A stretch of 64,000 nt of DNA, taken from NCBI RefSeq assembly GCF_001466305.1, contig NZ_JWID01000003.1, forward strand, positions 64,186-128,185. The letters are read 5' to 3'. Below the pieces are notes generated by a model. That model worked only from the letters and a program-made list of their open reading frames with translations. It had not been told where the DNA came from and did not search any database. Every line of letters starts with the position of its first letter. The stretch's first letter is position 1. Positions 1 through 64,000 of the stretch are shown one piece after another. The stretch is from Defluviitalea phaphyphila. Lineage in GTDB: Bacteria > Bacillota > Clostridia > Lachnospirales > Defluviitaleaceae. The position numbers and the translations under genes are program-made.

Positions 1-65
1 TTAACTATAATATATAATTAAATATTTAATCTATAAAAATTAATTTGAATAATCAAAAAAATAAC

Positions 66-96
66 TTGCAATATATATGATAATAGGCTTTATAAT
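66..96 (+). promoter_or_regulatory. possible promoter of the aminotransferase gene
   Basis: TTGCAA at 66-71 and TATAAT at 91-96 are separated by 19 bases, longer than the ideal 17. The rest of the first 199 bases is AT-rich and holds no gene. This is a weak assignment based on the hexamers only. Confidence 0.3.
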
Positions 97-199
97 ATTG
101 AGCAAAAGAATGTAAAAAGAATAATCCAACTTAACATCTTGCAAATATCAGAAAAATATATTACAATAATATAAAAAATAATAATGGACGGTGAATTAG

Positions 200-1393
200 A
201 TGAAACTTTCAAATAAAGTAAGTGCTATTACACCTTCTTCAACTTTAGCTATTACTGCTAAAGCAAAACAAATGAAGGCAGATGGAGTAGATGTTGTAGG
301 ATTTGGAGCTGGAGAGCCAGATTTTGATACTCCTATTCATATTAAACAAGCTGCGATTAAAGCTATAGAAGAGGGATTTACAAAATATACTCCCGCTTCA
401 GGGATTATTGAATTAAAAAAAGCAATTTGTGATAAATTAAAAAAAGATAATGGATTGGAATATGAAATAAATCAAATAGTTATTAGTAATGGAGCAAAAC
501 ATTCATTGACTAATGCTTTTATGGCAATTTTAAATCCTGGAGATGAAGTTATTATTCCTGCACCATTTTGGTTAAGTTATTCTCAAATGGTAAAATTAGC
601 AGATGGAATTCCTGTAATTGTATATGCTAATAAAGAAAATAATTTTAAAATTACAGTGGAAGATTTAGAAAAAGTAATAACAGATAAAACAAAGGCTATT
701 ATAATAAATACACCTAATAATCCTACAGGTGTAGTTTATAACGAAAAAGAATTAAAGGAAATAGCAGATTTTGTAGTAAAACATGATATATATGTTATCT
801 CTGATGAAATTTATGAAAAATTAATCTATGATGGAATAAAACATGTAAGCATTGCTTCTTTTAATGAAGAAATATATAAAAGAACTATTATTATAAACGG
901 AGTATCAAAAAGTTATTCTATGACAGGTTGGCGAATAGGATATCTTGCAGCTCCTTCTGATATAGCAAAGATTATTTCTAATATGCAAAGTCATGCTACA
1001 TCTAATCCAAATTCTATTGCCCAAAAAGCAACTATAGCAGCTTTAACAGGCCCACAAGATTGTGTAGAAGCAATGCGTAAAGAATTTGAAAAAAGAAGAA
1101 ATTACATGATAGATAGATTAACCCAAATACCTAATATTTCATTTATTAAGCCTCAAGGAGCATTTTATATAGTAATAGATCTTTCAAATATTTTGGGCAA
1201 AACTTTTAAAGGAAAAGTAATAAATAATGCTAATGAATTTGGAGCTATCTTATTAGAAGAGGAAAATGTAGCAGTAGTTCCTTGTACAGATTTTGGATAT
1301 TCTAATTGTATTAGGTTATCTTATGCTATAGATAAAGAAAGTATTCAAAAAGGATTAGATAGAATTGAAAACTTTATTAATAAATTAAAATAA
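200..1393 (+). CDS. aspB: aspartate aminotransferase family protein (PLP, class I)
   Basis: A cytosolic PLP-dependent aminotransferase that moves an amino group between aspartate (or a related amino acid) and 2-oxoglutarate. The N-terminus (VSAITPSSTLAITAKAK, then GAGEPDFDTP near residue 38) is the pattern of Bacillus AspB-type subgroup I-gamma enzymes. The NTPNNPTG motif lies at about 170-177, and the Schiff-base lysine is K237 in VSKSYSMTGWRIGY. Its 397 residues are the normal family length. The ATG follows GGACGGTG. It stands alone, with a terminator directly downstream. Subgroup members may also use prephenate or aromatic substrates, so the exact substrate is inferred. Confidence 0.88.
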   Translation: MKLSNKVSAITPSSTLAITAKAKQMKADGVDVVGFGAGEPDFDTPIHIKQAAIKAIEEGFTKYTPASGIIELKKAICDKLKKDNGLEYEINQIVISNGAKHSLTNAFMAILNPGDEVIIPAPFWLSYSQMVKLADGIPVIVYANKENNFKITVEDLEKVITDKTKAIIINTPNNPTGVVYNEKELKEIADFVVKHDIYVISDEIYEKLIYDGIKHVSIASFNEEIYKRTIIINGVSKSYSMTGWRIGYLAAPSDIAKIISNMQSHATSNPNSIAQKATIAALTGPQDCVEAMRKEFEKRRNYMIDRLTQIPNISFIKPQGAFYIVIDLSNILGKTFKGKVINNANEFGAILLEEENVAVVPCTDFGYSNCIRLSYAIDKESIQKGLDRIENFINKLK

Positions 1394-1411
1394 ATATCAT
1401 ACGTTATAAAA

Positions 1412-1436
1412 AATACGGCTTTGACCGTATTTTTTT
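1412..1436 (+). terminator. intrinsic terminator after aspB
   Basis: AATACGG and CCGTATT form a 7-bp stem around a 6-base loop, followed by a run of seven T. Confidence 0.85.
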
Positions 1437-1527
1437 GCATATTTTTATATAAAAAATAAAAAAAATAATGAAATAAAAATAAAAAACAGTTATAATAACT
1501 TTGAGAAAAAAGAAGGGAATGAGTAAT

Positions 1528-2958
1528 TTGTATAATACTTACCAAAGTCCATTTGGTGAAAGATATTCAAGTAAAGAAATGCAGTATTTATTTTCAGCAG
1601 ATAAAAAATTTAAAACTTGGAGAAAGTTATGGATTGCTTTGGCAGAAGCAGAAAAAGAATTAGGCATTGGTATTACGGAAGAACAAATAGAAGAATTAAA
1701 AAAATACGCAGAAAATATTAATTATAAAGTTGCAAAGCAAAAAGAAAAAGAAGTTCGTCATGATGTAATGGCACATGTTTATGCTTATGGAGAACAAGCA
1801 AAAAAGGCAAAACCTATTATACATTTAGGTGCTACTAGTTGTTATGTAGGAGACAATACAGACATTATTATAATGTATGAAGCATTAGAATTAATTCGTA
1901 AAAAAATTATAAATATAATATATAAATTATCTCTTTTTGCAAAAAAATATAAAGATATGCCTACTCTTGGTTTTACTCACTTTCAGCCAGCTCAATTGAC
2001 AACGGTAGGGAAAAGAGCTTGTCTTTGGATTCAAGATTTATATATGGATTTACAAGATGTAAATTATCACTTATCTAAGAAAAAACTTCGTGGAGTAAAA
2101 GGAACCACAGGAACTCAAGCAAGTTTTTTAAATTTATTTGAAGGAGATCATGAAAAAGTAAAAAAACTTGATAAACTTGTTGCTAATAAAATGGGATATA
2201 AAGAAACTTTTCCAGTAACGGGACAAACTTATCCTAGAAAATTAGATTCACAAATTCTTCAGATTCTAAGTAATATTGCACAATCTGCTTATAAATTTAG
2301 TAACGATATAAGATTATTACAAAATTTAAAAGAAATAGAAGAACCTTTTGAAAAAAATCAAATAGGGTCTTCTGCTATGGCATATAAAAGAAACCCAATG
2401 CGTAGTGAAAGAATCTCTGCTTTATCACGATATGTTATTTGTTCTTCTCTTAATCCTGCTATTACAGCTTCCACTCAATGGTTTGAAAGAACTTTAGATG
2501 ATAGTGCTAATAAAAGGATCAGTATTTCTGAAAGTTTTTTGGCGGTAGATGGAATTTTAGATATTTATTTAAATATTGTAGGTGGATTAGTTGTATATCC
2601 TAAAGTAATTGAACAAAGAATAATGGCAGAACTACCATTTATGGCGACTGAAACTATTCTAATGGAAGGAGTAAAAAGAGGAGGAGATCGTCAAGAACTT
2701 CATGAAAAAATTAGGAAGCATTCTATGGAAGCTGCTAAAGTAGTTAAAACTGAAGGAAAGCCTAATGATTTAATAGATAGAATTATTAATGACAAAAGTT
2801 TTCCTATGACAAAAGAAGAAATTTTAAGTATTTTAAATCCTAAGAATTTTGTTGGAAGAGCGCCACAACAAGTTGATGAATTTTTAGAAGAATTTATTAA
2901 TCCAATTATAGAAGAAAATAAAGAATTATTAGGATTAAAAGTAGAACTTAATGTTTAA
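1528..2958 (+). CDS. purB: adenylosuccinate lyase
   Basis: Cleaves SAICAR and adenylosuccinate, releasing fumarate, in purine synthesis. The fumarase/aspartase superfamily signature appears as GSSAMAYKRNPMRSE near residue 280, and TLGFTHFQPAQLTTVGKR carries a conserved active-site histidine. With the TTG at 1528 the protein is 476 residues, usual for clostridial PurB, and begins YNTYQSPFGERYSSKEM as homologues do. I chose this TTG because AGAAGGG at 1511-1517 is 10 bases upstream. The in-frame ATG at 1519 is only one base from that ribosome site, and the TTG at 1501 has none. No other purine synthesis genes are adjacent. Confidence 0.93.
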   Translation: MYNTYQSPFGERYSSKEMQYLFSADKKFKTWRKLWIALAEAEKELGIGITEEQIEELKKYAENINYKVAKQKEKEVRHDVMAHVYAYGEQAKKAKPIIHLGATSCYVGDNTDIIIMYEALELIRKKIINIIYKLSLFAKKYKDMPTLGFTHFQPAQLTTVGKRACLWIQDLYMDLQDVNYHLSKKKLRGVKGTTGTQASFLNLFEGDHEKVKKLDKLVANKMGYKETFPVTGQTYPRKLDSQILQILSNIAQSAYKFSNDIRLLQNLKEIEEPFEKNQIGSSAMAYKRNPMRSERISALSRYVICSSLNPAITASTQWFERTLDDSANKRISISESFLAVDGILDIYLNIVGGLVVYPKVIEQRIMAELPFMATETILMEGVKRGGDRQELHEKIRKHSMEAAKVVKTEGKPNDLIDRIINDKSFPMTKEEILSILNPKNFVGRAPQQVDEFLEEFINPIIEENKELLGLKVELNV

Positions 2959-2983
2959 TTATATTTTATGAGATAAAAAATAA

Positions 2984-3009
2984 AAAAACACCTGAAAAAA
3001 GGTGTTTTT
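2984..3009. terminator. bidirectional terminator between purB and the SPFH gene
   Basis: AAAAACACCT and AGGTGTTTTT form a 10-bp stem with A and T runs on both sides, so it can end both convergent transcripts. Confidence 0.85.
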
Positions 3010-3014
3010 TATTT

Positions 3015-3995
3015 TTATTTATTTTTTGTTTCTGGATTATCATTATTATTTTCATTTTCAAGAACTTCTTTAATACCTTTTATAGATCCTAGTAAACTCA
3101 CTGCTTCAGAAGGAAGAATTAACTTGCTAGATTTTCCTTCAGCAATTTTTTCTAAAGCTTCCATGGATCTAATAGCCAATACAGCTTGGTCTGGCTCACT
3201 TTCTTTAATAGCCATATAAAGCTTTTTAAGTCCTTCTGCTTTAGCAGTTTGTACAGCTAAAAATGCTTCTGCTTCCCCTTCAGCTTTCAAAATTTGAGCT
3301 TGTTTTTCTCCTTCAGCTTTTCTTATATTAGCTTCTTTTTCAGCTTCAGCTTTTAAAATAGCAGCTTGTTTTTCTCCTTCAGCTTCGAGAATAGCAGATC
3401 GTTTTTGTCCTTCAGCTCTTAAAATAGCTTCTCTTCTTTGACGTTCAGCACGCATTTGCTTTTCCATAGCGTCTTGAATATCTTTTGGAGGATTTATATT
3501 TTTTAATTCTACGCGATTAACTTTTATTCCCCATTTATCAGTAGCTTCATCTAAAATAGTACGTAGTTTAGTATTTATAATATCACGAGAAGTTAATGTC
3601 TCATCTAAATCTAATTCTCCAATAATATTACGAAGAGTTGTAGCAGTAAGATATTCAATAGCAGCAATAGGATTAGCAATTTCATAAGTATAAAATATTG
3701 GGTCTGTAATTTTATAATATACAACTGTATCAATTTGCATAGTTACATTGTCTTTAGTAATAACAGGTTGTGGTGGAAAATCAATTACTCTTTCTCTTAA
3801 ATCTATAACAGTTCTCATAGAATCAATAAATGGAATTAAAAAATTAACACCTGTTTCAGCTTTCCTATGAAAAGTCCCTAATCTTTCTACAATTCCCACA
3901 CTAGCTTGACGAATAATACGAATACTAGAAAAACCTAAAATAATAACAAAGAAAAATATAACCCCAAAAGCTATTAGTAAAGATAAAGAATTCAT
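3015..3995 (-). CDS. SPFH/Band 7 (stomatin/QmcA-like) membrane protein
   Basis: A membrane-anchored scaffold of the SPFH superfamily, thought to organise membrane microdomains and protease or quality-control complexes. One N-terminal membrane segment covers about residues 5-27. The Band 7 domain follows to about 190 (GIVERLGTFHRKAETGVNF, then PPQPVITKDNVTMQIDTVVY). A striking alanine/glutamate heptad region at about 190-255 repeats AEGEKQ-AAIL/AQIL units and should be a coiled coil. It lies 40 bases downstream of nfeD in the same orientation, the classic NfeD-stomatin pair. The start follows AGGAGGAATATATT. At 326 residues it is full length. Client proteins are unknown. Confidence 0.9.
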   Translation of the reverse strand: MNSLSLLIAFGVIFFFVIILGFSSIRIIRQASVGIVERLGTFHRKAETGVNFLIPFIDSMRTVIDLRERVIDFPPQPVITKDNVTMQIDTVVYYKITDPIFYTYEIANPIAAIEYLTATTLRNIIGELDLDETLTSRDIINTKLRTILDEATDKWGIKVNRVELKNINPPKDIQDAMEKQMRAERQRREAILRAEGQKRSAILEAEGEKQAAILKAEAEKEANIRKAEGEKQAQILKAEGEAEAFLAVQTAKAEGLKKLYMAIKESEPDQAVLAIRSMEALEKIAEGKSSKLILPSEAVSLLGSIKGIKEVLENENNNDNPETKNK

Positions 3996-4035
3996 AATAT
4001 ATTCCTCCTTTTTGTATATAAATTTTTAATGGTAC

Positions 4036-4479
4036 TTAAAGAGTAACATCTTTTTCTACTATTAATTTTACTCCTTTTACATCAAGTACAATAATTTTAG
4101 TATTAATTGGAATAATTTCATCACTAGCTGAAATTGCTGACCAGCTTTCACCTTTTATTTTAACTTGCCCAGTTCCTTTAATATTATTAATTTCTTCTAT
4201 AACTATTCCAGATGAATTTTTTATTGTGTCTATGTTAGTTTTGTAAGCTGATTTAGTATTCATAAAATTTTTTGTAATTTTGCGAGTAGAAAAAAGCAAA
4301 CATACAGAACTAATCAAAAAAATTAAAAATTGTATTGATATATTTGATGTAAATAAAGCTGTAATTAATGCTAATAAGGCTCCTACAGAAAACCATATCA
4401 TAAAGAAACTAGCGTTACTCATTTCAATGATTGCAAAACCAATTGCCACTATAACCCATATAAGCCACATATATTCCAT
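4036..4479 (-). CDS. NfeD family membrane protein
   Basis: A short NfeD of 147 residues. Three to four hydrophobic segments occupy about residues 1-75 (MEYMWLIWVIVAIGFAIIEM and onward), then a soluble OB-fold domain (about 85-147) contains GTGQVKIKGESWSAIS, the hallmark of NfeD C-termini. It lacks the serine-protease domain of long NfeD proteins. The start is the ATG preceded by AAAGGAGTGATACA; an upstream in-frame ATG at 4521 has no ribosome site and lies in a leader hairpin. It is the first gene of an operon with the SPFH protein, its known functional partner. Confidence 0.85.
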   Translation of the reverse strand: MEYMWLIWVIVAIGFAIIEMSNASFFMIWFSVGALLALITALFTSNISIQFLIFLISSVCLLFSTRKITKNFMNTKSAYKTNIDTIKNSSGIVIEEINNIKGTGQVKIKGESWSAISASDEIIPINTKIIVLDVKGVKLIVEKDVTL

Positions 4480-4532
4480 TGTATCACTCCTTTCTAAATA
4501 ATGTATACTATAGAGCAACACTCTATAAATAT

Positions 4533-4561
4533 AGTATATAAAATATAAATTAATTTGTCAA
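4533..4561 (-). promoter_or_regulatory. promoter of the nfeD-SPFH operon
   Basis: Read on the minus strand, TTGACA (4556-4561) and TATACT (4533-4538) are exactly 17 bases apart. The leader then carries a 7-bp hairpin, TATAGAG/CTCTATA, at 4509-4527, before the ribosome site. Confidence 0.75.
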
Positions 4562-4606
4562 TCAATTTATTAAAAATAAAATTTACAATAAGAAATTTTA
4601 TTTTTA

Positions 4607-4615
4607 TGATATAAT
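4607..4615 (+). promoter_or_regulatory. extended -10 promoter of proC
   Basis: TGATATAAT is an extended -10 element 40 bases before the proC start. No good -35 is seen at the right distance; TTTACA at 4582-4587 is 22 bases away. Confidence 0.5.
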
Positions 4616-4654
4616 AGTTTTAATTAAATTAGGAATTAGTTAGGAGGAAATTAA

Positions 4655-5452
4655 ATGAAAAAAATAGGATTTATTGGTGCAGGAAATATGGGATATGCTA
4701 TGATGAAAGGATTAATCAATAGTGAGAAAAAAGAAAATATTATTTTTACAGATATTTTAGAAGATAGGATTAAATATATAAAAGAAAATTTAGGAATTAA
4801 AGAAATTAATTCCAATAAAGAATTAGCAAGTTGTTCTAAATATATTGTATTAGCAATAAAACCTCAGTATTATTCTGTTGTCCTAGAAGAAATAAAAGAT
4901 GTAGTAAAAAAGAATAATATAATAATTAGTATTGCTCCTGGCATAGATATTGATTATATTAAATCTAAACTAAAACCTGAAATTAGAATCATTCGTGCTA
5001 TGCCTAATACTCCGGCTTTAATTGGAGAAGGAATGAGTGTTATAAGTTTTTCTAAAGATTCATATAGTGATGAAGAAAAAAAAGATATATTAAAAATTTT
5101 TTCTTCTTTTGGAGAAGTAGAAGAAATAGATGAGAAATTTATGAATGCAATAGTCCCCATATCAGGAAGTTCTCCAGCATATGTATATATGATGATAGAA
5201 GCTATGGCAGATGCAGGAGTATTACAAGGACTGCCAAGAAAACTTGCTTATAAATTAGCTTCTCAAACTGTATTAGGTTCAGCTAAAATGGTATTAGAAA
5301 CAAAAAAACATCCTGGCGATTTAAAAGATGCTGTTTGTTCTCCAGGAGGAACCACTATAGAAGCTGTATCAGTTTTAGAAAAAACTGGGTTTAGAAGTAG
5401 TATTATAGAAGCTATGAAAGCTTGCTTTGAAAAAACTAAAAAAATGAATTAA
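4655..5452 (+). CDS. proC: pyrroline-5-carboxylate reductase
   Basis: Catalyses the last step of proline synthesis, NAD(P)H-dependent reduction of 1-pyrroline-5-carboxylate. The N-terminal Rossmann motif is GFIGAGNMGYAMMKG at residues 5-19. RAMPNTPALIGEGMSV (about 114) and the C-terminal PGGTTIEAV of the dimerisation/active-site domain are intact. The length of 265 residues is standard. The start is set by TAGGAGGAAATTAA. The downstream gene's ribosome site lies in a hairpin that could also end the proC transcript. Confidence 0.95.
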   Translation: MKKIGFIGAGNMGYAMMKGLINSEKKENIIFTDILEDRIKYIKENLGIKEINSNKELASCSKYIVLAIKPQYYSVVLEEIKDVVKKNNIIISIAPGIDIDYIKSKLKPEIRIIRAMPNTPALIGEGMSVISFSKDSYSDEEKKDILKIFSSFGEVEEIDEKFMNAIVPISGSSPAYVYMMIEAMADAGVLQGLPRKLAYKLASQTVLGSAKMVLETKKHPGDLKDAVCSPGGTTIEAVSVLEKTGFRSSIIEAMKACFEKTKKMN

Positions 5453-5507
5453 CTAAAAAACAAGCCCAATATCCTAAATAAACTTTTAAAATAGTTTTTG
5501 AAGAATA

Positions 5508-5565
5508 AAATCCCTTCTAAATGGTTAAAATTGGGATAAAGCAAAATAAGTTAAAGAAGGGATTT
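5508..5565 (+). promoter_or_regulatory. leader hairpin burying the DUF3866 ribosome site
   Basis: AAATCCCTTCT (5508-5518) is perfectly complementary to AGAAGGGATTT (5555-5565). The right arm contains the AGAAGGG Shine-Dalgarno of the next gene, and its T run leads straight into the ATG at 5568. It could be a proC terminator whose right arm doubles as a ribosome site, or a translational switch. Confidence 0.55.
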
Positions 5566-5567
5566 TT

Positions 5568-6629
5568 ATGATGGTTCATTTAAAAGAAGGGACAATTACT
5601 AAAATCATAAATAAATTAGATGATATAGTAGAGGTTCTTGTAGATATAAATAAAAAGGAAGAAAAAGCTATTGTATATCCCAAAATTATAGGAGATGTAT
5701 CAGTAGGAGATTGTGTAGGTCTAAATACAACAGCAGTTGATTTAAATCTAGGCACAGGAGGATATCATTTTGTTATATACAATAAAAATTCTCATACAAT
5801 CAATACAAATAGTTTGGGGCATATAATGAAATTAAGATATACACCTATACAACTAAAAACTTTAACAATAGAAGAACAATATCCTGATGTTATAAATTCT
5901 TTTGAAACTTTAGAGGGTATGCCTATTGCAATAGGAAGTATACATAGTATGCTTCCTCCCATTGCATGTATTATAAAAGATATTAATCCAAATTTTAAAA
6001 TAGCATATATTATGACAGATGGAGGAGCCCTTCCTATAGGATTAAGTAACATTGTACGTGAACTTAAAAAAAGAAAATTAATTGATTTTACTATTACTAT
6101 TGGGAATGCATTTGGTGGAGATTTTGAAGCAGTTAATTTGTATACTGCTTTAGCTGCTGCAAAGTCAATATTAAAATGTGATTTATGTATAGTGATAATG
6201 GGACCAGGGCATGTAGGAACTGGAACAAAATTAGGATTTACAGGTATGGAAGTAGCTAATAATGCTAATATAGTCTATTCCATGGGGGGGACTCCTATTT
6301 GTATTCCTAGAGTAAGTTTTCAAGAAGAAAGGGAAAGGCATTATGGTATTAGTCATCATTTTTTAACTGCTATGAAATATTGTTTTATTTCTTGTTATAT
6401 GGCATTCCCTAATTTATCAAATTATGAAAAAAGAATTATTATAAAACAATATAAAGAATATAATTTAGATAAAAAACATAAAATTTATTTTTTAGATGAA
6501 AATACCATTAAAATTATGGAAAAATATAATTTATATATAAAAACTATGGGAAGAACAATGAAACAAGATCCTGTTTTCTTTCAAACAGCAGGAGCTTGTG
6601 GAGTATTATTAACTCGGTTATTTTCTTGA
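5568..6629 (+). CDS. DUF3866 family protein
   Basis: A 353-residue soluble protein I recognise as DUF3866, a family found in Firmicutes and Actinobacteria without an assigned function. Conserved-looking segments are LNLGTGGYHFVIYN (about residue 60), GHIMKLRYTPIQLKTLTIEEQ (about 85), GGALPIGLSNIVREL (about 150) and MGPGHVGTGTKLGFTGMEVA (about 217), the last glycine-rich and nucleotide-site-like. There are no membrane segments or signal peptide. It sits between proC and nudF next to spoIIM. Tandem ATGs occur at 5568 and 5571. No function is proposed. Confidence 0.75.
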   Translation: MMVHLKEGTITKIINKLDDIVEVLVDINKKEEKAIVYPKIIGDVSVGDCVGLNTTAVDLNLGTGGYHFVIYNKNSHTINTNSLGHIMKLRYTPIQLKTLTIEEQYPDVINSFETLEGMPIAIGSIHSMLPPIACIIKDINPNFKIAYIMTDGGALPIGLSNIVRELKKRKLIDFTITIGNAFGGDFEAVNLYTALAAAKSILKCDLCIVIMGPGHVGTGTKLGFTGMEVANNANIVYSMGGTPICIPRVSFQEERERHYGISHHFLTAMKYCFISCYMAFPNLSNYEKRIIIKQYKEYNLDKKHKIYFLDENTIKIMEKYNLYIKTMGRTMKQDPVFFQTAGACGVLLTRLFS

Positions 6630-6699
6630 AAAATATTTTAAAATAAATGTTACATAATTTGTTTAAAAATAAGTTTTATATAATAAAGGAGATGTAAAA

Positions 6700-7239
6700 A
6701 TGAACTTTAAGACTATCAAACAAGAAGAAATATATAAAGGGAAAATTATTTCATTAGTAAAAGATACTATCGAATTACCTGATGGTAGAACTACTACAAG
6801 AGATGTAGTGCTCCATAATGGAGCTGCTGCTATTGTTCCTGTAGATAATCAAGGTAATATTTTATTTGTGCGTCAATATAGACATCCTGCTAAAGAAGAA
6901 CTTATAGAAATACCTGCAGGAACTTTAGAAAAAGGGGAAGACCCTTTAGAATGTGCAAAAAGAGAATTAGAAGAAGAAACAGGATACAAAGCTTCAAAAT
7001 TTTCATATATTTGTTCTATGTATACAGCAGTAGGATTTTGTACAGAAATAATACATATTTATTTAGCCAAAGATTTAGTAAAAACTAATCAAAATTTAGA
7101 TGAAGATGAGTTTATAACAATAGAGAAATATTCTTTAAAAGAAGCTATTGATATGATTTTCCATGGAATAATAAAAGATAGTAAAACTATTGCTGGTATA
7201 TTTGCAACAAAAGAATTAATAGAAAATAATAAATATTAA
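6700..7239 (+). CDS. nudF: ADP-ribose pyrophosphatase (Nudix hydrolase)
   Basis: Hydrolyses ADP-ribose to AMP and ribose 5-phosphate. The Nudix box is complete and in register: G74, E80, R88-E89-L90, E92-E93, G95, Y96, giving the GX5EX7REUXEEXGU pattern. The N-terminal half (LPDGRTTTRDVVLHNGAAAIVPV) is the ADP-ribose pyrophosphatase type. It has 179 residues, normal length, and its ribosome site is AAGGAGATG. It lies just upstream of spoIIM, as in Bacillus. Confidence 0.9.
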   Translation: MNFKTIKQEEIYKGKIISLVKDTIELPDGRTTTRDVVLHNGAAAIVPVDNQGNILFVRQYRHPAKEELIEIPAGTLEKGEDPLECAKRELEEETGYKASKFSYICSMYTAVGFCTEIIHIYLAKDLVKTNQNLDEDEFITIEKYSLKEAIDMIFHGIIKDSKTIAGIFATKELIENNKY

Positions 7240-7256
7240 AAGTACAAGCTGTTCTA

Positions 7257-7325
7257 CTTCCTTTCTTTGATACATATAATTCTGTATAGGTTTTTATTAC
7301 TATACAGATATTTAATGAAAGGAAG
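7257..7325 (+). promoter_or_regulatory. nested hairpin in the spoIIM leader covering its ribosome site
   Basis: CTTCCTTTC (7257-7265) pairs with GAAAGGAAG (7317-7325), which contains the spoIIM Shine-Dalgarno. An inner stem, TCTGTATA (7281-7288) with TATACAGA (7301-7308), fits inside. No T run follows, so this is not a standard terminator. Confidence 0.5.
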
Positions 7326-7331
7326 AGAACT

Positions 7332-7949
7332 TTGAAAGATAGAAAAAAATTTATTTCTAAAAGGGAAAAATTATATGGGATAAGTATTATAATATTTTTA
7401 ATTGGAATTTGTATCGGTTCTATTGTTGCTAATTATATAAATTTAATACAAAAACAAGAACTATTACAATATATGAATGAATTTTTCATTAGATTTCCAC
7501 AAGAAAAAATTTCTTATTTTGAAGTATTAAAAGAATGTATTTTTACTCACGGTAAAACTATAATTATTTTATGGATTTTAGGAATAGGAATAATAGGAAT
7601 TCCTTTTATAATTATTATTTTATTTATAAAAGGTTTTTCTTACGGTTTTACTTCTGCATTTTTATTAGTTAATTACGGATGGAATGGATTTTTATTTAGT
7701 ATAGTATCTTGTATTCCTCAAAATATTATATTAATTCCAGGATTAATGTTTATTTCTGCTGCTAGTATAAATTTTGCAATGTCAAATTATAAAAATAATC
7801 AAAGATATAATAAAGAAAAAAATAAAAAATGGATGGAATATGGATTAGTGTTATTAATAGGACTATTATTTGTAATATTAACGGGAATAATAGAAACATT
7901 TATTTCTCCATTATTTATGAAAATATTTATGTCTAATATGAGTAATTAA
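7332..7949 (+). CDS. spoIIM: stage II sporulation protein M
   Basis: A polytopic membrane protein of the DMP complex (SpoIID-SpoIIM-SpoIIP) that recruits peptidoglycan hydrolases for mother-cell engulfment of the forespore. Hydrophobic segments lie at about residues 16-36, 78-105 (with the GIPFIIIILFIKGFSYGF region), 118-150 and 170-195, the SpoIIM arrangement. Length is 205 residues. The TTG start is supported by AGGAAG seven bases upstream and a MKDRKKF basic start. Its position after nudF and before xerD matches Bacillus. It shows that the organism sporulates or descends from sporeformers. Confidence 0.88.
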   Translation: MKDRKKFISKREKLYGISIIIFLIGICIGSIVANYINLIQKQELLQYMNEFFIRFPQEKISYFEVLKECIFTHGKTIIILWILGIGIIGIPFIIIILFIKGFSYGFTSAFLLVNYGWNGFLFSIVSCIPQNIILIPGLMFISAASINFAMSNYKNNQRYNKEKNKKWMEYGLVLLIGLLFVILTGIIETFISPLFMKIFMSNMSN

Positions 7950-8062
7950 AAAAAGTGGTTAAATTTGTATAAGTTTTTTTGTAAAAATGTCGACTTTTTT
8001 TTAAAAATATTTTATAATTAAAATAAATTTTTGAAATTAGTAAGTACAAAGGAGAACAAGAA

Positions 8063-8953
8063 ATGGAAGAAGTCGTTATTAAATATACAGATTATTTAAG
8101 AGATTTAAAAGGGTCGTCAAAAAACACCATTGTTTCTTACAAAAGGGATTTAAAAAATTTCATCAATTTTTTAAATAATTCAGGAATTCAAAAATTCCAA
8201 AATGTTAATAAAACTATTATTACATCTTACTTGCTTGATTTGCAAAAAAATGGTAAATCGACTTCTACTATTTCCAGAAATATAGCTTCTATTAGGTCAT
8301 TTTTTCAATTTTTAAAAAAGATAGAGGTAATACAAGACGACCCAACTATAGATTTAGAAAGTCCTAAAGTTAAAAAAAAGTTGCCAGAAATTTTGTCTAT
8401 TCAAGAAGTAGAACTTTTATTAAAACAGCCTAATGAAAAAGAACTTAAAGGGATTAGAGATAAAGCAATGCTTGAAGTTTTATATGCTACAGGTATTAGA
8501 GTTTCAGAACTTATATGCTTAGAAAAAAATAGTGTTAATTTAACATTAGAATATATAAAATGTACAGATTCTAAGCATTCAAAAGAACGAATTATTCCTT
8601 TGGGTTCTTCTGCTGTTAGAGCTCTTCGTACATATATTGAAAAAGCAAGATTTGCCATGATTCGAGACCCTAAAGAAAAAATTTTATTTGTAAATTGTAA
8701 TGGGAACCCTATGACTAGGCAAGGTTTTTGGAAACTTGTTAAAGTATATTCTAAAAAGGCAAATATAAATAAGCCAATTACTCCCCATATGTTAAGACAT
8801 TCCTTTGCAGCTCATATGGTGGCTAATGGAGCAGATTTACAGTCAGTACAAGAGATGCTTGGACATTCAGATATATCTACAACACAAGTTTATGCACAAC
8901 TAAATAAAAATAAATTAAAAGAGGTGTATTTAAAAACACATCCTAGGGCTTAA
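8063..8953 (+). CDS. xerD: site-specific tyrosine recombinase XerD
   Basis: Chromosome-dimer resolvase acting at dif with XerC. A SAM-like core-binding domain spans about residues 1-85 and a catalytic domain about 110-296. The catalytic residues are visible: Arg in YATGIRVSEL (about 144), Lys in CTDSKHSKERIIPL, HMLRHSFAAHM (H..R), the second His in LGHSDISTTQVY, and the nucleophilic Tyr of that motif. The length of 296 residues is typical. It heads the xerD-deoB-punA block, with a terminator at its stop codon. Confidence 0.92.
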   Translation: MEEVVIKYTDYLRDLKGSSKNTIVSYKRDLKNFINFLNNSGIQKFQNVNKTIITSYLLDLQKNGKSTSTISRNIASIRSFFQFLKKIEVIQDDPTIDLESPKVKKKLPEILSIQEVELLLKQPNEKELKGIRDKAMLEVLYATGIRVSELICLEKNSVNLTLEYIKCTDSKHSKERIIPLGSSAVRALRTYIEKARFAMIRDPKEKILFVNCNGNPMTRQGFWKLVKVYSKKANINKPITPHMLRHSFAAHMVANGADLQSVQEMLGHSDISTTQVYAQLNKNKLKEVYLKTHPRA

Positions 8954-8969
8954 AGTGCCCTTTTTTTTT
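8945..8969 (+). terminator. intrinsic terminator overlapping the xerD stop
   Basis: AGGGC and GCCCT form a 5-bp GC-rich stem around TTAAAGT, followed by nine T. The stem begins inside the last xerD codons. Confidence 0.75.
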
Positions 8970-9038
8970 CTTAATATATTTTTATAGAATATAAATAATA
9001 GATATAGGAATAATTTATATAAGAAGGGTGGTATAAAC

Positions 9039-10214
9039 ATGATAAAAAGAATAATATGGATTATTTTAGATAGTGTAGGAATGGGAGAAATGCCAGATGC
9101 AGATAAATTTGGAGATGTAGGTAGTAATACTATTGCAAATGTTTCTAAAAAAGTAGGAGGACTTAATATTCCTAATTTAGTACAATTAGGATTAGGAAAT
9201 ATTGAAGGTATGAAAGAAATAGAAAAAATTGATAATCCTTTAGGTTGCTATGGTAGATTTGCAGAAATGTCTAATGGGAAAGATACTGTAACAGGTCATT
9301 GGGAAATGGCAGGAATATATTCCAAAAAACCTTTTCCTACTTATCCAAATGGCTTTCCAAAAGAAATAATTGATGCTTTTGAAAAAGCTATTGGAACTAA
9401 AATTTTAGGGAATAAACCAGCTTCTGGAACAGTTATATTAGATGAGTTAGGGGAAGAACATATAAAAACAGGATATCCTATTGTATATACTTCTGCAGAT
9501 AGCGTATTTCAAATAGCTGCTCATGAAGAGATTATTCCTATAGAGAGGTTATATGAAATATGTTCTATTGCAAGAAAGATTCTTACTGGAGATCATGCGG
9601 TAGCTAGAGTAATTGCAAGACCTTTTATAGGAAAAAAAGCTGGAGAATTTACAAGGACGCCTAATAGAAGAGATTATGCTATTAAGCCTCCCCATGATAC
9701 AATTTTAGATAAAGTAAAGGCTAAAGGTTTAGATGTTATTGCTGTGGGTAAAATAGAAGATATTTTCTCAGGAAGAGGAATTACTGAAGCAATTCATACA
9801 ACAGATAATATGGATGGAGTAGATAAAACTATAGAATATATGAAACAAAACAATGAAGGTATTATCTTTACAAACTTAGTAGATTTTGATATGAAATGGG
9901 GACATAGGAATAATTATAGAGCTTATGCTAAAGGGTTAGAGGACTTTGATAAAAGACTTTTAGAAATTTTAAATACCATGAAAGATACAGATGTATTAAT
10001 GATAAATGCTGACCATGGTTGTGATCCTACAACTCCTAGTACGGATCATTCTAGAGAATATGTACCTTTCATCGCTTATGGAAAAGGTCTTAAACAAAAT
10101 ATAGACTTAAAAACAAGAAAATCTTTTGCAGATATAGGGCAAACTATAGGAGAAATTTTAGGTACAGAAAAAATTAAACATGGCATAAGTTTTGCTAAAG
10201 ATATTTTAAGATAG
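9039..10214 (+). CDS. deoB: phosphopentomutase
   Basis: Interconverts (deoxy)ribose 1- and 5-phosphate and links nucleoside phosphorolysis to the pentose pathway. It belongs to the alkaline-phosphatase superfamily. Metal ligands are seen in ILDSVGMGEMPDA (D10 region), DFDMKWGHRNNYRAYA, NADHGCDPTTPSTDHSRE, and the phosphorylated Thr in GKDTVTGHWEM (about 85-95). It is 391 residues, normal length, with ribosome site AGAAGGGTGG. It is followed at 14-base spacing by punA and pdp, forming a salvage operon. Confidence 0.95.
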   Translation: MIKRIIWIILDSVGMGEMPDADKFGDVGSNTIANVSKKVGGLNIPNLVQLGLGNIEGMKEIEKIDNPLGCYGRFAEMSNGKDTVTGHWEMAGIYSKKPFPTYPNGFPKEIIDAFEKAIGTKILGNKPASGTVILDELGEEHIKTGYPIVYTSADSVFQIAAHEEIIPIERLYEICSIARKILTGDHAVARVIARPFIGKKAGEFTRTPNRRDYAIKPPHDTILDKVKAKGLDVIAVGKIEDIFSGRGITEAIHTTDNMDGVDKTIEYMKQNNEGIIFTNLVDFDMKWGHRNNYRAYAKGLEDFDKRLLEILNTMKDTDVLMINADHGCDPTTPSTDHSREYVPFIAYGKGLKQNIDLKTRKSFADIGQTIGEILGTEKIKHGISFAKDILR

Positions 10215-10228
10215 GAGGATTATAAACA

Positions 10229-11047
10229 ATGGAAATTCAAAATCAAATAGAAAAAGCGTCAGAATATATTTTAAACAAATCTAAATTTAAACCAGAAATA
10301 GGATTGATTTTAGGTTCTGGCTTAGGAGATTTAGGAAATGAAATTGAATCAAAGGAAATTTTCCCCTATCAAAACATCCCTTATTTTCCCATATCCACTG
10401 TAGAAGGCCATGTAGGTCAATTGATTATAGGTGAACTTCAAGGCAAAACTGTAATTGCTATGCAGGGAAGATTTCACTATTATGAAGGATATCATATGAA
10501 CGAAGTTACCTTTCCAATTCGTGTAATGAAAAAGATAGGTGTTAAAACTCTTATTGTTACTAATGCAGCAGGAGCAGTAAATGAAAATTATAAACCAGGA
10601 GATTTAATGATAATTAAAGACCATATAAACTTTGCAGGAATTAATCCATTAATAGGGAAAAATTTAGATGAATATGGAATGCGTTTTCCAGACATGTCTA
10701 ATGCCTATAAAGAAGAATTAAGAAACAAAGTAAAAGAAGCTGCTAAAGAATTAGAAATTGATATAAGAGAAGGAGTATATACTTATTTTACTGGTCCTTC
10801 TTATGAAACCCCGGCAGAAATAAAAATGGTTAGAATATTAGGAGGAGATGCTGTAGGAATGTCTACAGTACCTGAAGTAATTACTGCAATTCATAGTGGA
10901 ATAGATGTAATAGGAATATCTTGTATGACTAATATGGCTGCAGGAATATTAGATCAGCCTTTAAATCATGAAGAAGTTATAGAAACATCAAAAAAAGTAA
11001 AGGAAAAATTTATTAAACTTATGAAAGTACTTATTAAAAATTTATAA
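10229..11047 (+). CDS. punA: purine nucleoside phosphorylase
   Basis: Phosphorolysis of (deoxy)guanosine and inosine to base and pentose 1-phosphate, the substrate of DeoB next door. This is the trimeric PNP type: phosphate-binding GLILGSGLGDLG (about 25), MQGRFHYYEGY (about 78), TNAAGAVN (about 111), GPSYETPAEI (about 188), GDAVGMSTVPEV (about 205) and the base-binding Asn of SCMTNMAAG (about 233). It has 272 residues. Ribosome site AGGAGG; 14 bases after deoB and 13 before pdp. Confidence 0.94.
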   Translation: MEIQNQIEKASEYILNKSKFKPEIGLILGSGLGDLGNEIESKEIFPYQNIPYFPISTVEGHVGQLIIGELQGKTVIAMQGRFHYYEGYHMNEVTFPIRVMKKIGVKTLIVTNAAGAVNENYKPGDLMIIKDHINFAGINPLIGKNLDEYGMRFPDMSNAYKEELRNKVKEAAKELEIDIREGVYTYFTGPSYETPAEIKMVRILGGDAVGMSTVPEVITAIHSGIDVIGISCMTNMAAGILDQPLNHEEVIETSKKVKEKFIKLMKVLIKNL

Positions 11048-11060
11048 AGAAGGTGATCTT

Positions 11061-12362
11061 ATGAGAATGTATGACTTAATTATAAAAAAAAGAAATGGTC
11101 AAGAACTTTCTAGAGAAGAAATAGATTTTATTGTTAATGGATATGTAAAAGGAGAAATTCCAGACTATCAAGTATCAGCTCTATTAATGGCCATTTATTT
11201 TAGAGGAATGACTAAAGAAGAAACTTCTAACCTTACTATGGCTTTCGTAAATTCAGGAGATAAGGTAGATTTATCTGAAATAAAAGGAATTAAAGTAGAT
11301 AAACATTCAACAGGAGGAGTCGGAGATAAAATTAGTTTAATAGCAATTCCTTTAGTAGCTTCTGTAGGAATTCCTGTAGCAAAAATGAGCGGAAGAGGAT
11401 TAGGTCATACAGGAGGAACTTTAGATAAATTAGAATCGATAGATGGATTTAAAATAGAACTTAGTAAAAGAGAATTTATAAATAATGTAAACACATATAA
11501 AATGGCAATTATTGGACAAACATCAAATTTAACTCCAGCAGACAAAAAGATTTATGCTTTAAGAGATGTTACTGCTACTGTTGATAGTATTCCTCTTATA
11601 GCTAGTTCTATTATGAGTAAAAAGATTGCCTCAGGTTCTGATGCTATTGTATTAGACGTTAAAGTAGGTTCAGGTGCTTTTATGAAAAGTTTAGATGAAG
11701 CTAAAGAATTGGCAAAAACTATGGTTAATATAGGAAAATCTCTAAATAAAAAAGTAATTGCAGTTATAACTAATATGGACCAACCTTTAGGTCATGAGGT
11801 TGGAAATGCTAATGAAGTAAAAGAAGCTATAAAAGTGTTAAAAGGTCAAGGAGCAGAAGATGAAACAAACGTTGCTTTAACTATTGCTTCTTATATGACT
11901 GTATTAGGAGGAGCATTTAAAGATTTTGATAAAGCATATGAAACTCTAAAAGAAAAGATTAAAACAGGTGAAGCTATAAATAAATTAAAAGAATTTATTA
12001 AAATTCAAGGGGGTAATCCAGAAATTGTAGACAATCCAGATAAACTTCCATCAGCTAAATATCATATAGAAATAAAAGCAGAAAATTCTGGATACATAGA
12101 AAAAATAGATGCTGAAAGTATAGGAATATCAGCTATGCTTTTAGGAGCAGGAAGACAAACTAAAGAGGATAAGATAGATTTTGGAGCAGGAATTACTATA
12201 ATTAAGAAAATAGGGGATAAAGTAAAAAAAGGGGATACTATTTGTATTCTTCATACTAATATGAAATATACTGATAATGCTGTGGAAAAAGCTAAAAATG
12301 CTTTTAAAATAAGCAATAATAAACCAGAAAGACCTCCTTATGTTTATGAAGTAATTATGTAA
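11061..12362 (+). CDS. pdp: pyrimidine-nucleoside phosphorylase
   Basis: Phosphorolysis of thymidine, deoxyuridine and uridine. It matches the thymidine/pyrimidine phosphorylase family with the phosphate site DKHSTGGVGDKIS (about 81) and the signature MSGRGLGHTGGTLDKLES (about 108). A barrel-sandwich C-terminal domain runs from about 345 to 433. The length of 433 residues is full. Ribosome site AGAAGGTGATC. It is the third gene of deoB-punA-pdp; dacF follows 88 bases later, probably from its own promoter. Confidence 0.93.
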   Translation: MRMYDLIIKKRNGQELSREEIDFIVNGYVKGEIPDYQVSALLMAIYFRGMTKEETSNLTMAFVNSGDKVDLSEIKGIKVDKHSTGGVGDKISLIAIPLVASVGIPVAKMSGRGLGHTGGTLDKLESIDGFKIELSKREFINNVNTYKMAIIGQTSNLTPADKKIYALRDVTATVDSIPLIASSIMSKKIASGSDAIVLDVKVGSGAFMKSLDEAKELAKTMVNIGKSLNKKVIAVITNMDQPLGHEVGNANEVKEAIKVLKGQGAEDETNVALTIASYMTVLGGAFKDFDKAYETLKEKIKTGEAINKLKEFIKIQGGNPEIVDNPDKLPSAKYHIEIKAENSGYIEKIDAESIGISAMLLGAGRQTKEDKIDFGAGITIIKKIGDKVKKGDTICILHTNMKYTDNAVEKAKNAFKISNNKPERPPYVYEVIM

Positions 12363-12449
12363 AAATTTCATCATATTCATCCCTATGCATATTTTATTAA
12401 AAAATGTCTAACATAATATTATAATAAATGTGCATAAGGAGGTATAGTA

Positions 12450-13640
12450 ATGTCATTAAACAAACATATTGGAGTAGTACTTATTATAACTTTATTAATA
12501 AATATAATATCTTTTAATGTAGTAAAAGGAGAAGAAAATACTACTGATAAAAGTGATATAGAGCTAGAAATAGAGTCTCCTTCAGCCGTACTTATGGAAG
12601 CGAAAACAGGAAAAGTATTATTTGAAAAAAATATGAATGAAAAACGTTTTCCTGCTAGTACTACTAAAATTATGACTTTACTTTTAATTTATGAAGCAGT
12701 AGAAAAAGGTAAGATATCTTGGGATGATATAGTAACTGTAAGTGAACATGCTGCTAGTATGGGAGGTTCCCAAGTATATCTAGAACAGAATGAACAGCAA
12801 ACAGTAAAGACATTAACGAAATGTATAGCTATTGCTTCAGCTAATGATGCAGCAGTAGCTATGGCAGAACATATAGCTGGTAGTGAAGAAGCTTTTGTAA
12901 AAATGATGAATGAAAAAGCTAAAGAATTAGGAATGAAAAATACTAATTTTGTAAATGCCTGTGGCTTGCATGATGATTCGCATTTTACTTCCGCTTACGA
13001 CATTGCTCTAATGTCTAGAGAATTAATTAATAAATATCCTGAAATTCATGAATTAGCTACTATTTGGCAAGATACGATTATCCATGAGACAAGAAGAGGG
13101 AAAGAAGAATTTGGACTTACAAATACTAATAACTTATTTAAATGGTATAAAGGTGCTAATGGATTAAAAACTGGTTTTACCCAACAATCCATGTATTGTT
13201 TATCTGCAACAGCTAAAAGAGATGAACTTAGTCTTATATCAGTTGTCATGGGAGCTAAAAGTAAACAAGCTAGAAACTCAGAAGTAGCTAAAATGTTAGA
13301 TTATGGTTTTGCAAATTTTGCTATTATAAAAGGAGAACCAGTAGGTAAAGTAGTTGGAAGTGTAAAAGTTAATAAAGGAAGTAGTCCAAACGTAAATGGT
13401 ATCATAAAAAAACAAGTACAGCTATTGGTGAATAAAAATATGGCTGATGAAAAGATTGAATATAAAGTAGAATTACCAGAAGCTATTCAAGCTCCTGTAA
13501 AAAAGGGAGATAAAATTGGTAATATTATTTATACTTTTCAAGGAAAAGAAATTGGAAGTTCTGATATAATTGCAGAAGATTCAATTGAAAAAGCAAGTTT
13601 TAATACTATGTTCAAATTAATTTTAAAAGAATGGTTTTAA
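12450..13640 (+). CDS. dacF: D-alanyl-D-alanine carboxypeptidase DacF
   Basis: Secreted penicillin-binding protein that trims the terminal D-Ala of peptidoglycan; in Bacillus it is made in the forespore and tunes cortex cross-linking. There is an N-terminal hydrophobic signal segment (about 6-25). The S11-family active site is S70-TTK73, followed by SAN (about 134) and KTG (about 239), and a C-terminal beta domain ends with an amphipathic anchor (TMFKLILKEWF). It has 396 residues. Ribosome site AAGGAGG. A TGCATA (12386) and CATAATA (12412) upstream recall sigma-G elements, but 20 bases apart is long. The gene order deoB-punA-dacF supports the name. Confidence 0.88.
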   Translation: MSLNKHIGVVLIITLLINIISFNVVKGEENTTDKSDIELEIESPSAVLMEAKTGKVLFEKNMNEKRFPASTTKIMTLLLIYEAVEKGKISWDDIVTVSEHAASMGGSQVYLEQNEQQTVKTLTKCIAIASANDAAVAMAEHIAGSEEAFVKMMNEKAKELGMKNTNFVNACGLHDDSHFTSAYDIALMSRELINKYPEIHELATIWQDTIIHETRRGKEEFGLTNTNNLFKWYKGANGLKTGFTQQSMYCLSATAKRDELSLISVVMGAKSKQARNSEVAKMLDYGFANFAIIKGEPVGKVVGSVKVNKGSSPNVNGIIKKQVQLLVNKNMADEKIEYKVELPEAIQAPVKKGDKIGNIIYTFQGKEIGSSDIIAEDSIEKASFNTMFKLILKEWF

Positions 13641-13662
13641 CGCCTAAGAAAATCTTAGGCGT
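13640..13662 (+). terminator. strong hairpin after dacF
   Basis: ACGCCTAAG and CTTAGGCGT form a 9-bp perfect stem around AAAAT, starting at the last base of the stop codon. There is no real T run, so termination is likely but not certain. Confidence 0.55.
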
Positions 13663-13802
13663 ATAATATTGTCAAAAATAATTATGGTTCTGTTACTATT
13701 GAAGAACAAATAGGGGACATTTCAGATTATTAACTTGTAGAGTTTTTAAATTAAATAAGAATACTTAAAATAATAAAAATATTATAATTTTAAAGTAAAG
13801 TA

Positions 13803-13879
13803 CTTTATGTAAATATACATTATTGTATAATTATGATATACTAATATTATAAAAATTATAATATTAAGTTTACATAAAG
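13803..13879 (+). promoter_or_regulatory. nested inverted repeats upstream of the CoA-disulfide reductase
   Basis: CTTTATGTAAA (13803-13813) and TTTACATAAAG (13869-13879) are perfect 11-bp inverted copies. Between them AATATTATAA (13843-13852) and TTATAATATT (13856-13865) form a second perfect 10-bp repeat with a 3-base gap. TGATATACT, a possible extended -10, lies between the arms. A redox-responsive operator is plausible but the factor is unknown. Confidence 0.5.
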
Positions 13880-13901
13880 AATAAATTTAGGAGGGAAAGA
13901 A

Positions 13902-15602
13902 ATGACAAGAAAAATTTTAGTAGTTGGTGGAGTAGCAGGAGGAGCTTCTGCAGCTGCAAGAATAAGAAGATTAGATGAATCTGCAGAAATTATAATGTTT
14001 GAAAAAGGGCCCCATGTTTCTTTTTCAAATTGTTGTTTACCAAATCATTTAAGTGGAATGATTTCTGAGAGTGAAGATTTAGTATTAATGACACCAGAAA
14101 TTTTTAAAAAAAGATTTAATATAGAAGCTAGAGTTAATAATGAAGTTATAAAAATAAATAGAGATAAAAAAACAATTATAGTAAAAGATTTAATAACTAA
14201 AAAAGAATATGAAGAAGCATATGATAAATTAATATTATCTCCTGGGGCAAATCCAGTCATTCCTAAAGTAGAAGGATGTAATAAGCCTCATGTATTTACC
14301 ATAAGAAATGTAGTTGATATTGATAAATTAAATAAGTATGTTAAGAATAATAATATTAAGGATATAGCTGTTATTGGTGGGGGATTTATTGGAGTAGAAA
14401 TTGTAGAAAATTTAAAATTAGCTAACCTTGATTTTAATATAACATTGATAGAAGCATCTAATCAAATTATGGATACTTTAGATTATGATATGGTACAAAT
14501 ACTTCATAAGGAAATGATAGATAAAGGAATAAATCTTATTTTAGAAGATAGTGTAATAAAAATTAATGATGATAATATTAAATTATTTTCTGGTAAAGAG
14601 ATTCCTGCACAAGCTGTAATAATAGCGATAGGAGTAAAACCTGAAACAAAATTAGCTAAGGAAGCAGGGCTAGAAATAGGAGAAACAGGAGGTATTAAAG
14701 TTGATCATAATTATTTAACAAGTGATAAAGATATTTATGCTGTGGGGGATGCTATAGAAGTATATCATAAAATAACTAAAACTAAAACTAGATTACCTCT
14801 TGCAGGACCAGCTCAAAGACAAGCTAGGGCTGCAGCAGACCATATGTATGGAATTCCTCATAGAAATACGGGAGTAATAGGATCATCCTGTGTAAAATTA
14901 TTTGATCTTAATGTTGCTTCAACAGGATTAACAGAAAAAGATGCTAAAAATGCAGGAATTCCTTATGATTTTGTCTATATAATTCCCGGAGATATAGTTG
15001 GAATTATGCCGGATAATAGTCCTCTTCATTTTAAATTAATATATGAAGTCCCTACGGGTAAAATATTAGGTGCTCAGGCTGTAGGTAAAGGGAATGCTAC
15101 CAAAAGAATAGATGTAATAGCTACTATGATTATGATGAATGGAACATTAGAAGATTTGAAAGAATTAGAATTATGTTATGCTCCTGCTTTTAATACAGCT
15201 AAAGACCCTGTAAATTATGCAGCATTAGTAGGATTAAATCTATTAAATGGAGTTTTTAAACAAGTACCAGTATATAAAGTTAGAGAATTAGTAGAAAATA
15301 ATGCATTTATTATAGATGTAAGAGAAAGAAAAGAATATGAAGCAGGGCATTTAATAAATGCTATTAATATTCCATTAAGTGAATTAAGAGAAAGAATTTC
15401 AGAAATCCCTAAAGATAGACCAGTGTATTTACATTGTCGTTCTAGTCAAAGAAGCTATTATGCTATAATGGCACTTCAAAATATGGGGTTTGATAATTTA
15501 TACAATATTTCAGGATCATATTTAGGTATTTGTCTATATGAATATTATAATGACAAAATAACTGGTAGAAAGAAAATAGTTACAAAATATAATTTTAAAT
15601 GA
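13902..15602 (+). CDS. CoA-disulfide reductase with C-terminal rhodanese domain
   Basis: Flavoprotein of the single-cysteine pyridine-nucleotide disulfide reductase group that reduces CoA disulfide or persulfide with NAD(P)H. The FAD site is VVGGVAGGASAAARIRRLDE. The redox cysteine is C44 in SFSNCCLPNHL, where the family usually has NCGLPY, so a second Cys replaces Gly. NAD site IAVIGGGFIGVE (about 155-167); second FAD motif DIYAVGDAIEV (about 278). A rhodanese domain covers about 460-560, with the persulfide Cys in YLHCRSSQRSY. Total 566 residues, the CoADR-RHD architecture implicated in polysulfide reduction and peroxide defence. It is a single gene with its own leader and terminator. Confidence 0.9.
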   Translation: MTRKILVVGGVAGGASAAARIRRLDESAEIIMFEKGPHVSFSNCCLPNHLSGMISESEDLVLMTPEIFKKRFNIEARVNNEVIKINRDKKTIIVKDLITKKEYEEAYDKLILSPGANPVIPKVEGCNKPHVFTIRNVVDIDKLNKYVKNNNIKDIAVIGGGFIGVEIVENLKLANLDFNITLIEASNQIMDTLDYDMVQILHKEMIDKGINLILEDSVIKINDDNIKLFSGKEIPAQAVIIAIGVKPETKLAKEAGLEIGETGGIKVDHNYLTSDKDIYAVGDAIEVYHKITKTKTRLPLAGPAQRQARAAADHMYGIPHRNTGVIGSSCVKLFDLNVASTGLTEKDAKNAGIPYDFVYIIPGDIVGIMPDNSPLHFKLIYEVPTGKILGAQAVGKGNATKRIDVIATMIMMNGTLEDLKELELCYAPAFNTAKDPVNYAALVGLNLLNGVFKQVPVYKVRELVENNAFIIDVRERKEYEAGHLINAINIPLSELRERISEIPKDRPVYLHCRSSQRSYYAIMALQNMGFDNLYNISGSYLGICLYEYYNDKITGRKKIVTKYNFK

Positions 15603-15624
15603 TTAATATATCTATTTTATAATG

Positions 15625-15661
15625 AACCTTGTATAAGAAATCCTTTTACAAGGTTTTATTT
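15625..15661 (+). terminator. intrinsic terminator after the CoA-disulfide reductase
   Basis: AACCTTGTA and TACAAGGTT form a 9-bp stem, followed by a T-rich tail (TTATTTTT). Confidence 0.8.
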
Positions 15662-15718
15662 TTAATAATATTAGTAATGTTTTTTATAGTAAAAAATTTT
15701 AAAGTATATATATTATAG

Positions 15719-15747
15719 TTGAATTTTTCAAATTAACCATTTAGAAT
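15719..15747 (+). promoter_or_regulatory. promoter of the M50 protease-scpAB operon
   Basis: TTGAAT (15719-15724) and TAGAAT (15742-15747) are 17 bases apart, 54 bases ahead of the TTG start. Confidence 0.55.
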
Positions 15748-15800
15748 ATACAAGAGAGTAATTAATGTAGCATTAATAATTTTAAAGAGGAGGTTAAAAT

Positions 15801-16424
15801 TTGAATAATCCTTTATTAAATATATTAATTAAAATTCCTGGGATATTAATAGGAATTACATTTCATGAATTTGCCCATGGATTAATTGCTTATTCTTTAG
15901 GAGATAAAACACCAAAAAGAGAAGGTAGACTAACATTAAATCCTATTGCACATATAGATCCTATTGGTCTTTTATTACTTTTCTTTATTAATTTTGGTTG
16001 GGCTAAGCCTATACATACTAATCCCTCAAGCTTTAAAAATAGAAAAAAAGCTATGATTATGATTTCTATAATGGGACCAATAGCTAATTTACTTGTAGCA
16101 GTATTGTTTACTGCAATTTTAAAAATTATTTCGAGTTATAATTTATCAGTAGATAAGTATTACATACTTTATCAAATTATAAATTATGGAATATTAATAA
16201 ATATTATATTAGCTGTTTTTAATTTAATTCCTATTCCGCCATTAGATGGATCAAAAATATTGTTTAATTTAATTCCACCAAGAACGTATTTTAAAATTAT
16301 ACAATATCAATATATATTACAGATTGTTTTAATTGTTCTTTTATTAATGAATGTTATTTCAAAGATTTTAGACCCAATAGTTTGGTCTATTTATGAATTT
16401 TTAACGAAAATATTTGGATTTTAA
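15801..16424 (+). CDS. site-2 protease (M50) family membrane metalloprotease
   Basis: A polytopic zinc protease of the small S2P type. HEFAH near residue 22 provides two zinc ligands and the catalytic Glu. NLIPIPPLDGSKIL (about 146) supplies the NPxDG-like third ligand. Four to five hydrophobic segments make up most of the 207 residues. The TTG start follows AGAGGAGG. It sits directly before scpA, a common clostridial arrangement. These proteins have no PDZ domain, and their substrate is usually unknown. Confidence 0.85.
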   Translation: MNNPLLNILIKIPGILIGITFHEFAHGLIAYSLGDKTPKREGRLTLNPIAHIDPIGLLLLFFINFGWAKPIHTNPSSFKNRKKAMIMISIMGPIANLLVAVLFTAILKIISSYNLSVDKYYILYQIINYGILINIILAVFNLIPIPPLDGSKILFNLIPPRTYFKIIQYQYILQIVLIVLLLMNVISKILDPIVWSIYEFLTKIFGF

Positions 16425-16447
16425 ACATAATGAAAAGAGGTATATAT

Positions 16448-17221
16448 TTGAGTATTCAAGTAAAATTAGAAGTATTTGAAGGGCCATTTGAATTACTTTT
16501 TCATTTGATTGAAAAAAATAAAATTAATATTTATGATATCCCCATAGCCCTCATTACTGACCAATATATGGAATATATTTCTTCGTTTGAACATAAAAAT
16601 ATGGAAAATATGAGCGAATTTTTGGTTATGGCAGCTACATTATTAGAAATTAAATCAAAAATGTTACTCCCAAATTTTAAAGAAAATGAAGAACCAGAAG
16701 AAGATCCAAGAGAAGAATTAGTAAATAAGCTTTTAGAATATAAAAAAATTAAGCATGTTTCTGAGAAACTAAAAGAAAGGCAAAAAGAAGCTCAAAAAGT
16801 ATTTTTTAGAACTTCTAATATACCAGAAAATATTAAATACATGTTAAAAAATAATTCAGTAGATATAAATGAAATATTAGATGGAATAACTCTTCAAAAT
16901 ATGTTTGCTATTTTTCAAGATTTATTAAGAAAAAAAGATAAGAAAATTGATACTATAAGAAGTGAATTTAAATCAGTTCAAAAAGATATTTATAAAATTG
17001 AAGATAAAATAACATATATAATGGATTTATTAACATTATCTCCTGCTATATATTTTCATGATTTATTTTTAAATGAATGTAGTAAAATGGAAGTAGTTGT
17101 TACTTTTCTTGCTTTATTAGAATTAATTAGAAGCAGGAAAGTGAATATTGAACAAAAGTCCCCATTTGAAGATATTTTTATTACAAAATATGATGGAGTG
17201 GATATAAGTGAAATTGACTAA
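16448..17221 (+). CDS. scpA: segregation and condensation protein A (kleisin)
   Basis: Kleisin subunit of the bacterial Smc-ScpAB condensin, acting on the nucleoid. The N-terminus VKLEVFEGPFELLFHLIEKN and the Smc-head-binding region are characteristic. The middle (about 85-180) is charged and helical, and the C-terminal winged helix ends VTFLALLELIRSRKVNIEQ. I chose the TTG at 16448 because AAAGAGG precedes it and the protein then starts like homologues; an ATG at 16430 lies on the ribosome site itself. With 257 residues it is of normal length. It overlaps scpB by 14 bases. Confidence 0.92.
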   Translation: MSIQVKLEVFEGPFELLFHLIEKNKINIYDIPIALITDQYMEYISSFEHKNMENMSEFLVMAATLLEIKSKMLLPNFKENEEPEEDPREELVNKLLEYKKIKHVSEKLKERQKEAQKVFFRTSNIPENIKYMLKNNSVDINEILDGITLQNMFAIFQDLLRKKDKKIDTIRSEFKSVQKDIYKIEDKITYIMDLLTLSPAIYFHDLFLNECSKMEVVVTFLALLELIRSRKVNIEQKSPFEDIFITKYDGVDISEID

Positions 17222-17792
17222 AAATGAGGCAATAATAGAAGCAATACTTTTTATATCGGGAGAAGCTGTTCCTTTAAAAAAGATCGCCCAAATTATTAAT
17301 GAAGATGTCAATGTAACAAAACAAATTTTAGAAAAATTAATATCTAAATATCAAGAAGAAGAAAGAGGAATTCAAATTATTGAATTAAATAATTCTTTTC
17401 AAATGTGTACAAGTCCACGACTTTTTGAGGTTATTCAAACTTTTTATCAAAACCCAAAAAAATATAATATTACTCAAGCAGCTTTGGAAACTTTATCTAT
17501 TATTGCTTATAAGCAACCTGTTACAAAAGCTGAAATAGAAGAGATACGGGGGGTAAGATCAGATCATGCAATTAATAAACTAATAGAATATAATTTAATT
17601 TGTGAAATTGGAAGAATGGACGCTCCAGGTAAGCCTATTTTATTTGGAACTACTGAAGAATTTCTTAGATATTTTGGTTTTAAAAGTCTTAAAGACTTGC
17701 CAGAGATTCAGGAGCAACTGTTAGAACAAATTCAAAAAGAAGTACAAGAAGAAGTCAAACAAATAGGACTATTTGACGATGAAGAAAAATAA
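17208..17792 (+). CDS. scpB: segregation and condensation protein B
   Basis: Dimeric winged-helix partner of ScpA in condensin. KNEAIIEAILFISGEAVPLKKIA opens the first winged helix (about 1-85). ALETLSIIAYKQPVTKAEIEEIRGV (about 102-126) is the family's signature. The protein has 194 residues. The GTG start lies inside the end of scpA, so the two are translationally coupled, and a bidirectional terminator closes the operon. Confidence 0.92.
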   Translation: MKLTKNEAIIEAILFISGEAVPLKKIAQIINEDVNVTKQILEKLISKYQEEERGIQIIELNNSFQMCTSPRLFEVIQTFYQNPKKYNITQAALETLSIIAYKQPVTKAEIEEIRGVRSDHAINKLIEYNLICEIGRMDAPGKPILFGTTEEFLRYFGFKSLKDLPEIQEQLLEQIQKEVQEEVKQIGLFDDEEK

Positions 17793-17818
17793 AAACACCT
17801 CTCAATAGAGGTGTTTTT
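17791..17818. terminator. bidirectional terminator between scpB and the YbjN-like gene
   Basis: AAAAACACCTCT and AGAGGTGTTTTT form a 12-bp stem around CAAT, with A and T runs serving both converging transcripts. Confidence 0.88.
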
Positions 17819-17854
17819 ATTTATATTTTTGTAATGTTATAACTCGATTAGAAA

Positions 17855-18271
17855 TTATGCCCATATAACTCTCATAAATTTCCCATAATCTTCTTCTATA
17901 TTTTTAAATATATTTAAAATTATTCCTATAAGAGTTTTTGCATTAAAATCTTCATCTGAAGCTATATAATCAATACAAAAATCTATATTTCCTAAATCAT
18001 CTAATGTATATTTTAATGCTTTATATTTTGAATTCAATTCATTAATTAAATATAATATTTTATCTCTTTTTGCAGGATTATTTAATGTAACAATTCTACA
18101 TAACACCTGACTAAATACGCTATCATCTAATACAATTAAAAAAATCTTTTCACTTCCAGCAAAAGTATATCTACTTTTAAATAATACTGCATCATTTTGT
18201 TGCACTTTTTCAAAAACATTTAAGTCAGGATTTTCCCTAATAAATAATTCAAATTTTTGTACTTTATTCAT
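17855..18271 (-). CDS. YbjN domain-containing protein (putative)
   Basis: A 138-residue cytosolic protein with no signal or membrane segment. The central stretch LINELNSKYKALKYTLDD followed by alternating hydrophobic strands and a C-terminal EEDYGKFMRVIW is the pattern of YbjN/type III-chaperone-like folds, which act as regulators or chaperones; no biochemical role is proposed. The start is the second in-frame ATG (18271), preceded by TGGAGGAACTTCAG. The upstream ATG at 18286 overlaps that ribosome site. It is a lone gene on the minus strand, convergent with scpB. The family call rests on visual similarity only. Confidence 0.55.
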   Translation of the reverse strand: MNKVQKFELFIRENPDLNVFEKVQQNDAVLFKSRYTFAGSEKIFLIVLDDSVFSQVLCRIVTLNNPAKRDKILYLINELNSKYKALKYTLDDLGNIDFCIDYIASDEDFNAKTLIGIILNIFKNIEEDYGKFMRVIWA

Positions 18272-18490
18272 CTGAAGTTCCTCCAAACATAATTAATTCT
18301 TGGACATCATTTTTAATTTTTATAAATTTTAATGATATCAAATTAATTCTAGCATTTATATATTATAAATTCAAATATTATTTTAAAATTAAAATTTTTA
18401 AAAAATGTACTTTTATATTTTATATTGAATTCTTTATTATTTTTTAGGGGAAAATAAAATTAAATGTATTAAATAAGCAGGTGAAATTTT

Positions 18491-18976
18491 TTGAAAGTAA
18501 TAATTGAATATAAATATGGTCAAAATTTTATATTAAGCGTATATTTATTGAAATATATAAAAATATTTAAAATTAATTTAACAAATTATTTAAAAAAAAA
18601 TTATAATAAGATATTTTCAAATAAATCAAACTATAAAAATACATTTAAAATAATGTTTAGTGAATTAAAACAAAATAAAAAAAATATAACAATAGATTTT
18701 ATAGATTTTAAATTAAATTTAGGAAATAATAATCCAAGTAACACAGCTATATTTTATGGATTAATTAATATAATAATACCAACTATCATATGTTTTTTTA
18801 ATGAAATCATACCAATTCAAAATTATAATATAAAAATAACTCCAAATTTTAAAACAAATAAAGTTAATATTTTATTTTACTGTAAAATCAATACAAATTT
18901 TATTTTTATGATTTTTCGATATTTTGTTATTAAAAGGAGGCTTAAAAATGTCAAATATAAATCTTCATCCCATTGA
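18491..18976 (+). CDS. DUF2953 family protein (YtfI-like)
   Basis: A 161-residue protein, lysine- and asparagine-rich, with a possible amphipathic start and a hydrophobic middle (FYGLINIIIPTIICFFNEI, about 97-115). In Bacillus ytfI (DUF2953) sits directly ahead of ytfJ, as here, and the TAIFYGLI and C-terminal FRYFVIKRR segments agree with that family. The TTG start follows GCAGGTGA. It overlaps the ytfJ start by 29 bases. The identification depends partly on context. Function is unknown, probably sporulation-linked. Confidence 0.55.
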   Translation: MKVIIEYKYGQNFILSVYLLKYIKIFKINLTNYLKKNYNKIFSNKSNYKNTFKIMFSELKQNKKNITIDFIDFKLNLGNNNPSNTAIFYGLINIIIPTIICFFNEIIPIQNYNIKITPNFKTNKVNILFYCKINTNFIFMIFRYFVIKRRLKNVKYKSSSH

Positions 18977-19397
18977 ATCTTTAATGAAAACATCTATGGA
19001 GAATATAAAACAAATGATTGAAGTTAATACTGTTATAGGAGACGCTATTGAAACATCAGAAGGGACAATTATTATGCCTATAACAAAAGCTTCATTTGGA
19101 TTTGTAGCAGGAGGAGCTGAGTATTGTATTTTTAAAAAAGATAATACTGTTAAAGAAGATGATGAAGACAATAGATATCCTTTTGGTGGGGGAAGTGGGG
19201 CTGGTATTAGTGTTCAACCAGTTGCTTTTATGGTAATAGAAGAGAATGAAGTTAAGTTACTTCATGTTCATCATAATTTTGGAAATTCCTTTAAAATAAT
19301 AGAAGAAATCCCCAATATAATAAATCAAATAGGTAATTATATAAATTCAAATATAAAAAGTAAAAAAATTGTGGAAAAAATTTCTGAAGAAAATTAA
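18948..19397 (+). CDS. ytfJ: spore protein YtfJ / GerW
   Basis: Sporulation protein YtfJ (GerW family), needed in Bacillus for normal germination with some germinants. The conserved core reads GTIIMPITKASFGFVAGG, then a Gly-rich GGGSGAGISVQPVAFMVI and LLHV. The ATG at 18948 is chosen because AAAAGGAGGC precedes it; an upstream in-frame TTG (18924) lacks a site. It has 149 residues. It lies between the DUF2953 gene and dacB. Confidence 0.88.
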   Translation: MSNINLHPIESLMKTSMENIKQMIEVNTVIGDAIETSEGTIIMPITKASFGFVAGGAEYCIFKKDNTVKEDDEDNRYPFGGGSGAGISVQPVAFMVIEENEVKLLHVHHNFGNSFKIIEEIPNIINQIGNYINSNIKSKKIVEKISEEN

Positions 19398-19460
19398 TTT
19401 TTGCATAATACAAGCTTTAATATTATATTATGAAACAAAGAACTTAAAAAGGAGTTCGTT

Positions 19461-20621
19461 ATGAAAAAGAGATTTTTATATTTATTTTTTATTTTTATTT
19501 TATCTATAAGTATTACAAATTCTTTATATGGGATTGAAAATATTGACCTAACAGTAGAAGCCCAATCAGCAATTTTAATAGAAGCAGATACAGGTCGTAT
19601 ACTTTGGGAAAAAAATGCTTTCGAACCTAGAGCTATGGCAAGTACAACTAAAATAATGACTTGTATTATAGCACTAGAAAAGGGAAATCTTTCTGATGAG
19701 GTAATAGTGAGTAAAAGAGCAGCTAAAGCTCCTGAAGTAAAATTATATTTAAAAGAAGGAGAAAAACAACGTTTAGAAGATTTGTTATACGCTCTTATGA
19801 TGAAATCTTCTAATGATGTTGCAATTGCAATTGCAGAGCATATAAGTGGTTCGGTAGAAGCATTTTGTGAAGAAATGACTGAAAAAGCTAAAGAATTAGG
19901 AGCAAAAAATACTGTATTTAAAACTCCTAATGGATTAGATGCTGATGGACATCAATCTACAGCGTATGACCTAGCATTGATTACTCGTTATGCAATGCAA
20001 AATCCTAAATTTGTAGAAATTATTAATACTAGATCATTGACTATTCCTAAAGAAGGCAATTATCGCTCTTATTATCTTAATAATACTAATAGATTTTTAG
20101 ATGAATTTCCAGGTGCTAATGGAGTAAAAACTGGATATACAGGAAAAGCAGGTTATTGCTTTGTAGGAGCTGCGAAACAAAATGATATGCAGCTTATTTC
20201 TGTTGTATTAGCTAGTGGTTGGGGTCCACGGGGAAAAGAACAAAAATGGATTGATACGAAAAAAATTATGGAATATGGATTTAAGAACTATAAAAAAGTT
20301 TCTATTATAGAAAAAAATCAGTATTTAAAAACAATTCCTGTTATTAAAGCTAAAGAAACTAATGTTCCTCTTTATGCCGATGAAGATTTTATATATCCTA
20401 TAAATGAAGAAGAAAAATCGCAAATAAAAATTAAATTAAAAGTTCCTAAAATTATAGAAGCTCCTGTTATTAAAGGACAAAAAATAGGAGAAGTGCAAAT
20501 CTTTATAGTAGATCAAATGTGTGGGAAAATATCATTAGTTGCTGGTAAAAGTATAAATAGACATGATTTTTTTACTTGTTTAAATAAAGTACTAAATAAT
20601 TGGTTAATATTAAAAAAATAA
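19461..20621 (+). CDS. dacB: D-alanyl-D-alanine carboxypeptidase (DacB-like)
   Basis: A second S11-family carboxypeptidase, secreted and membrane-associated. A signal peptide spans about residues 1-24. The active site S61-TTK64, the SSN triad (MKSSNDVAIAIAEH, about 114) and KTG (about 222) are intact, and a C-terminal beta domain follows. The length is 386 residues. In Bacillus scpA-scpB-dacB-rluB share this neighbourhood and DacB shapes the spore cortex. Here spmA and spmB are missing between dacB and rluB. Ribosome site AAAGGAG; own terminator downstream. Confidence 0.88.
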   Translation: MKKRFLYLFFIFILSISITNSLYGIENIDLTVEAQSAILIEADTGRILWEKNAFEPRAMASTTKIMTCIIALEKGNLSDEVIVSKRAAKAPEVKLYLKEGEKQRLEDLLYALMMKSSNDVAIAIAEHISGSVEAFCEEMTEKAKELGAKNTVFKTPNGLDADGHQSTAYDLALITRYAMQNPKFVEIINTRSLTIPKEGNYRSYYLNNTNRFLDEFPGANGVKTGYTGKAGYCFVGAAKQNDMQLISVVLASGWGPRGKEQKWIDTKKIMEYGFKNYKKVSIIEKNQYLKTIPVIKAKETNVPLYADEDFIYPINEEEKSQIKIKLKVPKIIEAPVIKGQKIGEVQIFIVDQMCGKISLVAGKSINRHDFFTCLNKVLNNWLILKK

Positions 20622-20639
20622 AGTATAATATATAATGAT

Positions 20640-20664
20640 GAAAGGAAAAACCTTTCTTTTATTT
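20640..20664 (+). terminator. intrinsic terminator after dacB
   Basis: GAAAGG and CCTTTC form a 6-bp stem around AAAAA, followed by TTTTATTTTTG. Confidence 0.7.
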
Positions 20665-20689
20665 TTGTTTTATAGAAAGGAGAAATATA

Positions 20690-21403
20690 GTGGAAATTAG
20701 ATTACAAAAATATCTAGCTAATGCTGGAATTGCTTCAAGAAGAAAAGCTGAAAAATATATTCTAGAGGGAAAAGTCAAAGTAAATGGAAAGGTTATTACT
20801 AATTTAGGAACAAAAATAAACACAGAAAAAGATTTAGTATATTTTAATGATAAAAAAGTTTGTGTAAAAAACAAAAAAGTTTATATTTTATTAAATAAAC
20901 CAGAAAATTATATTACCACAGCAAATGACCAGTTTGATAGACCTACAGTAATGGATTTACTCCCATCTATTTCTGAGAGAGTTTATCCTGTAGGAAGATT
21001 AGATTATAATACATCAGGACTTCTTTTGCTAACTAATGATGGAGAACTAACTTATAAACTTACTCATCCTAAACATCATATAAGTAAAACTTATATTGCA
21101 AAAGTTAAAGGGATTCCTGATGAAAATTCTTTAAATAAATTAAGAAAAGGTATAGTAATTGATGGATATAAAACTTCGCCTGCTAAAATAAAGCTTGTGA
21201 GAAAATTTTCCGAAAATTCAGAAATAGAAATTACTATTTATGAAGGAAGAAATAGACAGGTTCGAAAGATGTGTGAAGCAATAGGTCATCCAGTGTTAAA
21301 ATTAAAAAGAATTGCTATAGGAAAAATTTTTTTAAAAGATTTACCTTTGGGGAAATATAGATATTTAACAAAAGAAGAAATTAGTTATTTAAAAAAATTA
21401 TAA
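20690..21403 (+). CDS. rluB: 23S rRNA pseudouridine synthase (RluB/RsuA family)
   Basis: Modifies uridine in large-subunit rRNA (U2605 in E. coli numbering). An S4 RNA-binding domain covers residues 1-60 (RLQKYLANAGIASRRKAEKYI). The catalytic Asp lies in VGRLDYNTSGLLLLTNDG (about 103). A C-terminal YEGRNRQVRKMCEAIGHPV motif is present. It has 237 residues. The GTG start follows AAAGGAGA. The gene lies in the usual scpB-dacB-rluB neighbourhood. Confidence 0.92.
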   Translation: MEIRLQKYLANAGIASRRKAEKYILEGKVKVNGKVITNLGTKINTEKDLVYFNDKKVCVKNKKVYILLNKPENYITTANDQFDRPTVMDLLPSISERVYPVGRLDYNTSGLLLLTNDGELTYKLTHPKHHISKTYIAKVKGIPDENSLNKLRKGIVIDGYKTSPAKIKLVRKFSENSEIEITIYEGRNRQVRKMCEAIGHPVLKLKRIAIGKIFLKDLPLGKYRYLTKEEISYLKKL

Positions 21404-21481
21404 AAAATTAAATTATTACAATTAATCTTTAAAAATATAAAACTAATTAACATAATTCATATAAATAAAGTAGGTGAAATA

Positions 21482-22045
21482 ATGTTTTTAAGAACTAAAT
21501 TAACAGATTTAGTACATAATATATTAAAAAATAAAATAAATGTAGGGGATATTGTAGTAGATGCTACTGTAGGAAATGGTTTTGATACAATATTTCTAGC
21601 TAAAGCTGTAGGTGATAAAGGGAAAGTTATAGGATTTGATATTCAGCCACAGGCTATAGAAAGTGCAAAAAAGAAATTATATAAAGAAGGACTAATAGAA
21701 AGAGTAGAATTAATACAAGATTCTCATAGTAATATATGTAAATATGTTAATCATTCTATTAATGGAGCTATGTTTAATTTAGGATATTTACCTAATGGAA
21801 ATAAAAAAATTATTACTAAAAAAGAAACTACTATAATTGCTTTAAATAAAATTTCTTCCATGCTTGTTAAAGGAGGATTTATTACTATTATAAGTTATTT
21901 AGGTCATCCAGGAGGAATGGAAGAAAAAGAAGCAATTGAATCATTTCTTAGAAATATAAATAATGAAAATTTTATTACTGCTAAATTTAGTTATTTGAAT
22001 CGTCCAACTAATCCTCCCATCGTATATATAGTAGAAAAAATATAA
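21482..22045 (+). CDS. mnmM: class I SAM methyltransferase, YtqB/MnmM family
   Basis: A small Rossmann methyltransferase of 187 residues. The SAM motif is VVDATVGNGFDTIFLAKAVG (about 23-42), followed by acidic FDIQ. MFNLGYLPNGNK (about 97-108) is the active-site loop of the YtqB/rRNA-methylase-like family (PF06962). Bacillus YtqB is, to my knowledge, MnmM, the methyltransferase finishing mnm5(s2)U34 in tRNA; the substrate here is by family. Ribosome site AGGTGAAATA. Confidence 0.78.
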   Translation: MFLRTKLTDLVHNILKNKINVGDIVVDATVGNGFDTIFLAKAVGDKGKVIGFDIQPQAIESAKKKLYKEGLIERVELIQDSHSNICKYVNHSINGAMFNLGYLPNGNKKIITKKETTIIALNKISSMLVKGGFITIISYLGHPGGMEEKEAIESFLRNINNENFITAKFSYLNRPTNPPIVYIVEKI

Positions 22046-22074
22046 AGATTTATAATTTTTATTTTCTAAATTAC

Positions 22075-22103
22075 TTGCATGGTTTATAATAATAATGTAG
22101 AAT
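22075..22103 (+). promoter_or_regulatory. promoter of the decarboxylase operon
   Basis: TTGCAT (22075-22080) and TAGAAT (22098-22103) are 17 bases apart. The predicted transcript begins just before GGCGATTGTCGC, whose GCGA/TCGC arms form a small 5' hairpin. The start codon is 60 bases downstream of the -10. Confidence 0.65.
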
Positions 22104-22162
22104 AAATTTGGCGATTGTCGCGTTTTTAACAGAGCCTAAAATTTAAAAATGGAGGGTTATAA

Positions 22163-23707
22163 ATGAGTACATTGTCTAAAATTAATGAACTCAATGCGCG
22201 TCGTTCTGTTATTCAAATGGGCGGCGGTGAAGCTGAAATTAAAAAGCTTCATTCAGAAGGCAAATTAACAGCCAGAGAACGCATTGAAAAATTTCTTGAT
22301 GAAGGAAGTTTTGTTGAATTAGGTGCATTTGTTAAACATCGTTCTACAGATTTTAATATGTCTAAAAAAAATACTCCTGCTGACGGCGTAGTCACAGGTT
22401 ATGGAACTGTAGAAGGTAGATTAGTGTATGTATATAGTCAAGATGCAACAGTTCTTGGTGGTTCTGTTGGAGAAATGCATGCAAAAAAAATTGCATCTTT
22501 ATATGATTATGCCATGAAAATGGGCGCTCCTATTATTTCATTCTTAGATTCATCTGGTTTAAGATTACAAGAAAGTATTGATGGATTAAATGGGTATGGA
22601 ACTTTGTTCCTTAAACAGTCTATAGCATCTGGAATAATTCCTCAAATTTCAGTGATTTTTGGTGATTGTGTAGGTGGAGCTGGATTTAGTGCAGGAATTT
22701 CAGATTTTACATTTATGGTTTCCCAAAATGGAAGATTATTTATGAATAGTCCCAATACTATTGAAGGAATAGAAGGTAAAAAAGCTACATTTGAAAGTAT
22801 TGGAAGTGCTGATATACATAGTGAAAAAAGCGGTATGGTTCATTTCCAATATGATAAAGAAGAAGAATGTATTGAAGGTGTAAGAAATTTAATTAGTTAT
22901 TTGCCAGGAAATAATTTAGAAGATGCTCCAATTTATGAAGCAACTGATGACTTAAATCGTGTAGATTCTGTATTAGATTCTATTATTCCAGAAGATTTAA
23001 ATGAATCTTTTGACGTAAAAACAGTTATAGCTTCTATAGCAGATGATAGAGAATTTTTAGAAATTCAATCCAAATATGCTAAAAATCTCGTAATAGGTTT
23101 TATTCGTCTTAATGGTAGTACTGTAGGGATAATAGCAAATCAATCTCAAGAAAATGAAGGACTTTTAAATATAGCAGCATGTAATAAAGGAACTGATTTT
23201 GTTAATTTCTGTGATGCATTTAATATTCCAATTATTTCACTTACAGATGTAGGAGGATTTATATCTTCTGTAGAAGAAGAACAAAAAGGAATATTAAAAA
23301 ATGCAAGTAAACTTGTATATGCCTTTGCTAATGCAACTGTCCCAAAAGTAAATGTAATTATAAGAAAAGCTTTTGGAAGTGCATATATTGCTATGAATAG
23401 TAAACATATAGGTGCTGACATTGTTTTTGCTTGGCCTACTGCGCAAATTTCTGTCATGAATCCAGAAGGTGCAGTAAATATTATGTATGCAGAAGAATTA
23501 AAAAATTCTGAAAATCCAAACAATTTGAGAGCAGAAAAAATAGAAGAATTTTCTTCTATGCAAGGTAGTGCTTATGCAGCTGCTTCAAGAGGATATGTAG
23601 ATGATATTATAGAACCTTCAGCTACAAGAAAACGTATAATAGCAGCTTTAGAAATGCTTTATAGTAAAAGAGAACAAAGACCTGCTAAAAAGCATGGCAC
23701 TGTTTAA
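22163..23707 (+). CDS. mmdA: acyl-CoA carboxyltransferase subunit (MmdA-like, 12S type)
   Basis: Biotin-dependent carboxyltransferase of the methylmalonyl-CoA decarboxylase / propionyl-CoA carboxylase beta family. It moves carboxyl from an acyl-CoA to biotin. Two crotonase-like halves are present: N-terminal GKLTARERIEKFLDEGSF, then GDCVGGAGFSAGISDF; C-terminal SLTDVGGFISSVEEEQKGI and IIRKAFGSAYIAM, then AWPTAQISVMNPEGAVNI. It has 514 residues. First gene of a five-gene operon with the Na+-pump subunits, so it should drive decarboxylation coupled to Na+ export. Methylmalonyl-CoA is the likely substrate but glutaconyl- or malonyl-CoA cannot be excluded. Confidence 0.85.
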   Translation: MSTLSKINELNARRSVIQMGGGEAEIKKLHSEGKLTARERIEKFLDEGSFVELGAFVKHRSTDFNMSKKNTPADGVVTGYGTVEGRLVYVYSQDATVLGGSVGEMHAKKIASLYDYAMKMGAPIISFLDSSGLRLQESIDGLNGYGTLFLKQSIASGIIPQISVIFGDCVGGAGFSAGISDFTFMVSQNGRLFMNSPNTIEGIEGKKATFESIGSADIHSEKSGMVHFQYDKEEECIEGVRNLISYLPGNNLEDAPIYEATDDLNRVDSVLDSIIPEDLNESFDVKTVIASIADDREFLEIQSKYAKNLVIGFIRLNGSTVGIIANQSQENEGLLNIAACNKGTDFVNFCDAFNIPIISLTDVGGFISSVEEEQKGILKNASKLVYAFANATVPKVNVIIRKAFGSAYIAMNSKHIGADIVFAWPTAQISVMNPEGAVNIMYAEELKNSENPNNLRAEKIEEFSSMQGSAYAAASRGYVDDIIEPSATRKRIIAALEMLYSKREQRPAKKHGTV

Positions 23708-23726
23708 ATAAACGTGGGGTGATGAA

Positions 23727-24089
23727 ATGGAAGAATTTTTAAATGGTCTTATGGTAACAGTCATTGGTATGGGAGTTACCTTCATAGCTTTGATTGCTTT
23801 ATCATATATTTTAGATTTATTTCGCATTCTTTCAAATGGGTCTTCTAAAAAAATCGAAGAACCAAAACAAGAGATTGTAAAAGAAGAAGTTATCCATGAA
23901 GAAATCAATCAAAAAGATGGCGAAGTTGAAGATGATTTAGAATTAATTGCTGTAATAACAGCAGCAGTTGCAGCTAGTTTAAATACAACTACAGATAAAT
24001 TAAAAGTTCGTTCTTTTAGAAGAATTAATTCTAATATTTCAGAATGGAATAGAGAAGGACGTATAAGTCAAATTAAAAATACAATTTAA
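23727..24089 (+). CDS. OadG-type small membrane subunit
   Basis: A 120-residue subunit with one N-terminal membrane segment (GLMVTVIGMGVTFIALIALS, about 6-27), then a charged linker and a C-terminal ITAAVAASL-RSFRRI motif. This is the OadG/MmdE-like gamma/delta subunit that assembles the decarboxylase on the membrane. It lies 19 bases after mmdA. Ribosome site GTGGGGTGA. Confidence 0.8.
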   Translation: MEEFLNGLMVTVIGMGVTFIALIALSYILDLFRILSNGSSKKIEEPKQEIVKEEVIHEEINQKDGEVEDDLELIAVITAAVAASLNTTTDKLKVRSFRRINSNISEWNREGRISQIKNTI

Positions 24090-24121
24090 TAAATATTTAA
24101 ATAATTGAAGGAGGATTAAAA

Positions 24122-24502
24122 ATGAGAAAATTTAAAGTTACTGTAAATGGAAATACATATGAAGTAGAGGTAGAGGAGTTACAAGGCAGTGGGCAAGTAT
24201 CTACTACTGCAATGGCACAAAATCCATCTCCAGCTCCAGCAACACCAAAAGTAGAAACTAATAAAGTATCTACTTCAACAACAGTAGGAGCTAATAAAGT
24301 GACTGCACCTATGCCAGGAACTATTTTAGATATTAAAGTTAATGTAGGAGATAACGTAAAAGAAGGAGATGTTATTGCTATTTTAGAAGCTATGAAAATG
24401 GAAAATGAAGTTGTTGCCCCAGCAGATGGAAAAGTAGCTTCCATTAACGTATCTAAAGGAGCTTCTGTAAATACTGGAGATTTAATCGCATCGATTGACT
24501 AA
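24122..24502 (+). CDS. biotin carboxyl carrier subunit of the decarboxylase
   Basis: A 126-residue biotin carrier. An N-terminal strand-rich segment ([20 protein letters not shown]) is followed by an Ala/Pro/Thr-rich flexible linker (about 25-58). The biotinyl domain has the invariant EAMKM at about 91-95; Lys94 is the biotin attachment site. It is the only biotin domain in the operon, so it must serve both carboxyltransferases. Ribosome site AAGGAGG. Confidence 0.9.
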
Positions 24503-24546
24503 ATGAAATAGTATCCGGAGCATTAAAAAAGAAGGGAGCAAAGCAC

Positions 24547-25716
24547 ATGGATTTTTTATCTATGCTAGGAGAAACCTTAAAAGATTTTCTTAGTAGCACA
24601 GGTTTTTCGGCATTAACTATGGGTAATGTTATTATGATGATAGTTGCCCTTATACTTATGTATTTAGCTATAAAAAAAGAATACGAACCATTATTATTAT
24701 TACCTATTTCTTTTGGAATGTTATTAGTTAACCTCCCATTAAGTGGTTTAATGGATCATCCAATAGGTGACCAAATAGGCGGACTTTTATATTATCTCTA
24801 TCAGGGAGATGAACTAGGAATTTTTCCACCACTTATTTTTATGGGAGTTGGAGCATTAACTGATTTTGGACCATTAATTGCTAATCCACGTAGTATTTTG
24901 CTAGGAGCCGCAGCTCAGTTTGGAATATTTTTTGCTTTTTTAGGAGCGCTTTTATTAAAATATATTGTTCCAGCTATCCATTTTAATGGGCCAGAGGCTG
25001 CAAGTATAGGAATTATTGGAGGAGCTGATGGACCTACTGCAATTTATTTAACTACTAAATTAGCTCCACATTTATTAGGACCTATTGCTGTAGCAGCTTA
25101 TTCATATATGTCTTTAGTACCTATTATTCAACCACCAATTATGAGAGCTTTAACTACAAAAGAAGAAAGAAAAGTTAAAATGGAACAATTAAGACCTGTT
25201 TCTAAAAATGAAAAAATATTATTTCCTATTATAGTTACTATTTTAGTTGTATTATTACTTCCAGCAGCCGCACCTCTTATAGGAATGCTTATGTTTGGAA
25301 ATCTTTTAAAAGAAAGTGGTGTTACAAATAAATTAGCAGAAACTGCATCCAATGCTCTTATGTATATTGTAACTATTTTCTTAGGAATTACAGTTGGTGC
25401 AACTGCAAATGCGGAAGCATTTTTAAATCCTAAAACATTAGGTATTTTAGCACTTGGACTTGTGGCATTTGCCATTGGAACAGCAACAGGAGTCCTTTTT
25501 GGTAAAATTATGTATAAAGTATCAGGTGGAAAGGTTAATCCTTTAATTGGAGCTGCAGGAGTTTCAGCAGTACCTATGTCAGCTCGTGTTGTACAAAAAG
25601 TAGGAAAAGAAGAAAATCCATCAAACTTTTTACTTATGCATGCAATGGGACCAAATGTTGCAGGAGTTATTGGGTCAGCTATTGCAGCAGGAGTATTATT
25701 GTCTATATTTGGTTAA
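24547..25716 (+). CDS. mmdB: Na+-translocating decarboxylase beta subunit
   Basis: Integral membrane subunit that decarboxylates carboxybiotin and pumps Na+ outward. It has about ten hydrophobic segments and the conserved [20 protein letters not shown] (about 157-176), the Na+/carboxybiotin site motif. [19 protein letters not shown] near the C-terminus is the second family signature. It has 389 residues. The gene is fourth in the operon, after the biotin carrier and before the 5S-type subunit. The same subunit serves oxaloacetate, methylmalonyl-CoA and glutaconyl-CoA pumps. Confidence 0.92.
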
Positions 25717-25738
25717 TTTAATTTAAAAAGGAGGTAGA

Positions 25739-27157
25739 ATGATGGCTGAAAAAGTTAAAGCTAAACCAGTAAAAATTACTGATACTACATTTCGTGATGC
25801 CCATCAATCTTTAATTGCAACAAGAATGACAACAGAACAAATGCTTCCAATAGCAGAAAAAATGGATAAAGTAGGATTTCATTCCATGGAAGTATGGGGA
25901 GGAGCAACTTTTGATGCATCCCTACGTTTCTTAAAAGAAGATCCTTGGGAACGTTTAAGAAAATTAAGAAATGCTATTAAGAATACAAAACTTCAAATGC
26001 TTCTTAGAGGTCAAAATATATTAGGATATCGTCATTATGCAGATGATGTAGTAGAATATTTTGTTCAAAAAAGTATTGCTAATGGTATAGATATTATTCG
26101 TATATTTGATGCTTTAAATGACCCAAGAAATCTTGAAACTGCAATTAAAGCAACTAAAAAAGAAAAAGGACATGCTCAAGTTGCTATTTCTTACACCTTA
26201 AGTAAGGTACATACTCTTGAATATTATGTGAAATTAGCAAAGCAATTTGAAAATATGGGAGCAGACTCTATTTGTATAAAAGATATGGCTGGGTTATTAG
26301 TCCCTTATAATTCTTATGAATTAGTTTCTGCACTTAAAAAAGCTGTTAACATACCTATTCAACTTCATGGCCACTATACTAGCGGGGTTGTAGCAATGAC
26401 ATATTTAAAAGGTGTAGAAGCTGGAGCTGATATAATTGATACAGCTATGTCACCATTTTCTATGGGAACAGCACAGCCAGCTACTGAAGTAATGGTTGAA
26501 ACATTTAAAGGAACTCCTTATGATACAGGACTTGACCAAGGATTATTATCAGAAATTGCGGACTATTTCAGACCTCTTCGTGAAAAAGCTATGGAAGAAG
26601 GGCTTTTAAATCCTAAAGTATTAGGAGTTGATATTAAAACTCTTTTATATCAAGTACCTGGAGGTATGTTATCTAACTTAGTTTCACAACTTAAAAATCA
26701 AAATGCAGAAGATCGTTTTTATGATGTATTAAAAGAAATACCAAGAGTTCGTGCAGATTTTGGATATCCTCCATTGGTAACTCCATCTAGTCAGATAGTA
26801 GGAACTCAAGCTGTTCTTAATGTACTAATGGGTGAAAGATATAAAATGGTTACAAAAGAATCTAAAGCTCTTGTTCGTGGAGAGTATGGTAGAACACCTG
26901 TTCCAATCTCTGAAGAAATAAGAAAAATAATTATTGGAGATGAAGAACCTATTACTTGTCGTCCTGCAGATTTATTAGAACCAGAACTAGAGAAAATAGA
27001 ATCACAAATGAAGCAATATAAAGAACAAGATGAAGATGTATTATCTTATGCTTTATTTCCTCAAGTTGCAGAAGAATTCTTTAAATATCGTCAAGCTCAA
27101 AAAACAAAAGTTGACCCCAATTTAGCAGATACAGAAAATAAAGTTTATCCTGTTTAA
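25739..27157 (+). CDS. oadA: oxaloacetate decarboxylase alpha / 5S carboxyltransferase subunit
   Basis: Carboxyltransferase of the pyruvate carboxylase/oxaloacetate decarboxylase/transcarboxylase 5S family. A TIM barrel with metal ligands is visible in ITDTTFRDAHQSLIATRM (about 12) and PIQLHGHYTSG (about 205); LRGQNILGYRHYADD (about 88) is conserved. It ends at residue 472 after the conserved carboxyltransferase domain, without the C-terminal biotin domain of proteobacterial OadA, and must use the separate carrier. Ribosome site AAGGAGG, 22 bases after mmdB. With the mmdA-type subunit it could close a Na+-linked transcarboxylation between acyl-CoA and oxaloacetate/pyruvate. Confidence 0.9.
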   Translation: MMAEKVKAKPVKITDTTFRDAHQSLIATRMTTEQMLPIAEKMDKVGFHSMEVWGGATFDASLRFLKEDPWERLRKLRNAIKNTKLQMLLRGQNILGYRHYADDVVEYFVQKSIANGIDIIRIFDALNDPRNLETAIKATKKEKGHAQVAISYTLSKVHTLEYYVKLAKQFENMGADSICIKDMAGLLVPYNSYELVSALKKAVNIPIQLHGHYTSGVVAMTYLKGVEAGADIIDTAMSPFSMGTAQPATEVMVETFKGTPYDTGLDQGLLSEIADYFRPLREKAMEEGLLNPKVLGVDIKTLLYQVPGGMLSNLVSQLKNQNAEDRFYDVLKEIPRVRADFGYPPLVTPSSQIVGTQAVLNVLMGERYKMVTKESKALVRGEYGRTPVPISEEIRKIIIGDEEPITCRPADLLEPELEKIESQMKQYKEQDEDVLSYALFPQVAEEFFKYRQAQKTKVDPNLADTENKVYPV

Positions 27158-27164
27158 AATAAAA

Positions 27165-27219
27165 GAAGCTGTTGCACAATGAATTTAAATAATTCAAATG
27201 TGTAACAGTTTCTTTATTT
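27165..27219 (+). terminator. terminator of the decarboxylase operon
   Basis: GAAGCTGTTGCACA (27165-27178) pairs with TGTGTAACAGTTTC (27199-27212), 14 bp with two G-U pairs. An inner GAATT/AATTC stem lies in the loop and a T-rich tail follows. Confidence 0.82.
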
Positions 27220-27277
27220 AATTTAAAATATAAAATAATTAATTTATTTTAATTTTTTTAATTTAAAAATTTTTAAC

Positions 27278-27334
27278 AAAAAGAGAGTGATAAAAACTAC
27301 TAAAAAAAGTAATTTTAAAACTCTCTTTTTTAGA
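27278..27334. terminator. second hairpin, symmetric A/T-tailed
   Basis: AAAAAGAGAGT (27278-27288) is complementary to ACTCTCTTTTT (27320-27330), 11 bp perfect, with T run on one side and A run on the other. It may be a back-up terminator or insulate both directions. Confidence 0.6.
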
Positions 27335-27397
27335 GTAATAATATCATATTTAAATAAATTATTTATACTAATTAATAATATTTATTATATAATTAAA

Positions 27398-27462
27398 TAG
27401 ACTAATTATAAATTTTTATATATAATAGTATTTGTAAAAATGCGTTTTTTATATATAATAGT
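27398..27462 (+). promoter_or_regulatory. tandem promoters of rpiR with a duplicated -10 box
   Basis: TTTTTATATATAATAGT occurs twice, at 27413-27429 and 27446-27462. The first TATAAT (27421-27426) has TAGACT 17 bases upstream. The second (27454-27459) has TTGTAA 16 bases upstream. Confidence 0.5.
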
Positions 27463-27526
27463 GTTATAAAATATTTAATTATTAATTGTTATAAATAAAA
27501 TTTAAAAGTAATGTGAGGAACCCTTT

Positions 27527-28447
27527 ATGCATAGAAAAAATGATTTAATTAGAAGAATTCATAGTAATTTACCTAGATTAAGTAAAGGACAAAAACTTAT
27601 AGCTAACTATATTTTAACTCACTATGATAAAGCAGTTTTTTTAACTGCAGCAAAATTAGGAAAAATTGTAGGAGTTAGTGAATCAACAGTAGTTAGATTT
27701 GCTAATGAATTAGGTTATGATGGTTATCCTAAATTGCAAAGGGCTTTAGAAGAATTAGTCAAAAATCGATTAACTGCTGTACAACGAATGGAAGTTGCAT
27801 CTGACCGTTTAGAACAAAAACATGTTCTTAAATATGTACTTCAATCGGATGCAGATAAAATTAAACATACGTTAGAAGAAGTTGATGAAAAAGTTTTTGA
27901 TGAATCAGTAGATGCTATATTAAAAGCTCGTAAAATTTATATATTAGGAGTTAGAAGTTCTGCTTCATTAGCTAGTTTTTTAGGATTTTACTTTAATCTT
28001 TTATTTGATAATGTTAAATTAATTCATACTAATAGTGTTAGTGAAATGTTCGAACAAATTTATAAAATGAATTCTGAGGATGTTGTTATTGGTATAAGTT
28101 TTCCAAGATATTCCAAACGCACTTTAAAAGCTATGGAATTTGCAAAATCTAAAAAAGCTACAGTTATAACTATTACAGATAGTCCATTATCTCCTATGAC
28201 TCAATATGCAGATTATAGTTTGCTTGCAAGGAGTGATATGGCTTCTTTTGTAGATTCTTTAGTAGCTCCTATGAGTCTTCTGAATGCTTTAATAATGGCA
28301 ATTAGTCTAAAGAAAAAAGATGAAATATCATCTACATTAAGCAATCTTGAAAAAATTTGGGCAGAATATCAAGTATATGATAACGAAGATGAAGATTTTA
28401 ATATAACATACTCTTTAAATAAAAATAAAAAACATAAAGGGGAATAA
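27527..28447 (+). CDS. RpiR/MurR family transcriptional regulator
   Basis: A 306-residue regulator. The N-terminal HTH_6 domain (about 1-78) contains LPRLSKGQKLIANYILTHYD and GVSESTVVRFANELGYDGYP. A sugar-isomerase (SIS) domain follows at about 120-255 (RKIYILGVRSSASLASFLG). Such proteins sense phosphorylated sugars or sugar acids. It lies just after the decarboxylase operon and two bases before a histidine phosphatase gene. Its target is not evident. Ribosome site TGAGGAA. Confidence 0.85.
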   Translation: MHRKNDLIRRIHSNLPRLSKGQKLIANYILTHYDKAVFLTAAKLGKIVGVSESTVVRFANELGYDGYPKLQRALEELVKNRLTAVQRMEVASDRLEQKHVLKYVLQSDADKIKHTLEEVDEKVFDESVDAILKARKIYILGVRSSASLASFLGFYFNLLFDNVKLIHTNSVSEMFEQIYKMNSEDVVIGISFPRYSKRTLKAMEFAKSKKATVITITDSPLSPMTQYADYSLLARSDMASFVDSLVAPMSLLNALIMAISLKKKDEISSTLSNLEKIWAEYQVYDNEDEDFNITYSLNKNKKHKGE

Positions 28448-28448
28448 G

Positions 28449-29057
28449 ATGATTAAATTATATTTAATAAGGCATGGAGAAACAGAGTGGAATTTAAAAC
28501 ATAAATATCAAGGGTCCACAGACGTTCCTTTAAATGATATAGGTAAAAAACAAGCTCTAGCTATCGCAAATAGAATGGAAAAATATGAAATAGATGCAAT
28601 TTATTCTTCAGATTTATCAAGAGCTTATGAAACAGCAAACTGTATTGGAAATATAAAAAAACTAAAAGTTAAGGTTCTTCCCCAATTAAGAGAAATTAAT
28701 TTTGGAGAGTGGGAAGGATACACTTCTTCTGAATTAAAAAAAATATATGGAGAAGAATATAAAAAATTTTTATTAGAACCACATAAATATACATTCCCAG
28801 GAGAAGGAAGTTTAAAAGCTGTACAGATGAGATTAAAAGAAGCTATTAAAATTATCACTTCAGAACATTCAAGTGGGAATTTTATTATAGTTTCTCATGG
28901 AGCTGCTTTAAAAATTTTGATTATGACATTATTAAATATAGATTTATCTTTATATAGAAAATTTTGGCTAGGAAATGTTTCTTTATCTATTATAGAAAAA
29001 AAAGATAATGATGATTGGATATTAAGTCTTTTAAATGATACATCTCATTTATATTAA
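28449..29057 (+). CDS. histidine phosphatase family protein (GpmB/CobC-like)
   Basis: A 202-residue phosphatase of the phosphoglycerate-mutase superfamily. The phospho-acceptor His9 lies in LYLIRHGETEWNLKHKYQG. LNDIGKKQALAIANRM, SSDLSRAYETA, and the second catalytic His in IIVSHGAALKIL (about 146) are intact. INFGEWEG (about 83) is typical of the alpha-ribazole-phosphatase/GpmB branch. The exact substrate is undetermined. It follows rpiR in one operon. Confidence 0.85.
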   Translation: MIKLYLIRHGETEWNLKHKYQGSTDVPLNDIGKKQALAIANRMEKYEIDAIYSSDLSRAYETANCIGNIKKLKVKVLPQLREINFGEWEGYTSSELKKIYGEEYKKFLLEPHKYTFPGEGSLKAVQMRLKEAIKIITSEHSSGNFIIVSHGAALKILIMTLLNIDLSLYRKFWLGNVSLSIIEKKDNDDWILSLLNDTSHLY

Positions 29058-29081
29058 AATTAATGAAATAGGAGAGCTGGT

Positions 29082-29444
29082 ATGTGTATATGTGCTATAA
29101 GAGGTGCAATTACTGTTGAAAAAAATACTAAAGAAGATATTTTAAAAAATACACAAGAACTTTTAGAAGAAATTATATATAGAAATAATATAGATATTAA
29201 AGATATAATATCTATAATTTTTACTGCAACAGATGATATTGATGCAGCATATCCTGCTATAGCGGCAAGAAATTTAAAAATAACTCACGCTGCATTACTG
29301 TGTTTTCAAGAAATGAAAGTGCAGAATAGTTTAAAAATGTGTATAAGAGTTATGGTTCAAATTAAAACTGAAAAATCTCAAATTGAAATGAAGCATGTAT
29401 ATTTAAAAGGAGCAGTTGTATTAAGACCGGACTTATTAGATTAA
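29082..29444 (+). CDS. aroH: chorismate mutase, AroH class
   Basis: Converts chorismate to prephenate for Phe/Tyr synthesis. It closely follows the Bacillus AroH trimer: RGAITVEKNT with the active-site Arg near residue 7, LEEIIYRNNI, IFTATDDIDAAYPAIAAR, CFQEMKVQNSLKMCIRVMV (with the second catalytic Arg near 89), and C-terminal KHVYLKGAVVLRPDL. It has 120 residues. Ribosome site AGGAGAG. No other aromatic genes adjoin it; aroB is 8 kb downstream. Confidence 0.92.
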   Translation: MCICAIRGAITVEKNTKEDILKNTQELLEEIIYRNNIDIKDIISIIFTATDDIDAAYPAIAARNLKITHAALLCFQEMKVQNSLKMCIRVMVQIKTEKSQIEMKHVYLKGAVVLRPDLLD

Positions 29445-29468
29445 AAATATAGTCCTTTATGTTTATAT

Positions 29469-29487
29469 GGGCGAACTGTGTTCGCCC
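29469..29487 (+). terminator. hairpin between aroH and cmk
   Basis: GGGCGAA and TTCGCCC form a 7-bp GC-rich stem around CTGTG. The tail AAATTTAGTTT is only weakly T-rich, so it may attenuate rather than end transcription into cmk. Confidence 0.5.
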
Positions 29488-29514
29488 AAATTTAGTTTAT
29501 TGGAGGAGGTAAAT

Positions 29515-30189
29515 ATGAAACATTTTTCCATAGCTATAGATGGACCTGCTGGAGCAGGAAAAAGTACTATTGCGAAATTATTAGCAAATAAATTAAAAAT
29601 TATATATGTGGATACTGGAGCAATGTATAGAGCAGTTGCATTATACTGTATTAATAATGAAATAAATTATAATGATAAAGAAAGTATCAAAAATATATTA
29701 GATGATATAGATATAAAGATAGTATATAAAGAAAATAATCAAAGAGTATTATTAAATGGTAAAGATGTATCTAATGAAATTAGAACTAATGAAGTTTCTA
29801 GAGGAGCTTCTGCAGTTGCTACTATTAAAGAAGTTAGAATAAAAATGGTAGAATTACAAAGAAATATAGCAAAAGGGACTTCTATTGTTATGGATGGAAG
29901 AGATATAGGAACTTATGTGCTTCCCAATGCAGACATTAAAATATTTCTTACAGCAAGTGTAGAAGAAAGAGCTAATAGAAGATATAAGGAATTATTTCAA
30001 AAAGGAGTAAATTGTTCTTTAGAAGAAATAAAAAATGAAATTAAACAAAGAGATAAAAATGATTCTTCTAGAGAATTTGCTCCTTTAAAAAAAGCAAAAG
30101 ACGCAATTGAAATAGATACTACAGGAATGACAGTAGAAGAAGTTATTGAAAAAATTGTAAAATTAATTCCTAAAGATTTTTATAATTAA
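29515..30189 (+). CDS. cmk: cytidylate kinase
   Basis: Phosphorylates CMP and dCMP with ATP. P-loop IAIDGPAGAGKSTIAKLLA at residues 6-24; VDTGAMYRAVALYC, MDGRDIGTYVLPNA and the lid region RANRRYKEL are present. It has 224 residues with the ATG at 29515, placed by TTGGAGGAGG. An upstream in-frame ATG (29467) lies inside the intergenic hairpin and is rejected. It is followed 18 bases later by the ispH-S1 fusion, the usual clostridial pair. Confidence 0.94.
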   Translation: MKHFSIAIDGPAGAGKSTIAKLLANKLKIIYVDTGAMYRAVALYCINNEINYNDKESIKNILDDIDIKIVYKENNQRVLLNGKDVSNEIRTNEVSRGASAVATIKEVRIKMVELQRNIAKGTSIVMDGRDIGTYVLPNADIKIFLTASVEERANRRYKELFQKGVNCSLEEIKNEIKQRDKNDSSREFAPLKKAKDAIEIDTTGMTVEEVIEKIVKLIPKDFYN

Positions 30190-30207
30190 AACTTAAGGAG
30201 GAAAATA

Positions 30208-32112
30208 ATGGAGATTATTGTAGCTTCCACAGCAGGATTTTGTTTTGGTGTAAATAAAGCAATTAATATGGTTTATGATAATTTAGATAAGAAACCTTTA
30301 TATACCTATGGACCAATTATACACAATTCTCAAGTAGTGGAAGAATTAAAAAAAAAGAATGTGCTACCAATAAATTCAATAGAAGATATTAATAAAGGAA
30401 CAATAGTAATTAGGTCTCATGGAGTTCCCAAAAGTATATATGAAAATATAAAAGAAAAAGGATTAAAATATATAGATGCTACTTGTCCTTATGTAAAAAG
30501 AATTCATAAAATTGTATATGAACATTCTAAGAAAGGATATCAAATAGTAATTATAGGAGATAGAAATCATCCAGAAGTAAAAGGGATAGAAGGATGGAGT
30601 AATAATACAGCATTTATTATAGAAAATGACAGAGATATAGAAAAAATAGGAATAAAAAATGATATTCCTATATGTTTAGTATCTCAAACAACTTATAGAG
30701 AAGATAAATTTAATGATATATTAAAGACTTTTAAAAATAAAAATTATAAAGTAGAAGCTTTTAATACGATTTGCAAAGCTACTTTTAATAGACAACAAGA
30801 AGCAATTAAAATTGCAAAAACAGTTAATAAAATGATTGTTATTGGAGGAAAAAATAGTTCTAATACTAAAAAATTATATGAAATTTGTAAGCAATATTGT
30901 AATAATACTTATCATATAGAAACCGTAAAAGATTTAAAGTTGAATAATTTCAAATCTAATGATAAAATTGGTATAACCGCAGGGGCATCAACTCCTGCTC
31001 GTATAATAAAGGAGGTTATTGCTAAAATGAATGATTTGCAAAATACTAATAATGAAAATTTTGAAGAATTATTAAATCAGTCTTTTATTTCCTTAAGAAG
31101 TGGACAAATTGTTAAAGGAACTGTGATAAATATAACAGATACAGAAGTATCTGTTAATTTAGGATATAAATCTGATGGAATTATTTCTAAATCTGAATTT
31201 TCAAATGATCCTACTTTAAATCTTCAAGATGTAGTTAATGTAGGGGATGAAATAGAGGCATATATTTTAAGGGTAAATGACATGGAAGGAATAGTTGAAT
31301 TGTCAAAAAAACGAGTTGATACTCAAAAAGGTTTAGAAATTGTTAAAGAAGCTTATGAAAATAAAACTATTTTAAAAGGAAAGGTAATAGAAATAGTAAA
31401 AGGGGGAATAATTGCAATAAGCAATGAAATAAAAATTTTTATTCCTATGTCTTTAATAGAAGAAAGATTTGTAAAAGATTTAAATAGTTTTTTAGGAAAG
31501 ACTGTTGAATTTAAAGTAATTGAATTTGATAAGAAAAGAAAAAGAATTATAGGAGATAGAAAACAAATTCTTATAGAAGAAAGCAACATGAAAAAGCAAC
31601 AATTACTAAATGAACTTGAAATAGGGAAAAAAGTTAAAGGAATTGTAAGTAATATAACGGATTTTGGAGCTTTTGTTGACTTAGGAGGAATAGATGGTTT
31701 ACTTCATATTTCTCAAATATCATGGAATAGAATAAATAAAGTAGATGATGTTCTTAAGATAGGTCAAGAAGTAGAAGTAGAAATAATTGAGCTTGATAAA
31801 GAAAAAGAAAAAATTGCTTTATCAATGAAAACAGAAGAAAACAATCCTTGGTTTAAAATAGAAGAAAAATATCCAGTAGATTCTGTTGTAAAAGGGAAAA
31901 TAGTTAGATTGGTTCCTTTTGGGGCATTTATGGAATTAGAACCGGGAGTAGATGGATTAATTCATGTTTCACAGATTGCTAATAAATATGTAAATAAACC
32001 AGAGGATGAACTTAAAGTTGGAGAAATAATTGAAGCAAAAGTATTAAAAATTGATCCAGAACATAAAAAAATTACTTTAAGTAAAAAACAGTTAGAAGAT
32101 AATATTTCTTAA
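30208..32112 (+). CDS. ispH: bifunctional HMBPP reductase (IspH) / S1 RNA-binding protein
   Basis: Fusion of 634 residues. Residues 1-280 are 4-hydroxy-3-methylbut-2-enyl diphosphate reductase, the last MEP-pathway step. The three [4Fe-4S] ligands are C12 (GFCFGV), C93 (DATCPYV) and a third in FNTICKATFNRQ (about 188). IRSHGVP and GASTPARIIKEV are also present. Four S1 repeats follow from about 296 (GTVINITDTEVSVNLGYKSDG), 380, 470 (GIVSNITDFGAFVDLGGIDG) and 555 (GKIVRLVPFGAFMELEPGVD). The second repeat is degenerate. Such fusions are known from Clostridia, where the S1 part is annotated as RpsA. Ribosome site AAGGAGG. Confidence 0.94.
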   Translation: MEIIVASTAGFCFGVNKAINMVYDNLDKKPLYTYGPIIHNSQVVEELKKKNVLPINSIEDINKGTIVIRSHGVPKSIYENIKEKGLKYIDATCPYVKRIHKIVYEHSKKGYQIVIIGDRNHPEVKGIEGWSNNTAFIIENDRDIEKIGIKNDIPICLVSQTTYREDKFNDILKTFKNKNYKVEAFNTICKATFNRQQEAIKIAKTVNKMIVIGGKNSSNTKKLYEICKQYCNNTYHIETVKDLKLNNFKSNDKIGITAGASTPARIIKEVIAKMNDLQNTNNENFEELLNQSFISLRSGQIVKGTVINITDTEVSVNLGYKSDGIISKSEFSNDPTLNLQDVVNVGDEIEAYILRVNDMEGIVELSKKRVDTQKGLEIVKEAYENKTILKGKVIEIVKGGIIAISNEIKIFIPMSLIEERFVKDLNSFLGKTVEFKVIEFDKKRKRIIGDRKQILIEESNMKKQQLLNELEIGKKVKGIVSNITDFGAFVDLGGIDGLLHISQISWNRINKVDDVLKIGQEVEVEIIELDKEKEKIALSMKTEENNPWFKIEEKYPVDSVVKGKIVRLVPFGAFMELEPGVDGLIHVSQIANKYVNKPEDELKVGEIIEAKVLKIDPEHKKITLSKKQLEDNIS

Positions 32113-32165
32113 TCAAAAATTTAATATAAAAATTATATAATTTAATTAAAGTCTTGGAGGATTAA

Positions 32166-32951
32166 ATGTTTAATACCTATGAAGATTTTAAGAAACAAAT
32201 ATTATTTATGACGGGAATAGATTTAAACAGTTATAAAGAAAGACAAATGAAACGTAGAATAAATGCTTTAATTAGAAAAAATAATTATAAAGATTATTTT
32301 TCTTATTTAAAAGCTTTAAAAAATAATAAGGAACTTTATAAAGAATTTATTAATTATATTACTATTAATGTTTCAGAATTTTTTAGAAATCCTGTTCAAT
32401 GGGAAATATTAGAAAAAGAAATTATTCCATATTTATTAAAAAATTCTTCAACAATTAAAATATGGAGTGCTGCCTGTTCAACAGGAGAAGAGCCTTATTC
32501 ATTAGCTATGACTTTAGCTAAATTTATACCCTTATCTCAAATAAAAATATTGGCTACAGATATTGATAAACAAGTACTTGAAAAAGCTCAAATAGGTTTA
32601 TACAATAAAAAAAGTATTTCGGGAGTTTCAAAAGAATTTTTATTAAAATATTTTAAAAAAGTAGGAGAAGATTATAAAATTTCTGATGAAATAAAAAATT
32701 GTGTAACTTTTAAGCAGCATGATTTATTAAAAGATCCATATCCTAATAAATGTGATTTAATAGTATGTAGAAATGTTCTTATTTATTTTACTGATGAAGC
32801 TAAAAATAAAATATATAAGAAATTTAATAATTCATTAAAAACTGGCGGAGTATTATTTGTAGGAAATACTGAACAAATAATTCTTTCACATAAATATCTA
32901 TTTTCTCCAATAAAAACATTTTTTTATAAAAAAGAAGCAGACATTTTATGA
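32166..32951 (+). CDS. cheR: CheR-type protein-glutamate O-methyltransferase
   Basis: Methylates glutamates of chemoreceptors using SAM. The N-terminal helical domain (about 1-75) is followed by ITINVSEFFRNPVQWEILE. SAM motif IKIWSAACSTGEEPYSLAM (about 98-116), ATDIDKQVLEKAQIG, and CDLIVCRNVLIYFTDEAK (about 196) are present. It has 261 residues. No other chemotaxis gene is nearby. It shares the operon direction with ispH-S1, with a terminator after it. Confidence 0.9.
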   Translation: MFNTYEDFKKQILFMTGIDLNSYKERQMKRRINALIRKNNYKDYFSYLKALKNNKELYKEFINYITINVSEFFRNPVQWEILEKEIIPYLLKNSSTIKIWSAACSTGEEPYSLAMTLAKFIPLSQIKILATDIDKQVLEKAQIGLYNKKSISGVSKEFLLKYFKKVGEDYKISDEIKNCVTFKQHDLLKDPYPNKCDLIVCRNVLIYFTDEAKNKIYKKFNNSLKTGGVLFVGNTEQIILSHKYLFSPIKTFFYKKEADIL

Positions 32952-32998
32952 TATAATTAGGAACATATAGTTGTTCCTATTATATCTTTTTTTTTAAG
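32951..32998 (+). terminator. intrinsic terminator after cheR
   Basis: ATATAAT-T-AGGAAC (32951-32964) pairs with GTTCCT-ATTATAT (32973-32985), 13 bp with one bulge, followed by a run of ten or more T. Confidence 0.85.
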
Positions 32999-33034
32999 TT
33001 TTTTACTTAATATCCAGTCTTAATTTTTTAAACC

Positions 33035-33063
33035 TTGACATATAAAATGATAAGATATACAAT
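33035..33063 (+). promoter_or_regulatory. promoter of the HlyD-like/sepF/divIVA block
   Basis: TTGACA (33035-33040) and TACAAT (33058-33063) are exactly 17 bases apart, about 120 bases ahead of the first start codon. Confidence 0.7.
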
Positions 33064-33186
33064 TAAAGGAAATATATATAATTTAATTATATTTTAAATT
33101 TTATAAAGTTTTACTTGTTTTTTTTATTTAATTATAGTATATAAAATATTAGATAAATACTTGTTTTTGATAAGTGTGAGGATTAT

Positions 33187-34671
33187 ATGGCAAAATTAAA
33201 AAAGCATAAAAGAAAATCAAAAAATAATAGAATCTTAGTAGGAAGTTTTTTCTCAATTATTATAATTATTTATTTAATATCTTCTGGAGTAAAATTGGCT
33301 AAAAAAACTCCTTTGTCCATTGAAATAGTTCAAACGGGGACTATTAATAATAATATTAAAGTAAATGGCATTATTATTCGTAACGAAACAGTGGTAAGAA
33401 GTAATCAAGATGGAAATATTCAATATTTAGTATATGAAGGCGAAAAAGTTAAAGATAACACTCCTATATGTATGATAGGAGATAATCAAATTTTATCTGA
33501 AATTAAAGAAAATATTGATAAAATTAATGAGAATATAATAAAAGTTCAAAATCAAAGAAAAGAATTTTCCATTATTCAAAAAGATATTGATAATATTAAT
33601 TATGAAATTTATAATTTAATAAATCAAATTATAGATATAGGGTTTGATAATGATTATTCACAAATTTATTCATTGAAAGATTCTATTAACTCAGAAATTA
33701 AAAAAAAATATATTCTTTTATCTAAAGAACAGTCTTCTTCTTTACAAAATTTAATTTCCCAAAAAGAAGAATATGAAAATTTAATTTCTGAAAATTCTAA
33801 TTTTATTACTGCAAAAACAAGTGGAATTATATCTTATTATATAGACGGTTTTGAAGAAAAATTTTCTCCTGAAAATTTAAATAGTTTAACTAAAAGCGAT
33901 TTTGAAACAATATATAAAGGGAAATATATAACTCAAAATTCTACCATAAAAAAAGAAGACCCACTTTTTAAAGTAGTAGATAATTATGATTGGTATGTGG
34001 CTGGAATAGTATCTAAGGATATAGCTAAAGAATGGGAAATTAATGATGAAGTTTTAATTAAATTTAACGAAGAAGATATTACAGTAAAAGCTAAAATTTA
34101 TAGTATTAAGTCCATTGAAGATAGTATAGTTTTTGTATTACAAAGCACTGAACAGATTTTACCTTTTATTGATAAACGAAATATAGAATTTGAAATAATA
34201 AAAGATAATTATGAAGGTATTAAAATACCCATTAATGCTATAGTAGAAAAAACTTTTTTAAAAATTCCTAAAAATTACATCCAATATTCTGGAAATAAAA
34301 CAGTAGTGATAAAAAAAGGATTAAATAAAGATGAGTTAATTTCTGTTGTTGCTGATTTTGAAGATGAAGAAAATATATATGTACTTCAAGATTTTTCTTC
34401 TCTTAAATTATATGATATTTTAGTTTTTCCTGAAAATACAGAAATTGAATTTACTATAAAAGAAACTTTATCAAAAACAGGAGTTTTTGTTGTAAATGGA
34501 GGAATTATAAAATTTAAACATGTAGAAATATTATTTCAAAATAAAGATTATGCCATAATTGAAAATAATAATTCATCTGGTATAAAAATATATGATCAAA
34601 TTGTTTCAGATGCTACAAATGTTTTGGAAAATCAATTTGTAAATGAATTTAATGTTATTGAAAATAATTAA
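33187..34671 (+). CDS. HlyD-family-like membrane protein upstream of the division block
   Basis: A 494-residue single-pass protein. A basic N-terminus (KLKKHKRKSKNNR) precedes one membrane segment (about 16-36), followed by an extracytoplasmic part. A lipoyl/HlyD-like hairpin starts KVNGIIIRNETVVRSNQDGN, with a helical coiled region at about 100-205 (DKINENIIKVQNQ) and a C-terminal beta-barrel (PINAIVEK...TVVIKKG). It resembles the periplasmic-adaptor-like proteins often found beside yggS-sepF in Clostridia. No partner transporter adjoins it, so a role at the division site is inference from position. Confidence 0.7.
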   Translation: MAKLKKHKRKSKNNRILVGSFFSIIIIIYLISSGVKLAKKTPLSIEIVQTGTINNNIKVNGIIIRNETVVRSNQDGNIQYLVYEGEKVKDNTPICMIGDNQILSEIKENIDKINENIIKVQNQRKEFSIIQKDIDNINYEIYNLINQIIDIGFDNDYSQIYSLKDSINSEIKKKYILLSKEQSSSLQNLISQKEEYENLISENSNFITAKTSGIISYYIDGFEEKFSPENLNSLTKSDFETIYKGKYITQNSTIKKEDPLFKVVDNYDWYVAGIVSKDIAKEWEINDEVLIKFNEEDITVKAKIYSIKSIEDSIVFVLQSTEQILPFIDKRNIEFEIIKDNYEGIKIPINAIVEKTFLKIPKNYIQYSGNKTVVIKKGLNKDELISVVADFEDEENIYVLQDFSSLKLYDILVFPENTEIEFTIKETLSKTGVFVVNGGIIKFKHVEILFQNKDYAIIENNNSSGIKIYDQIVSDATNVLENQFVNEFNVIENN

Positions 34672-34690
34672 ATAAAGGGGTATAAATCAA

Positions 34691-35386
34691 ATGTCTCAAA
34701 TTAAAAATAATATAGAAGAAATAAAAAGAAAAATTGATATTGCTGCTAAAAAAAGTGGTCGAAAATATGAAGATATTACTTTAATAGCAGTAACTAAAAC
34801 AGTAGATGTGCCTAGAATTAAAGAAGCTCTTTCTTCTGGTATATGTCATATAGGAGAAAATAAAGTACAAGAAATAATGCGCAAATATGAACATATAGAC
34901 ACAAATATTCATTGGCATCTAATAGGACATCTTCAAACTAATAAAGTGAAATACATAATAGATAAAGTAGATTTAATTCATTCAGTTGATAGTGAACGAT
35001 TAGCTTATAAAATTAATGAACAAGCAGCTAAAAAGGGAAAAATAATGGATATATTATTACAAGTTAATGTAGCAAAAGAAAAAACCAAATTTGGCCTTTT
35101 TATGGAAGAGGTAGAACCTTTAATAGATAAAGTTAAAAATTTAGAAAATATAAGGGTCAAAGGTCTTATGACTATAGCCCCATATGTAGAAAATCCAGAA
35201 GAAAATAGGACTCATTTTAGAAATCTAAAACAATTATCTGTTGACATATCTAAAAGAAATATTGATAATATAAGTATGGAAATACTTTCTATGGGAATGA
35301 CAAATGACTACGAAGTAGCTATAGAAGAAGGGGCAACTATGGTAAGAATTGGGACAGGTATATTTGGTGAAAGAAATTATAATTAA
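34691..35386 (+). CDS. yggS: PLP homeostasis protein YggS/YlmE
   Basis: COG0325 pyridoxal-phosphate-binding protein with a single TIM-barrel domain, 231 residues. The PLP lysine is in LIAVTKTVDVPRIKEAL (about 36). GENKVQEI, HWHLIGHLQTNK, LQVNVAKEKTKFG, LSMGMTNDYEVAIEEG and RIGTGIFGER are all conserved. It buffers PLP and affects amino-acid pools. It precedes sepF as in Bacillus (ylmE-sepF). Ribosome site AAAGGGG. Confidence 0.93.
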   Translation: MSQIKNNIEEIKRKIDIAAKKSGRKYEDITLIAVTKTVDVPRIKEALSSGICHIGENKVQEIMRKYEHIDTNIHWHLIGHLQTNKVKYIIDKVDLIHSVDSERLAYKINEQAAKKGKIMDILLQVNVAKEKTKFGLFMEEVEPLIDKVKNLENIRVKGLMTIAPYVENPEENRTHFRNLKQLSVDISKRNIDNISMEILSMGMTNDYEVAIEEGATMVRIGTGIFGERNYN

Positions 35387-35406
35387 AAATATAAGGGGGC
35401 TATACA

Positions 35407-35862
35407 ATGGCAAAATTTTTAGATAAAATGATGGATGTGATGGGATTCGTAAATCCAGAAGATGAATACGAAGAAACACAAGAAATGGATTCAACACCAG
35501 AAGTTACTTCAATTAAGAATGTACGTTCTCGTAGTAATTCTAAAATTGTAAATATACATACTAATATTCAAATGGAAGTAGTCATTACAAATCCTCAAAA
35601 ATATGATGAAGCTCAAGAAATTTGTGACCATATAAAATCTAAAAAACCAGTAGTTATTAATTTAGAAAATATGGATCATGATATTGCTCAAAGGGTTATG
35701 GATTTTCTTAGTGGAGCATGTTATGCTTTAAATGGAGATGTGCAAAGAGTAGCAAATAATATTTTTATTATTGCTCCAGAAAATGTAGATATAGCTAATA
35801 ATTTTAAAGAAGAATTAAAAACAAAAGGAATTATCTTGCCTTGGATGGGTGTTGCAAAATAA
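35407..35862 (+). CDS. sepF: cell division protein SepF
   Basis: FtsZ-bundling protein that anchors the Z-ring to the membrane. An N-terminal amphipathic helix MAKFLDKMMDVMGFV is followed by an acidic linker (about 17-55). The SepF core contains PVVINLENMDHDIAQRVMDF and GACYALNGDVQRVANNIF. It has 151 residues. Ribosome site AGGGGG; 12 bases before the yggT gene. Confidence 0.93.
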   Translation: MAKFLDKMMDVMGFVNPEDEYEETQEMDSTPEVTSIKNVRSRSNSKIVNIHTNIQMEVVITNPQKYDEAQEICDHIKSKKPVVINLENMDHDIAQRVMDFLSGACYALNGDVQRVANNIFIIAPENVDIANNFKEELKTKGIILPWMGVAK

Positions 35863-35874
35863 TGGAGGAAAATT

Positions 35875-36156
35875 ATGAATTTTAAATCAATATTAAGTGT
35901 AGCTATTGAAATATTTTTTTATATATTAAATATGTTAATTTTTATTAGGGTTATTTTGTCTTGGTTTCCTATTAATAGGGATAATCCATTCGTTTTAATA
36001 ATATATCAATTAACTGAACCTATTTTAGGGCCTATCAGAGCTTTAATGCAAAAATCAGTTTTAGGGGGAAAAGGATTAATGATTGATTTTTCCCCTATTA
36101 TAGCCTTATTTCTTTTGGAATTTATAAAAAACACAATACTTTATTATATTATGTAA
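35875..36156 (+). CDS. YggT/YlmG family membrane protein
   Basis: A 93-residue protein with two membrane segments (about 9-29 and 68-90) and the family motif SWFPINRDNPF between them, then LTEPILGPIRALMQ. It sits between sepF and ylmH as in Bacillus. It is associated with division or membrane-protein function; the precise activity is unknown. Ribosome site TGGAGG. Confidence 0.9.
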   Translation: MNFKSILSVAIEIFFYILNMLIFIRVILSWFPINRDNPFVLIIYQLTEPILGPIRALMQKSVLGGKGLMIDFSPIIALFLLEFIKNTILYYIM

Positions 36157-36182
36157 TTATTATTGGTATTGAAAGGATCAAA

Positions 36183-36971
36183 ATGATTAATAAAATAACA
36201 TACTTATCAAAATTTACTGATATAGAAGAAAAATTTCTTGCAAGCAAAATATTAGATAGAGTAAATATTTGTTTAAAAAGACATGAAAATATGTTTACTG
36301 ATTTTATTGATATGTATAAATTAGATAAATTTTTGAATATGCTTTATTCAATTTCAGATATTAAAGTAAAAGCATTTGGTGGATATGATGATAGTGAGAG
36401 AAAAATTATAGGGTTGTGTCCAGATTATAAGGAATTAGAAAATAATGATTTCCCCATTGTTCCTATTGAAATTATTCTCAAAGCTTCTAAAACCAATATA
36501 TCTCATAGAGATTATTTAGGGTCTATTTTAAGTCTTGGAATAGATAGAAGTAAAATTGGAGATATATTAGTAGTTGACGATAAGAAAGCCGTTATATTTG
36601 TTCATAAAGATATACATTTTTATATTATAAATAATTTATTTAAAATTAAAAATACAAAAATTGAAATTAAAGAAATAAAGTTTGAAGAAATCGTTATTCC
36701 TCAACCTAAAATAAAAGAAATTAATGCTACTGTATCTTCTTTAAGGGCAGATGCTATTTTAAGTTGTGGATTTCAAATATCAAGAAGTAAAGTTGTGAAT
36801 TTAGTAAAAAATGAAAAAGCATTAATCAATGGGAAAGTTGCTACACCTTCTTCTAATGTTAAAGTTAACGATTTTTTAACTCTTAGAGGCTTTGGTAGAA
36901 TAAAATTAGAGGAGATAAAAGGGAAAACTAGAAAAAATCGTATTAATGTTGTGATTCATCGTTATGTATAG
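36183..36971 (+). CDS. ylmH: S4-domain RNA-binding protein YlmH
   Basis: A 262-residue protein with the YlmH-family N-terminal domain (FTDIEEKFLASKILDR, then FGGYDDSERKIIGL about 75) and a C-terminal S4 domain (RADAILSCGFQISRSKVVNL, then KALINGKVATPSSNVKVNDF). Bacillus YlmH binds ribosomes in rescue of stalled 50S peptidyl-tRNA complexes. It lies in the sepF-yggT-ylmH-divIVA order and overlaps no neighbour; divIVA starts 11 bases later. Confidence 0.9.
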   Translation: MINKITYLSKFTDIEEKFLASKILDRVNICLKRHENMFTDFIDMYKLDKFLNMLYSISDIKVKAFGGYDDSERKIIGLCPDYKELENNDFPIVPIEIILKASKTNISHRDYLGSILSLGIDRSKIGDILVVDDKKAVIFVHKDIHFYIINNLFKIKNTKIEIKEIKFEEIVIPQPKIKEINATVSSLRADAILSCGFQISRSKVVNLVKNEKALINGKVATPSSNVKVNDFLTLRGFGRIKLEEIKGKTRKNRINVVIHRYV

Positions 36972-36981
36972 GAGGGGAAAT

Positions 36982-37515
36982 ATGCTCACACCATTGGATA
37001 TTGAATCGCAGGAATTTAAAAGAAGACCCTATGGATATTCTATTGAAGAAGTAGATAAATTTTTAGATGAAGTTATAAAATCATATGAAAAAATATATAA
37101 AGAAAATATAGAATTAAAAGATAAGATTTCTATGTTAAATGAAAGTATTCAATACTATAAATCTTTAGAACAAACTTTACAAAGTACTCTTATATTAGCG
37201 GAAAAAACAGCAGAAGATACTAAAACAGCTGCCTATCAAAAAGGAGAGCAAATAAAACAAGAAGCTGAATTAAAAGCTAATAAAATTTTAGAAGAAGTTC
37301 AAAATGAAGTTTTTAAAATTAATCAACAAATTGAAAAATTAAAAAATCAATATAATTCTGCAAAAATAAAAATGAAACAAATGTTATTATCTCAATTGGA
37401 AATGTTAGAAAATTCTGTATTATATGAAGAAGATTCTGATATCAATAATAATATAGAAGAAAATAAAATTAGCCAAGAAAAAAAAGAGATTTCTAGAAAC
37501 GAGGAAACTATATGA
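36982..37515 (+). CDS. divIVA: DivIVA domain protein
   Basis: Peripheral membrane coiled-coil protein that recognises negative membrane curvature at poles and septa. N-terminal LTPLDIESQEFKRRPYGYSI followed by EEVDKFLDEV is the membrane-binding module (residues 2-45). Two coiled coils follow (about 45-70 and 90-150). It has 177 residues. The ATG at 36982 is set by TAGGAGGGG. Its stop overlaps the aroB start in an ATGA junction. Confidence 0.92.
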   Translation: MLTPLDIESQEFKRRPYGYSIEEVDKFLDEVIKSYEKIYKENIELKDKISMLNESIQYYKSLEQTLQSTLILAEKTAEDTKTAAYQKGEQIKQEAELKANKILEEVQNEVFKINQQIEKLKNQYNSAKIKMKQMLLSQLEMLENSVLYEEDSDINNNIEENKISQEKKEISRNEETI

Positions 37516-38603
37516 ATGAAATTAAAGTAAATACTTTATCTAATTTATATTCTATATATTTTTCACAAAATTTTGAAGGAATTTTGAAATTATTATCTAG
37601 TTATAATTTGCTCGATAGAAAAGTTTGTATTATAACTGATAGTAATGTGGATTTTTATTATGGACAATCTTTTATGAATACTTTAAAAACAGTATATAAA
37701 GATGTATTTAAATTTACTTTTCCTGCAGGAGAAGAAAGTAAAAATTTAAATACTGTTCAAAAGATTTATAAATTTTTTATAGAAAACAAATTGGATAGAA
37801 AATCTCTTGTATTTGCTCTAGGTGGAGGAGTTACAGGAGATATGGCGGGATTTGTTGCAGCAACTTATATGAGAGGAATTCCTTTCATTCAAGTTCCTAC
37901 AACTCTTCTTTCACAAGTAGATAGTAGTGTTGGTGGAAAAGTTGGGGTAGATTTTCTACAACATAAAAATATGATAGGTTCTTTTTATCAGCCCAAATTT
38001 GTATATATAAATTTAAGCACCTTAAATACTCTTCCTACAAAACAATTATCTTCTGGAATGGCAGAAGTTATAAAACATGGGCTTATTTTAGATAAAGAAT
38101 ATTTTTCTTTTGTTGAGTCTGTTTCTGATGAAACTTTTAAATTAGATAAAGATATATTAGAAAAAATAATTAAACGATCTTGTGAAATAAAATCTAATGT
38201 TGTTTCTCAAGATGAAAAGGAATCTGGATTAAGAGAAATTTTAAATTTTGGACATACTATAGGTCATGCAATAGAAACCCTTCTTGATTTTAAACTTTTA
38301 CATGGGGAATGTGTTTCTATTGGTATGATAGGTGCAGCTTATATATCTTATAAAAATAATTTAATTTCTAAAAAAGATTTGGAAAGAATTGAAAAAGTTT
38401 TAACTTCATATAAACTTCCAACAAGATTTAAAAATTTAGAAGTGGATAAAATTTATGAACAAATGTTATTGGATAAAAAAACAAAAAATAATAAAATTAA
38501 ATTTATTTTATTATCTCCTATAGGAAATGTATTAAGAGTTGAAGATTTAAATGAACAATTAATAAAATCTGCCATTTCTTATGTAAAATCTGACGTGCAG
38601 TAG
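37512..38603 (+). CDS. aroB: 3-dehydroquinate synthase
   Basis: Second step of the shikimate pathway, converting DAHP to 3-dehydroquinate with NAD+ and a divalent metal. LALGGGVTGDMAGFVAATYMRG (abridged: GGGVTGDMAGFVA at about 108) is the NAD-binding turn. FIQVPTTLLSQVDSSVGGK, MAEVIKHGLI, the metal-binding FGHTIGHAIE (about 250) and LLHGECVSIGM are intact. It has 363 residues. The start overlaps divIVA by four bases, so it is translationally coupled to a division gene. Many Firmicutes have ileS at this position. Confidence 0.94.
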   Translation: MNEIKVNTLSNLYSIYFSQNFEGILKLLSSYNLLDRKVCIITDSNVDFYYGQSFMNTLKTVYKDVFKFTFPAGEESKNLNTVQKIYKFFIENKLDRKSLVFALGGGVTGDMAGFVAATYMRGIPFIQVPTTLLSQVDSSVGGKVGVDFLQHKNMIGSFYQPKFVYINLSTLNTLPTKQLSSGMAEVIKHGLILDKEYFSFVESVSDETFKLDKDILEKIIKRSCEIKSNVVSQDEKESGLREILNFGHTIGHAIETLLDFKLLHGECVSIGMIGAAYISYKNNLISKKDLERIEKVLTSYKLPTRFKNLEVDKIYEQMLLDKKTKNNKIKFILLSPIGNVLRVEDLNEQLIKSAISYVKSDVQ

Positions 38604-38619
38604 TGCACGTTATTTTTTT
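38593..38619 (+). terminator. terminator overlapping the aroB stop
   Basis: ACGTGCA and TGCACGT form a 7-bp stem around GTAG, followed by TATTTTTTT. The stop codon lies in the loop region. Confidence 0.85.
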
Positions 38620-38742
38620 GATTTAGTTTCCATTATTGTTTTTATAATTATTACAAAAACTATCTATATTGCTTTACACTAAAAGAAATGGATGATATAA
38701 TTTTTCTTGTTTTGAGAATTTTAGTTTATTTTAAGGAGAGAT

Positions 38743-39207
38743 ATGATGTTTATCGTATTTTTTTTACTAGTATCTGTATTAGTATTTATAGACCAATTAA
38801 CTAAATATATAGCATTAAATTATTTAAAAAGTATAAGTACAATACCAATCATTCAAAATATTTTTCATTTAACTTTTGTTGAAAATAGAGGAGCTGCTTT
38901 TGGAATATTACAAAATAAAAGATGGTTTTTTATAATTATTACATTTACTATTTTATTAGGAATCATATATTATTATATTAATCTTCCAAAAGAAAAACCT
39001 TATGGTTTTGTCAGATTTTCTCTTATATTAATTAGTAGCGGAGCTATAGGAAACTTAATTGATAGAATTAAATTAGGTTATGTAATAGATTTTTTTGATT
39101 TTAGATTAATAAATTTCCCAGTATTTAATATAGCTGATATTTATGTAGTGATAGGGACTATACTATTAAGTAGTATTATATTTTTTATGCCTCATAAAGA
39201 TCTTTAA
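38743..39207 (+). CDS. lspA: lipoprotein signal peptidase (SPase II)
   Basis: Aspartic membrane protease that cleaves prolipoproteins before the lipidated Cys. Four membrane segments fill 154 residues. The motifs FIDQLTKYIA (about 17), VENRGAAFGIL (about 46), NLIDRIKLGYVIDFFDF (first catalytic Asp, about 107) and FNIADIYVVIG (second catalytic Asp, about 131) are intact. Ribosome site AAGGAGAG. It is followed by rluD, as in most Firmicutes. Confidence 0.94.
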   Translation: MMFIVFFLLVSVLVFIDQLTKYIALNYLKSISTIPIIQNIFHLTFVENRGAAFGILQNKRWFFIIITFTILLGIIYYYINLPKEKPYGFVRFSLILISSGAIGNLIDRIKLGYVIDFFDFRLINFPVFNIADIYVVIGTILLSSIIFFMPHKDL

Positions 39208-39221
39208 AAAGGAGTTAACTA

Positions 39222-40145
39222 ATGGATTGGTATACATATGTTATAGAAGATAAAAATATAGGAAAAAGAATAGACTTATTTTTATCAGAAGAATTAAAAG
39301 ATGTTTCAAGGTCTTTTATTCAAAAACTTATAAAAAATAAAAATGTAAAAGTTAATCAAAACTATGTAAAAGCTAATTACAAACTAAAACTAAATGATGT
39401 AATAGATGTGAAAATACCTGAGCCAGAAATATTAGAAATTAATCCAGAGCCTATTGAATTAGATATATTATATGAAGATAAGGATATTATAGTAGTAAAT
39501 AAACCTCAGGGAATGGTGGTTCATCCTGCCCCAGGACATTACAGTGGAACGTTGGTTAATGCGCTTTTATACCATTGTTCTGATGATTTATCTGGAATTA
39601 ATGGTATCCTTAGACCAGGAATTGTCCATAGAATAGATAAAGATACATCAGGAGTACTTATGGTTGCTAAAAATGATTTAGCACATCAAAATCTTACCCT
39701 TCAATTAAAAGAACATACTATTACAAGAAAATATAATGCAATTGTTTATAATAATATAATAAAGGATTTTGGTACTATTAATGCTCCAATTGGTAGACAT
39801 CCTATAGATAGAAAAAAAATGGCTGTAACTAATAAAAATTCTAGACAAGCTATAACTCATTATACAGTATTAGAAAGATTTGGACAATTTACTTTTATTG
39901 AAGCTCAACTTGAAACAGGAAGAACTCATCAAATTAGAGTTCATATGAAATATATAGGCCATCCTCTTTTAGGAGATCCAGTATATGGGCCTAAATCTCA
40001 ACCTTTTAATTTAAATGGACAACTTCTTCATGCTAGAGTTTTAGGATTTAAACATCCTTCAAATAATAAATATATGGAATTTGAGGCCCCACTTCCTGAT
40101 TATTTTAAAAATATTATCGAGAAATTAAGAAAAAAATCTAATTAA
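39222..40145 (+). CDS. rluD: 23S rRNA pseudouridine synthase RluD family
   Basis: Pseudouridylates large-subunit rRNA. N-terminal S4 domain (about 15-75: RIDLFLSEELKDVSRSFIQK). Catalytic Asp in GIVHRIDKDTSGVLMVAKN (about 138). C-terminal LETGRTHQIRVHMKYIGHPL and GDPVYG. It has 307 residues, standard length. It lies between lspA and the PyrR-controlled unit and has no visible terminator, so transcripts could run into the pyrR leader. Confidence 0.93.
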   Translation: MDWYTYVIEDKNIGKRIDLFLSEELKDVSRSFIQKLIKNKNVKVNQNYVKANYKLKLNDVIDVKIPEPEILEINPEPIELDILYEDKDIIVVNKPQGMVVHPAPGHYSGTLVNALLYHCSDDLSGINGILRPGIVHRIDKDTSGVLMVAKNDLAHQNLTLQLKEHTITRKYNAIVYNNIIKDFGTINAPIGRHPIDRKKMAVTNKNSRQAITHYTVLERFGQFTFIEAQLETGRTHQIRVHMKYIGHPLLGDPVYGPKSQPFNLNGQLLHARVLGFKHPSNNKYMEFEAPLPDYFKNIIEKLRKKSN

Positions 40146-40200
40146 TAGTGGACAAATAAGTTTAAATATGATAAAGTTAAAAAAGTTAAATTCCTTTAAA

Positions 40201-40868
<668 letters not shown>

Positions 40869-40893
40869 TTTTAAAGATTAAGGGGAGGATTTT

Positions 40894-42135
40894 ATGAATA
40901 TAACAAAAAGAAAAATCATTTTAGGAGTTCAACATGTATTAGCTATGTTTGGAGCCACAGTATTAGTACCAAGTCTTACAGGATTAGACCCTTCAATTGC
41001 TATATTATGTGCAGGATTAGGTACATTAATATTTCATGCTTCTACTAAAGGAATAGTTCCAGTATTTTTAGGTTCTAGTTTTGCATTTATAAATGCAATA
41101 AAATTAGTTTTAGAAGATAATGGTATAGGTGCGGTAAAAGGTGGAATTATTGCAGCAGGATTAGTATATGTAATAATGGCAGGAGTCATTAAACTTTTTG
41201 GAGTTGAAAAAGTACGTTCTTTTTTTCCACCTATAGTAACCGGACCTATTATTATGGTTATAGGTTTACGACTAAGCCCTACAGCTATTCATAATAGCAT
41301 GTATGAAACTATAATAGTTGATGGAATGGAAAAATCTGTATTTAACCCTATGTTTCTAATGGTTTCTTTAATTGTAGTAGCTACTATGATTATAGTATCT
41401 ATCTTTGCAAAAGGATTCTTTAAATTAGTTCCTATATTAATATCAGTAATAGTAGGATATATTGTTTCAATTCCCCTAGATTTAGTTGAAATGGAGAAAA
41501 TTAAAAACGCAGCATGGATTGGTTTTGAAACAGATACATTAAATCAAATATTAACTCTTCCAAATTTTTCTTTAAGTGGAATATTAGCAATAGCACCTAT
41601 AGCCTTAGTAGTTTTTATCGAACATATAGGAGATATTACCACAAATGGGGCTGTTGTAGGAAAAGACTTCTTTAAAAACCCAGGAATTCATAGAACTATG
41701 TTAGGAGATGGATTAGCTACCATGGTAGCAGGATTACTAGGAGGCCCTGCAAATACTACTTATAGTGAAAATACAGGAGTATTAGCAGTAACTAAGGTAT
41801 ATGATCCAGCTATTCTTAGAATAGCTGCTGTATTTGCTATTATTATAAGTTTTGTTGGTAAAATTGGTGCTATTATTAGATATATTCCTTCTCCAGTTAT
41901 GGGAGGTATAAGTATTATACTATTTGGAATGATTGCTAGTGTAGGAGTAAGAATTCTTATAGAATCTAAACTAGATTTTGCTCATAGTAGAAATCTTATT
42001 ATATCTGCTTTAATATTAGTATGTGGTATTGGAATTCAAGAAGTTCCTATATATAATAATATTACAATTTCTGGATTAGCTATAGCAGCTCTTATTGGTG
42101 TAATTTTAAATAAAATTCTTCCTAATAATATATAA
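40894..42135 (+). CDS. uraA: uracil permease
   Basis: Nucleobase:cation symporter-2 family protein of 413 residues with 12-14 hydrophobic segments, in the cytoplasmic membrane. GVQHVLAMFGATVLVPSLTG near the N-terminus, PIALVVFIEHIGDI (about 233, substrate-binding Glu/His) and GGPANTTYSENTGVLAVTKV (about 282) are the UraA/PyrP signatures. It is second in the PyrR-attenuated operon, so uptake of uracil is repressed by UMP. Confidence 0.93.
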   Translation: MNITKRKIILGVQHVLAMFGATVLVPSLTGLDPSIAILCAGLGTLIFHASTKGIVPVFLGSSFAFINAIKLVLEDNGIGAVKGGIIAAGLVYVIMAGVIKLFGVEKVRSFFPPIVTGPIIMVIGLRLSPTAIHNSMYETIIVDGMEKSVFNPMFLMVSLIVVATMIIVSIFAKGFFKLVPILISVIVGYIVSIPLDLVEMEKIKNAAWIGFETDTLNQILTLPNFSLSGILAIAPIALVVFIEHIGDITTNGAVVGKDFFKNPGIHRTMLGDGLATMVAGLLGGPANTTYSENTGVLAVTKVYDPAILRIAAVFAIIISFVGKIGAIIRYIPSPVMGGISIILFGMIASVGVRILIESKLDFAHSRNLIISALILVCGIGIQEVPIYNNITISGLAIAALIGVILNKILPNNI

Positions 42136-42156
42136 TATATAAATATGATATAATTT

Positions 42157-42186
42157 ATAGAGTGATAATATCACTCTATTTTTTTA
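42157..42186 (+). terminator. terminator of the pyrR-uraA operon
   Basis: ATAGAGTGAT and ATCACTCTAT form a 10-bp stem with a 3-base loop, then a run of seven T. Confidence 0.85.
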
Positions 42187-42218
42187 TAAAATTAAAAGAA
42201 AAGAAAGGATAGAGAAAA

Positions 42219-43334
42219 ATGTATGATTCTAGAATTAAAACTTTAGCAAAAAACATAGTAAATTATTCTGTAAATCTTCAAAAAGGAGAAAAAGTATTAA
42301 TCCAAGCAAATGGAATAGAACCTTCTTTTATTAATGCTTTAATAAAGGAAGTATATAACGTAGGAGGATTTCCTTTTGTTCAATTAAATGACCATTCTAT
42401 TTTAAGACAATTATACTTAGGAACTTCTGAGGAACATATGAAGGCTATGGCTAAATATGAAGCTATGAGAATGAGTGAAATGGACGCTTTTATTGGTTTT
42501 ACTTCTTTTAAAAATTCTTCAGAGCTTTCAGATATTCCTCCTGAAAAAATGGATTTATATTATAAATACTTATGGAAAGAAGTTCATGTCAATATTAGAG
42601 TTCCTAAAACAAAATGGGTAGTACTTCGTTATCCATCTTCTCATATGGCACAATTAGCAAATATGAGTACAGAAGCTTTTGAAGATTTTTATTTTAATGT
42701 ATGCAATTTAGATTATGGAAAAATGTCTAAAGCCATGGATGCATTAGTAGATTTAATGGAGAAAACAGATAAAGTAAGGATTGTAGGAGAAGAAACTGAT
42801 CTTTCTTTTTCAATAAAAGGGCTTCCAGCTATAAAGTGTGATGGCAAAAGAAATATTCCTGACGGAGAAGTATATACTGCTCCTATAAAAAATTCAGTAA
42901 ATGGAATTATAACTTATAATACTCCTTCAGAATATCAAGGGTTTACCTTTGAAAATATAAGATTTGAATTTAAAGATGGAAAAATAATAAAAGCAACTGC
43001 AAATAACTCAGAAAGAATAAACAAAGTACTAGATACAGATGAAGGAGCAAGATATATAGGTGAATTTGCCATCGGCGTTAATCCCTATATAACAAAACCT
43101 ATGAAAGAAACATTATTTGATGAAAAAATAGCAGGTTCAATTCATTTTACTCCTGGAAACTCTTATACAAATTGTTCCAACGGAAATAAATCTGCTATTC
43201 ATTGGGATTTAGTGTATATTCAAACTCCAGAGTACGGTGGAGGAGAAATTTATTTTGATGATATATTAATAAGAAAAGATGGACGATTTGTAATTTCCGA
43301 ACTAGAAGTTCTTAATCCAGAAAATCTAAAATAA
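42219..43334 (+). CDS. M29 family aminopeptidase (AmpS/AmpT-like)
   Basis: Thermophilic-type metallo-aminopeptidase of peptidase family M29, 371 residues. The N-terminal domain starts RIKTLAKNIVNYSVNLQKGEK. Metal ligands lie in the C-terminal half: the Glu of DEGARYIGEFAIGVNP (about 287), then GSIHFTPGNSYTNC (about 307) and SAIHWDLVYI (about 327), giving the two His and the Asp. It is cytosolic, for peptide degradation. It stands alone, with ribosome site GAAAGGA and a terminator. Confidence 0.9.
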   Translation: MYDSRIKTLAKNIVNYSVNLQKGEKVLIQANGIEPSFINALIKEVYNVGGFPFVQLNDHSILRQLYLGTSEEHMKAMAKYEAMRMSEMDAFIGFTSFKNSSELSDIPPEKMDLYYKYLWKEVHVNIRVPKTKWVVLRYPSSHMAQLANMSTEAFEDFYFNVCNLDYGKMSKAMDALVDLMEKTDKVRIVGEETDLSFSIKGLPAIKCDGKRNIPDGEVYTAPIKNSVNGIITYNTPSEYQGFTFENIRFEFKDGKIIKATANNSERINKVLDTDEGARYIGEFAIGVNPYITKPMKETLFDEKIAGSIHFTPGNSYTNCSNGNKSAIHWDLVYIQTPEYGGGEIYFDDILIRKDGRFVISELEVLNPENLK

Positions 43335-43637
43335 TAATATATAGACCTCAAATATTAGATGAAAATGCTGATATTTAAGGTCTTTTATTAAATTAACATT
43401 TTTTAAAAAGTATAAAATATATAAGATTTTTGTATGTTTTTGATGTATAATAATAAATATTTAAAATAATAACAATTATTTTAAATTAAATATATCAATT
43501 AAATTTTTTAACTATAATAAAATAATTTTAAATTCAATTAAATAAATTAAACTATCTATAATTTTTCTTGCGTTATTTTATAAAAATTATTACAATAAAA
43601 AATTATAAATAGTCAATAATATTATGGAGGGGTTAAA
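43335..43637 (+). other. intergenic region: terminator, AT-rich stretch, promoter
   Basis: About 300 bases without a gene. A 15-bp imperfect stem (AGACCTCAAATATTA at 43343-43357 with TGATATTTAAGGTCT at 43369-43383) and a TTTTATTA tail end the aminopeptidase transcript. The middle is featureless AT-rich sequence. A promoter for the next gene lies at 43568-43596. Confidence 0.6.
43568..43596 (+). promoter_or_regulatory. promoter of the ECF S-component gene
   Basis: TTGCGT (43568-43573) and TACAAT (43591-43596) are 17 bases apart, 42 bases ahead of the start codon. No riboswitch-like structure is apparent in the short leader. Confidence 0.55.
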
Positions 43638-44141
43638 ATGAGAACTAAAAAATTAACGATTACAGCATTAATGGCTGCCTTAGTTACTGCAATGACTATG
43701 GCAATTGCAATCCCTATTGGAAATCAAGGCTATCTTAATTTTGGAGATATTATGATTTTTACTTCAGCTCTTTTATTTGGCCCTCAGGTAGGATTGATTG
43801 CCGGAGGAATTGGTTCAGCTCTAGCCGACCTACTTAGCGGATATGGGGTATGGATACCTATAACTTTAATAGCTAAAGGTCTAGAAGGTTATATAGCAGG
43901 ACTAATTTGTTTTAAAGCTAAATCACAAATGAAAAATTTAATTGGAATAATTATATCAGGATTTATAATGATATTTGTATACTATATTGGTGGAGTTATA
44001 TTGACTTTTTCTAGTGAAGGAATTCTTCCTGCAATTATCGCATCCCTTTCTGGCATTCCGTTTAATATTTTACAAGTAGTTGTTGGTGCAATAGGAGGAA
44101 ACATAATTGCTCTTTTACTAAAAGATAAAATAAAAATATAA
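43638..44141 (+). CDS. ECF transporter S component, substrate unknown
   Basis: A 167-residue membrane protein with five to six hydrophobic segments. The N-terminal RTKKLTITALMAALVTAMTM with a basic start and Ala-x3-Ala pattern is the region by which S components dock to EcfT. GYLNFGDIMIFTSALLFGP and GLIAGGIGSALADLL match the ECF_trnsprt (PF07155-like) group. It binds a vitamin or cofactor precursor and relies on a shared EcfAA'T module not found in this window. The substrate cannot be told. Ribosome site ATGGAGGGG. Confidence 0.75.
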   Translation: MRTKKLTITALMAALVTAMTMAIAIPIGNQGYLNFGDIMIFTSALLFGPQVGLIAGGIGSALADLLSGYGVWIPITLIAKGLEGYIAGLICFKAKSQMKNLIGIIISGFIMIFVYYIGGVILTFSSEGILPAIIASLSGIPFNILQVVVGAIGGNIIALLLKDKIKI

Positions 44142-44153
44142 TGGGGTGAGTAT

Positions 44154-44978
44154 TTGATATATTTTATTAAATTTATCATTGGATTAGTAGCTAGTAGTAT
44201 AATTTCTTACATAGGATATAAAAAACATGCTTTAACTTTAAATGGATGTATAGGAGCTATAATCTTGGGAACAGGTATTTTTTTTAGTTCTCATTTTTAT
44301 GGTTCATTTCTTATAGTTATATTTTTTACTACATCTACTATTTTTACTTTTATAAAAGAAAATATTAAAAAAGAACTAAATAATAAATATGAAAAAAACA
44401 GTGGAAGAGATTTTTTTCAAGTATTTGCTAATGGTGGAGTAGGTCTTTTTTATTCATTTATTTATTATTTTACTTCAAATCCTATATATCTAGTTTTAAT
44501 TGGGGTATCATTTTCTGCTCCTAATGCAGATACATGGGCAAGTGAACTGGGAGTATTAAGTAAGAATAATCCTATTTCTATAAGAACTTTCAAAAAAGTT
44601 TCTAAAGGAACTTCTGGAGCTATTAGTTTTTTAGGAATTATTTTTTCATTATTAGGTTCGATTATAATAGCTTTATCTTCAGTAATAACAATTTTAATAT
44701 TGAAATTAGAAATTTATTCCTTATCTTTATATGAAATTTTCTTTTTGATTTCTTTAGGAGGATTCTTAGGTAGTGTTATAGATTCTTTATTAGGCGCTAC
44801 AGCTCAGGGAATTTATTATAATGATATATTAAAAATAGAAACAGAAAAACCTTTTTATAAAGAGAAACCTAATACGCTTATTAGAGGATATAAAATATTT
44901 AATAATGATTTTGTAAATTTTATTAGTATATTATTATCAACTATAATTATTTATTTTTTATATAATTTTATGACATAA
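44154..44978 (+). CDS. DUF92 family membrane protein
   Basis: A 274-residue polytopic protein with about six hydrophobic segments. GYKKHALTLNGCIGAIILG (about 22) and SAPNADTWASELGVLSKNNP (about 122-141) are the DUF92 signatures, followed by GTSGAISFLG and GGFLGSVIDSLLGATAQ. Related eukaryotic members include the phytyl-phosphate kinase VTE6, so a polyprenol-phosphate activity is conceivable but unproved. The TTG start follows GGGGTGAG, 12 bases after the S component, suggesting one operon. Confidence 0.82.
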   Translation: MIYFIKFIIGLVASSIISYIGYKKHALTLNGCIGAIILGTGIFFSSHFYGSFLIVIFFTTSTIFTFIKENIKKELNNKYEKNSGRDFFQVFANGGVGLFYSFIYYFTSNPIYLVLIGVSFSAPNADTWASELGVLSKNNPISIRTFKKVSKGTSGAISFLGIIFSLLGSIIIALSSVITILILKLEIYSLSLYEIFFLISLGGFLGSVIDSLLGATAQGIYYNDILKIETEKPFYKEKPNTLIRGYKIFNNDFVNFISILLSTIIIYFLYNFMT

Positions 44979-45122
44979 TTGTTTTACTAATTGGAAATAA
45001 AATAAATAATAATATAATTAAATTATTAAAAAATAGCCTCTAAACTTAAAATAAAAAATTAGCACAATGACATTTAGATATACTTGCCATGAATTTATAA
45101 AATATAAAAAGAGGTGTCTTAA

Positions 45123-45290
45123 TTGAGTAATAAAGAAAATCAAAAAAGAGATATATCGTATCTTGCCATAGGAACTGCAATTGGTGTTTCATTTGGGATT
45201 GCATTTAACAATATTGGACTTGGAATAGCATTGGGAGTTGGAATTGGTGCAGCATTAGATAGTATGAAATCTAAGAAAAAAGATGAATAG
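45123..45290 (+). CDS. 55-residue glycine-zipper membrane microprotein
   Basis: A short gene starting at TTG 45123, with AGAGGTGTC just upstream. The protein opens with a charged stretch (SNKENQKRD), then ISYLAIGTAIGVSFGIAF, a short NNIG turn and GLGIALGVGIGAALD, ending KSKKKDE. The regularly spaced glycines suit a tightly packed helical hairpin in the membrane. Similar small proteins are common in Firmicutes but lack a function. Good ribosome site and clear coding composition support it. Confidence 0.7.
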   Translation: MSNKENQKRDISYLAIGTAIGVSFGIAFNNIGLGIALGVGIGAALDSMKSKKKDE

Positions 45291-45391
45291 CTTAATGGCG
45301 AAAGTAAACAAATTTTATTTTGAACTATTGTATAATGAGCTAGCTTATACAGATAAAATAGAAAGAGAAAAGATAGAATGGAGGAATTATA

Positions 45392-45712
45392 ATGATTATA
45401 ACAACAACCCCTAGTGTAGAAGGGAAAACAATAGTTGAATATAAAGGTATAGTTTTTGGAGAGGTTATATCTGGAGTAGATTTTATTAAAGATTTTGCAG
45501 CTGGATTATCAAATTTCTTTGGAGGACGTTCCAAATCTTACGAAGGTGAATTAATTGAAGCAAGGGAAGCAGCACTAAGAGAAATGGAGAAAAGAGCATC
45601 TAGTTTAGGAGCTAATGCTATAGTCGGAGTTGATATTGATTATGAAGTATTAGGTCAAGGTGGAAATATGATGATGGTTACTGCATCTGGTACAGCAGTA
45701 TTTGTTGAATAA
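45392..45712 (+). CDS. YbjQ/UPF0145 family protein
   Basis: A 106-residue protein of the putative heavy-metal-binding YbjQ family, which forms pentameric rings in known structures. [22 protein letters not shown] opens it (positions 3-24, quoted in part), then [21 protein letters not shown] (about 67-87) with [11 protein letters not shown]. Ribosome site TGGAGG. It has its own upstream region with TATAAT at 45331 inside an imperfect 21-base inverted repeat (45330-45350). Function is unknown. Confidence 0.88.
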
Positions 45713-45734
45713 ATTTCTTGTATGAGGACTTCAT

Positions 45735-45784
45735 CCTTTCTCGGTGGTATGGTTGTTTTGGCAAAAACGTTGTATCACAGAAGG
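45735..45784 (+). ncRNA. GC-elevated hairpin, candidate structured RNA
   Basis: These 50 bases are visibly richer in G and C than any nearby intergenic sequence. They fold into one long imperfect hairpin: CCTT/AAGG, CT/AG, GTGGTA/TATCAC, and GTTTT/AAAAC around GGC. A small AGGA/TCCT hairpin overlaps the 5' side. It matches no riboswitch family I know. It could be the DJ-1 leader or the 3' end of ybjQ. Confidence 0.35.
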
Positions 45785-45853
45785 TTTAAAGTTCTCTATT
45801 TTCATTTTTCATTTAAGTTTACAAAACTAAAAAATAAGAAAGGAGAATATATT

Positions 45854-46399
45854 ATGAATGCATATTTATTCTTAGCAGAAGGATTTGAAGAAATTGAAGC
45901 CTTAGCTACAGTGGATATTCTTCGTAGGGCAGAAATTTCTGTATTTACAGTTTCAATTATTAATGATTTAAAAGTTAAAGGTAAAAATGGAGTAGAAGTA
46001 AAAGCAGATATTTTGTTTGAAAATTTAGATTTACAAGGGGCAGATATGTTAATTTTGCCTGGCGGACCTGGAGTAAGTCTTTTACATAAACATGAAGAAT
46101 TAAAAAATCTAATCAAAGAATATAATAATGCAGGAAAATGGATAGCAGCTATTTGTGCGGCTCCAACTGTTTTAGGTAAATTAGGAATTTTAGAAGGGAA
46201 AAAGGCTACTTGTTATCCTGGATGCGAAGCAGATTTAAAAGGAGCCCTTTTACAAAATGAAGAAGTTGTATTAGATGGAAATATAATTACTTCTAAAGGC
46301 CCAGGAACTACTTTTTCTTTTGCTTTTAAAATTATAGAAGTATTAAAAGGTAAAGAAAAAGTTAAAGAAATATCAAATGGTATGTGTTATAAATATTAA
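45854..46399 (+). CDS. DJ-1/PfpI family protein
   Basis: A 181-residue DJ-1 family protein (YajL/ThiJ-like). The nucleophilic Cys lies at the elbow in KWIAAICAAPTVLGKLG (about 101). FLAEGFEEIEALATVDILRR at the N-terminus holds the conserved Glu. MLILPGGPG and ITSKGPGTTFSFAFKIIE are also typical. Members act as glyoxalases, deglycases or redox chaperones; the activity here is undetermined. The ATG at 45854 follows AAAGGAG. An in-frame upstream ATG (45722) is rejected because it runs through the hairpin region. Confidence 0.9.
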   Translation: MNAYLFLAEGFEEIEALATVDILRRAEISVFTVSIINDLKVKGKNGVEVKADILFENLDLQGADMLILPGGPGVSLLHKHEELKNLIKEYNNAGKWIAAICAAPTVLGKLGILEGKKATCYPGCEADLKGALLQNEEVVLDGNIITSKGPGTTFSFAFKIIEVLKGKEKVKEISNGMCYKY

Positions 46400-46489
46400 T
46401 TTTAAGTCTGATAATTCTTATATTTATTCAAAAATCCTGCGAAATTATTAATAAATTTTAGATGGCATTATTTATTTTTATAAAAAAAC

Positions 46490-46520
46490 TATTGCATTAT
46501 TTAGCAATATGGTATAAAAT
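46490..46520 (+). promoter_or_regulatory. promoter of the alcohol dehydrogenase with an internal inverted repeat
   Basis: TTGCAT (46492-46497) and TAAAAT (46515-46520) are 17 bases apart. TATTGC (46490-46495) and GCAATA (46504-46509) form an inverted repeat between them, a likely operator position. Confidence 0.5.
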
Positions 46521-46566
46521 AATGACATAAATTTAACAAAGTTTGATTTCTTGAGGAGGAAAATTT

Positions 46567-47724
46567 ATGTCATTACAATGGTTTAGAGTTCCTAAGGATA
46601 TTGTTTTTGGAGAAGGAAGTTTAGAATATTTATCTACCTTAGAAGGTAAAAAGGCTACTTTAGTTACTGGTGGTAGCTCTATGAAAAGATTTGGCTTTTT
46701 AGATGAAGCAAAGAAACAATTAGAAAAAGCGGGAATGGAAGTATCTATTGTAGATGGAGTTGAACCTAATCCTTCTATTGAAACAGTTATACGTGGCGGA
46801 AAGGAAATGGAAGAATTTGGACCTGATTGGATTATTGCCATAGGTGGAGGATCTGCTTTAGATGCTGCTAAAATTATGTGGGTTTATTATGAATACCCAG
46901 ATACAAAATTTGAAGATTTAGTTAATGGGAATTTCCCAAAACTAAGAACAAAAGCTAAATTCGTAGCTATTCCTTCCACTAGTGGAACAGCTTCTGAAAT
47001 TACAGCTTTTTCCGTTATTACAGATACTAAAAATCATATAAAATATCCACTAGTTTCTTATGAAATTACCCCAGATATTGCTTTACTTGATGCTAACATT
47101 CCTGCAAAAACTCCACCACATATTACTGCTAATACAGGAATGGATGTAATGGCTCATGCCATAGAAGCTTATGTATCAACTAATGCGACAAGTTATACAG
47201 ACCCATTGGCTATGGAAGCAATTAAATTAGTATTTAAACATTTACCAATCGTATATAAGGATGGAAGTAATATAAAATCAAGAGAATGTATGCATAATGC
47301 TTCCACTATTGCAGGAATGGCATTTACTAATTCATCTTTGGGACTTGTTCATAGTTTGGCTCATAAAATAGGTGGAGAATTTGGAATCACTCATGGGCTT
47401 GCTAATGCAATTCTTATGCCTTATATCATAGAATATAATAGAAAAGCTACAAATAAATTTGATGAAATAGAAAAACAATTAGAAATAGACGATATCGTAG
47501 AAGAATTAAAAGCTTTAAATAAAAAAGTAGGAATTCCTACTACATTAAAAGAAGTAACAGAAGTTGAAATCACAGAAGAAAAATTTAATCAAGTATTAGA
47601 TAGAATGAGTAAGAATGCTTTTGAAGACCCATGTACATTAACTAATCCAAGAAAATCTTCTCCAGAAGATGTAAAAGAAATATACAAAGCAGCATTTTAC
47701 GGTACTACAGCTAAAAATATATAA
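46567..47724 (+). CDS. iron-containing alcohol dehydrogenase
   Basis: Group III metal-dependent alcohol dehydrogenase, 385 residues, cytosolic, interconverting aldehydes and alcohols with NAD(P)H in fermentation. The nucleotide motif is GGGSALDAAKIMWVYYEYP (about 94). GTASEITAFSVITD (about 139) and the metal-binding SLGLVHSLAHKIGGEFGITH (about 258-277) are present. The sequence resembles the ADH half of AdhE and butanol dehydrogenases; substrate is not determined. Single gene, with ribosome site TGAGGAGG. Confidence 0.9.
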   Translation: MSLQWFRVPKDIVFGEGSLEYLSTLEGKKATLVTGGSSMKRFGFLDEAKKQLEKAGMEVSIVDGVEPNPSIETVIRGGKEMEEFGPDWIIAIGGGSALDAAKIMWVYYEYPDTKFEDLVNGNFPKLRTKAKFVAIPSTSGTASEITAFSVITDTKNHIKYPLVSYEITPDIALLDANIPAKTPPHITANTGMDVMAHAIEAYVSTNATSYTDPLAMEAIKLVFKHLPIVYKDGSNIKSRECMHNASTIAGMAFTNSSLGLVHSLAHKIGGEFGITHGLANAILMPYIIEYNRKATNKFDEIEKQLEIDDIVEELKALNKKVGIPTTLKEVTEVEITEEKFNQVLDRMSKNAFEDPCTLTNPRKSSPEDVKEIYKAAFYGTTAKNI

Positions 47725-47767
47725 TAATTTATCATATCTTATATATATCTAAATAAAAAAAGATAAA

Positions 47768-47826
47768 AAGAATCTCTTTTGATTTTATACAATTAACAAT
47801 AAAATCAAAATGAGATTCTTTTTTTA
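47768..47826. terminator. long terminator after the alcohol dehydrogenase
   Basis: AAGAATCTC-TTTTGATTTTAT pairs with ATAAAATCAAAA-T-GAGATTCTT: about 21 bp with one bulged base around ACAATTAACAAT, followed by a run of T. Confidence 0.88.
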
Positions 47827-47882
47827 TATAAATTTTAATATTTATATTAAATTATTGCTATTATTAATATTGTATGAATATA

Positions 47883-47912
47883 TTGACAAATTATAATTTA
47901 TATGTTTATATA
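47883..47912 (+). promoter_or_regulatory. promoter of the lipoprotein-ABC cluster
   Basis: TTGACA (47883-47888) is followed 18 bases later by TATATA (47907-47912). Two further TATACTAA copies follow at 47911 and 47922, so the exact -10 is uncertain. Confidence 0.5.
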
Positions 47913-47995
47913 TACTAAGATATACTAAATAATATATATTATACTATAATTGTTTATTATTAATTCACGATATTTACATTAGGAGGAAAAATTTT

Positions 47996-48970
47996 ATGTA
48001 CAAAAAGAAATTTTTTAAAATTTTTTGTAGTGTAATATTTTTTTGCCTTTTATTAATTGCTTGCTCTAAACAAAATACAAATACAGCAAATATAGATGAA
48101 GATATTTTTAATATGGAAAATAATAATATAAGACAACAAGTAGATTATAAATTTCATTTTGGTCCTAAAAATATTGAAAATCCAGTAAAGATTAATGAAG
48201 AATCCCTTGAGTATGATATGAAATTCGAAAATTTAGGAGGACCTGCAGAATTTGGTATTATTATTGTTGCTGATGGTATACCACAAAAAGTAAAATTAGA
48301 AGATGATTTAGCTATTATGCATAAAGTATCATTAGATACTAAAGAATCTAAAGAATATAAATTTATTATAAATAAACAGGATTTAAATATTAATGATGGA
48401 GAAGAACATATTATTCATCCTATAGTAATATTAGAGCCAGATTATATTCCTCAAAATATAACTCCTTTTACTCATGAAGGAAGTCTTAATGCATCTTTAG
48501 GTATACCATTTTATTATACAAGTGATATAAAGAAAGATATAAAAATAGGACACGTTGACTCTATTAAAATTGATGATCAATTTAGAAAAGAATATAATTT
48601 GGATAGAGAAGTAAAAGTTTCATGTGAAATTCTATGGAGTATTGATGACCCTAATGTTCCATTTATCTCACATGAAGATTTAAAACAAGGATTTGATATT
48701 AATTTAATAGGAAATGTATTGGGAGAAATGCGAGTATTTTTATTTGTAGATAATAAACCAGTTAAAATAAATGGATATGATTTTTACGATGTAAAAATAC
48801 AAAAAGGTATGGTTTCTAAAATTCATGTTGATTTTACTGAAGATTTTATTTCAAACTTAAAAGATAATACTCCTATGTTTTTACTTGCAACTCCTAAAAA
48901 TTTAGATAGTATTGATACTTGGACTTGTAAAACTAACACTAAAATAATAAAGAGGGTTGCTGATGAATAA
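47996..48970 (+). CDS. lipoprotein with two Ig-like domains, ABC cluster partner
   Basis: I do not recognise this 324-residue protein. The signal peptide and lipobox LLIAC place the lipidated Cys at 23, so it should be anchored outside the membrane. The mature part looks like two beta-sandwich repeats. One, about 45-165, has FGIIIVADGIPQKVKLED; the other, about 185-310, has EMRVFLFVDNKPVKINGYD, with similar strand order. It overlaps the ATPase gene by 8 bases, so the four genes to 53015 form one operon. A role as substrate-binding or partner subunit is inference. Confidence 0.65.
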   Translation: MYKKKFFKIFCSVIFFCLLLIACSKQNTNTANIDEDIFNMENNNIRQQVDYKFHFGPKNIENPVKINEESLEYDMKFENLGGPAEFGIIIVADGIPQKVKLEDDLAIMHKVSLDTKESKEYKFIINKQDLNINDGEEHIIHPIVILEPDYIPQNITPFTHEGSLNASLGIPFYYTSDIKKDIKIGHVDSIKIDDQFRKEYNLDREVKVSCEILWSIDDPNVPFISHEDLKQGFDINLIGNVLGEMRVFLFVDNKPVKINGYDFYDVKIQKGMVSKIHVDFTEDFISNLKDNTPMFLLATPKNLDSIDTWTCKTNTKIIKRVADE

Positions 48971-49823
48971 AGAACTAATGTTATCAAATATTACTAAACG
49001 ATATGGAAAATTAGTTGCAGTAAACGATGTATCACTACGATTAACTAATGGAGTATATGGACTGTTAGGAGCTAATGGAGCTGGAAAAAGTACTTTAATA
49101 AAAATAATTGTAGGTTTAGAAAAAGAAGACTTCGGGAATATAGAATATTTAAAAAATAACAAAAAAACAGATCTTTTATCAAATATAGGATATTTACCTC
49201 AGTTCCCTTCATTTTATCCTAAGTTTACTGCTAAAGAATTTTTAGATTATATGGTTAGTTTGAAAAGTTCAAATAAAAAACATACATCAAGATATACTGA
49301 AGAACTATTAAAATTAACAAATTTATATGAATTTAAGAATAATAAAATTGGATCATTTTCTGGAGGAATGAAACAAAGATTAGGTATAGCTCAAGCCTTA
49401 ATTAATGATCCGGAAATACTTATATTAGATGAACCAACAGCAGGACTAGATTTAAAAGAAAGAATTCATTTTAGAAATTTAATATCTTCTATGGCAACAG
49501 ATAAAATTATTATTTTAGCCACTCATATTATTTCAGATGTTGAATTTATTGCAAAAGAAATTATAATGATTGAAAAAGGTTGCATTATAAAAAAAGATAC
49601 ATCTGAAAATCTTTTAAAAGAAGTCGAAAATATGACATGGGAAATTAAAACAACAGAAAAAAATATAAAAAAATATCTTGATTTATATTCAGTAAGTAAT
49701 ATTTTAGAAACTAGATCTGGTTATGTTATAAGAATTATTAGTAAAGAAAAGCCTTCAGAAGATGCTTATCTAGTAAAACCTAATCTAGAAGATTATTGTA
49801 TTTACAATTTTGAGGTGAATTAA
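48963..49823 (+). CDS. ABC transporter ATP-binding protein
   Basis: ABC-2 type ATPase of 286 residues. Walker A GLLGANGAGKSTLIKI (about 37), Q-loop in GYLPQFPSFYPKFTAKEFL, signature SFSGGMKQRLGIAQALI (about 132), Walker B EILILDEPTAGLDLKE, and switch His in ILATHIISDVEFI. The C-terminal 60 residues are a short substrate-group-specific domain. The ATG at 48963 overlaps the lipoprotein stop, with AGAGGG in front; a TTG at 48957 lies between. It energises the two permeases that follow. Confidence 0.88.
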   Translation: MNKELMLSNITKRYGKLVAVNDVSLRLTNGVYGLLGANGAGKSTLIKIIVGLEKEDFGNIEYLKNNKKTDLLSNIGYLPQFPSFYPKFTAKEFLDYMVSLKSSNKKHTSRYTEELLKLTNLYEFKNNKIGSFSGGMKQRLGIAQALINDPEILILDEPTAGLDLKERIHFRNLISSMATDKIIILATHIISDVEFIAKEIIMIEKGCIIKKDTSENLLKEVENMTWEIKTTEKNIKKYLDLYSVSNILETRSGYVIRIISKEKPSEDAYLVKPNLEDYCIYNFEVN

Positions 49824-49827
49824 TAGA

Positions 49828-50958
49828 ATGTTTTTGGAATTTAAAAAAAGTTTTTTTAGACCATATATCATTGTAATTACCCTTATCTTAATGTTATTAA
49901 ATATATTTTTTTTCACAAATAGATATGCTTATCTTACTTTAAAATCAACTGAAACAGTAAATGAATATATGTATTTCTATCCAATGGTGGAAGGTAAAAT
50001 AGAAGAAGAAAAAGTACATAAAATATTTGAATTGAAAAATGAAAATTTAGAAAAATATAATAGTGGAATTTTATCATATAAAGATAAAAATGGAAATACT
50101 TTATATAGTCATGCTAATATAATTACATTACAAACATTAATAGAAGACTTAGAATACACTTATCTTTACCCGTTAAATATGGAGAAAATAGTAAATCAAA
50201 GCAAGGAAAATTTGAAATTTTTTGATACGGAAAAACATATTTATGAAATAAATAAGAACAAAAAAATTATAAAAGATTATTCCAATCGATATATCCCTAA
50301 ATTTGGTTTAACCCGTGGATATGAATTATTATTTAATTATAAAATTTCTTCTCTTGTTTTACTATTCATTTTAATATTACCTTTATCTAGCTTATTTGCT
50401 GAAGAAAAAGAAAATAAATATTATCAAATTTTTATAGGAGAAAAAGTAAAAAAAAGATGTATTAAGTTTAAGATTATTAGCTCATATATTTTTATTTTTG
50501 TTTTAAGTTTAATTTTTTATATTATGGATATTTTTTGTTTTAATCGTATATGGCCTATGAATGAAATATTTAATCCAATTTATTCTTTAAAATTATATAA
50601 AAATACTTTTCTAAATACTAGTATATTTTCTTTTTTAATAATAAATTTTTTATTTATGTTAATTGCTTATATATTCTTTGGAACATTATTTATGATAGTT
50701 TCTTTAAATTCAAAAAAAGTATTTGTAAGTTTAGTTATAAATTATATTATTTTAATATCTGTAATTATATTAAGTGATTTTATAAATATTCCGTTTAATC
50801 CTTTTAATCTACTTAATAATAAAGATATGTTTAAAGGATTTTATGTGAAAAGGATTTTATCTTATCATATTTATGAGCCTTGGTATTATCTTATTTTTTC
50901 TTTAATTTTTATATTTTTATTAATGTGTGTCCTTAAAAGGAGCGTAAAAAAATGGTAG
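49828..50958 (+). CDS. ABC-2-like permease with large extracellular loop
   Basis: A 376-residue membrane protein. One segment at about 13-30 is followed by a roughly 135-residue hydrophilic loop, then five more segments (about 170-190, 208-232, 258-285, 295-318, 345-368). LILPLSSLFAEEKENKYYQ after the second segment is an ABC-2 permease hallmark. No named family is recognised. It lies 4 bases after the ATPase and overlaps the next gene by 7 bases. Cargo is unknown; lipid, peptide or antibiotic export are all possible. Confidence 0.7.
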   Translation: MFLEFKKSFFRPYIIVITLILMLLNIFFFTNRYAYLTLKSTETVNEYMYFYPMVEGKIEEEKVHKIFELKNENLEKYNSGILSYKDKNGNTLYSHANIITLQTLIEDLEYTYLYPLNMEKIVNQSKENLKFFDTEKHIYEINKNKKIIKDYSNRYIPKFGLTRGYELLFNYKISSLVLLFILILPLSSLFAEEKENKYYQIFIGEKVKKRCIKFKIISSYIFIFVLSLIFYIMDIFCFNRIWPMNEIFNPIYSLKLYKNTFLNTSIFSFLIINFLFMLIAYIFFGTLFMIVSLNSKKVFVSLVINYIILISVIILSDFINIPFNPFNLLNNKDMFKGFYVKRILSYHIYEPWYYLIFSLIFIFLLMCVLKRSVKKW

Positions 50959-53015
50959 AATTAAATAAACTGATTATAAAGTTAAAGGCTTTTATAATTA
51001 TAATATGCTGTATATTAGCATATTTATTATTTTCTTTTTATAATATTTATAAAGATATAAATTTTGATACTAAAACAGATTATGAGCTATATAAAAAATA
51101 CTTAAACTATCTAGATGGACCTTTAACACAAGAAAAAGAAGATTTTTTAAATAATGAAAACCTCATAATTTCCAAAGCAAAAAAGAATATAGAAACAAAT
51201 TTTTACAAATTTTTTAATAATAATATAGCTCCAGAAGAATTTGAAAATATATATTTAAAAAACGAATCTATCCTACAAAAAGAGTTAGCTTTCAAAAAAG
51301 TTTGGGATAAATATGACTATGTATATGAAAATAAGGAGAATAGATATTTTCTAAAAGGAAGTTCCAAATATATTTTACAAGAAAAATTTAATTTTTTATT
51401 ATATATTGGTATTATTTTATTTGTTACACCTTTTTTATTTATTGAAAAAGAAAGCAAAATGATAGATTTGATAAGGTCAAGTATAAATGGAAATATAAAA
51501 ACTGCAAAAATTAAAACATTGATTATATTTATAGTTACATCTATATTTGTTTTATTATTTCAAATAATAGATTTATCATTATTTATTTACCAAAATGGGT
51601 TTCATGCTTTATTTTATCCTATGCAATCTTTAGAAATTTTTGCGACTTCGAATTATAATTTTAATATTTTAAGTGCATTCCTTATAGTAACAATATTAAG
51701 AATTATAGGATATATGGGATTAAGCAGCTTTATTATAATTTTAACACAAAATTCTAATAATAAAGTTTTATTATATTATTTACCTATTACATTTCTAATT
51801 TTAATAGAAATTTTGATAGACGAAAAATCTAACATATACATATTGCCAACACCTTTTTCATTAATGAGAGGTACTGGATTTTTAATGGGTAGTCTTAATG
51901 AACAAAGATTAGGATATACTTATGTCTTTAATGAAATTGGTGTAGGATATCTTATAGCAAGTTTAATTACTACAATAATAATTATATTTTTATCAATTTA
52001 TACGATATATAGAAAATATATAAATTATAGATTAATTAGAAAAAGAAAAAATTTGTTATGTATTGTTTTATTTTTAATTTTATTTTTAACAGGTTGCAAA
52101 GAAAATGATATTATAGCACAAGAATATAATAATTTGTTAAATCAATCATTTGCTATCCAAAATGATAATTATATTTTTTACATAATTCAAAATGAAATTT
52201 TCATGAAAAATAAAAATACATCTGAAACAATTCCCATAATTAATAATCCTTTTTTAAAAAATATATCATATCGTATAAATGCTATGTTTGCTACTAATGA
52301 TGCATTATATTATAGTATAACTTATTCAGAAGGAAGTGACCTAACTTCTAGGAGTATTAATGAAATTATAAAAGTATCTTTGGATACTTTATCAGAAAAT
52401 GTACTATGGAAACGTATACTTAATCAGGATAGGTATTTTATGGATTTAATTTTTCTAGATAAAGATGAAAATTTTAGTAATATATCTAAAATATTTATTA
52501 TTGATAATAAATTATATATTGTTGGAACTAAAAGCATAATAACTAAAAATTGGTTAAATAAAGAAAAAATTGTTATAAAAAATTTAGATGATCTTATAAG
52601 AGGTATAAAAGGAAATAATTGTTTTTATTTAAGTAATGACAAGAAAATATCGTCTTATAATTTAAAAACAGGAAAAATAAAAAAATGGAATAATAAACCT
52701 ATTCAAGAATTTATACTTACCGAAAAAGGATTTTTATATTGTTCTTATGATGGTATAGGGTTAATTAGTTACGAGGGTGAAGATATGGGAATTATTAAAG
52801 ATATCAAAGCTAAAGGATTAAGATATGATGGTAAACATATTTATTTTATAAAACAGAATACTAATGAATTGTATCGAATGGACTTACAAGGTAATAATAT
52901 AGAAAAAATAAGAGATAAAGTATATTCTTATGAAGTTTCTTATAACAGTGATGATTTGGTTATTGAAACTTTTAATGAAAATGGAGATATAAAAATACAA
53001 TGCATAAAAAAATAA
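50952..53015 (+). CDS. ABC permease fused to a lipobox-bearing extracellular domain
   Basis: A 687-residue protein. Residues 1-360 repeat the topology of the preceding permease: segment at about 12-30, long outer loop with DGPLTQEKEDFLNNE, then five segments with FVTPFLFIEKESKM after the second. A seventh segment (about 368-381) ends in LTGC with Cys382, a perfect lipobox. The rest, about 300 residues, is rich in short beta repeats (NDALYYSITYSE, NKLYIVGTKS, GKHIYFIKQNTNELYRMD) like DUF5050 propellers. With seven segments the C-terminus should be outside. A weak in-frame TTG at 52053 could give a separate lipoprotein. Confidence 0.65.
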   Translation: MVELNKLIIKLKAFIIIICCILAYLLFSFYNIYKDINFDTKTDYELYKKYLNYLDGPLTQEKEDFLNNENLIISKAKKNIETNFYKFFNNNIAPEEFENIYLKNESILQKELAFKKVWDKYDYVYENKENRYFLKGSSKYILQEKFNFLLYIGIILFVTPFLFIEKESKMIDLIRSSINGNIKTAKIKTLIIFIVTSIFVLLFQIIDLSLFIYQNGFHALFYPMQSLEIFATSNYNFNILSAFLIVTILRIIGYMGLSSFIIILTQNSNNKVLLYYLPITFLILIEILIDEKSNIYILPTPFSLMRGTGFLMGSLNEQRLGYTYVFNEIGVGYLIASLITTIIIIFLSIYTIYRKYINYRLIRKRKNLLCIVLFLILFLTGCKENDIIAQEYNNLLNQSFAIQNDNYIFYIIQNEIFMKNKNTSETIPIINNPFLKNISYRINAMFATNDALYYSITYSEGSDLTSRSINEIIKVSLDTLSENVLWKRILNQDRYFMDLIFLDKDENFSNISKIFIIDNKLYIVGTKSIITKNWLNKEKIVIKNLDDLIRGIKGNNCFYLSNDKKISSYNLKTGKIKKWNNKPIQEFILTEKGFLYCSYDGIGLISYEGEDMGIIKDIKAKGLRYDGKHIYFIKQNTNELYRMDLQGNNIEKIRDKVYSYEVSYNSDDLVIETFNENGDIKIQCIKK

Positions 53016-53045
53016 TAACAAATATAATTAAGAATAGTTTGTATA

Positions 53046-53078
53046 AAAAAAGAACCTATTTATAAAAGGTTCTTTTTT
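53046..53078. terminator. bidirectional terminator between the ABC cluster and niaX
   Basis: AAAAAAGAACCT and AGGTTCTTTTTT form a 12-bp stem with A and T runs on the two sides. Confidence 0.88.
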
Positions 53079-53147
53079 ATTAAATAAATTTTTTATATAA
53101 TAATTATAACTTTAATGTAATGCCAAATTTATAATATGAAATATTTT

Positions 53148-53651
53148 TTATGCTTCTTGTTTAATTTTTATAATATCGTTTAAAGCTGATTTTGGTATAA
53201 ATTTTATGACAAGAGCTGAAATAAAAGCGTCTACGCAATGATGAAGTATAGTTCCTATACCAGTTACAACTAAAAGCTGATATGCATTAAAATCTACAAA
53301 AGGTGTTACCACTAAAACTTCTAATAAACCATGGAGTGGAGCTGTTATAGTTGCAACTCTTCCAAATGACATTCCTTTTTTTATAAGTTTAGATCCTAAA
53401 AGTCCTACAAATATATGCATAAAGGCTCTAGCTCCTATTAAAGGACCAAGGGTTAAACCAAAACCTAACGCAGAGCCAATGCCAGTCATAATAGCAACTT
53501 CAGGCCCTAATACCATAGATATAAACATAGGAACATGTGATCCTAAAGTAGCAGTAAAAGGTGGAATTATAATTTTTAAAAATACTGCAAAAGGAATTAC
53601 AATAGCAAGAGCTGTAAGTAAAGCAGTTACTGCTAATTTTTTAGTATTCAT
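53148..53651 (-). CDS. niaX: ECF transporter S component, NiaX-like (niacin)
   Basis: A 167-residue membrane protein with about six hydrophobic segments. NTKKLAVTALLTALAIVIPF is the S-component start. FTATLGSHVPMFISMVLGP (about 32-50) closely follows the motif of niacin-specific NiaX proteins. GIGSALGFGLTLGP and ILHHCVDAFISALV also agree. It would import nicotinate/nicotinamide with a shared ECF module encoded elsewhere. Single gene on the minus strand with its own strong promoter. Ribosome site TAGGAGGAT. Confidence 0.72.
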   Translation of the reverse strand: MNTKKLAVTALLTALAIVIPFAVFLKIIIPPFTATLGSHVPMFISMVLGPEVAIMTGIGSALGFGLTLGPLIGARAFMHIFVGLLGSKLIKKGMSFGRVATITAPLHGLLEVLVVTPFVDFNAYQLLVVTGIGTILHHCVDAFISALVIKFIPKSALNDIIKIKQEA

Positions 53652-53688
53652 TATTTTATCCTCCTATTTCCATAAATAATTTTACATA

Positions 53689-53717
53689 ATCATAACACGT
53701 GTATATACATATGTCAA
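53689..53717 (-). promoter_or_regulatory. strong promoter of niaX with palindromes in the spacer
   Basis: On the minus strand TTGACA (53712-53717) and TATGAT (53689-53694) are exactly 17 bases apart. The spacer region carries ACATATGT and ACACGTGT, each self-complementary and matching ACAYRTGT, so a repressor can occupy the promoter. A NAD/niacin repressor such as NiaR is a candidate by function only. Confidence 0.65.
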
Positions 53718-53794
53718 TATAATATTTATTTATCCTTGAAAATCAGTTAATAATTAATTATTTTAAAATTGATTAAAAAACTATATAAATAGAA

Positions 53795-53824
53795 TTCCAC
53801 TAATATTTTTAAATATGATATAAT
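53795..53824 (+). promoter_or_regulatory. promoter of the BceRS-like operon
   Basis: Extended -10 TGATATAAT (53816-53824) with a weak TTCCAC 18 bases before the hexamer. Confidence 0.5.
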
Positions 53825-53860
53825 TTTAAAAAAATTATATATAAAAATAAAGGAGTTCCT

Positions 53861-54535
53861 ATGTATAGAATATTTATTGTTGAAGATGATACTATCATTG
53901 CTTCAGAAATAGAAAAGTATTTAATGAAATGGGGATATGAAGTAAAATGCGCTTCAAACTTTAATGATATAATAACAGAATTTATTAAATATGACCCTCA
54001 ATTAGTACTGATGGATATTTCTCTTCCTTTTTATAATGGATATTACTGGTGTAAAGAAATCAGAAAAATATCTAAAATACCAATTATATTTATTTCATCT
54101 GCTAAAGATAACATGAATATTCTTATGGCTATTAGTATGGGGGGAGATGATTTTATTTCAAAGCCCTTTGAATTAAGTGTACTTTCTGCTAAAATACAAG
54201 CAATGCTTAGACGTTCTTACTCTTATAATGAAAAAAATAATTATAAAGAATATAAAGGAGTTTTATTTAATACATCAGATGCTTCTTTGATTTATAAAGA
54301 AGAAAAAATAGAACTTACAAAAAATGAATTTAAAATTATACAAATATTATTCGAAAATATTGGGGAAATAGTTTCTAGAGAACAAATTATGAAAAAACTA
54401 TGGGATAATGAATGTTTTGTGGATGATAATACTTTAACAGTTAATATTACTAGGCTTCGAAAGAAATTAGAAAATGCTGGTATTAAAGATTTTATTAAAA
54501 CAAAAAAAGGTCTAGGATATATTATAGGAGAGTAA
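53861..54535 (+). CDS. BceR-type response regulator (OmpR family)
   Basis: A 224-residue response regulator. Receiver domain (1-120) with acidic pair E8-D9-D10, phospho-acceptor D52 in VLMDISLP, and SKPFELSVLSAKIQAMLRR. The winged helix (about 128-222) contains ELTKNEFKIIQILFENIGEIVSR (abridged) and RLRKKLENAGI. It pairs with the sensor kinase one base downstream and the BceAB transporter beyond, the arrangement that senses bacitracin-like peptide antibiotics. Ribosome site AAAGGAG. Confidence 0.9.
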   Translation: MYRIFIVEDDTIIASEIEKYLMKWGYEVKCASNFNDIITEFIKYDPQLVLMDISLPFYNGYYWCKEIRKISKIPIIFISSAKDNMNILMAISMGGDDFISKPFELSVLSAKIQAMLRRSYSYNEKNNYKEYKGVLFNTSDASLIYKEEKIELTKNEFKIIQILFENIGEIVSREQIMKKLWDNECFVDDNTLTVNITRLRKKLENAGIKDFIKTKKGLGYIIGE

Positions 54536-54536
54536 T

Positions 54537-55541
54537 ATGGGAAAAATTAATTTATCAACTCTAATGTTAGGATATTTTAGAGAAAAAATTAAGACTATAC
54601 TCTTGTTTATAATTTATATTATAATTTTTGTAATTGTATGTACTCTTTATCAACTTAATAATCTATCACAAATTTTATATGCAGTAATTATATGTTTATT
54701 TATTAGTTTTAATTATTTAGTTGTAGATTTTATAAATTATAGAAAGCATATTTTAAAAATACATCAGATGTATATAAATAAAGAAAATTTATTAGAATTT
54801 TTACCTGAAACCAAAAATTTAAAAGAATTAAAATATCAAGAAATTATTAAAAGTATATTTATGGAAAATCAAAATCTTATTTTTAATACTAAGTTAAAAG
54901 AAACTGAAATGATGGACTATTATACATTATGGGTTCACCAAATAAAAACTCCTATAGCTGCTATTAAATTATTATTAAATAATAATAAAGATAAAAAATT
55001 TTCTTATAAACTTGAAGGAGAATTATTTAAAGTTGAACAGTATTTAGAAATGTTACTGCATTATTTAAGATTAGAAAGTATGTCTTCTGATATGTTATTA
55101 AAGGAATATGAACTTAATGATATTGTAAAACAGGCAGTAAAAAAATACGGACTATTATTTATTAATAAAAAACTTTCATTTAATATTGAAGATTTTAGTC
55201 TTATAATAGTTACTGATGAAAAATGGTTAACTTTTTGTTTGGAACAATTAATTTCTAATGCTATAAAATATACTCCTAAAGGAGGAATATCTATCTACTT
55301 AGAAAACAAATCTTTAGTTATAGAAGATACAGGGATTGGAATTAAAGATGAAGATTTACCTCGCATTTTTGAAAGAGGATTTACAGGCTATAACGGAAGA
55401 ATGGATAAAAAATCTACAGGTTTAGGACTTTATCTATGTAAACAAATTTTAGACACATTATCCCATGGTATAAAAGTTGAATCAAAATTAGGAAAGGGAA
55501 CAAAAATATTTATAGATTTTTCTAATCAGACTCATAAATAA
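54537..55541 (+). CDS. BceS-like intramembrane-sensing histidine kinase
   Basis: A 334-residue sensor kinase with only two membrane segments (about 20-38 and 45-64) and almost no outer loop, typical of intramembrane-sensing kinases that read the flux of their BceAB transporter. Phospho-acceptor H134 in WVHQIKTPIAAIKLLL. N box EQLISNAIKYTPKGG, G boxes EDTGIGIKDEDLPRIFERG and STGLGLYLCKQIL. It starts one base after the regulator stop, in the same operon. Confidence 0.9.
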   Translation: MGKINLSTLMLGYFREKIKTILLFIIYIIIFVIVCTLYQLNNLSQILYAVIICLFISFNYLVVDFINYRKHILKIHQMYINKENLLEFLPETKNLKELKYQEIIKSIFMENQNLIFNTKLKETEMMDYYTLWVHQIKTPIAAIKLLLNNNKDKKFSYKLEGELFKVEQYLEMLLHYLRLESMSSDMLLKEYELNDIVKQAVKKYGLLFINKKLSFNIEDFSLIIVTDEKWLTFCLEQLISNAIKYTPKGGISIYLENKSLVIEDTGIGIKDEDLPRIFERGFTGYNGRMDKKSTGLGLYLCKQILDTLSHGIKVESKLGKGTKIFIDFSNQTHK

Positions 55542-55543
55542 TT

Positions 55544-55607
55544 CTTACAAAAATGTAAGTTAAAAAGGAGAAATGTAAGCCTAATCGATGGCAACGCATT
55601 TCTCCTT
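55544..55607 (+). promoter_or_regulatory. two hairpins between the sensor kinase and bceA
   Basis: CTTACA/TGTAAG (55544-55559) is a small hairpin. AAGGAGAAATG (55565-55575) pairs with CATTTCTCCTT (55597-55607), 11 bp, with an inner GCC/GGC pair around TAATCGAT. The tail ATATTATTATA is not a proper T run. It may be a weak terminator or a leader element of bceA. Confidence 0.45.
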
Positions 55608-55656
55608 ATATTATTATAAAATTAATTAAAAAACTTTTACGGAAAGGATAGATATT

Positions 55657-56424
55657 ATGGCTCTTTTAAAAGTAAAAAATATAAAAAAAATATATACCAC
55701 TCGTTTAGGAGGTAATAAAGTTACTGCTTTAAATAATGTGAGTTTTTCAGTAGAAAAGGGAGAATATGTAGCTATAATGGGGGAATCTGGTTCTGGAAAA
55801 ACCACTCTTTTAAATATATTAGCTTCTATAGACAAACCTACTAGTGGAGAAGTTTTTTTAGAAAATAAAGAGCTTTCAAAAATTAAACAAGGAGAATTGG
55901 CTGCTTTTAGAAGGGATAATTTAGGGTTTGTTTTTCAAGATTTTAATTTACTAGATACTTTTTCAATTCAAGATAATATTTTTTTACCCCTTGTTTTAGC
56001 AGGAAAATCTTATAACGAAATGAACGAAAAATTAAAACCTTTAGCTAAAAAATTAGGAATAGAAGATATATTAAAAAAATATCCCTATGAAGTTTCTGGA
56101 GGGCAAAAACAAAGAGCAGCAGTGGCTAGAGCTCTAATTACCTATCCCAAATTAGTTTTAGCTGATGAACCTACAGGAGCATTAGATTCTAAATCTGCTT
56201 CTAAGCTTCTAGAATTATTTTCAGATATTAATAAAGAAGGGCAAACTATTTTAATGGTTACCCATAGTATACAGGCAGCTAGCCATGCTAGTAGAGTAAT
56301 GTTTATTAAAGATGGATGCATATTTAATCAAATATATCGTGGAAATTCTTCTAAGAAAGAAATGTACAAAAAAATATCCCATACCATGACCATATTACAA
56401 ACAGGAGGGGATTATGATGAATAA
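55657..56424 (+). CDS. BceA-like ABC transporter ATPase
   Basis: A 255-residue ATPase of the macrolide/bacitracin (MacB/BceA) class. VKNIKKIYTTRLGGNKVTAL opens it; Walker A IMGESGSGKTTLLNILA (about 40), Q-loop FVFQDFNLLDTFSIQDNIFL, signature YEVSGGQKQRAAVARALI (about 145), Walker B KLVLADEPTGALDSKSA, switch MVTHSIQAASHA. It energises the FtsX-type permease whose start overlaps its end by 11 bases. Confidence 0.93.
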   Translation: MALLKVKNIKKIYTTRLGGNKVTALNNVSFSVEKGEYVAIMGESGSGKTTLLNILASIDKPTSGEVFLENKELSKIKQGELAAFRRDNLGFVFQDFNLLDTFSIQDNIFLPLVLAGKSYNEMNEKLKPLAKKLGIEDILKKYPYEVSGGQKQRAAVARALITYPKLVLADEPTGALDSKSASKLLELFSDINKEGQTILMVTHSIQAASHASRVMFIKDGCIFNQIYRGNSSKKEMYKKISHTMTILQTGGDYDE

Positions 56425-58390
56425 AACTATTTTGCTACCTAAACTATCTATATTAGGTATTAAAAAAAATGGGACAACTTATTTCCCATATATACTATCT
56501 GGAATAATTTCAGTATTTGTTTTCTTTATTTTTTCATCAATTATAAAAAATGATATTATGAATACTTTACCCCATAGTTCATATTTGATTATTTTAATGA
56601 ATATAGGCCTAATGTTGCTTAGAATAATTTTAATATTATTTCTCATATATACCAATAGTTTTTTAATTAAAAGAAGAAAAAAGGAATTAGGTCTTTATAA
56701 TATCTTGGGTTTAGAAAAAAAACATATAATATTAATAATGATTGGGGAAACTTTAATTATATTTTTGATTACATTAGCTATAGGAATTTTATCTGGAATA
56801 GTATTTTCTAAATTAGCATTTGTATTATTACTTAATTTATCAAATATGCCTGTAGATATAGGTTTTACATTTAATTTTAAAGCATATCAGCAAACCTTTT
56901 ATTATTTTCTACTTGCACATGGTATTAATTTAGTAATAAACATTTTTCAAATTATAAAGTCAAATCCAAAATCTCTTATGCAAGGAGAAAAAGAAGGAGA
57001 TAAGGATCCTAAATATTTATGGATAATAGCAATTATAGGAATAGCTTTTCTAGGAATAGGATATTATATAGCTAATATTATAGAACTTAATAGTATGTTT
57101 TTTATTAATATTTTTGTGGCTATACTTTTAGTAATCTTGGGAACTCATAGTTTTTTTAGAGCTGGAATAATAGCATTACTTAAAATAATGAAAATAAATA
57201 AGAATTTTTATTACAATAAATCAAATTATGTAACTATTTCAGGAATGATTTATAGAATGAAAAAGAATACTTCTAGTTTAGCTAATATTTGTATCTTTAG
57301 CACAATGGTTATAATTACTTTATTATGTACCTTATCTCTTTGGAGTGGAATGGACCAATTACTATATTATCAATATCCTTATGATGTTATATTTAATTTT
57401 GATACCATTCACTTTAAAGAATATGAAAATTTTAATAAAAAATTAAACGAAATAATTGATAATACTAATATTAATATTGAAAATAGAATGGAATTTACTT
57501 ATCAAGTATTAAAGGGATTTAAAAATAAAAATAGCTTTGTAAAAGCAAAAAGTACTCAACAAAGTAATTATAATATAAAATTAATTACCTTAGAGGATTT
57601 TAATAAAATACAGGAGGAATCACAAAAATTAGAAAATGATGAAATCATAATTATTACTCAAAATGATTCTCTGAAATACGATACTATGTTATTAAATAAT
57701 ACGGAATATAAAGTTAAAAAAATAATAACAGAAATAAATTTTGCTCCAAAAACAATGAGTATTGCTGGTTTAGATTCTTATTTGGTTGTAAAAAATAAAG
57801 AAATTATGGATAAAATCATCAAAGAATTCGTAAATACAGAAAATAATTCTCCTATATATACTATTCATATTCAGTTAAGAGGAGAGGATAAAAATAAAAA
57901 AGAATTCATATATGAATTGAATAATTGGTGTAAAACAAAAGACGGATTTATTAATATGAAAAATGGAATTTATGAAAGAGAAGAAAGCCAAGCTGTGTAT
58001 GGAGGATTATTATTTATCGGAATATTTTTTGGAATTATATTCAGTATGTGTTTAATTTTAATTATGTATTATAAACAAATAACAGAAGGCTTTGAAGACC
58101 AAAATAATTTTAGTATTATGCAAAAAATAGGTATGAGTGATAAAGAAATGAGAGCTACTATAAAGCAACAAATATTATTAGTATTTTTTATTCCTTTAAT
58201 AATGGCTATAATCCATACTATAGCTGGATTTAAAATGATAGTAAATCTTATGAAAACAATATATATATTTGATAGACAATTAATAATCTTGTCTGGAAGC
58301 ATTATAGTAATATCATTTGCTGTATTATATATATTAACTTATATTATAACATCAAGAGCTTATTATAATATAGTAAAGGATATTAGATAA
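56414..58390 (+). CDS. BceB-like FtsX-domain permease
   Basis: A 658-residue permease with ten membrane segments: four in the first 180 residues, more to about 310, a large extracellular domain at about 315-520, and the last FtsX repeat to the C-terminus. FLIKRRKKELGLYNILGLEKKH (about 84) and NFSIMQKIGMSDKEM (about 565) are the FtsX coupling motifs. The roughly 200-residue outer domain is the BceB hallmark, recognising peptide-antibiotic/undecaprenyl-pyrophosphate complexes. With BceA and BceRS it forms a target-protection and signalling module. Confidence 0.9.
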   Translation: MMNKTILLPKLSILGIKKNGTTYFPYILSGIISVFVFFIFSSIIKNDIMNTLPHSSYLIILMNIGLMLLRIILILFLIYTNSFLIKRRKKELGLYNILGLEKKHIILIMIGETLIIFLITLAIGILSGIVFSKLAFVLLLNLSNMPVDIGFTFNFKAYQQTFYYFLLAHGINLVINIFQIIKSNPKSLMQGEKEGDKDPKYLWIIAIIGIAFLGIGYYIANIIELNSMFFINIFVAILLVILGTHSFFRAGIIALLKIMKINKNFYYNKSNYVTISGMIYRMKKNTSSLANICIFSTMVIITLLCTLSLWSGMDQLLYYQYPYDVIFNFDTIHFKEYENFNKKLNEIIDNTNINIENRMEFTYQVLKGFKNKNSFVKAKSTQQSNYNIKLITLEDFNKIQEESQKLENDEIIIITQNDSLKYDTMLLNNTEYKVKKIITEINFAPKTMSIAGLDSYLVVKNKEIMDKIIKEFVNTENNSPIYTIHIQLRGEDKNKKEFIYELNNWCKTKDGFINMKNGIYEREESQAVYGGLLFIGIFFGIIFSMCLILIMYYKQITEGFEDQNNFSIMQKIGMSDKEMRATIKQQILLVFFIPLIMAIIHTIAGFKMIVNLMKTIYIFDRQLIILSGSIIVISFAVLYILTYIITSRAYYNIVKDIR

Positions 58391-58769
58391 AAGGAAATAA
58401 ATAGAATAATAATATATTTAACATAATAAATATATTATTTTAAAAGATATAGTTTTATATTAAAAAAATAAATTAACTTAAATATATAAAATAATATTTA
58501 TGAATAATATAAAATAATATATCAAATAAAAAATTAGAATTTATGAGTTCATAAATTCTAATTTTTTATTTGTATAAGAGATGTATAAATATATTATATA
58601 AAATATAAATAAATTTTAAAGAATATTAAAATTTCACTATACTTTTCGTTAAAGTTGTGTTTCGCGAATAGTACTTTAAATAAATTATTTAAGATTATTT
58701 TATAAAATAATAACTTTTTATGATTATTTGTCTACTAATACTCTTCTCTTTATTAATAAAATTAATATT
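58391..58769. other. intergenic region with a perfect 48-base inverted repeat
   Basis: No gene in 379 bases. A bidirectional terminator palindrome lies at 58523-58572. Further right TTAAAGT (58642) and ACTTTAA (about 58672) enclose the palindrome TTCGCGAA, a second possible structure. The rest is AT-rich. Confidence 0.65.
58523..58572. terminator. bidirectional terminator, perfect 24-bp arms
   Basis: The 24 bases 58523-58546 are exactly complementary to 58549-58572, with GT at the centre. Arms include TTAGAATTTATGA and TCATAAATTCTAA, flanked by A and T runs. It ends bceB and possibly the convergent araC. Confidence 0.8.
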
Positions 58770-59639
58770 TTATTTAGTCATTAATTTATAAAACTGTTTT
58801 GGAGTAACTCCGTATTCATTTTTGAAAGCTCTAAAAAAATTAGAATAATCTCCAAAGCCACATTTTTTATAAACTTCAGTAATAGGTATTCTATTAAGGA
58901 TTAATTCCTTTGCTCTTATTAACTTTTTTTGTACTATATATCTATGAATGGTTGTTTCTGTATATTTTTTAAATTCTCTAGAAAGATGAAATTTACTAAT
59001 ATAAAAATAATTTGCTAAATCATCAATCTTTATATCTTCTTCAAGATGATTATTAATATATTCTATAATATTATCTATTAAATTATTTTTATTAATATCA
59101 ACATTAGTTGTCATTTCTTTGATTAACGATATATTGTTTATGTAAACCATCAATTCTGTAATATATGCTCTATATAATAGCTCATATCCAAATCCTTTTG
59201 TATTTTGTATATGTAATATTTTATTTAATAGTAATTTTATATTTTGTTGTATTTCAAAATCTACTCGTAAAATATTGTTTTTATTTTTGCTTTCAAAACA
59301 AAGAGTTAAGTCTACTTTATTATCAGAAAGACTTTTTAAAAAAGATTTTCTCATCCAAAGAACTATTCTATCATATGTTATATTTTTATTATTAATATTA
59401 GCTTGATGAAGTTCTTGAGAATTTATTAAAATTATATCACCTGGTTTTAATGAAAAAATTTTCCCTTCAATATAATAAGTTACATCTCCAGATATAAAAA
59501 AATATAGTTCATAGAAATCATGATGATGAAGTTTTACTTCTTTAAGTTTTGTATTCTGATAATGAAATATTTCAAAGTTGTTAGTAAGCATATATTGCCT
59601 ACTAGAATATTGTTGGATTATTTTTTTTATTTCTAACAC
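58770..59639 (-). CDS. AraC family transcriptional regulator
   Basis: A 289-residue regulator. The N-terminal cupin sensor (about 20-100) contains LHHHDFYELYFFISGDVTYY and LKPGDIILINSQELHQ. Two C-terminal HTH motifs (about 185-288) contain ISKFHLSREFKKYTETTIHRY and CGFGDYSNFFRAFKNEYGVTPKQF. It is divergent from uxuA across 209 bases, so it very likely controls the hexuronate genes, sensing a sugar acid. A 13-bp inverted repeat sits just before its ribosome site AGAGGTG. Confidence 0.87.
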   Translation of the reverse strand: MLEIKKIIQQYSSRQYMLTNNFEIFHYQNTKLKEVKLHHHDFYELYFFISGDVTYYIEGKIFSLKPGDIILINSQELHQANINNKNITYDRIVLWMRKSFLKSLSDNKVDLTLCFESKNKNNILRVDFEIQQNIKLLLNKILHIQNTKGFGYELLYRAYITELMVYINNISLIKEMTTNVDINKNNLIDNIIEYINNHLEEDIKIDDLANYFYISKFHLSREFKKYTETTIHRYIVQKKLIRAKELILNRIPITEVYKKCGFGDYSNFFRAFKNEYGVTPKQFYKLMTK

Positions 59640-59648
59640 CTCTTTATT

Positions 59649-59677
59649 AAATTATTTAAACATAGTTTAAATAATTT
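59649..59677. promoter_or_regulatory. perfect inverted repeat ahead of araC
   Basis: AAATTATTTAAAC (59649-59661) and GTTTAAATAATTT (59665-59677) are perfect 13-bp arms with an ATA centre, next to the araC ribosome site in the araC-uxuA divergent region. It is a candidate operator or leader hairpin. Confidence 0.5.
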
Positions 59678-59848
59678 GAGCAATTTTTGCAAGTATAATA
59701 GCAATAATAGCATATTTTTTATTAATATTTATTAATATAATAAATAAGTAAATATTATTAAATTAATTTATTTATATGTTATTTGTATTTAAATAAAATT
59801 ATTTGCAAAAAATACATTATTAAACTTATTAAATTGGAGGAATAAAAT

Positions 59849-60904
59849 ATGAAATTATCCTTTAGATGGTATGGAAAAGATGATCCTGTAAAACTAAAAT
59901 ATATTAAGCAAATTCCTAATATGTATAGTATTGTAACTGCTATATATGATGTTCCTGTAGGAGAAGTATGGGATATGGATAGAATTTTAAAACTTAAAGA
60001 AGAAGTTGAAAATGCAGGACTTAAATTTGATGTTATTGAAAGTGTTCCTGTGCATGAAGATATTAAACTAGGACTTCCTACAAGAGATAAATATATTGCT
60101 AACTATAAACAAAACATCATTAATCTTTCTAAAGCTGGAGTTAAAGTAATATGCTATAATTTTATGCCGGTATTTGATTGGACAAGAACTCAACTTGATA
60201 AAGAATTAAGTGATGGTTCAACTACTCTAGTTTATTATAAAGATCAACTTGAAAAAATGGATCCTCTTACTGGAGAATTATCACTTCCAGGTTGGGATAC
60301 TAGTTATACAAAAGAAGAATTAAAAGACATATTTGATAAATATTCTAAAGTAGATGAAGAAGCTTTATGGAGTAATCTTGAGTATTTTCTAAAAGAAATT
60401 ATACCTGTTGCTGAAGAATATGATGTTAAAATGGCAATACATCCTGACGATCCTCCTTATAGTATATTTGGTTTACCAAGAATAATAACTAGTGAAAAAA
60501 ATCTTGATAGATTTTTAAAGATAGTAGATAGTAAATATAATGGACTTACATTATGTACCGGTTCTCTTGGCTCAACTAATTCTAATGATGTTGTAAGAAT
60601 GGTAGATAAATATGCAAGTCAAGGGCGTATACATTTTATACATGTTAGAAATGTAAAATTATATCCAGATGACAGTTTTGAAGAAAGTGCCCACTACTCT
60701 CCTTGTGGTTCTTTAGATATTGTTGCAATTATTAAAGCTCTTCATAAAAACAATTTTGATGGATATTTAAGACCAGATCATGGTAGAATGATTTGGGGTG
60801 AAACTGGAAGACCTGGATATGGATTATATGACCGTGCTTTAGGTGCTATGTATATTACAGGTATATGGGAAACCCTTGAAAAAATAAGCAAAGGAGATGA
60901 ATAA
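59849..60904 (+). CDS. uxuA: mannonate dehydratase
   Basis: Converts D-mannonate to 2-keto-3-deoxy-D-gluconate in glucuronate breakdown. A TIM-barrel enzyme of 351 residues: [20 protein letters not shown] at the start, [20 protein letters not shown] (about 109), [18 protein letters not shown] (about 194), CTGSLGS with the metal-binding Cys (about 235), IHFIHVRN and [13 protein letters not shown] with His ligands. Ribosome site TTGGAGG. The uxuB gene follows directly. Confidence 0.95.
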
Positions 60905-60905
60905 A

Positions 60906-61763
60906 ATGAAACTACCTTTTCATATAGATTTAAAAGATAAAGTTGTAGTTATAACTGGTGGTGCAGGAGTTATTGGAAGTTCTTGGGTAGATGCTCTTGC
61001 AGAATGTGGTGCAAAAGTTGCAATTCTTGATTTAAAGTTAGAACTTGCAGAAAAAAAGGCTGCTGAAGTTGTAGCTAATGGAAAAACTGCTATAGGTGTA
61101 CAAGCAAATGTATTAGATAAAGAAAGTCTTAAAGAAGCTCATAAAATAGTTTTAGAGAAATTTGGGCCCTGTGATATACTTATAAATGGGGCTGGTGGTA
61201 ATAACCCTAAAGGAACAACTACAAAAGAATATTTATTTTTAGAAGATTTAAAAGAAAATAATAAAGATTTAATTACCTTTTTTGACCTTGATGAAAAAGG
61301 AATACAATTTGTTTTTGACCTTAATTTCTTAGGGACTTTACTTCCTTGTCAAGAGTTTGCTAAAGATATGATAGGAAGAAAAGGTTGTAACATAATTAAT
61401 GTTTCTTCCATGAATGCATTTACTCCTCTTACTAAAATACCAGCATATTCAGGTGCTAAGGCTGCTATATCAAATTTTACAAAATGGCTTGCGGTTCATT
61501 TTTCTAAAGTTGGAATAAGAGTAAATGCTATTGCACCAGGTTTTCTTCTAACTAGTCAAAATGAAGCACTACTTAAAAATCCTGATGGAAGTCTTACAGA
61601 GCGTTCACACAAAATATTAAATAGTACTCCAATGGGAAGATTTGGAGAACCTGGCGAACTTATAGGAGCTCTTTTGTTCTTAATAAGTGAAGAAGCTTCT
61701 AGTTTTGTTAATGGTGTAGTTCTTCCTGTTGATGGTGGATTTTCAGCTTACTCTGGAGTTTAA
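60906..61763 (+). CDS. uxuB: D-mannonate oxidoreductase, SDR type
   Basis: Short-chain dehydrogenase reducing fructuronate to mannonate, the step before UxuA. Rossmann motif VVVITGGAGVIGSSWVDALAE (abridged, about 14), ILINGAGGNNPKG (about 96), catalytic Ser in INVSSMNAF and YSGAKAAISNFTKW (Tyr and Lys, about 181-185), then VNAIAPGFLLT. It has 285 residues from the ATG at 60906, nine bases after AAGGAG; the ATG at 60897 abuts that site and is unlikely. The long AGGNNPKGTTTKEYLFLEDL insert is typical of UxuB-like SDRs. No uxaC or kdgK is found nearby. Confidence 0.88.
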   Translation: MKLPFHIDLKDKVVVITGGAGVIGSSWVDALAECGAKVAILDLKLELAEKKAAEVVANGKTAIGVQANVLDKESLKEAHKIVLEKFGPCDILINGAGGNNPKGTTTKEYLFLEDLKENNKDLITFFDLDEKGIQFVFDLNFLGTLLPCQEFAKDMIGRKGCNIINVSSMNAFTPLTKIPAYSGAKAAISNFTKWLAVHFSKVGIRVNAIAPGFLLTSQNEALLKNPDGSLTERSHKILNSTPMGRFGEPGELIGALLFLISEEASSFVNGVVLPVDGGFSAYSGV

Positions 61764-61772
61764 TAAAAATAG

Positions 61773-61798
61773 AAAGCCCATAAGGGCTTTTTGTTTTT
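61773..61798 (+). terminator. terminator of uxuAB
   Basis: AAAGCCC and GGGCTTT form a 7-bp stem around ATAA, with a TTGTTTTT tail. Confidence 0.85.
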
Positions 61799-61828
61799 AT
61801 TAAAAGGTAGACATAAGATTTTTATGGT

Positions 61829-62890
61829 CTACTTAGTGTAATTATATGTAAATCCTCTTCTTGCTTTTGATAAACGTTCTTCAGCTGGTTCTGCATAAAA
61901 TTTTCTAGTTGTTTCTACAGAAGCATGTCCTAGGGCTTCTCTTGTCATTTCTATATCTCCGGTAGAATTATAAAATGCCATACCAAAGGACCTTCTAAAT
62001 GTATGAGGAGATATATTTATATTAAGGTTTGAGCGATATTGATATTTTTTTAGCATTATTTGTACTGTTCTAGGACTAATTCTTTTTTTATGCAAAGAAA
62101 TAAATAAAGCTCTTTCTTTTACATCAGCCATAGCCTTTCTATATTCTATATAGTTTTTTATATCTTTACACACTAAATCGGGAAGGTCTACTAAATGTTC
62201 ATCTCCTCCCTTTCGGATTACTTTTATTTTTTGTTCTTCCATAGATACATCTTCTATATCTAGTTGAACCAATTCAGATATTCTAATTCCAGTAAAGCCT
62301 AGGATTAAGACTATTATATAATCTCTGAATTTGACTCTTTCATGGAATTTCATACTTCTTTGATTTTCAATTCCTATATCTTTTCTTATGGTATCTAAAA
62401 ATTTTTGAATTTCTTCTCCAGTAAGTTTATTTTTTATTTCTTTCTTTTTATTTACTTTTAAATTTACATTAGCAGCAACATCTTTTATATAAGGATATTC
62501 TTTTGAAAGATATTTATAAAATGTTCTTAAACTAGCTAATTTTCTATTTTTAGATATTCTAGTATTACTTACAGTTTTATTGATTATTTTACCTTTTTTA
62601 GATATAACTTGTACGGTATAATAATCAAGATATTTTAGGTAATCTCTTATCTCTTTTTCAGTAATATTTTTCAAATCTTTAGGAGATATATTTTTTATTT
62701 CTATGTTTTTAAATTCAGGGAGTTCTTTTAGAAATCTAAAAAATATTGTTAAATCTAAAAGATATGCATTTATGGTTTGTAATGATTTTTCTAATTCTAT
62801 GCTATCAATAAATTCGCCTACAAAATTAGGAAAAGTTTTCAATTTCGCTCGTATATTTTTTTTGAGTTTAATTTCTAAATCTGATTTCAA
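61829..62890 (-). CDS. tyrosine recombinase (XerC/XerS-like)
   Basis: A 353-residue recombinase with an N-terminal SAM-like domain (about 20-150) and a catalytic domain. Catalytic residues: Arg in GFTGIRISELVQL, Lys in VIRKGGDEHLV, HTFRRSFGMAF (H..R), second His in LGHASVETTRKFY, and its Tyr. The TTG at 62890 is preceded by AGGAGGAATAGAC; an upstream ATG lies in the promoter region. This is a second Xer-type enzyme besides xerD at 8 kb. It could be the XerC partner, the length being nearer XerS, or an orphan integrase. No phage or transposon genes adjoin it. Confidence 0.85.
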   Translation of the reverse strand: MKSDLEIKLKKNIRAKLKTFPNFVGEFIDSIELEKSLQTINAYLLDLTIFFRFLKELPEFKNIEIKNISPKDLKNITEKEIRDYLKYLDYYTVQVISKKGKIINKTVSNTRISKNRKLASLRTFYKYLSKEYPYIKDVAANVNLKVNKKKEIKNKLTGEEIQKFLDTIRKDIGIENQRSMKFHERVKFRDYIIVLILGFTGIRISELVQLDIEDVSMEEQKIKVIRKGGDEHLVDLPDLVCKDIKNYIEYRKAMADVKERALFISLHKKRISPRTVQIMLKKYQYRSNLNINISPHTFRRSFGMAFYNSTGDIEMTREALGHASVETTRKFYAEPAEERLSKARRGFTYNYTK

Positions 62891-62934
62891 GTCTATTCCT
62901 CCTAAAATGAAAATAATATAGTATATTATATCAT

Positions 62935-62970
62935 AATAATTTCGCAAAAGGTTAGTTTTGCGAAATTATT
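62935..62970 (-). promoter_or_regulatory. 15-bp inverted repeat upstream of the recombinase promoter
   Basis: AATAATTTCGCAAAA (62935-62949) and TTTTGCGAAATTATT (62956-62970) are perfect arms around GGTTAG. On the minus strand TGATATAAT, an extended -10, follows directly, so the repeat covers the upstream promoter half. Candidate operator, recombination site or terminator. Confidence 0.5.
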
Positions 62971-62980
62971 TTCAATTTAT

Positions 62981-63012
62981 AAAAATCGCCAGAATTTTAT
63001 CCGACGATTTTT
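62981..63012 (-). terminator. terminator of the ABC exporter gene
   Basis: Read on the minus strand, AAAAATCG and CGATTTTT form an 8-bp stem with a T run following. Confidence 0.75.
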
Positions 63013-63014
63013 AT

Positions 63015-64000
63015 TTATATATTTTCTTCAAACTGACTATTATATAAATCTGCATAAAATCCTTTTTGTTTTAATAATTCTGTATGGGTTCCTTTTTCTA
63101 TAATATCTCCATTTTTCATTACTAAAATCATATCCGCTTCTTTAATAGTAGATAATCTATGAGCAATAACAAAACTAGTACGCCCTTTCATTAAATTATT
63201 CATAGCTTTTTGAATAAGCAGTTCGGTTCTTGTATCTACACTGGAAGTAGCTTCATCTAAAATTAAAATAGGTTTATTAGCTAAAATAGCTCTAGCAATA
63301 GTTAATAATTGTTTTTGTCCTTGAGAAATATTACTGGCATCTTCATTAAGCTCCATATTATATCCTTCTGGTAAAGTTTTAATAAAATGATGAGCATGAG
63401 CAGCTTTAGCAGCCGCAATAACTTCTTGGTCCGTTGCATCAAGTCTACCATATCTAATGTTTTCCATGATACTGCCTTTAAATAACCAAGTATCTTGTAA
63501 AACCATTCCAAAAGCTTTTCGTAAATCCTTACGATTAAAATTACGGATATCATGCCCATCTATTTTGATACTACCATTATTTATATCATAAAATCTCATT
63601 AACAATTTAACTATGGTTGTTTTACCTGCTCCTGTAGGCCCTACAATTGCCACTGTTTGGCCTGGCTTTACTTCGCAGCTAAAATTATTAATAATAATTT
63701 TATCCGCATTATATCCAAAGCATACATTTTCAAAACTCACTTCTCCTTTAATATTATCTACTAATACAGGGTTTGCTACAGTTTGATTTTCTTCTTCTTC
63801 AGCTAAAAATTCAAAAACTCTCTCTGCAGCGGCTGCCATACTTTGAAGCATATTAGAAACTTGAGCCATTTGAGCAATAGGTTGCGTAAAATTTCTTACA
63901 TACTGAATAAATGCTTGAATATCCCCTACTGTAATAACACTTTTTATAGCTAATATGCTTCCAGAAATCGCAACTCCCACATATCCTAGATTTCCAACAA
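63015..64000 (-). CDS. ABC exporter, permease-ATPase fusion (partial)
   Basis: The 3' part of a half-transporter gene; the frame stays open to the window edge, where its 5' end is cut off. The visible part begins in the last membrane segment (VGNLGYVGVAISGSILAI) and DIQAFIQYVRNFTQPIAQM. The ATPase follows: Walker A IVGPTGAGKTTIVKLLMRFYD, Q-loop MVLQDTWLFKGSI, signature ISQGQKQLLTIARAIL (SQGQ instead of SGGQ, as in the YheH/YfiC-like group), Walker B ILILDEATSSVDTRTE, switch His in VIAHRLSTI. Such proteins usually work as heterodimers with a gene lying upstream, outside the window. Multidrug or lipid export is likely. Confidence 0.9.
   Translation of the reverse strand, partial: VGNLGYVGVAISGSILAIKSVITVGDIQAFIQYVRNFTQPIAQMAQVSNMLQSMAAAAERVFEFLAEEEENQTVANPVLVDNIKGEVSFENVCFGYNADKIIINNFSCEVKPGQTVAIVGPTGAGKTTIVKLLMRFYDINNGSIKIDGHDIRNFNRKDLRKAFGMVLQDTWLFKGSIMENIRYGRLDATDQEVIAAAKAAHAHHFIKTLPEGYNMELNEDASNISQGQKQLLTIARAILANKPILILDEATSSVDTRTELLIQKAMNNLMKGRTSFVIAHRLSTIKEADMILVMKNGDIIEKGTHTELLKQKGFYADLYNSQFEENI

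Follow-up and report, generated by a model that had tools for sequence, protein, structure and literature searches.

The window, a stretch of 64,000 nucleotides from Defluviitalea phaphyphila, contains a single open frame of 687 residues, from ATG to stop according to the ORF listing and its translation, in which an ABC permease continues via a lipobox into an extracellular beta-propeller (Table 1). Judged by its homologues, the fusion is real rather than a sequencing artefact, and it is old. We believe that the last hydrophobic segment of the permease, segment 7, probably represents an internal type II signal peptide, with Cys382 being lipidated and LspA probably cutting the chain into a permease and a lipoprotein at a 1:1 ratio.

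Table 1. Genes of the operon and parts of the fused gene; positions are counted from the first nucleotide of the window.
Feature	Position	Strand	Remarks
Lipoprotein A, first operon gene	47996-48970	+	324 aa; N-terminal lipobox LIAC; same family as the upstream lipoproteins of relatives; good ribosome site, AGGAGG, ahead of the gene
ABC ATPase	48957-49823	+	overlaps the lipoprotein A gene; PF00005, 7.8e-31
Permease 1	49828-50958	+	376 aa (ORF), without C-terminal domain; clusters in the tree with the permease 1 sequences of related operons
Permease 2-lipobox-propeller fusion	50952-53015	+	687 aa; start overlaps the permease 1 stop
Permease part, residues 1-358	50952-52025	+	six hydrophobic segments; large first outside loop
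Internal signal peptide, residues 359-381	52026-52094	+	n-region RLIRKRKN; 15-residue uncharged h-region; lipobox L-T-G
Cys382, lipobox cysteine	52095-52097	+	codon TGC
Extracellular DUF5050-type beta-propeller, residues ~397-687	52140-53012	+	PF16472 in relatives; 3s25, Z 19.4 (predicted model)

Hydropathy analysis outlines seven hydrophobic segments in the fusion, at residues 7-25, 146-164, 190-208, 239-257, 272-290, 329-347 and 361/370-388, while the first outside loop of the permease part (residues ~35-140) is predicted to be helical. A charged stretch, RLIRKRKN, separates segments 6 and 7, the latter ending FLTGC at Cys382, after which a hydrophilic spacer leads into ~290-300 residues of beta structure. 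The original prediction had described a permease joined to a whole lipoprotein, as now confirmed by the open frame and by the same in-frame join in homologues. It had also likened the first ~360 residues to the preceding permease, congruent with the homology that we detect between both permeases at profile level, where the family profile also matches permease 1 of relatives. The proposed count of seven segments is upheld in part only, as six are clear, whereas the seventh comprises merely 15 uncharged residues, equivalent to the length of a signal peptide and not to a full span. PF12730 (ABC2_membrane_4) matches 11 of 32 relatives at E<=0.01 (best 6.2e-5), the window protein itself being without match, and searches of NCBIfam and PADLOC returned no match for the permeases, the fusion or the lipoprotein of the window operon.

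An assembly artefact or a frameshift joining two genes could generate such a frame, yet dozens of assemblies made independently, across several families, show the same in-frame join; the homologues refute this explanation, and we assign it next to no probability. The close homologues are thus not split genes that a sequencing error has joined here, as ~90 distinct relatives are fused in frame and the split state appears only in more distant operons. The gene is present in one copy in its own genome. A query with the full-length protein gave no match in seven other genomes of its family, and a later profile search of the same family's genomes recovered a partial permease match only, in one genome. 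With the C-terminal part as query, frames of 596-799 residues with the same fusion in the same operon were recovered among 392 genomes of the order; when aligned, these relatives are 20-23% identical to the window protein, and Cys382 is among the invariant columns. Scanning genome contigs with the single protein yielded nothing, the window protein being too divergent, whereas an alignment-based scan found the family.

When named genomes were scanned with a profile, 80 loci emerged, distributed across Lachnospiraceae, Oscillospiraceae, Peptococcaceae-labelled and other Clostridia, as well as Eggerthellaceae of the Actinomycetota (Adlercreutzia, Parvibacter). The family is nonetheless patchy, considering that only 6 of 398 genomes of a phylum-wide sample have matches. 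The whole arrangement, including the cysteine, is conserved at 19-30% identity, and the order of lipoprotein(s), ATPase, permease and fused permease is found in Bacillota and Eggerthellaceae relatives alike (~20% identity). Four Eggerthellaceae loci (L092, L098, L103 and L080) carry the whole operon, and in the permease tree their rows are nested within those of Bacillota, pointing to horizontal transfer, which the sequences suggest took place in the gut. In the same tree a single change accounts for the lipobox fusions, with weak support (62/48).

In the window, the genes for lipoprotein, ATPase and permease are tightly packed, and the fused permease closes the set. Cys23 is invariant in the lipoprotein A family, and the ATPase is 41-49% identical to the ATPases of related operons. 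A response regulator and a histidine kinase adjoin the operon in many relatives. Just downstream of the window operon, at 53861-58390, a response regulator, a histidine kinase, an ATPase and a multi-span permease resemble a BceRS-BceAB peptide-resistance module, and the region is flanked by two 167-residue membrane proteins on opposite strands (43638-44141 and 53148-53651) that look like substrate-binding components of ECF transporters. Several Lachnospiraceae have an Amidase_3 gene (N-acetylmuramoyl-L-alanine amidase) behind the operon (L035, 8081-8875; L031, 8042-9061). In most relatives lipoproteins A and B have a gene each, but in L143 (1173-3368) and L021 (733-2781) they appear to be joined into one lipoprotein of 680-730 residues.

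Among the split arrangements, that of genome G337 combines an unfused permease 2 with a separate lipoprotein that has an N-terminal lipobox and matches DUF5050 (1.8e-8); G321 and G724 likewise have unfused permeases and separate propeller-like lipoproteins, with DUF5050-family matches weaker than in G337. The standalone propeller lipoprotein B of relatives was considered as a parent of the fusion, and was rejected as its homology to the fused domain is unconvincing (profile comparison probability 11.5%). In another variant the two permeases are fused to each other in one frame of ~750-800 residues (L024, 3734-6106; L149, L150, L196, L198 and L202), where the join between permease 2 and lipoprotein is absent.

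The C-terminal domain is recognised through its relatives. A first phmmer search with the domain gave chance matches only, and its own divergent sequence has no match to PF16472 (DUF5050), a family that is detected in 28 of 31 aligned relatives at E<=0.1 (best 5.6e-12). The profile of the C-domain alignment matches 3s25, EUBREC_1955, a DUF5050-like propeller of Eubacterium rectale, at 5.8e-5. The predicted model of the domain is all-beta (pLDDT 74.5), and superposes on 3s25 with Z 19.4 and an rmsd of 3.7 over 263 residues, in a comparison that covered the propeller domain only and with a model of moderate confidence; for the same model, Foldseek gave 3s25 TM-scores of 0.65/0.67, the highest among the matches listed. 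In the full-length model, most of the spacer (residues 378-399) is of low confidence. A propeller-like beta domain with the C-terminus outside, as originally proposed, is hence in line with these data: the domain is predicted all-beta, its model matches a solved seven-bladed propeller, and the outside location is backed by homologues, fold comparison and topology. DUF5050 propellers such as 3s25 are alike in sequence family, for most relatives, and in fold; the domain found here, by contrast, is the C-terminal part of a permease.

The lipobox at the join is conserved. A cysteine occupies the lipobox column in 85 of 87 distinct fused proteins, encoded by 56 TGT and 29 TGC codons; of the two without, one is cut off by a contig end and the other is L118. 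Searching with distant relatives brought up five further fused proteins; four have a lipobox (LTGC, LCGC, LTGC and ASGC) and one, L193, has none. Across 14 representatives less than 80% identical (pairwise down to 19%), the cysteine is present in every one, preceded at -1 by Gly (13) or Ser (1), at -2 by Thr, Ser or Ala and at -3 by Leu, Val, Met or Ala, with mostly Ser at +1, while the rest of the h-region drifts among hydrophobic residues. Cys382 is one of 12 fully conserved positions among 453 gapless columns. The lipobox of the fused family agrees with the published form, [LV][ASTVI][GAS]C (PMC8048626). Following the definition given there, the fusion has the positive n-region, the short h-region and the lipobox with invariant cysteine of a lipoprotein signal, whereas its signal peptide lies internally instead of at the N-terminus, and the fusion would thus work like a lipoprotein without being an ordinary member of the class.

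Segment 7 also has the length of a signal peptide. In all 85 proteins, 13-17 uncharged residues precede the cysteine; the corresponding run is 14-17 residues long in 47 of the 48 standalone lipoproteins of these operons, and runs within the permease parts mostly measure 17-25. In L118 and L193, which are without lipobox, segment 7 is longer, ~19-23 uncharged residues, and looks like an ordinary span. Fused and lipobox-free, with a longer plain span as segment 7, is also the arrangement at L140 (4777-6840, minus strand) and L193 (4349-6478). It is conceivable that the former signal peptide serves as transmembrane helix 7 throughout, with the cysteine a relic and the propeller tethered as in GlnPQ and OpuA; L118 and L193 agree with such an anchor, and tethered outside domains are already known in ABC transporters (PMC8025302). 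A relic cysteine would however not remain invariant at 19-30% identity, and the signal-peptide length is kept in all 85, with a longer span where the lipobox is absent, and we hold the explanation to be quite improbable. The protein of L195 (3951-6611, minus strand; 886 residues) possesses a hydrophilic linker of ~90 residues between segment 6 and the internal signal peptide, along with a long low-complexity outside spacer, and its segment 7 still ends in a lipobox, arguing that segment 7 is independent of the permease bundle.

Selection differs along the chain, with pN/pS of 0.19 for the permease, 0.21 for the propeller, 0.49 for the signal segment and 0.81 for the spacer. Purifying selection on the permease and the propeller, together with a fast-evolving join, fits a pair of functional proteins with a signal peptide between them. 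As a group, the five residues of the lipobox stretch, -3 to +1, are not slower than the spacer in pN/pS, because -3, -2 and +1 vary and the sites are few.

Taken together, the sequence comparisons favour a functional lipobox rather than a plain anchoring helix. Based on established lipoprotein biology we infer lipidation, cleavage and a restart of export at segment 7. The chain would insert with six spans, the positive stretch being kept inside, and segment 7 would then re-start export and carry the propeller outside. Lgt would add diacylglycerol to Cys382, and LspA would most likely cleave between Gly381 and Cys382. One product would be a six-span permease that ends in a short tail helix, the other a propeller lipoprotein anchored by its lipid, both arising in a 1:1 ratio and in one place. 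Genes for Lgt and for two LspA are present in the genome; one lspA gene, at 38743-39207 of the window, adjoins a gene for a RluD-like pseudouridine synthase, and the second is located at G000:C8:10215-10625. We are aware of no example in which LspA was shown to act within a polytopic chain, and the lipobox-free L118 and L193 speak against cleavage in that an uncleaved tether can serve.

Lipidation may also take place without the cut, if Lgt modifies Cys382 and the permease context blocks or slows LspA, so that the propeller is tethered by both lipid and helix 7. Lgt acts first and recognises the lipobox (PMC8048626), and such a mechanism would account for the invariant cysteine and the small residue at -1. 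It is unlikely, however, as LspA follows Lgt on ordinary substrates and genes for both are present, and as the -1 position is conserved in the manner expected of a cleavage site. Finally, translation might additionally begin at an internal start codon shortly ahead of the signal peptide and give the lipoprotein by itself. A methionine opens the n-region in some Lachnospiraceae (MKTRKMRN...) and the window has a TTG at 52053, but the methionine varies, being replaced by Ile, Arg or Leu in close relatives, and the window has neither an ATG there nor an AGGAGG-like ribosome site before the TTG, rendering this route very improbable.

Regarding function, the operon content leads us to infer an exporter of the ABC-2 type, under two-component control in many relatives, that would remove a membrane-active compound. 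The propeller and the separate lipoprotein A would then most likely constitute the outside capture or sensing part of the exporter. In LanFEG ATPases, Glu replaces the Q-loop Gln (the E-loop), whereas the window ATPase and its relatives keep Gln82, invariant among the ten ATPases compared. The window ATPase also fails the curated LanF-type model TIGR03740, scoring 167 bits against a cut-off of 309.75. For these two reasons the window operon is not assigned to LanFEG, yet among known arrangements the LanFEG/LanI lantibiotic immunity systems, CprABC included, come closest, sharing one ABC-2 ATPase, two distinct permeases and a lipoprotein partner (PMC4239024); the response regulator and histidine kinase next to the operon in many relatives are a further similarity. 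Here, on the other hand, permease 2 bears a fused propeller lipoprotein, and no bacteriocin genes were recognised near the window operon.

The importers GlnPQ and OpuA similarly have an outside domain in the same chain as the transmembrane part, but with the fold of periplasmic binding proteins; the protein described here displays a propeller fold, an ABC-2-type permease and a conserved lipobox at the join. In the FbcH cytochrome b/c1 polyprotein of Bradyrhizobium, signal peptidase I cleaves an internal signal peptide that links a polytopic protein to an exported one. No lipid is involved in FbcH, as opposed to the type II lipobox of the fused permease. A search of open-licence papers found no described precedent for an internal lipobox on a permease.

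The conservation of the join across nearly a hundred gut bacteria, distantly related to one another, suggests that two proteins arise from one chain. With somewhat less assurance than for the signal peptide itself, we lean towards the family representing widespread polyproteins, in which a permease and its partner lipoprotein are synthesised as a single chain that signal peptidase II then splits at the internal lipobox, so that ratio and location of the two are fixed. The natural series of fusions with lipobox, fusions with a plain helix and split genes is suited for testing why a transporter needs a nearby lipoprotein. If the lipobox works, annotation pipelines that seek lipoprotein signals at the N-terminus only would miss such lipoproteins, and signal peptidase II would act mid-chain in multi-span proteins, so that one gene would supply both the transporter and its partner at the cell surface.
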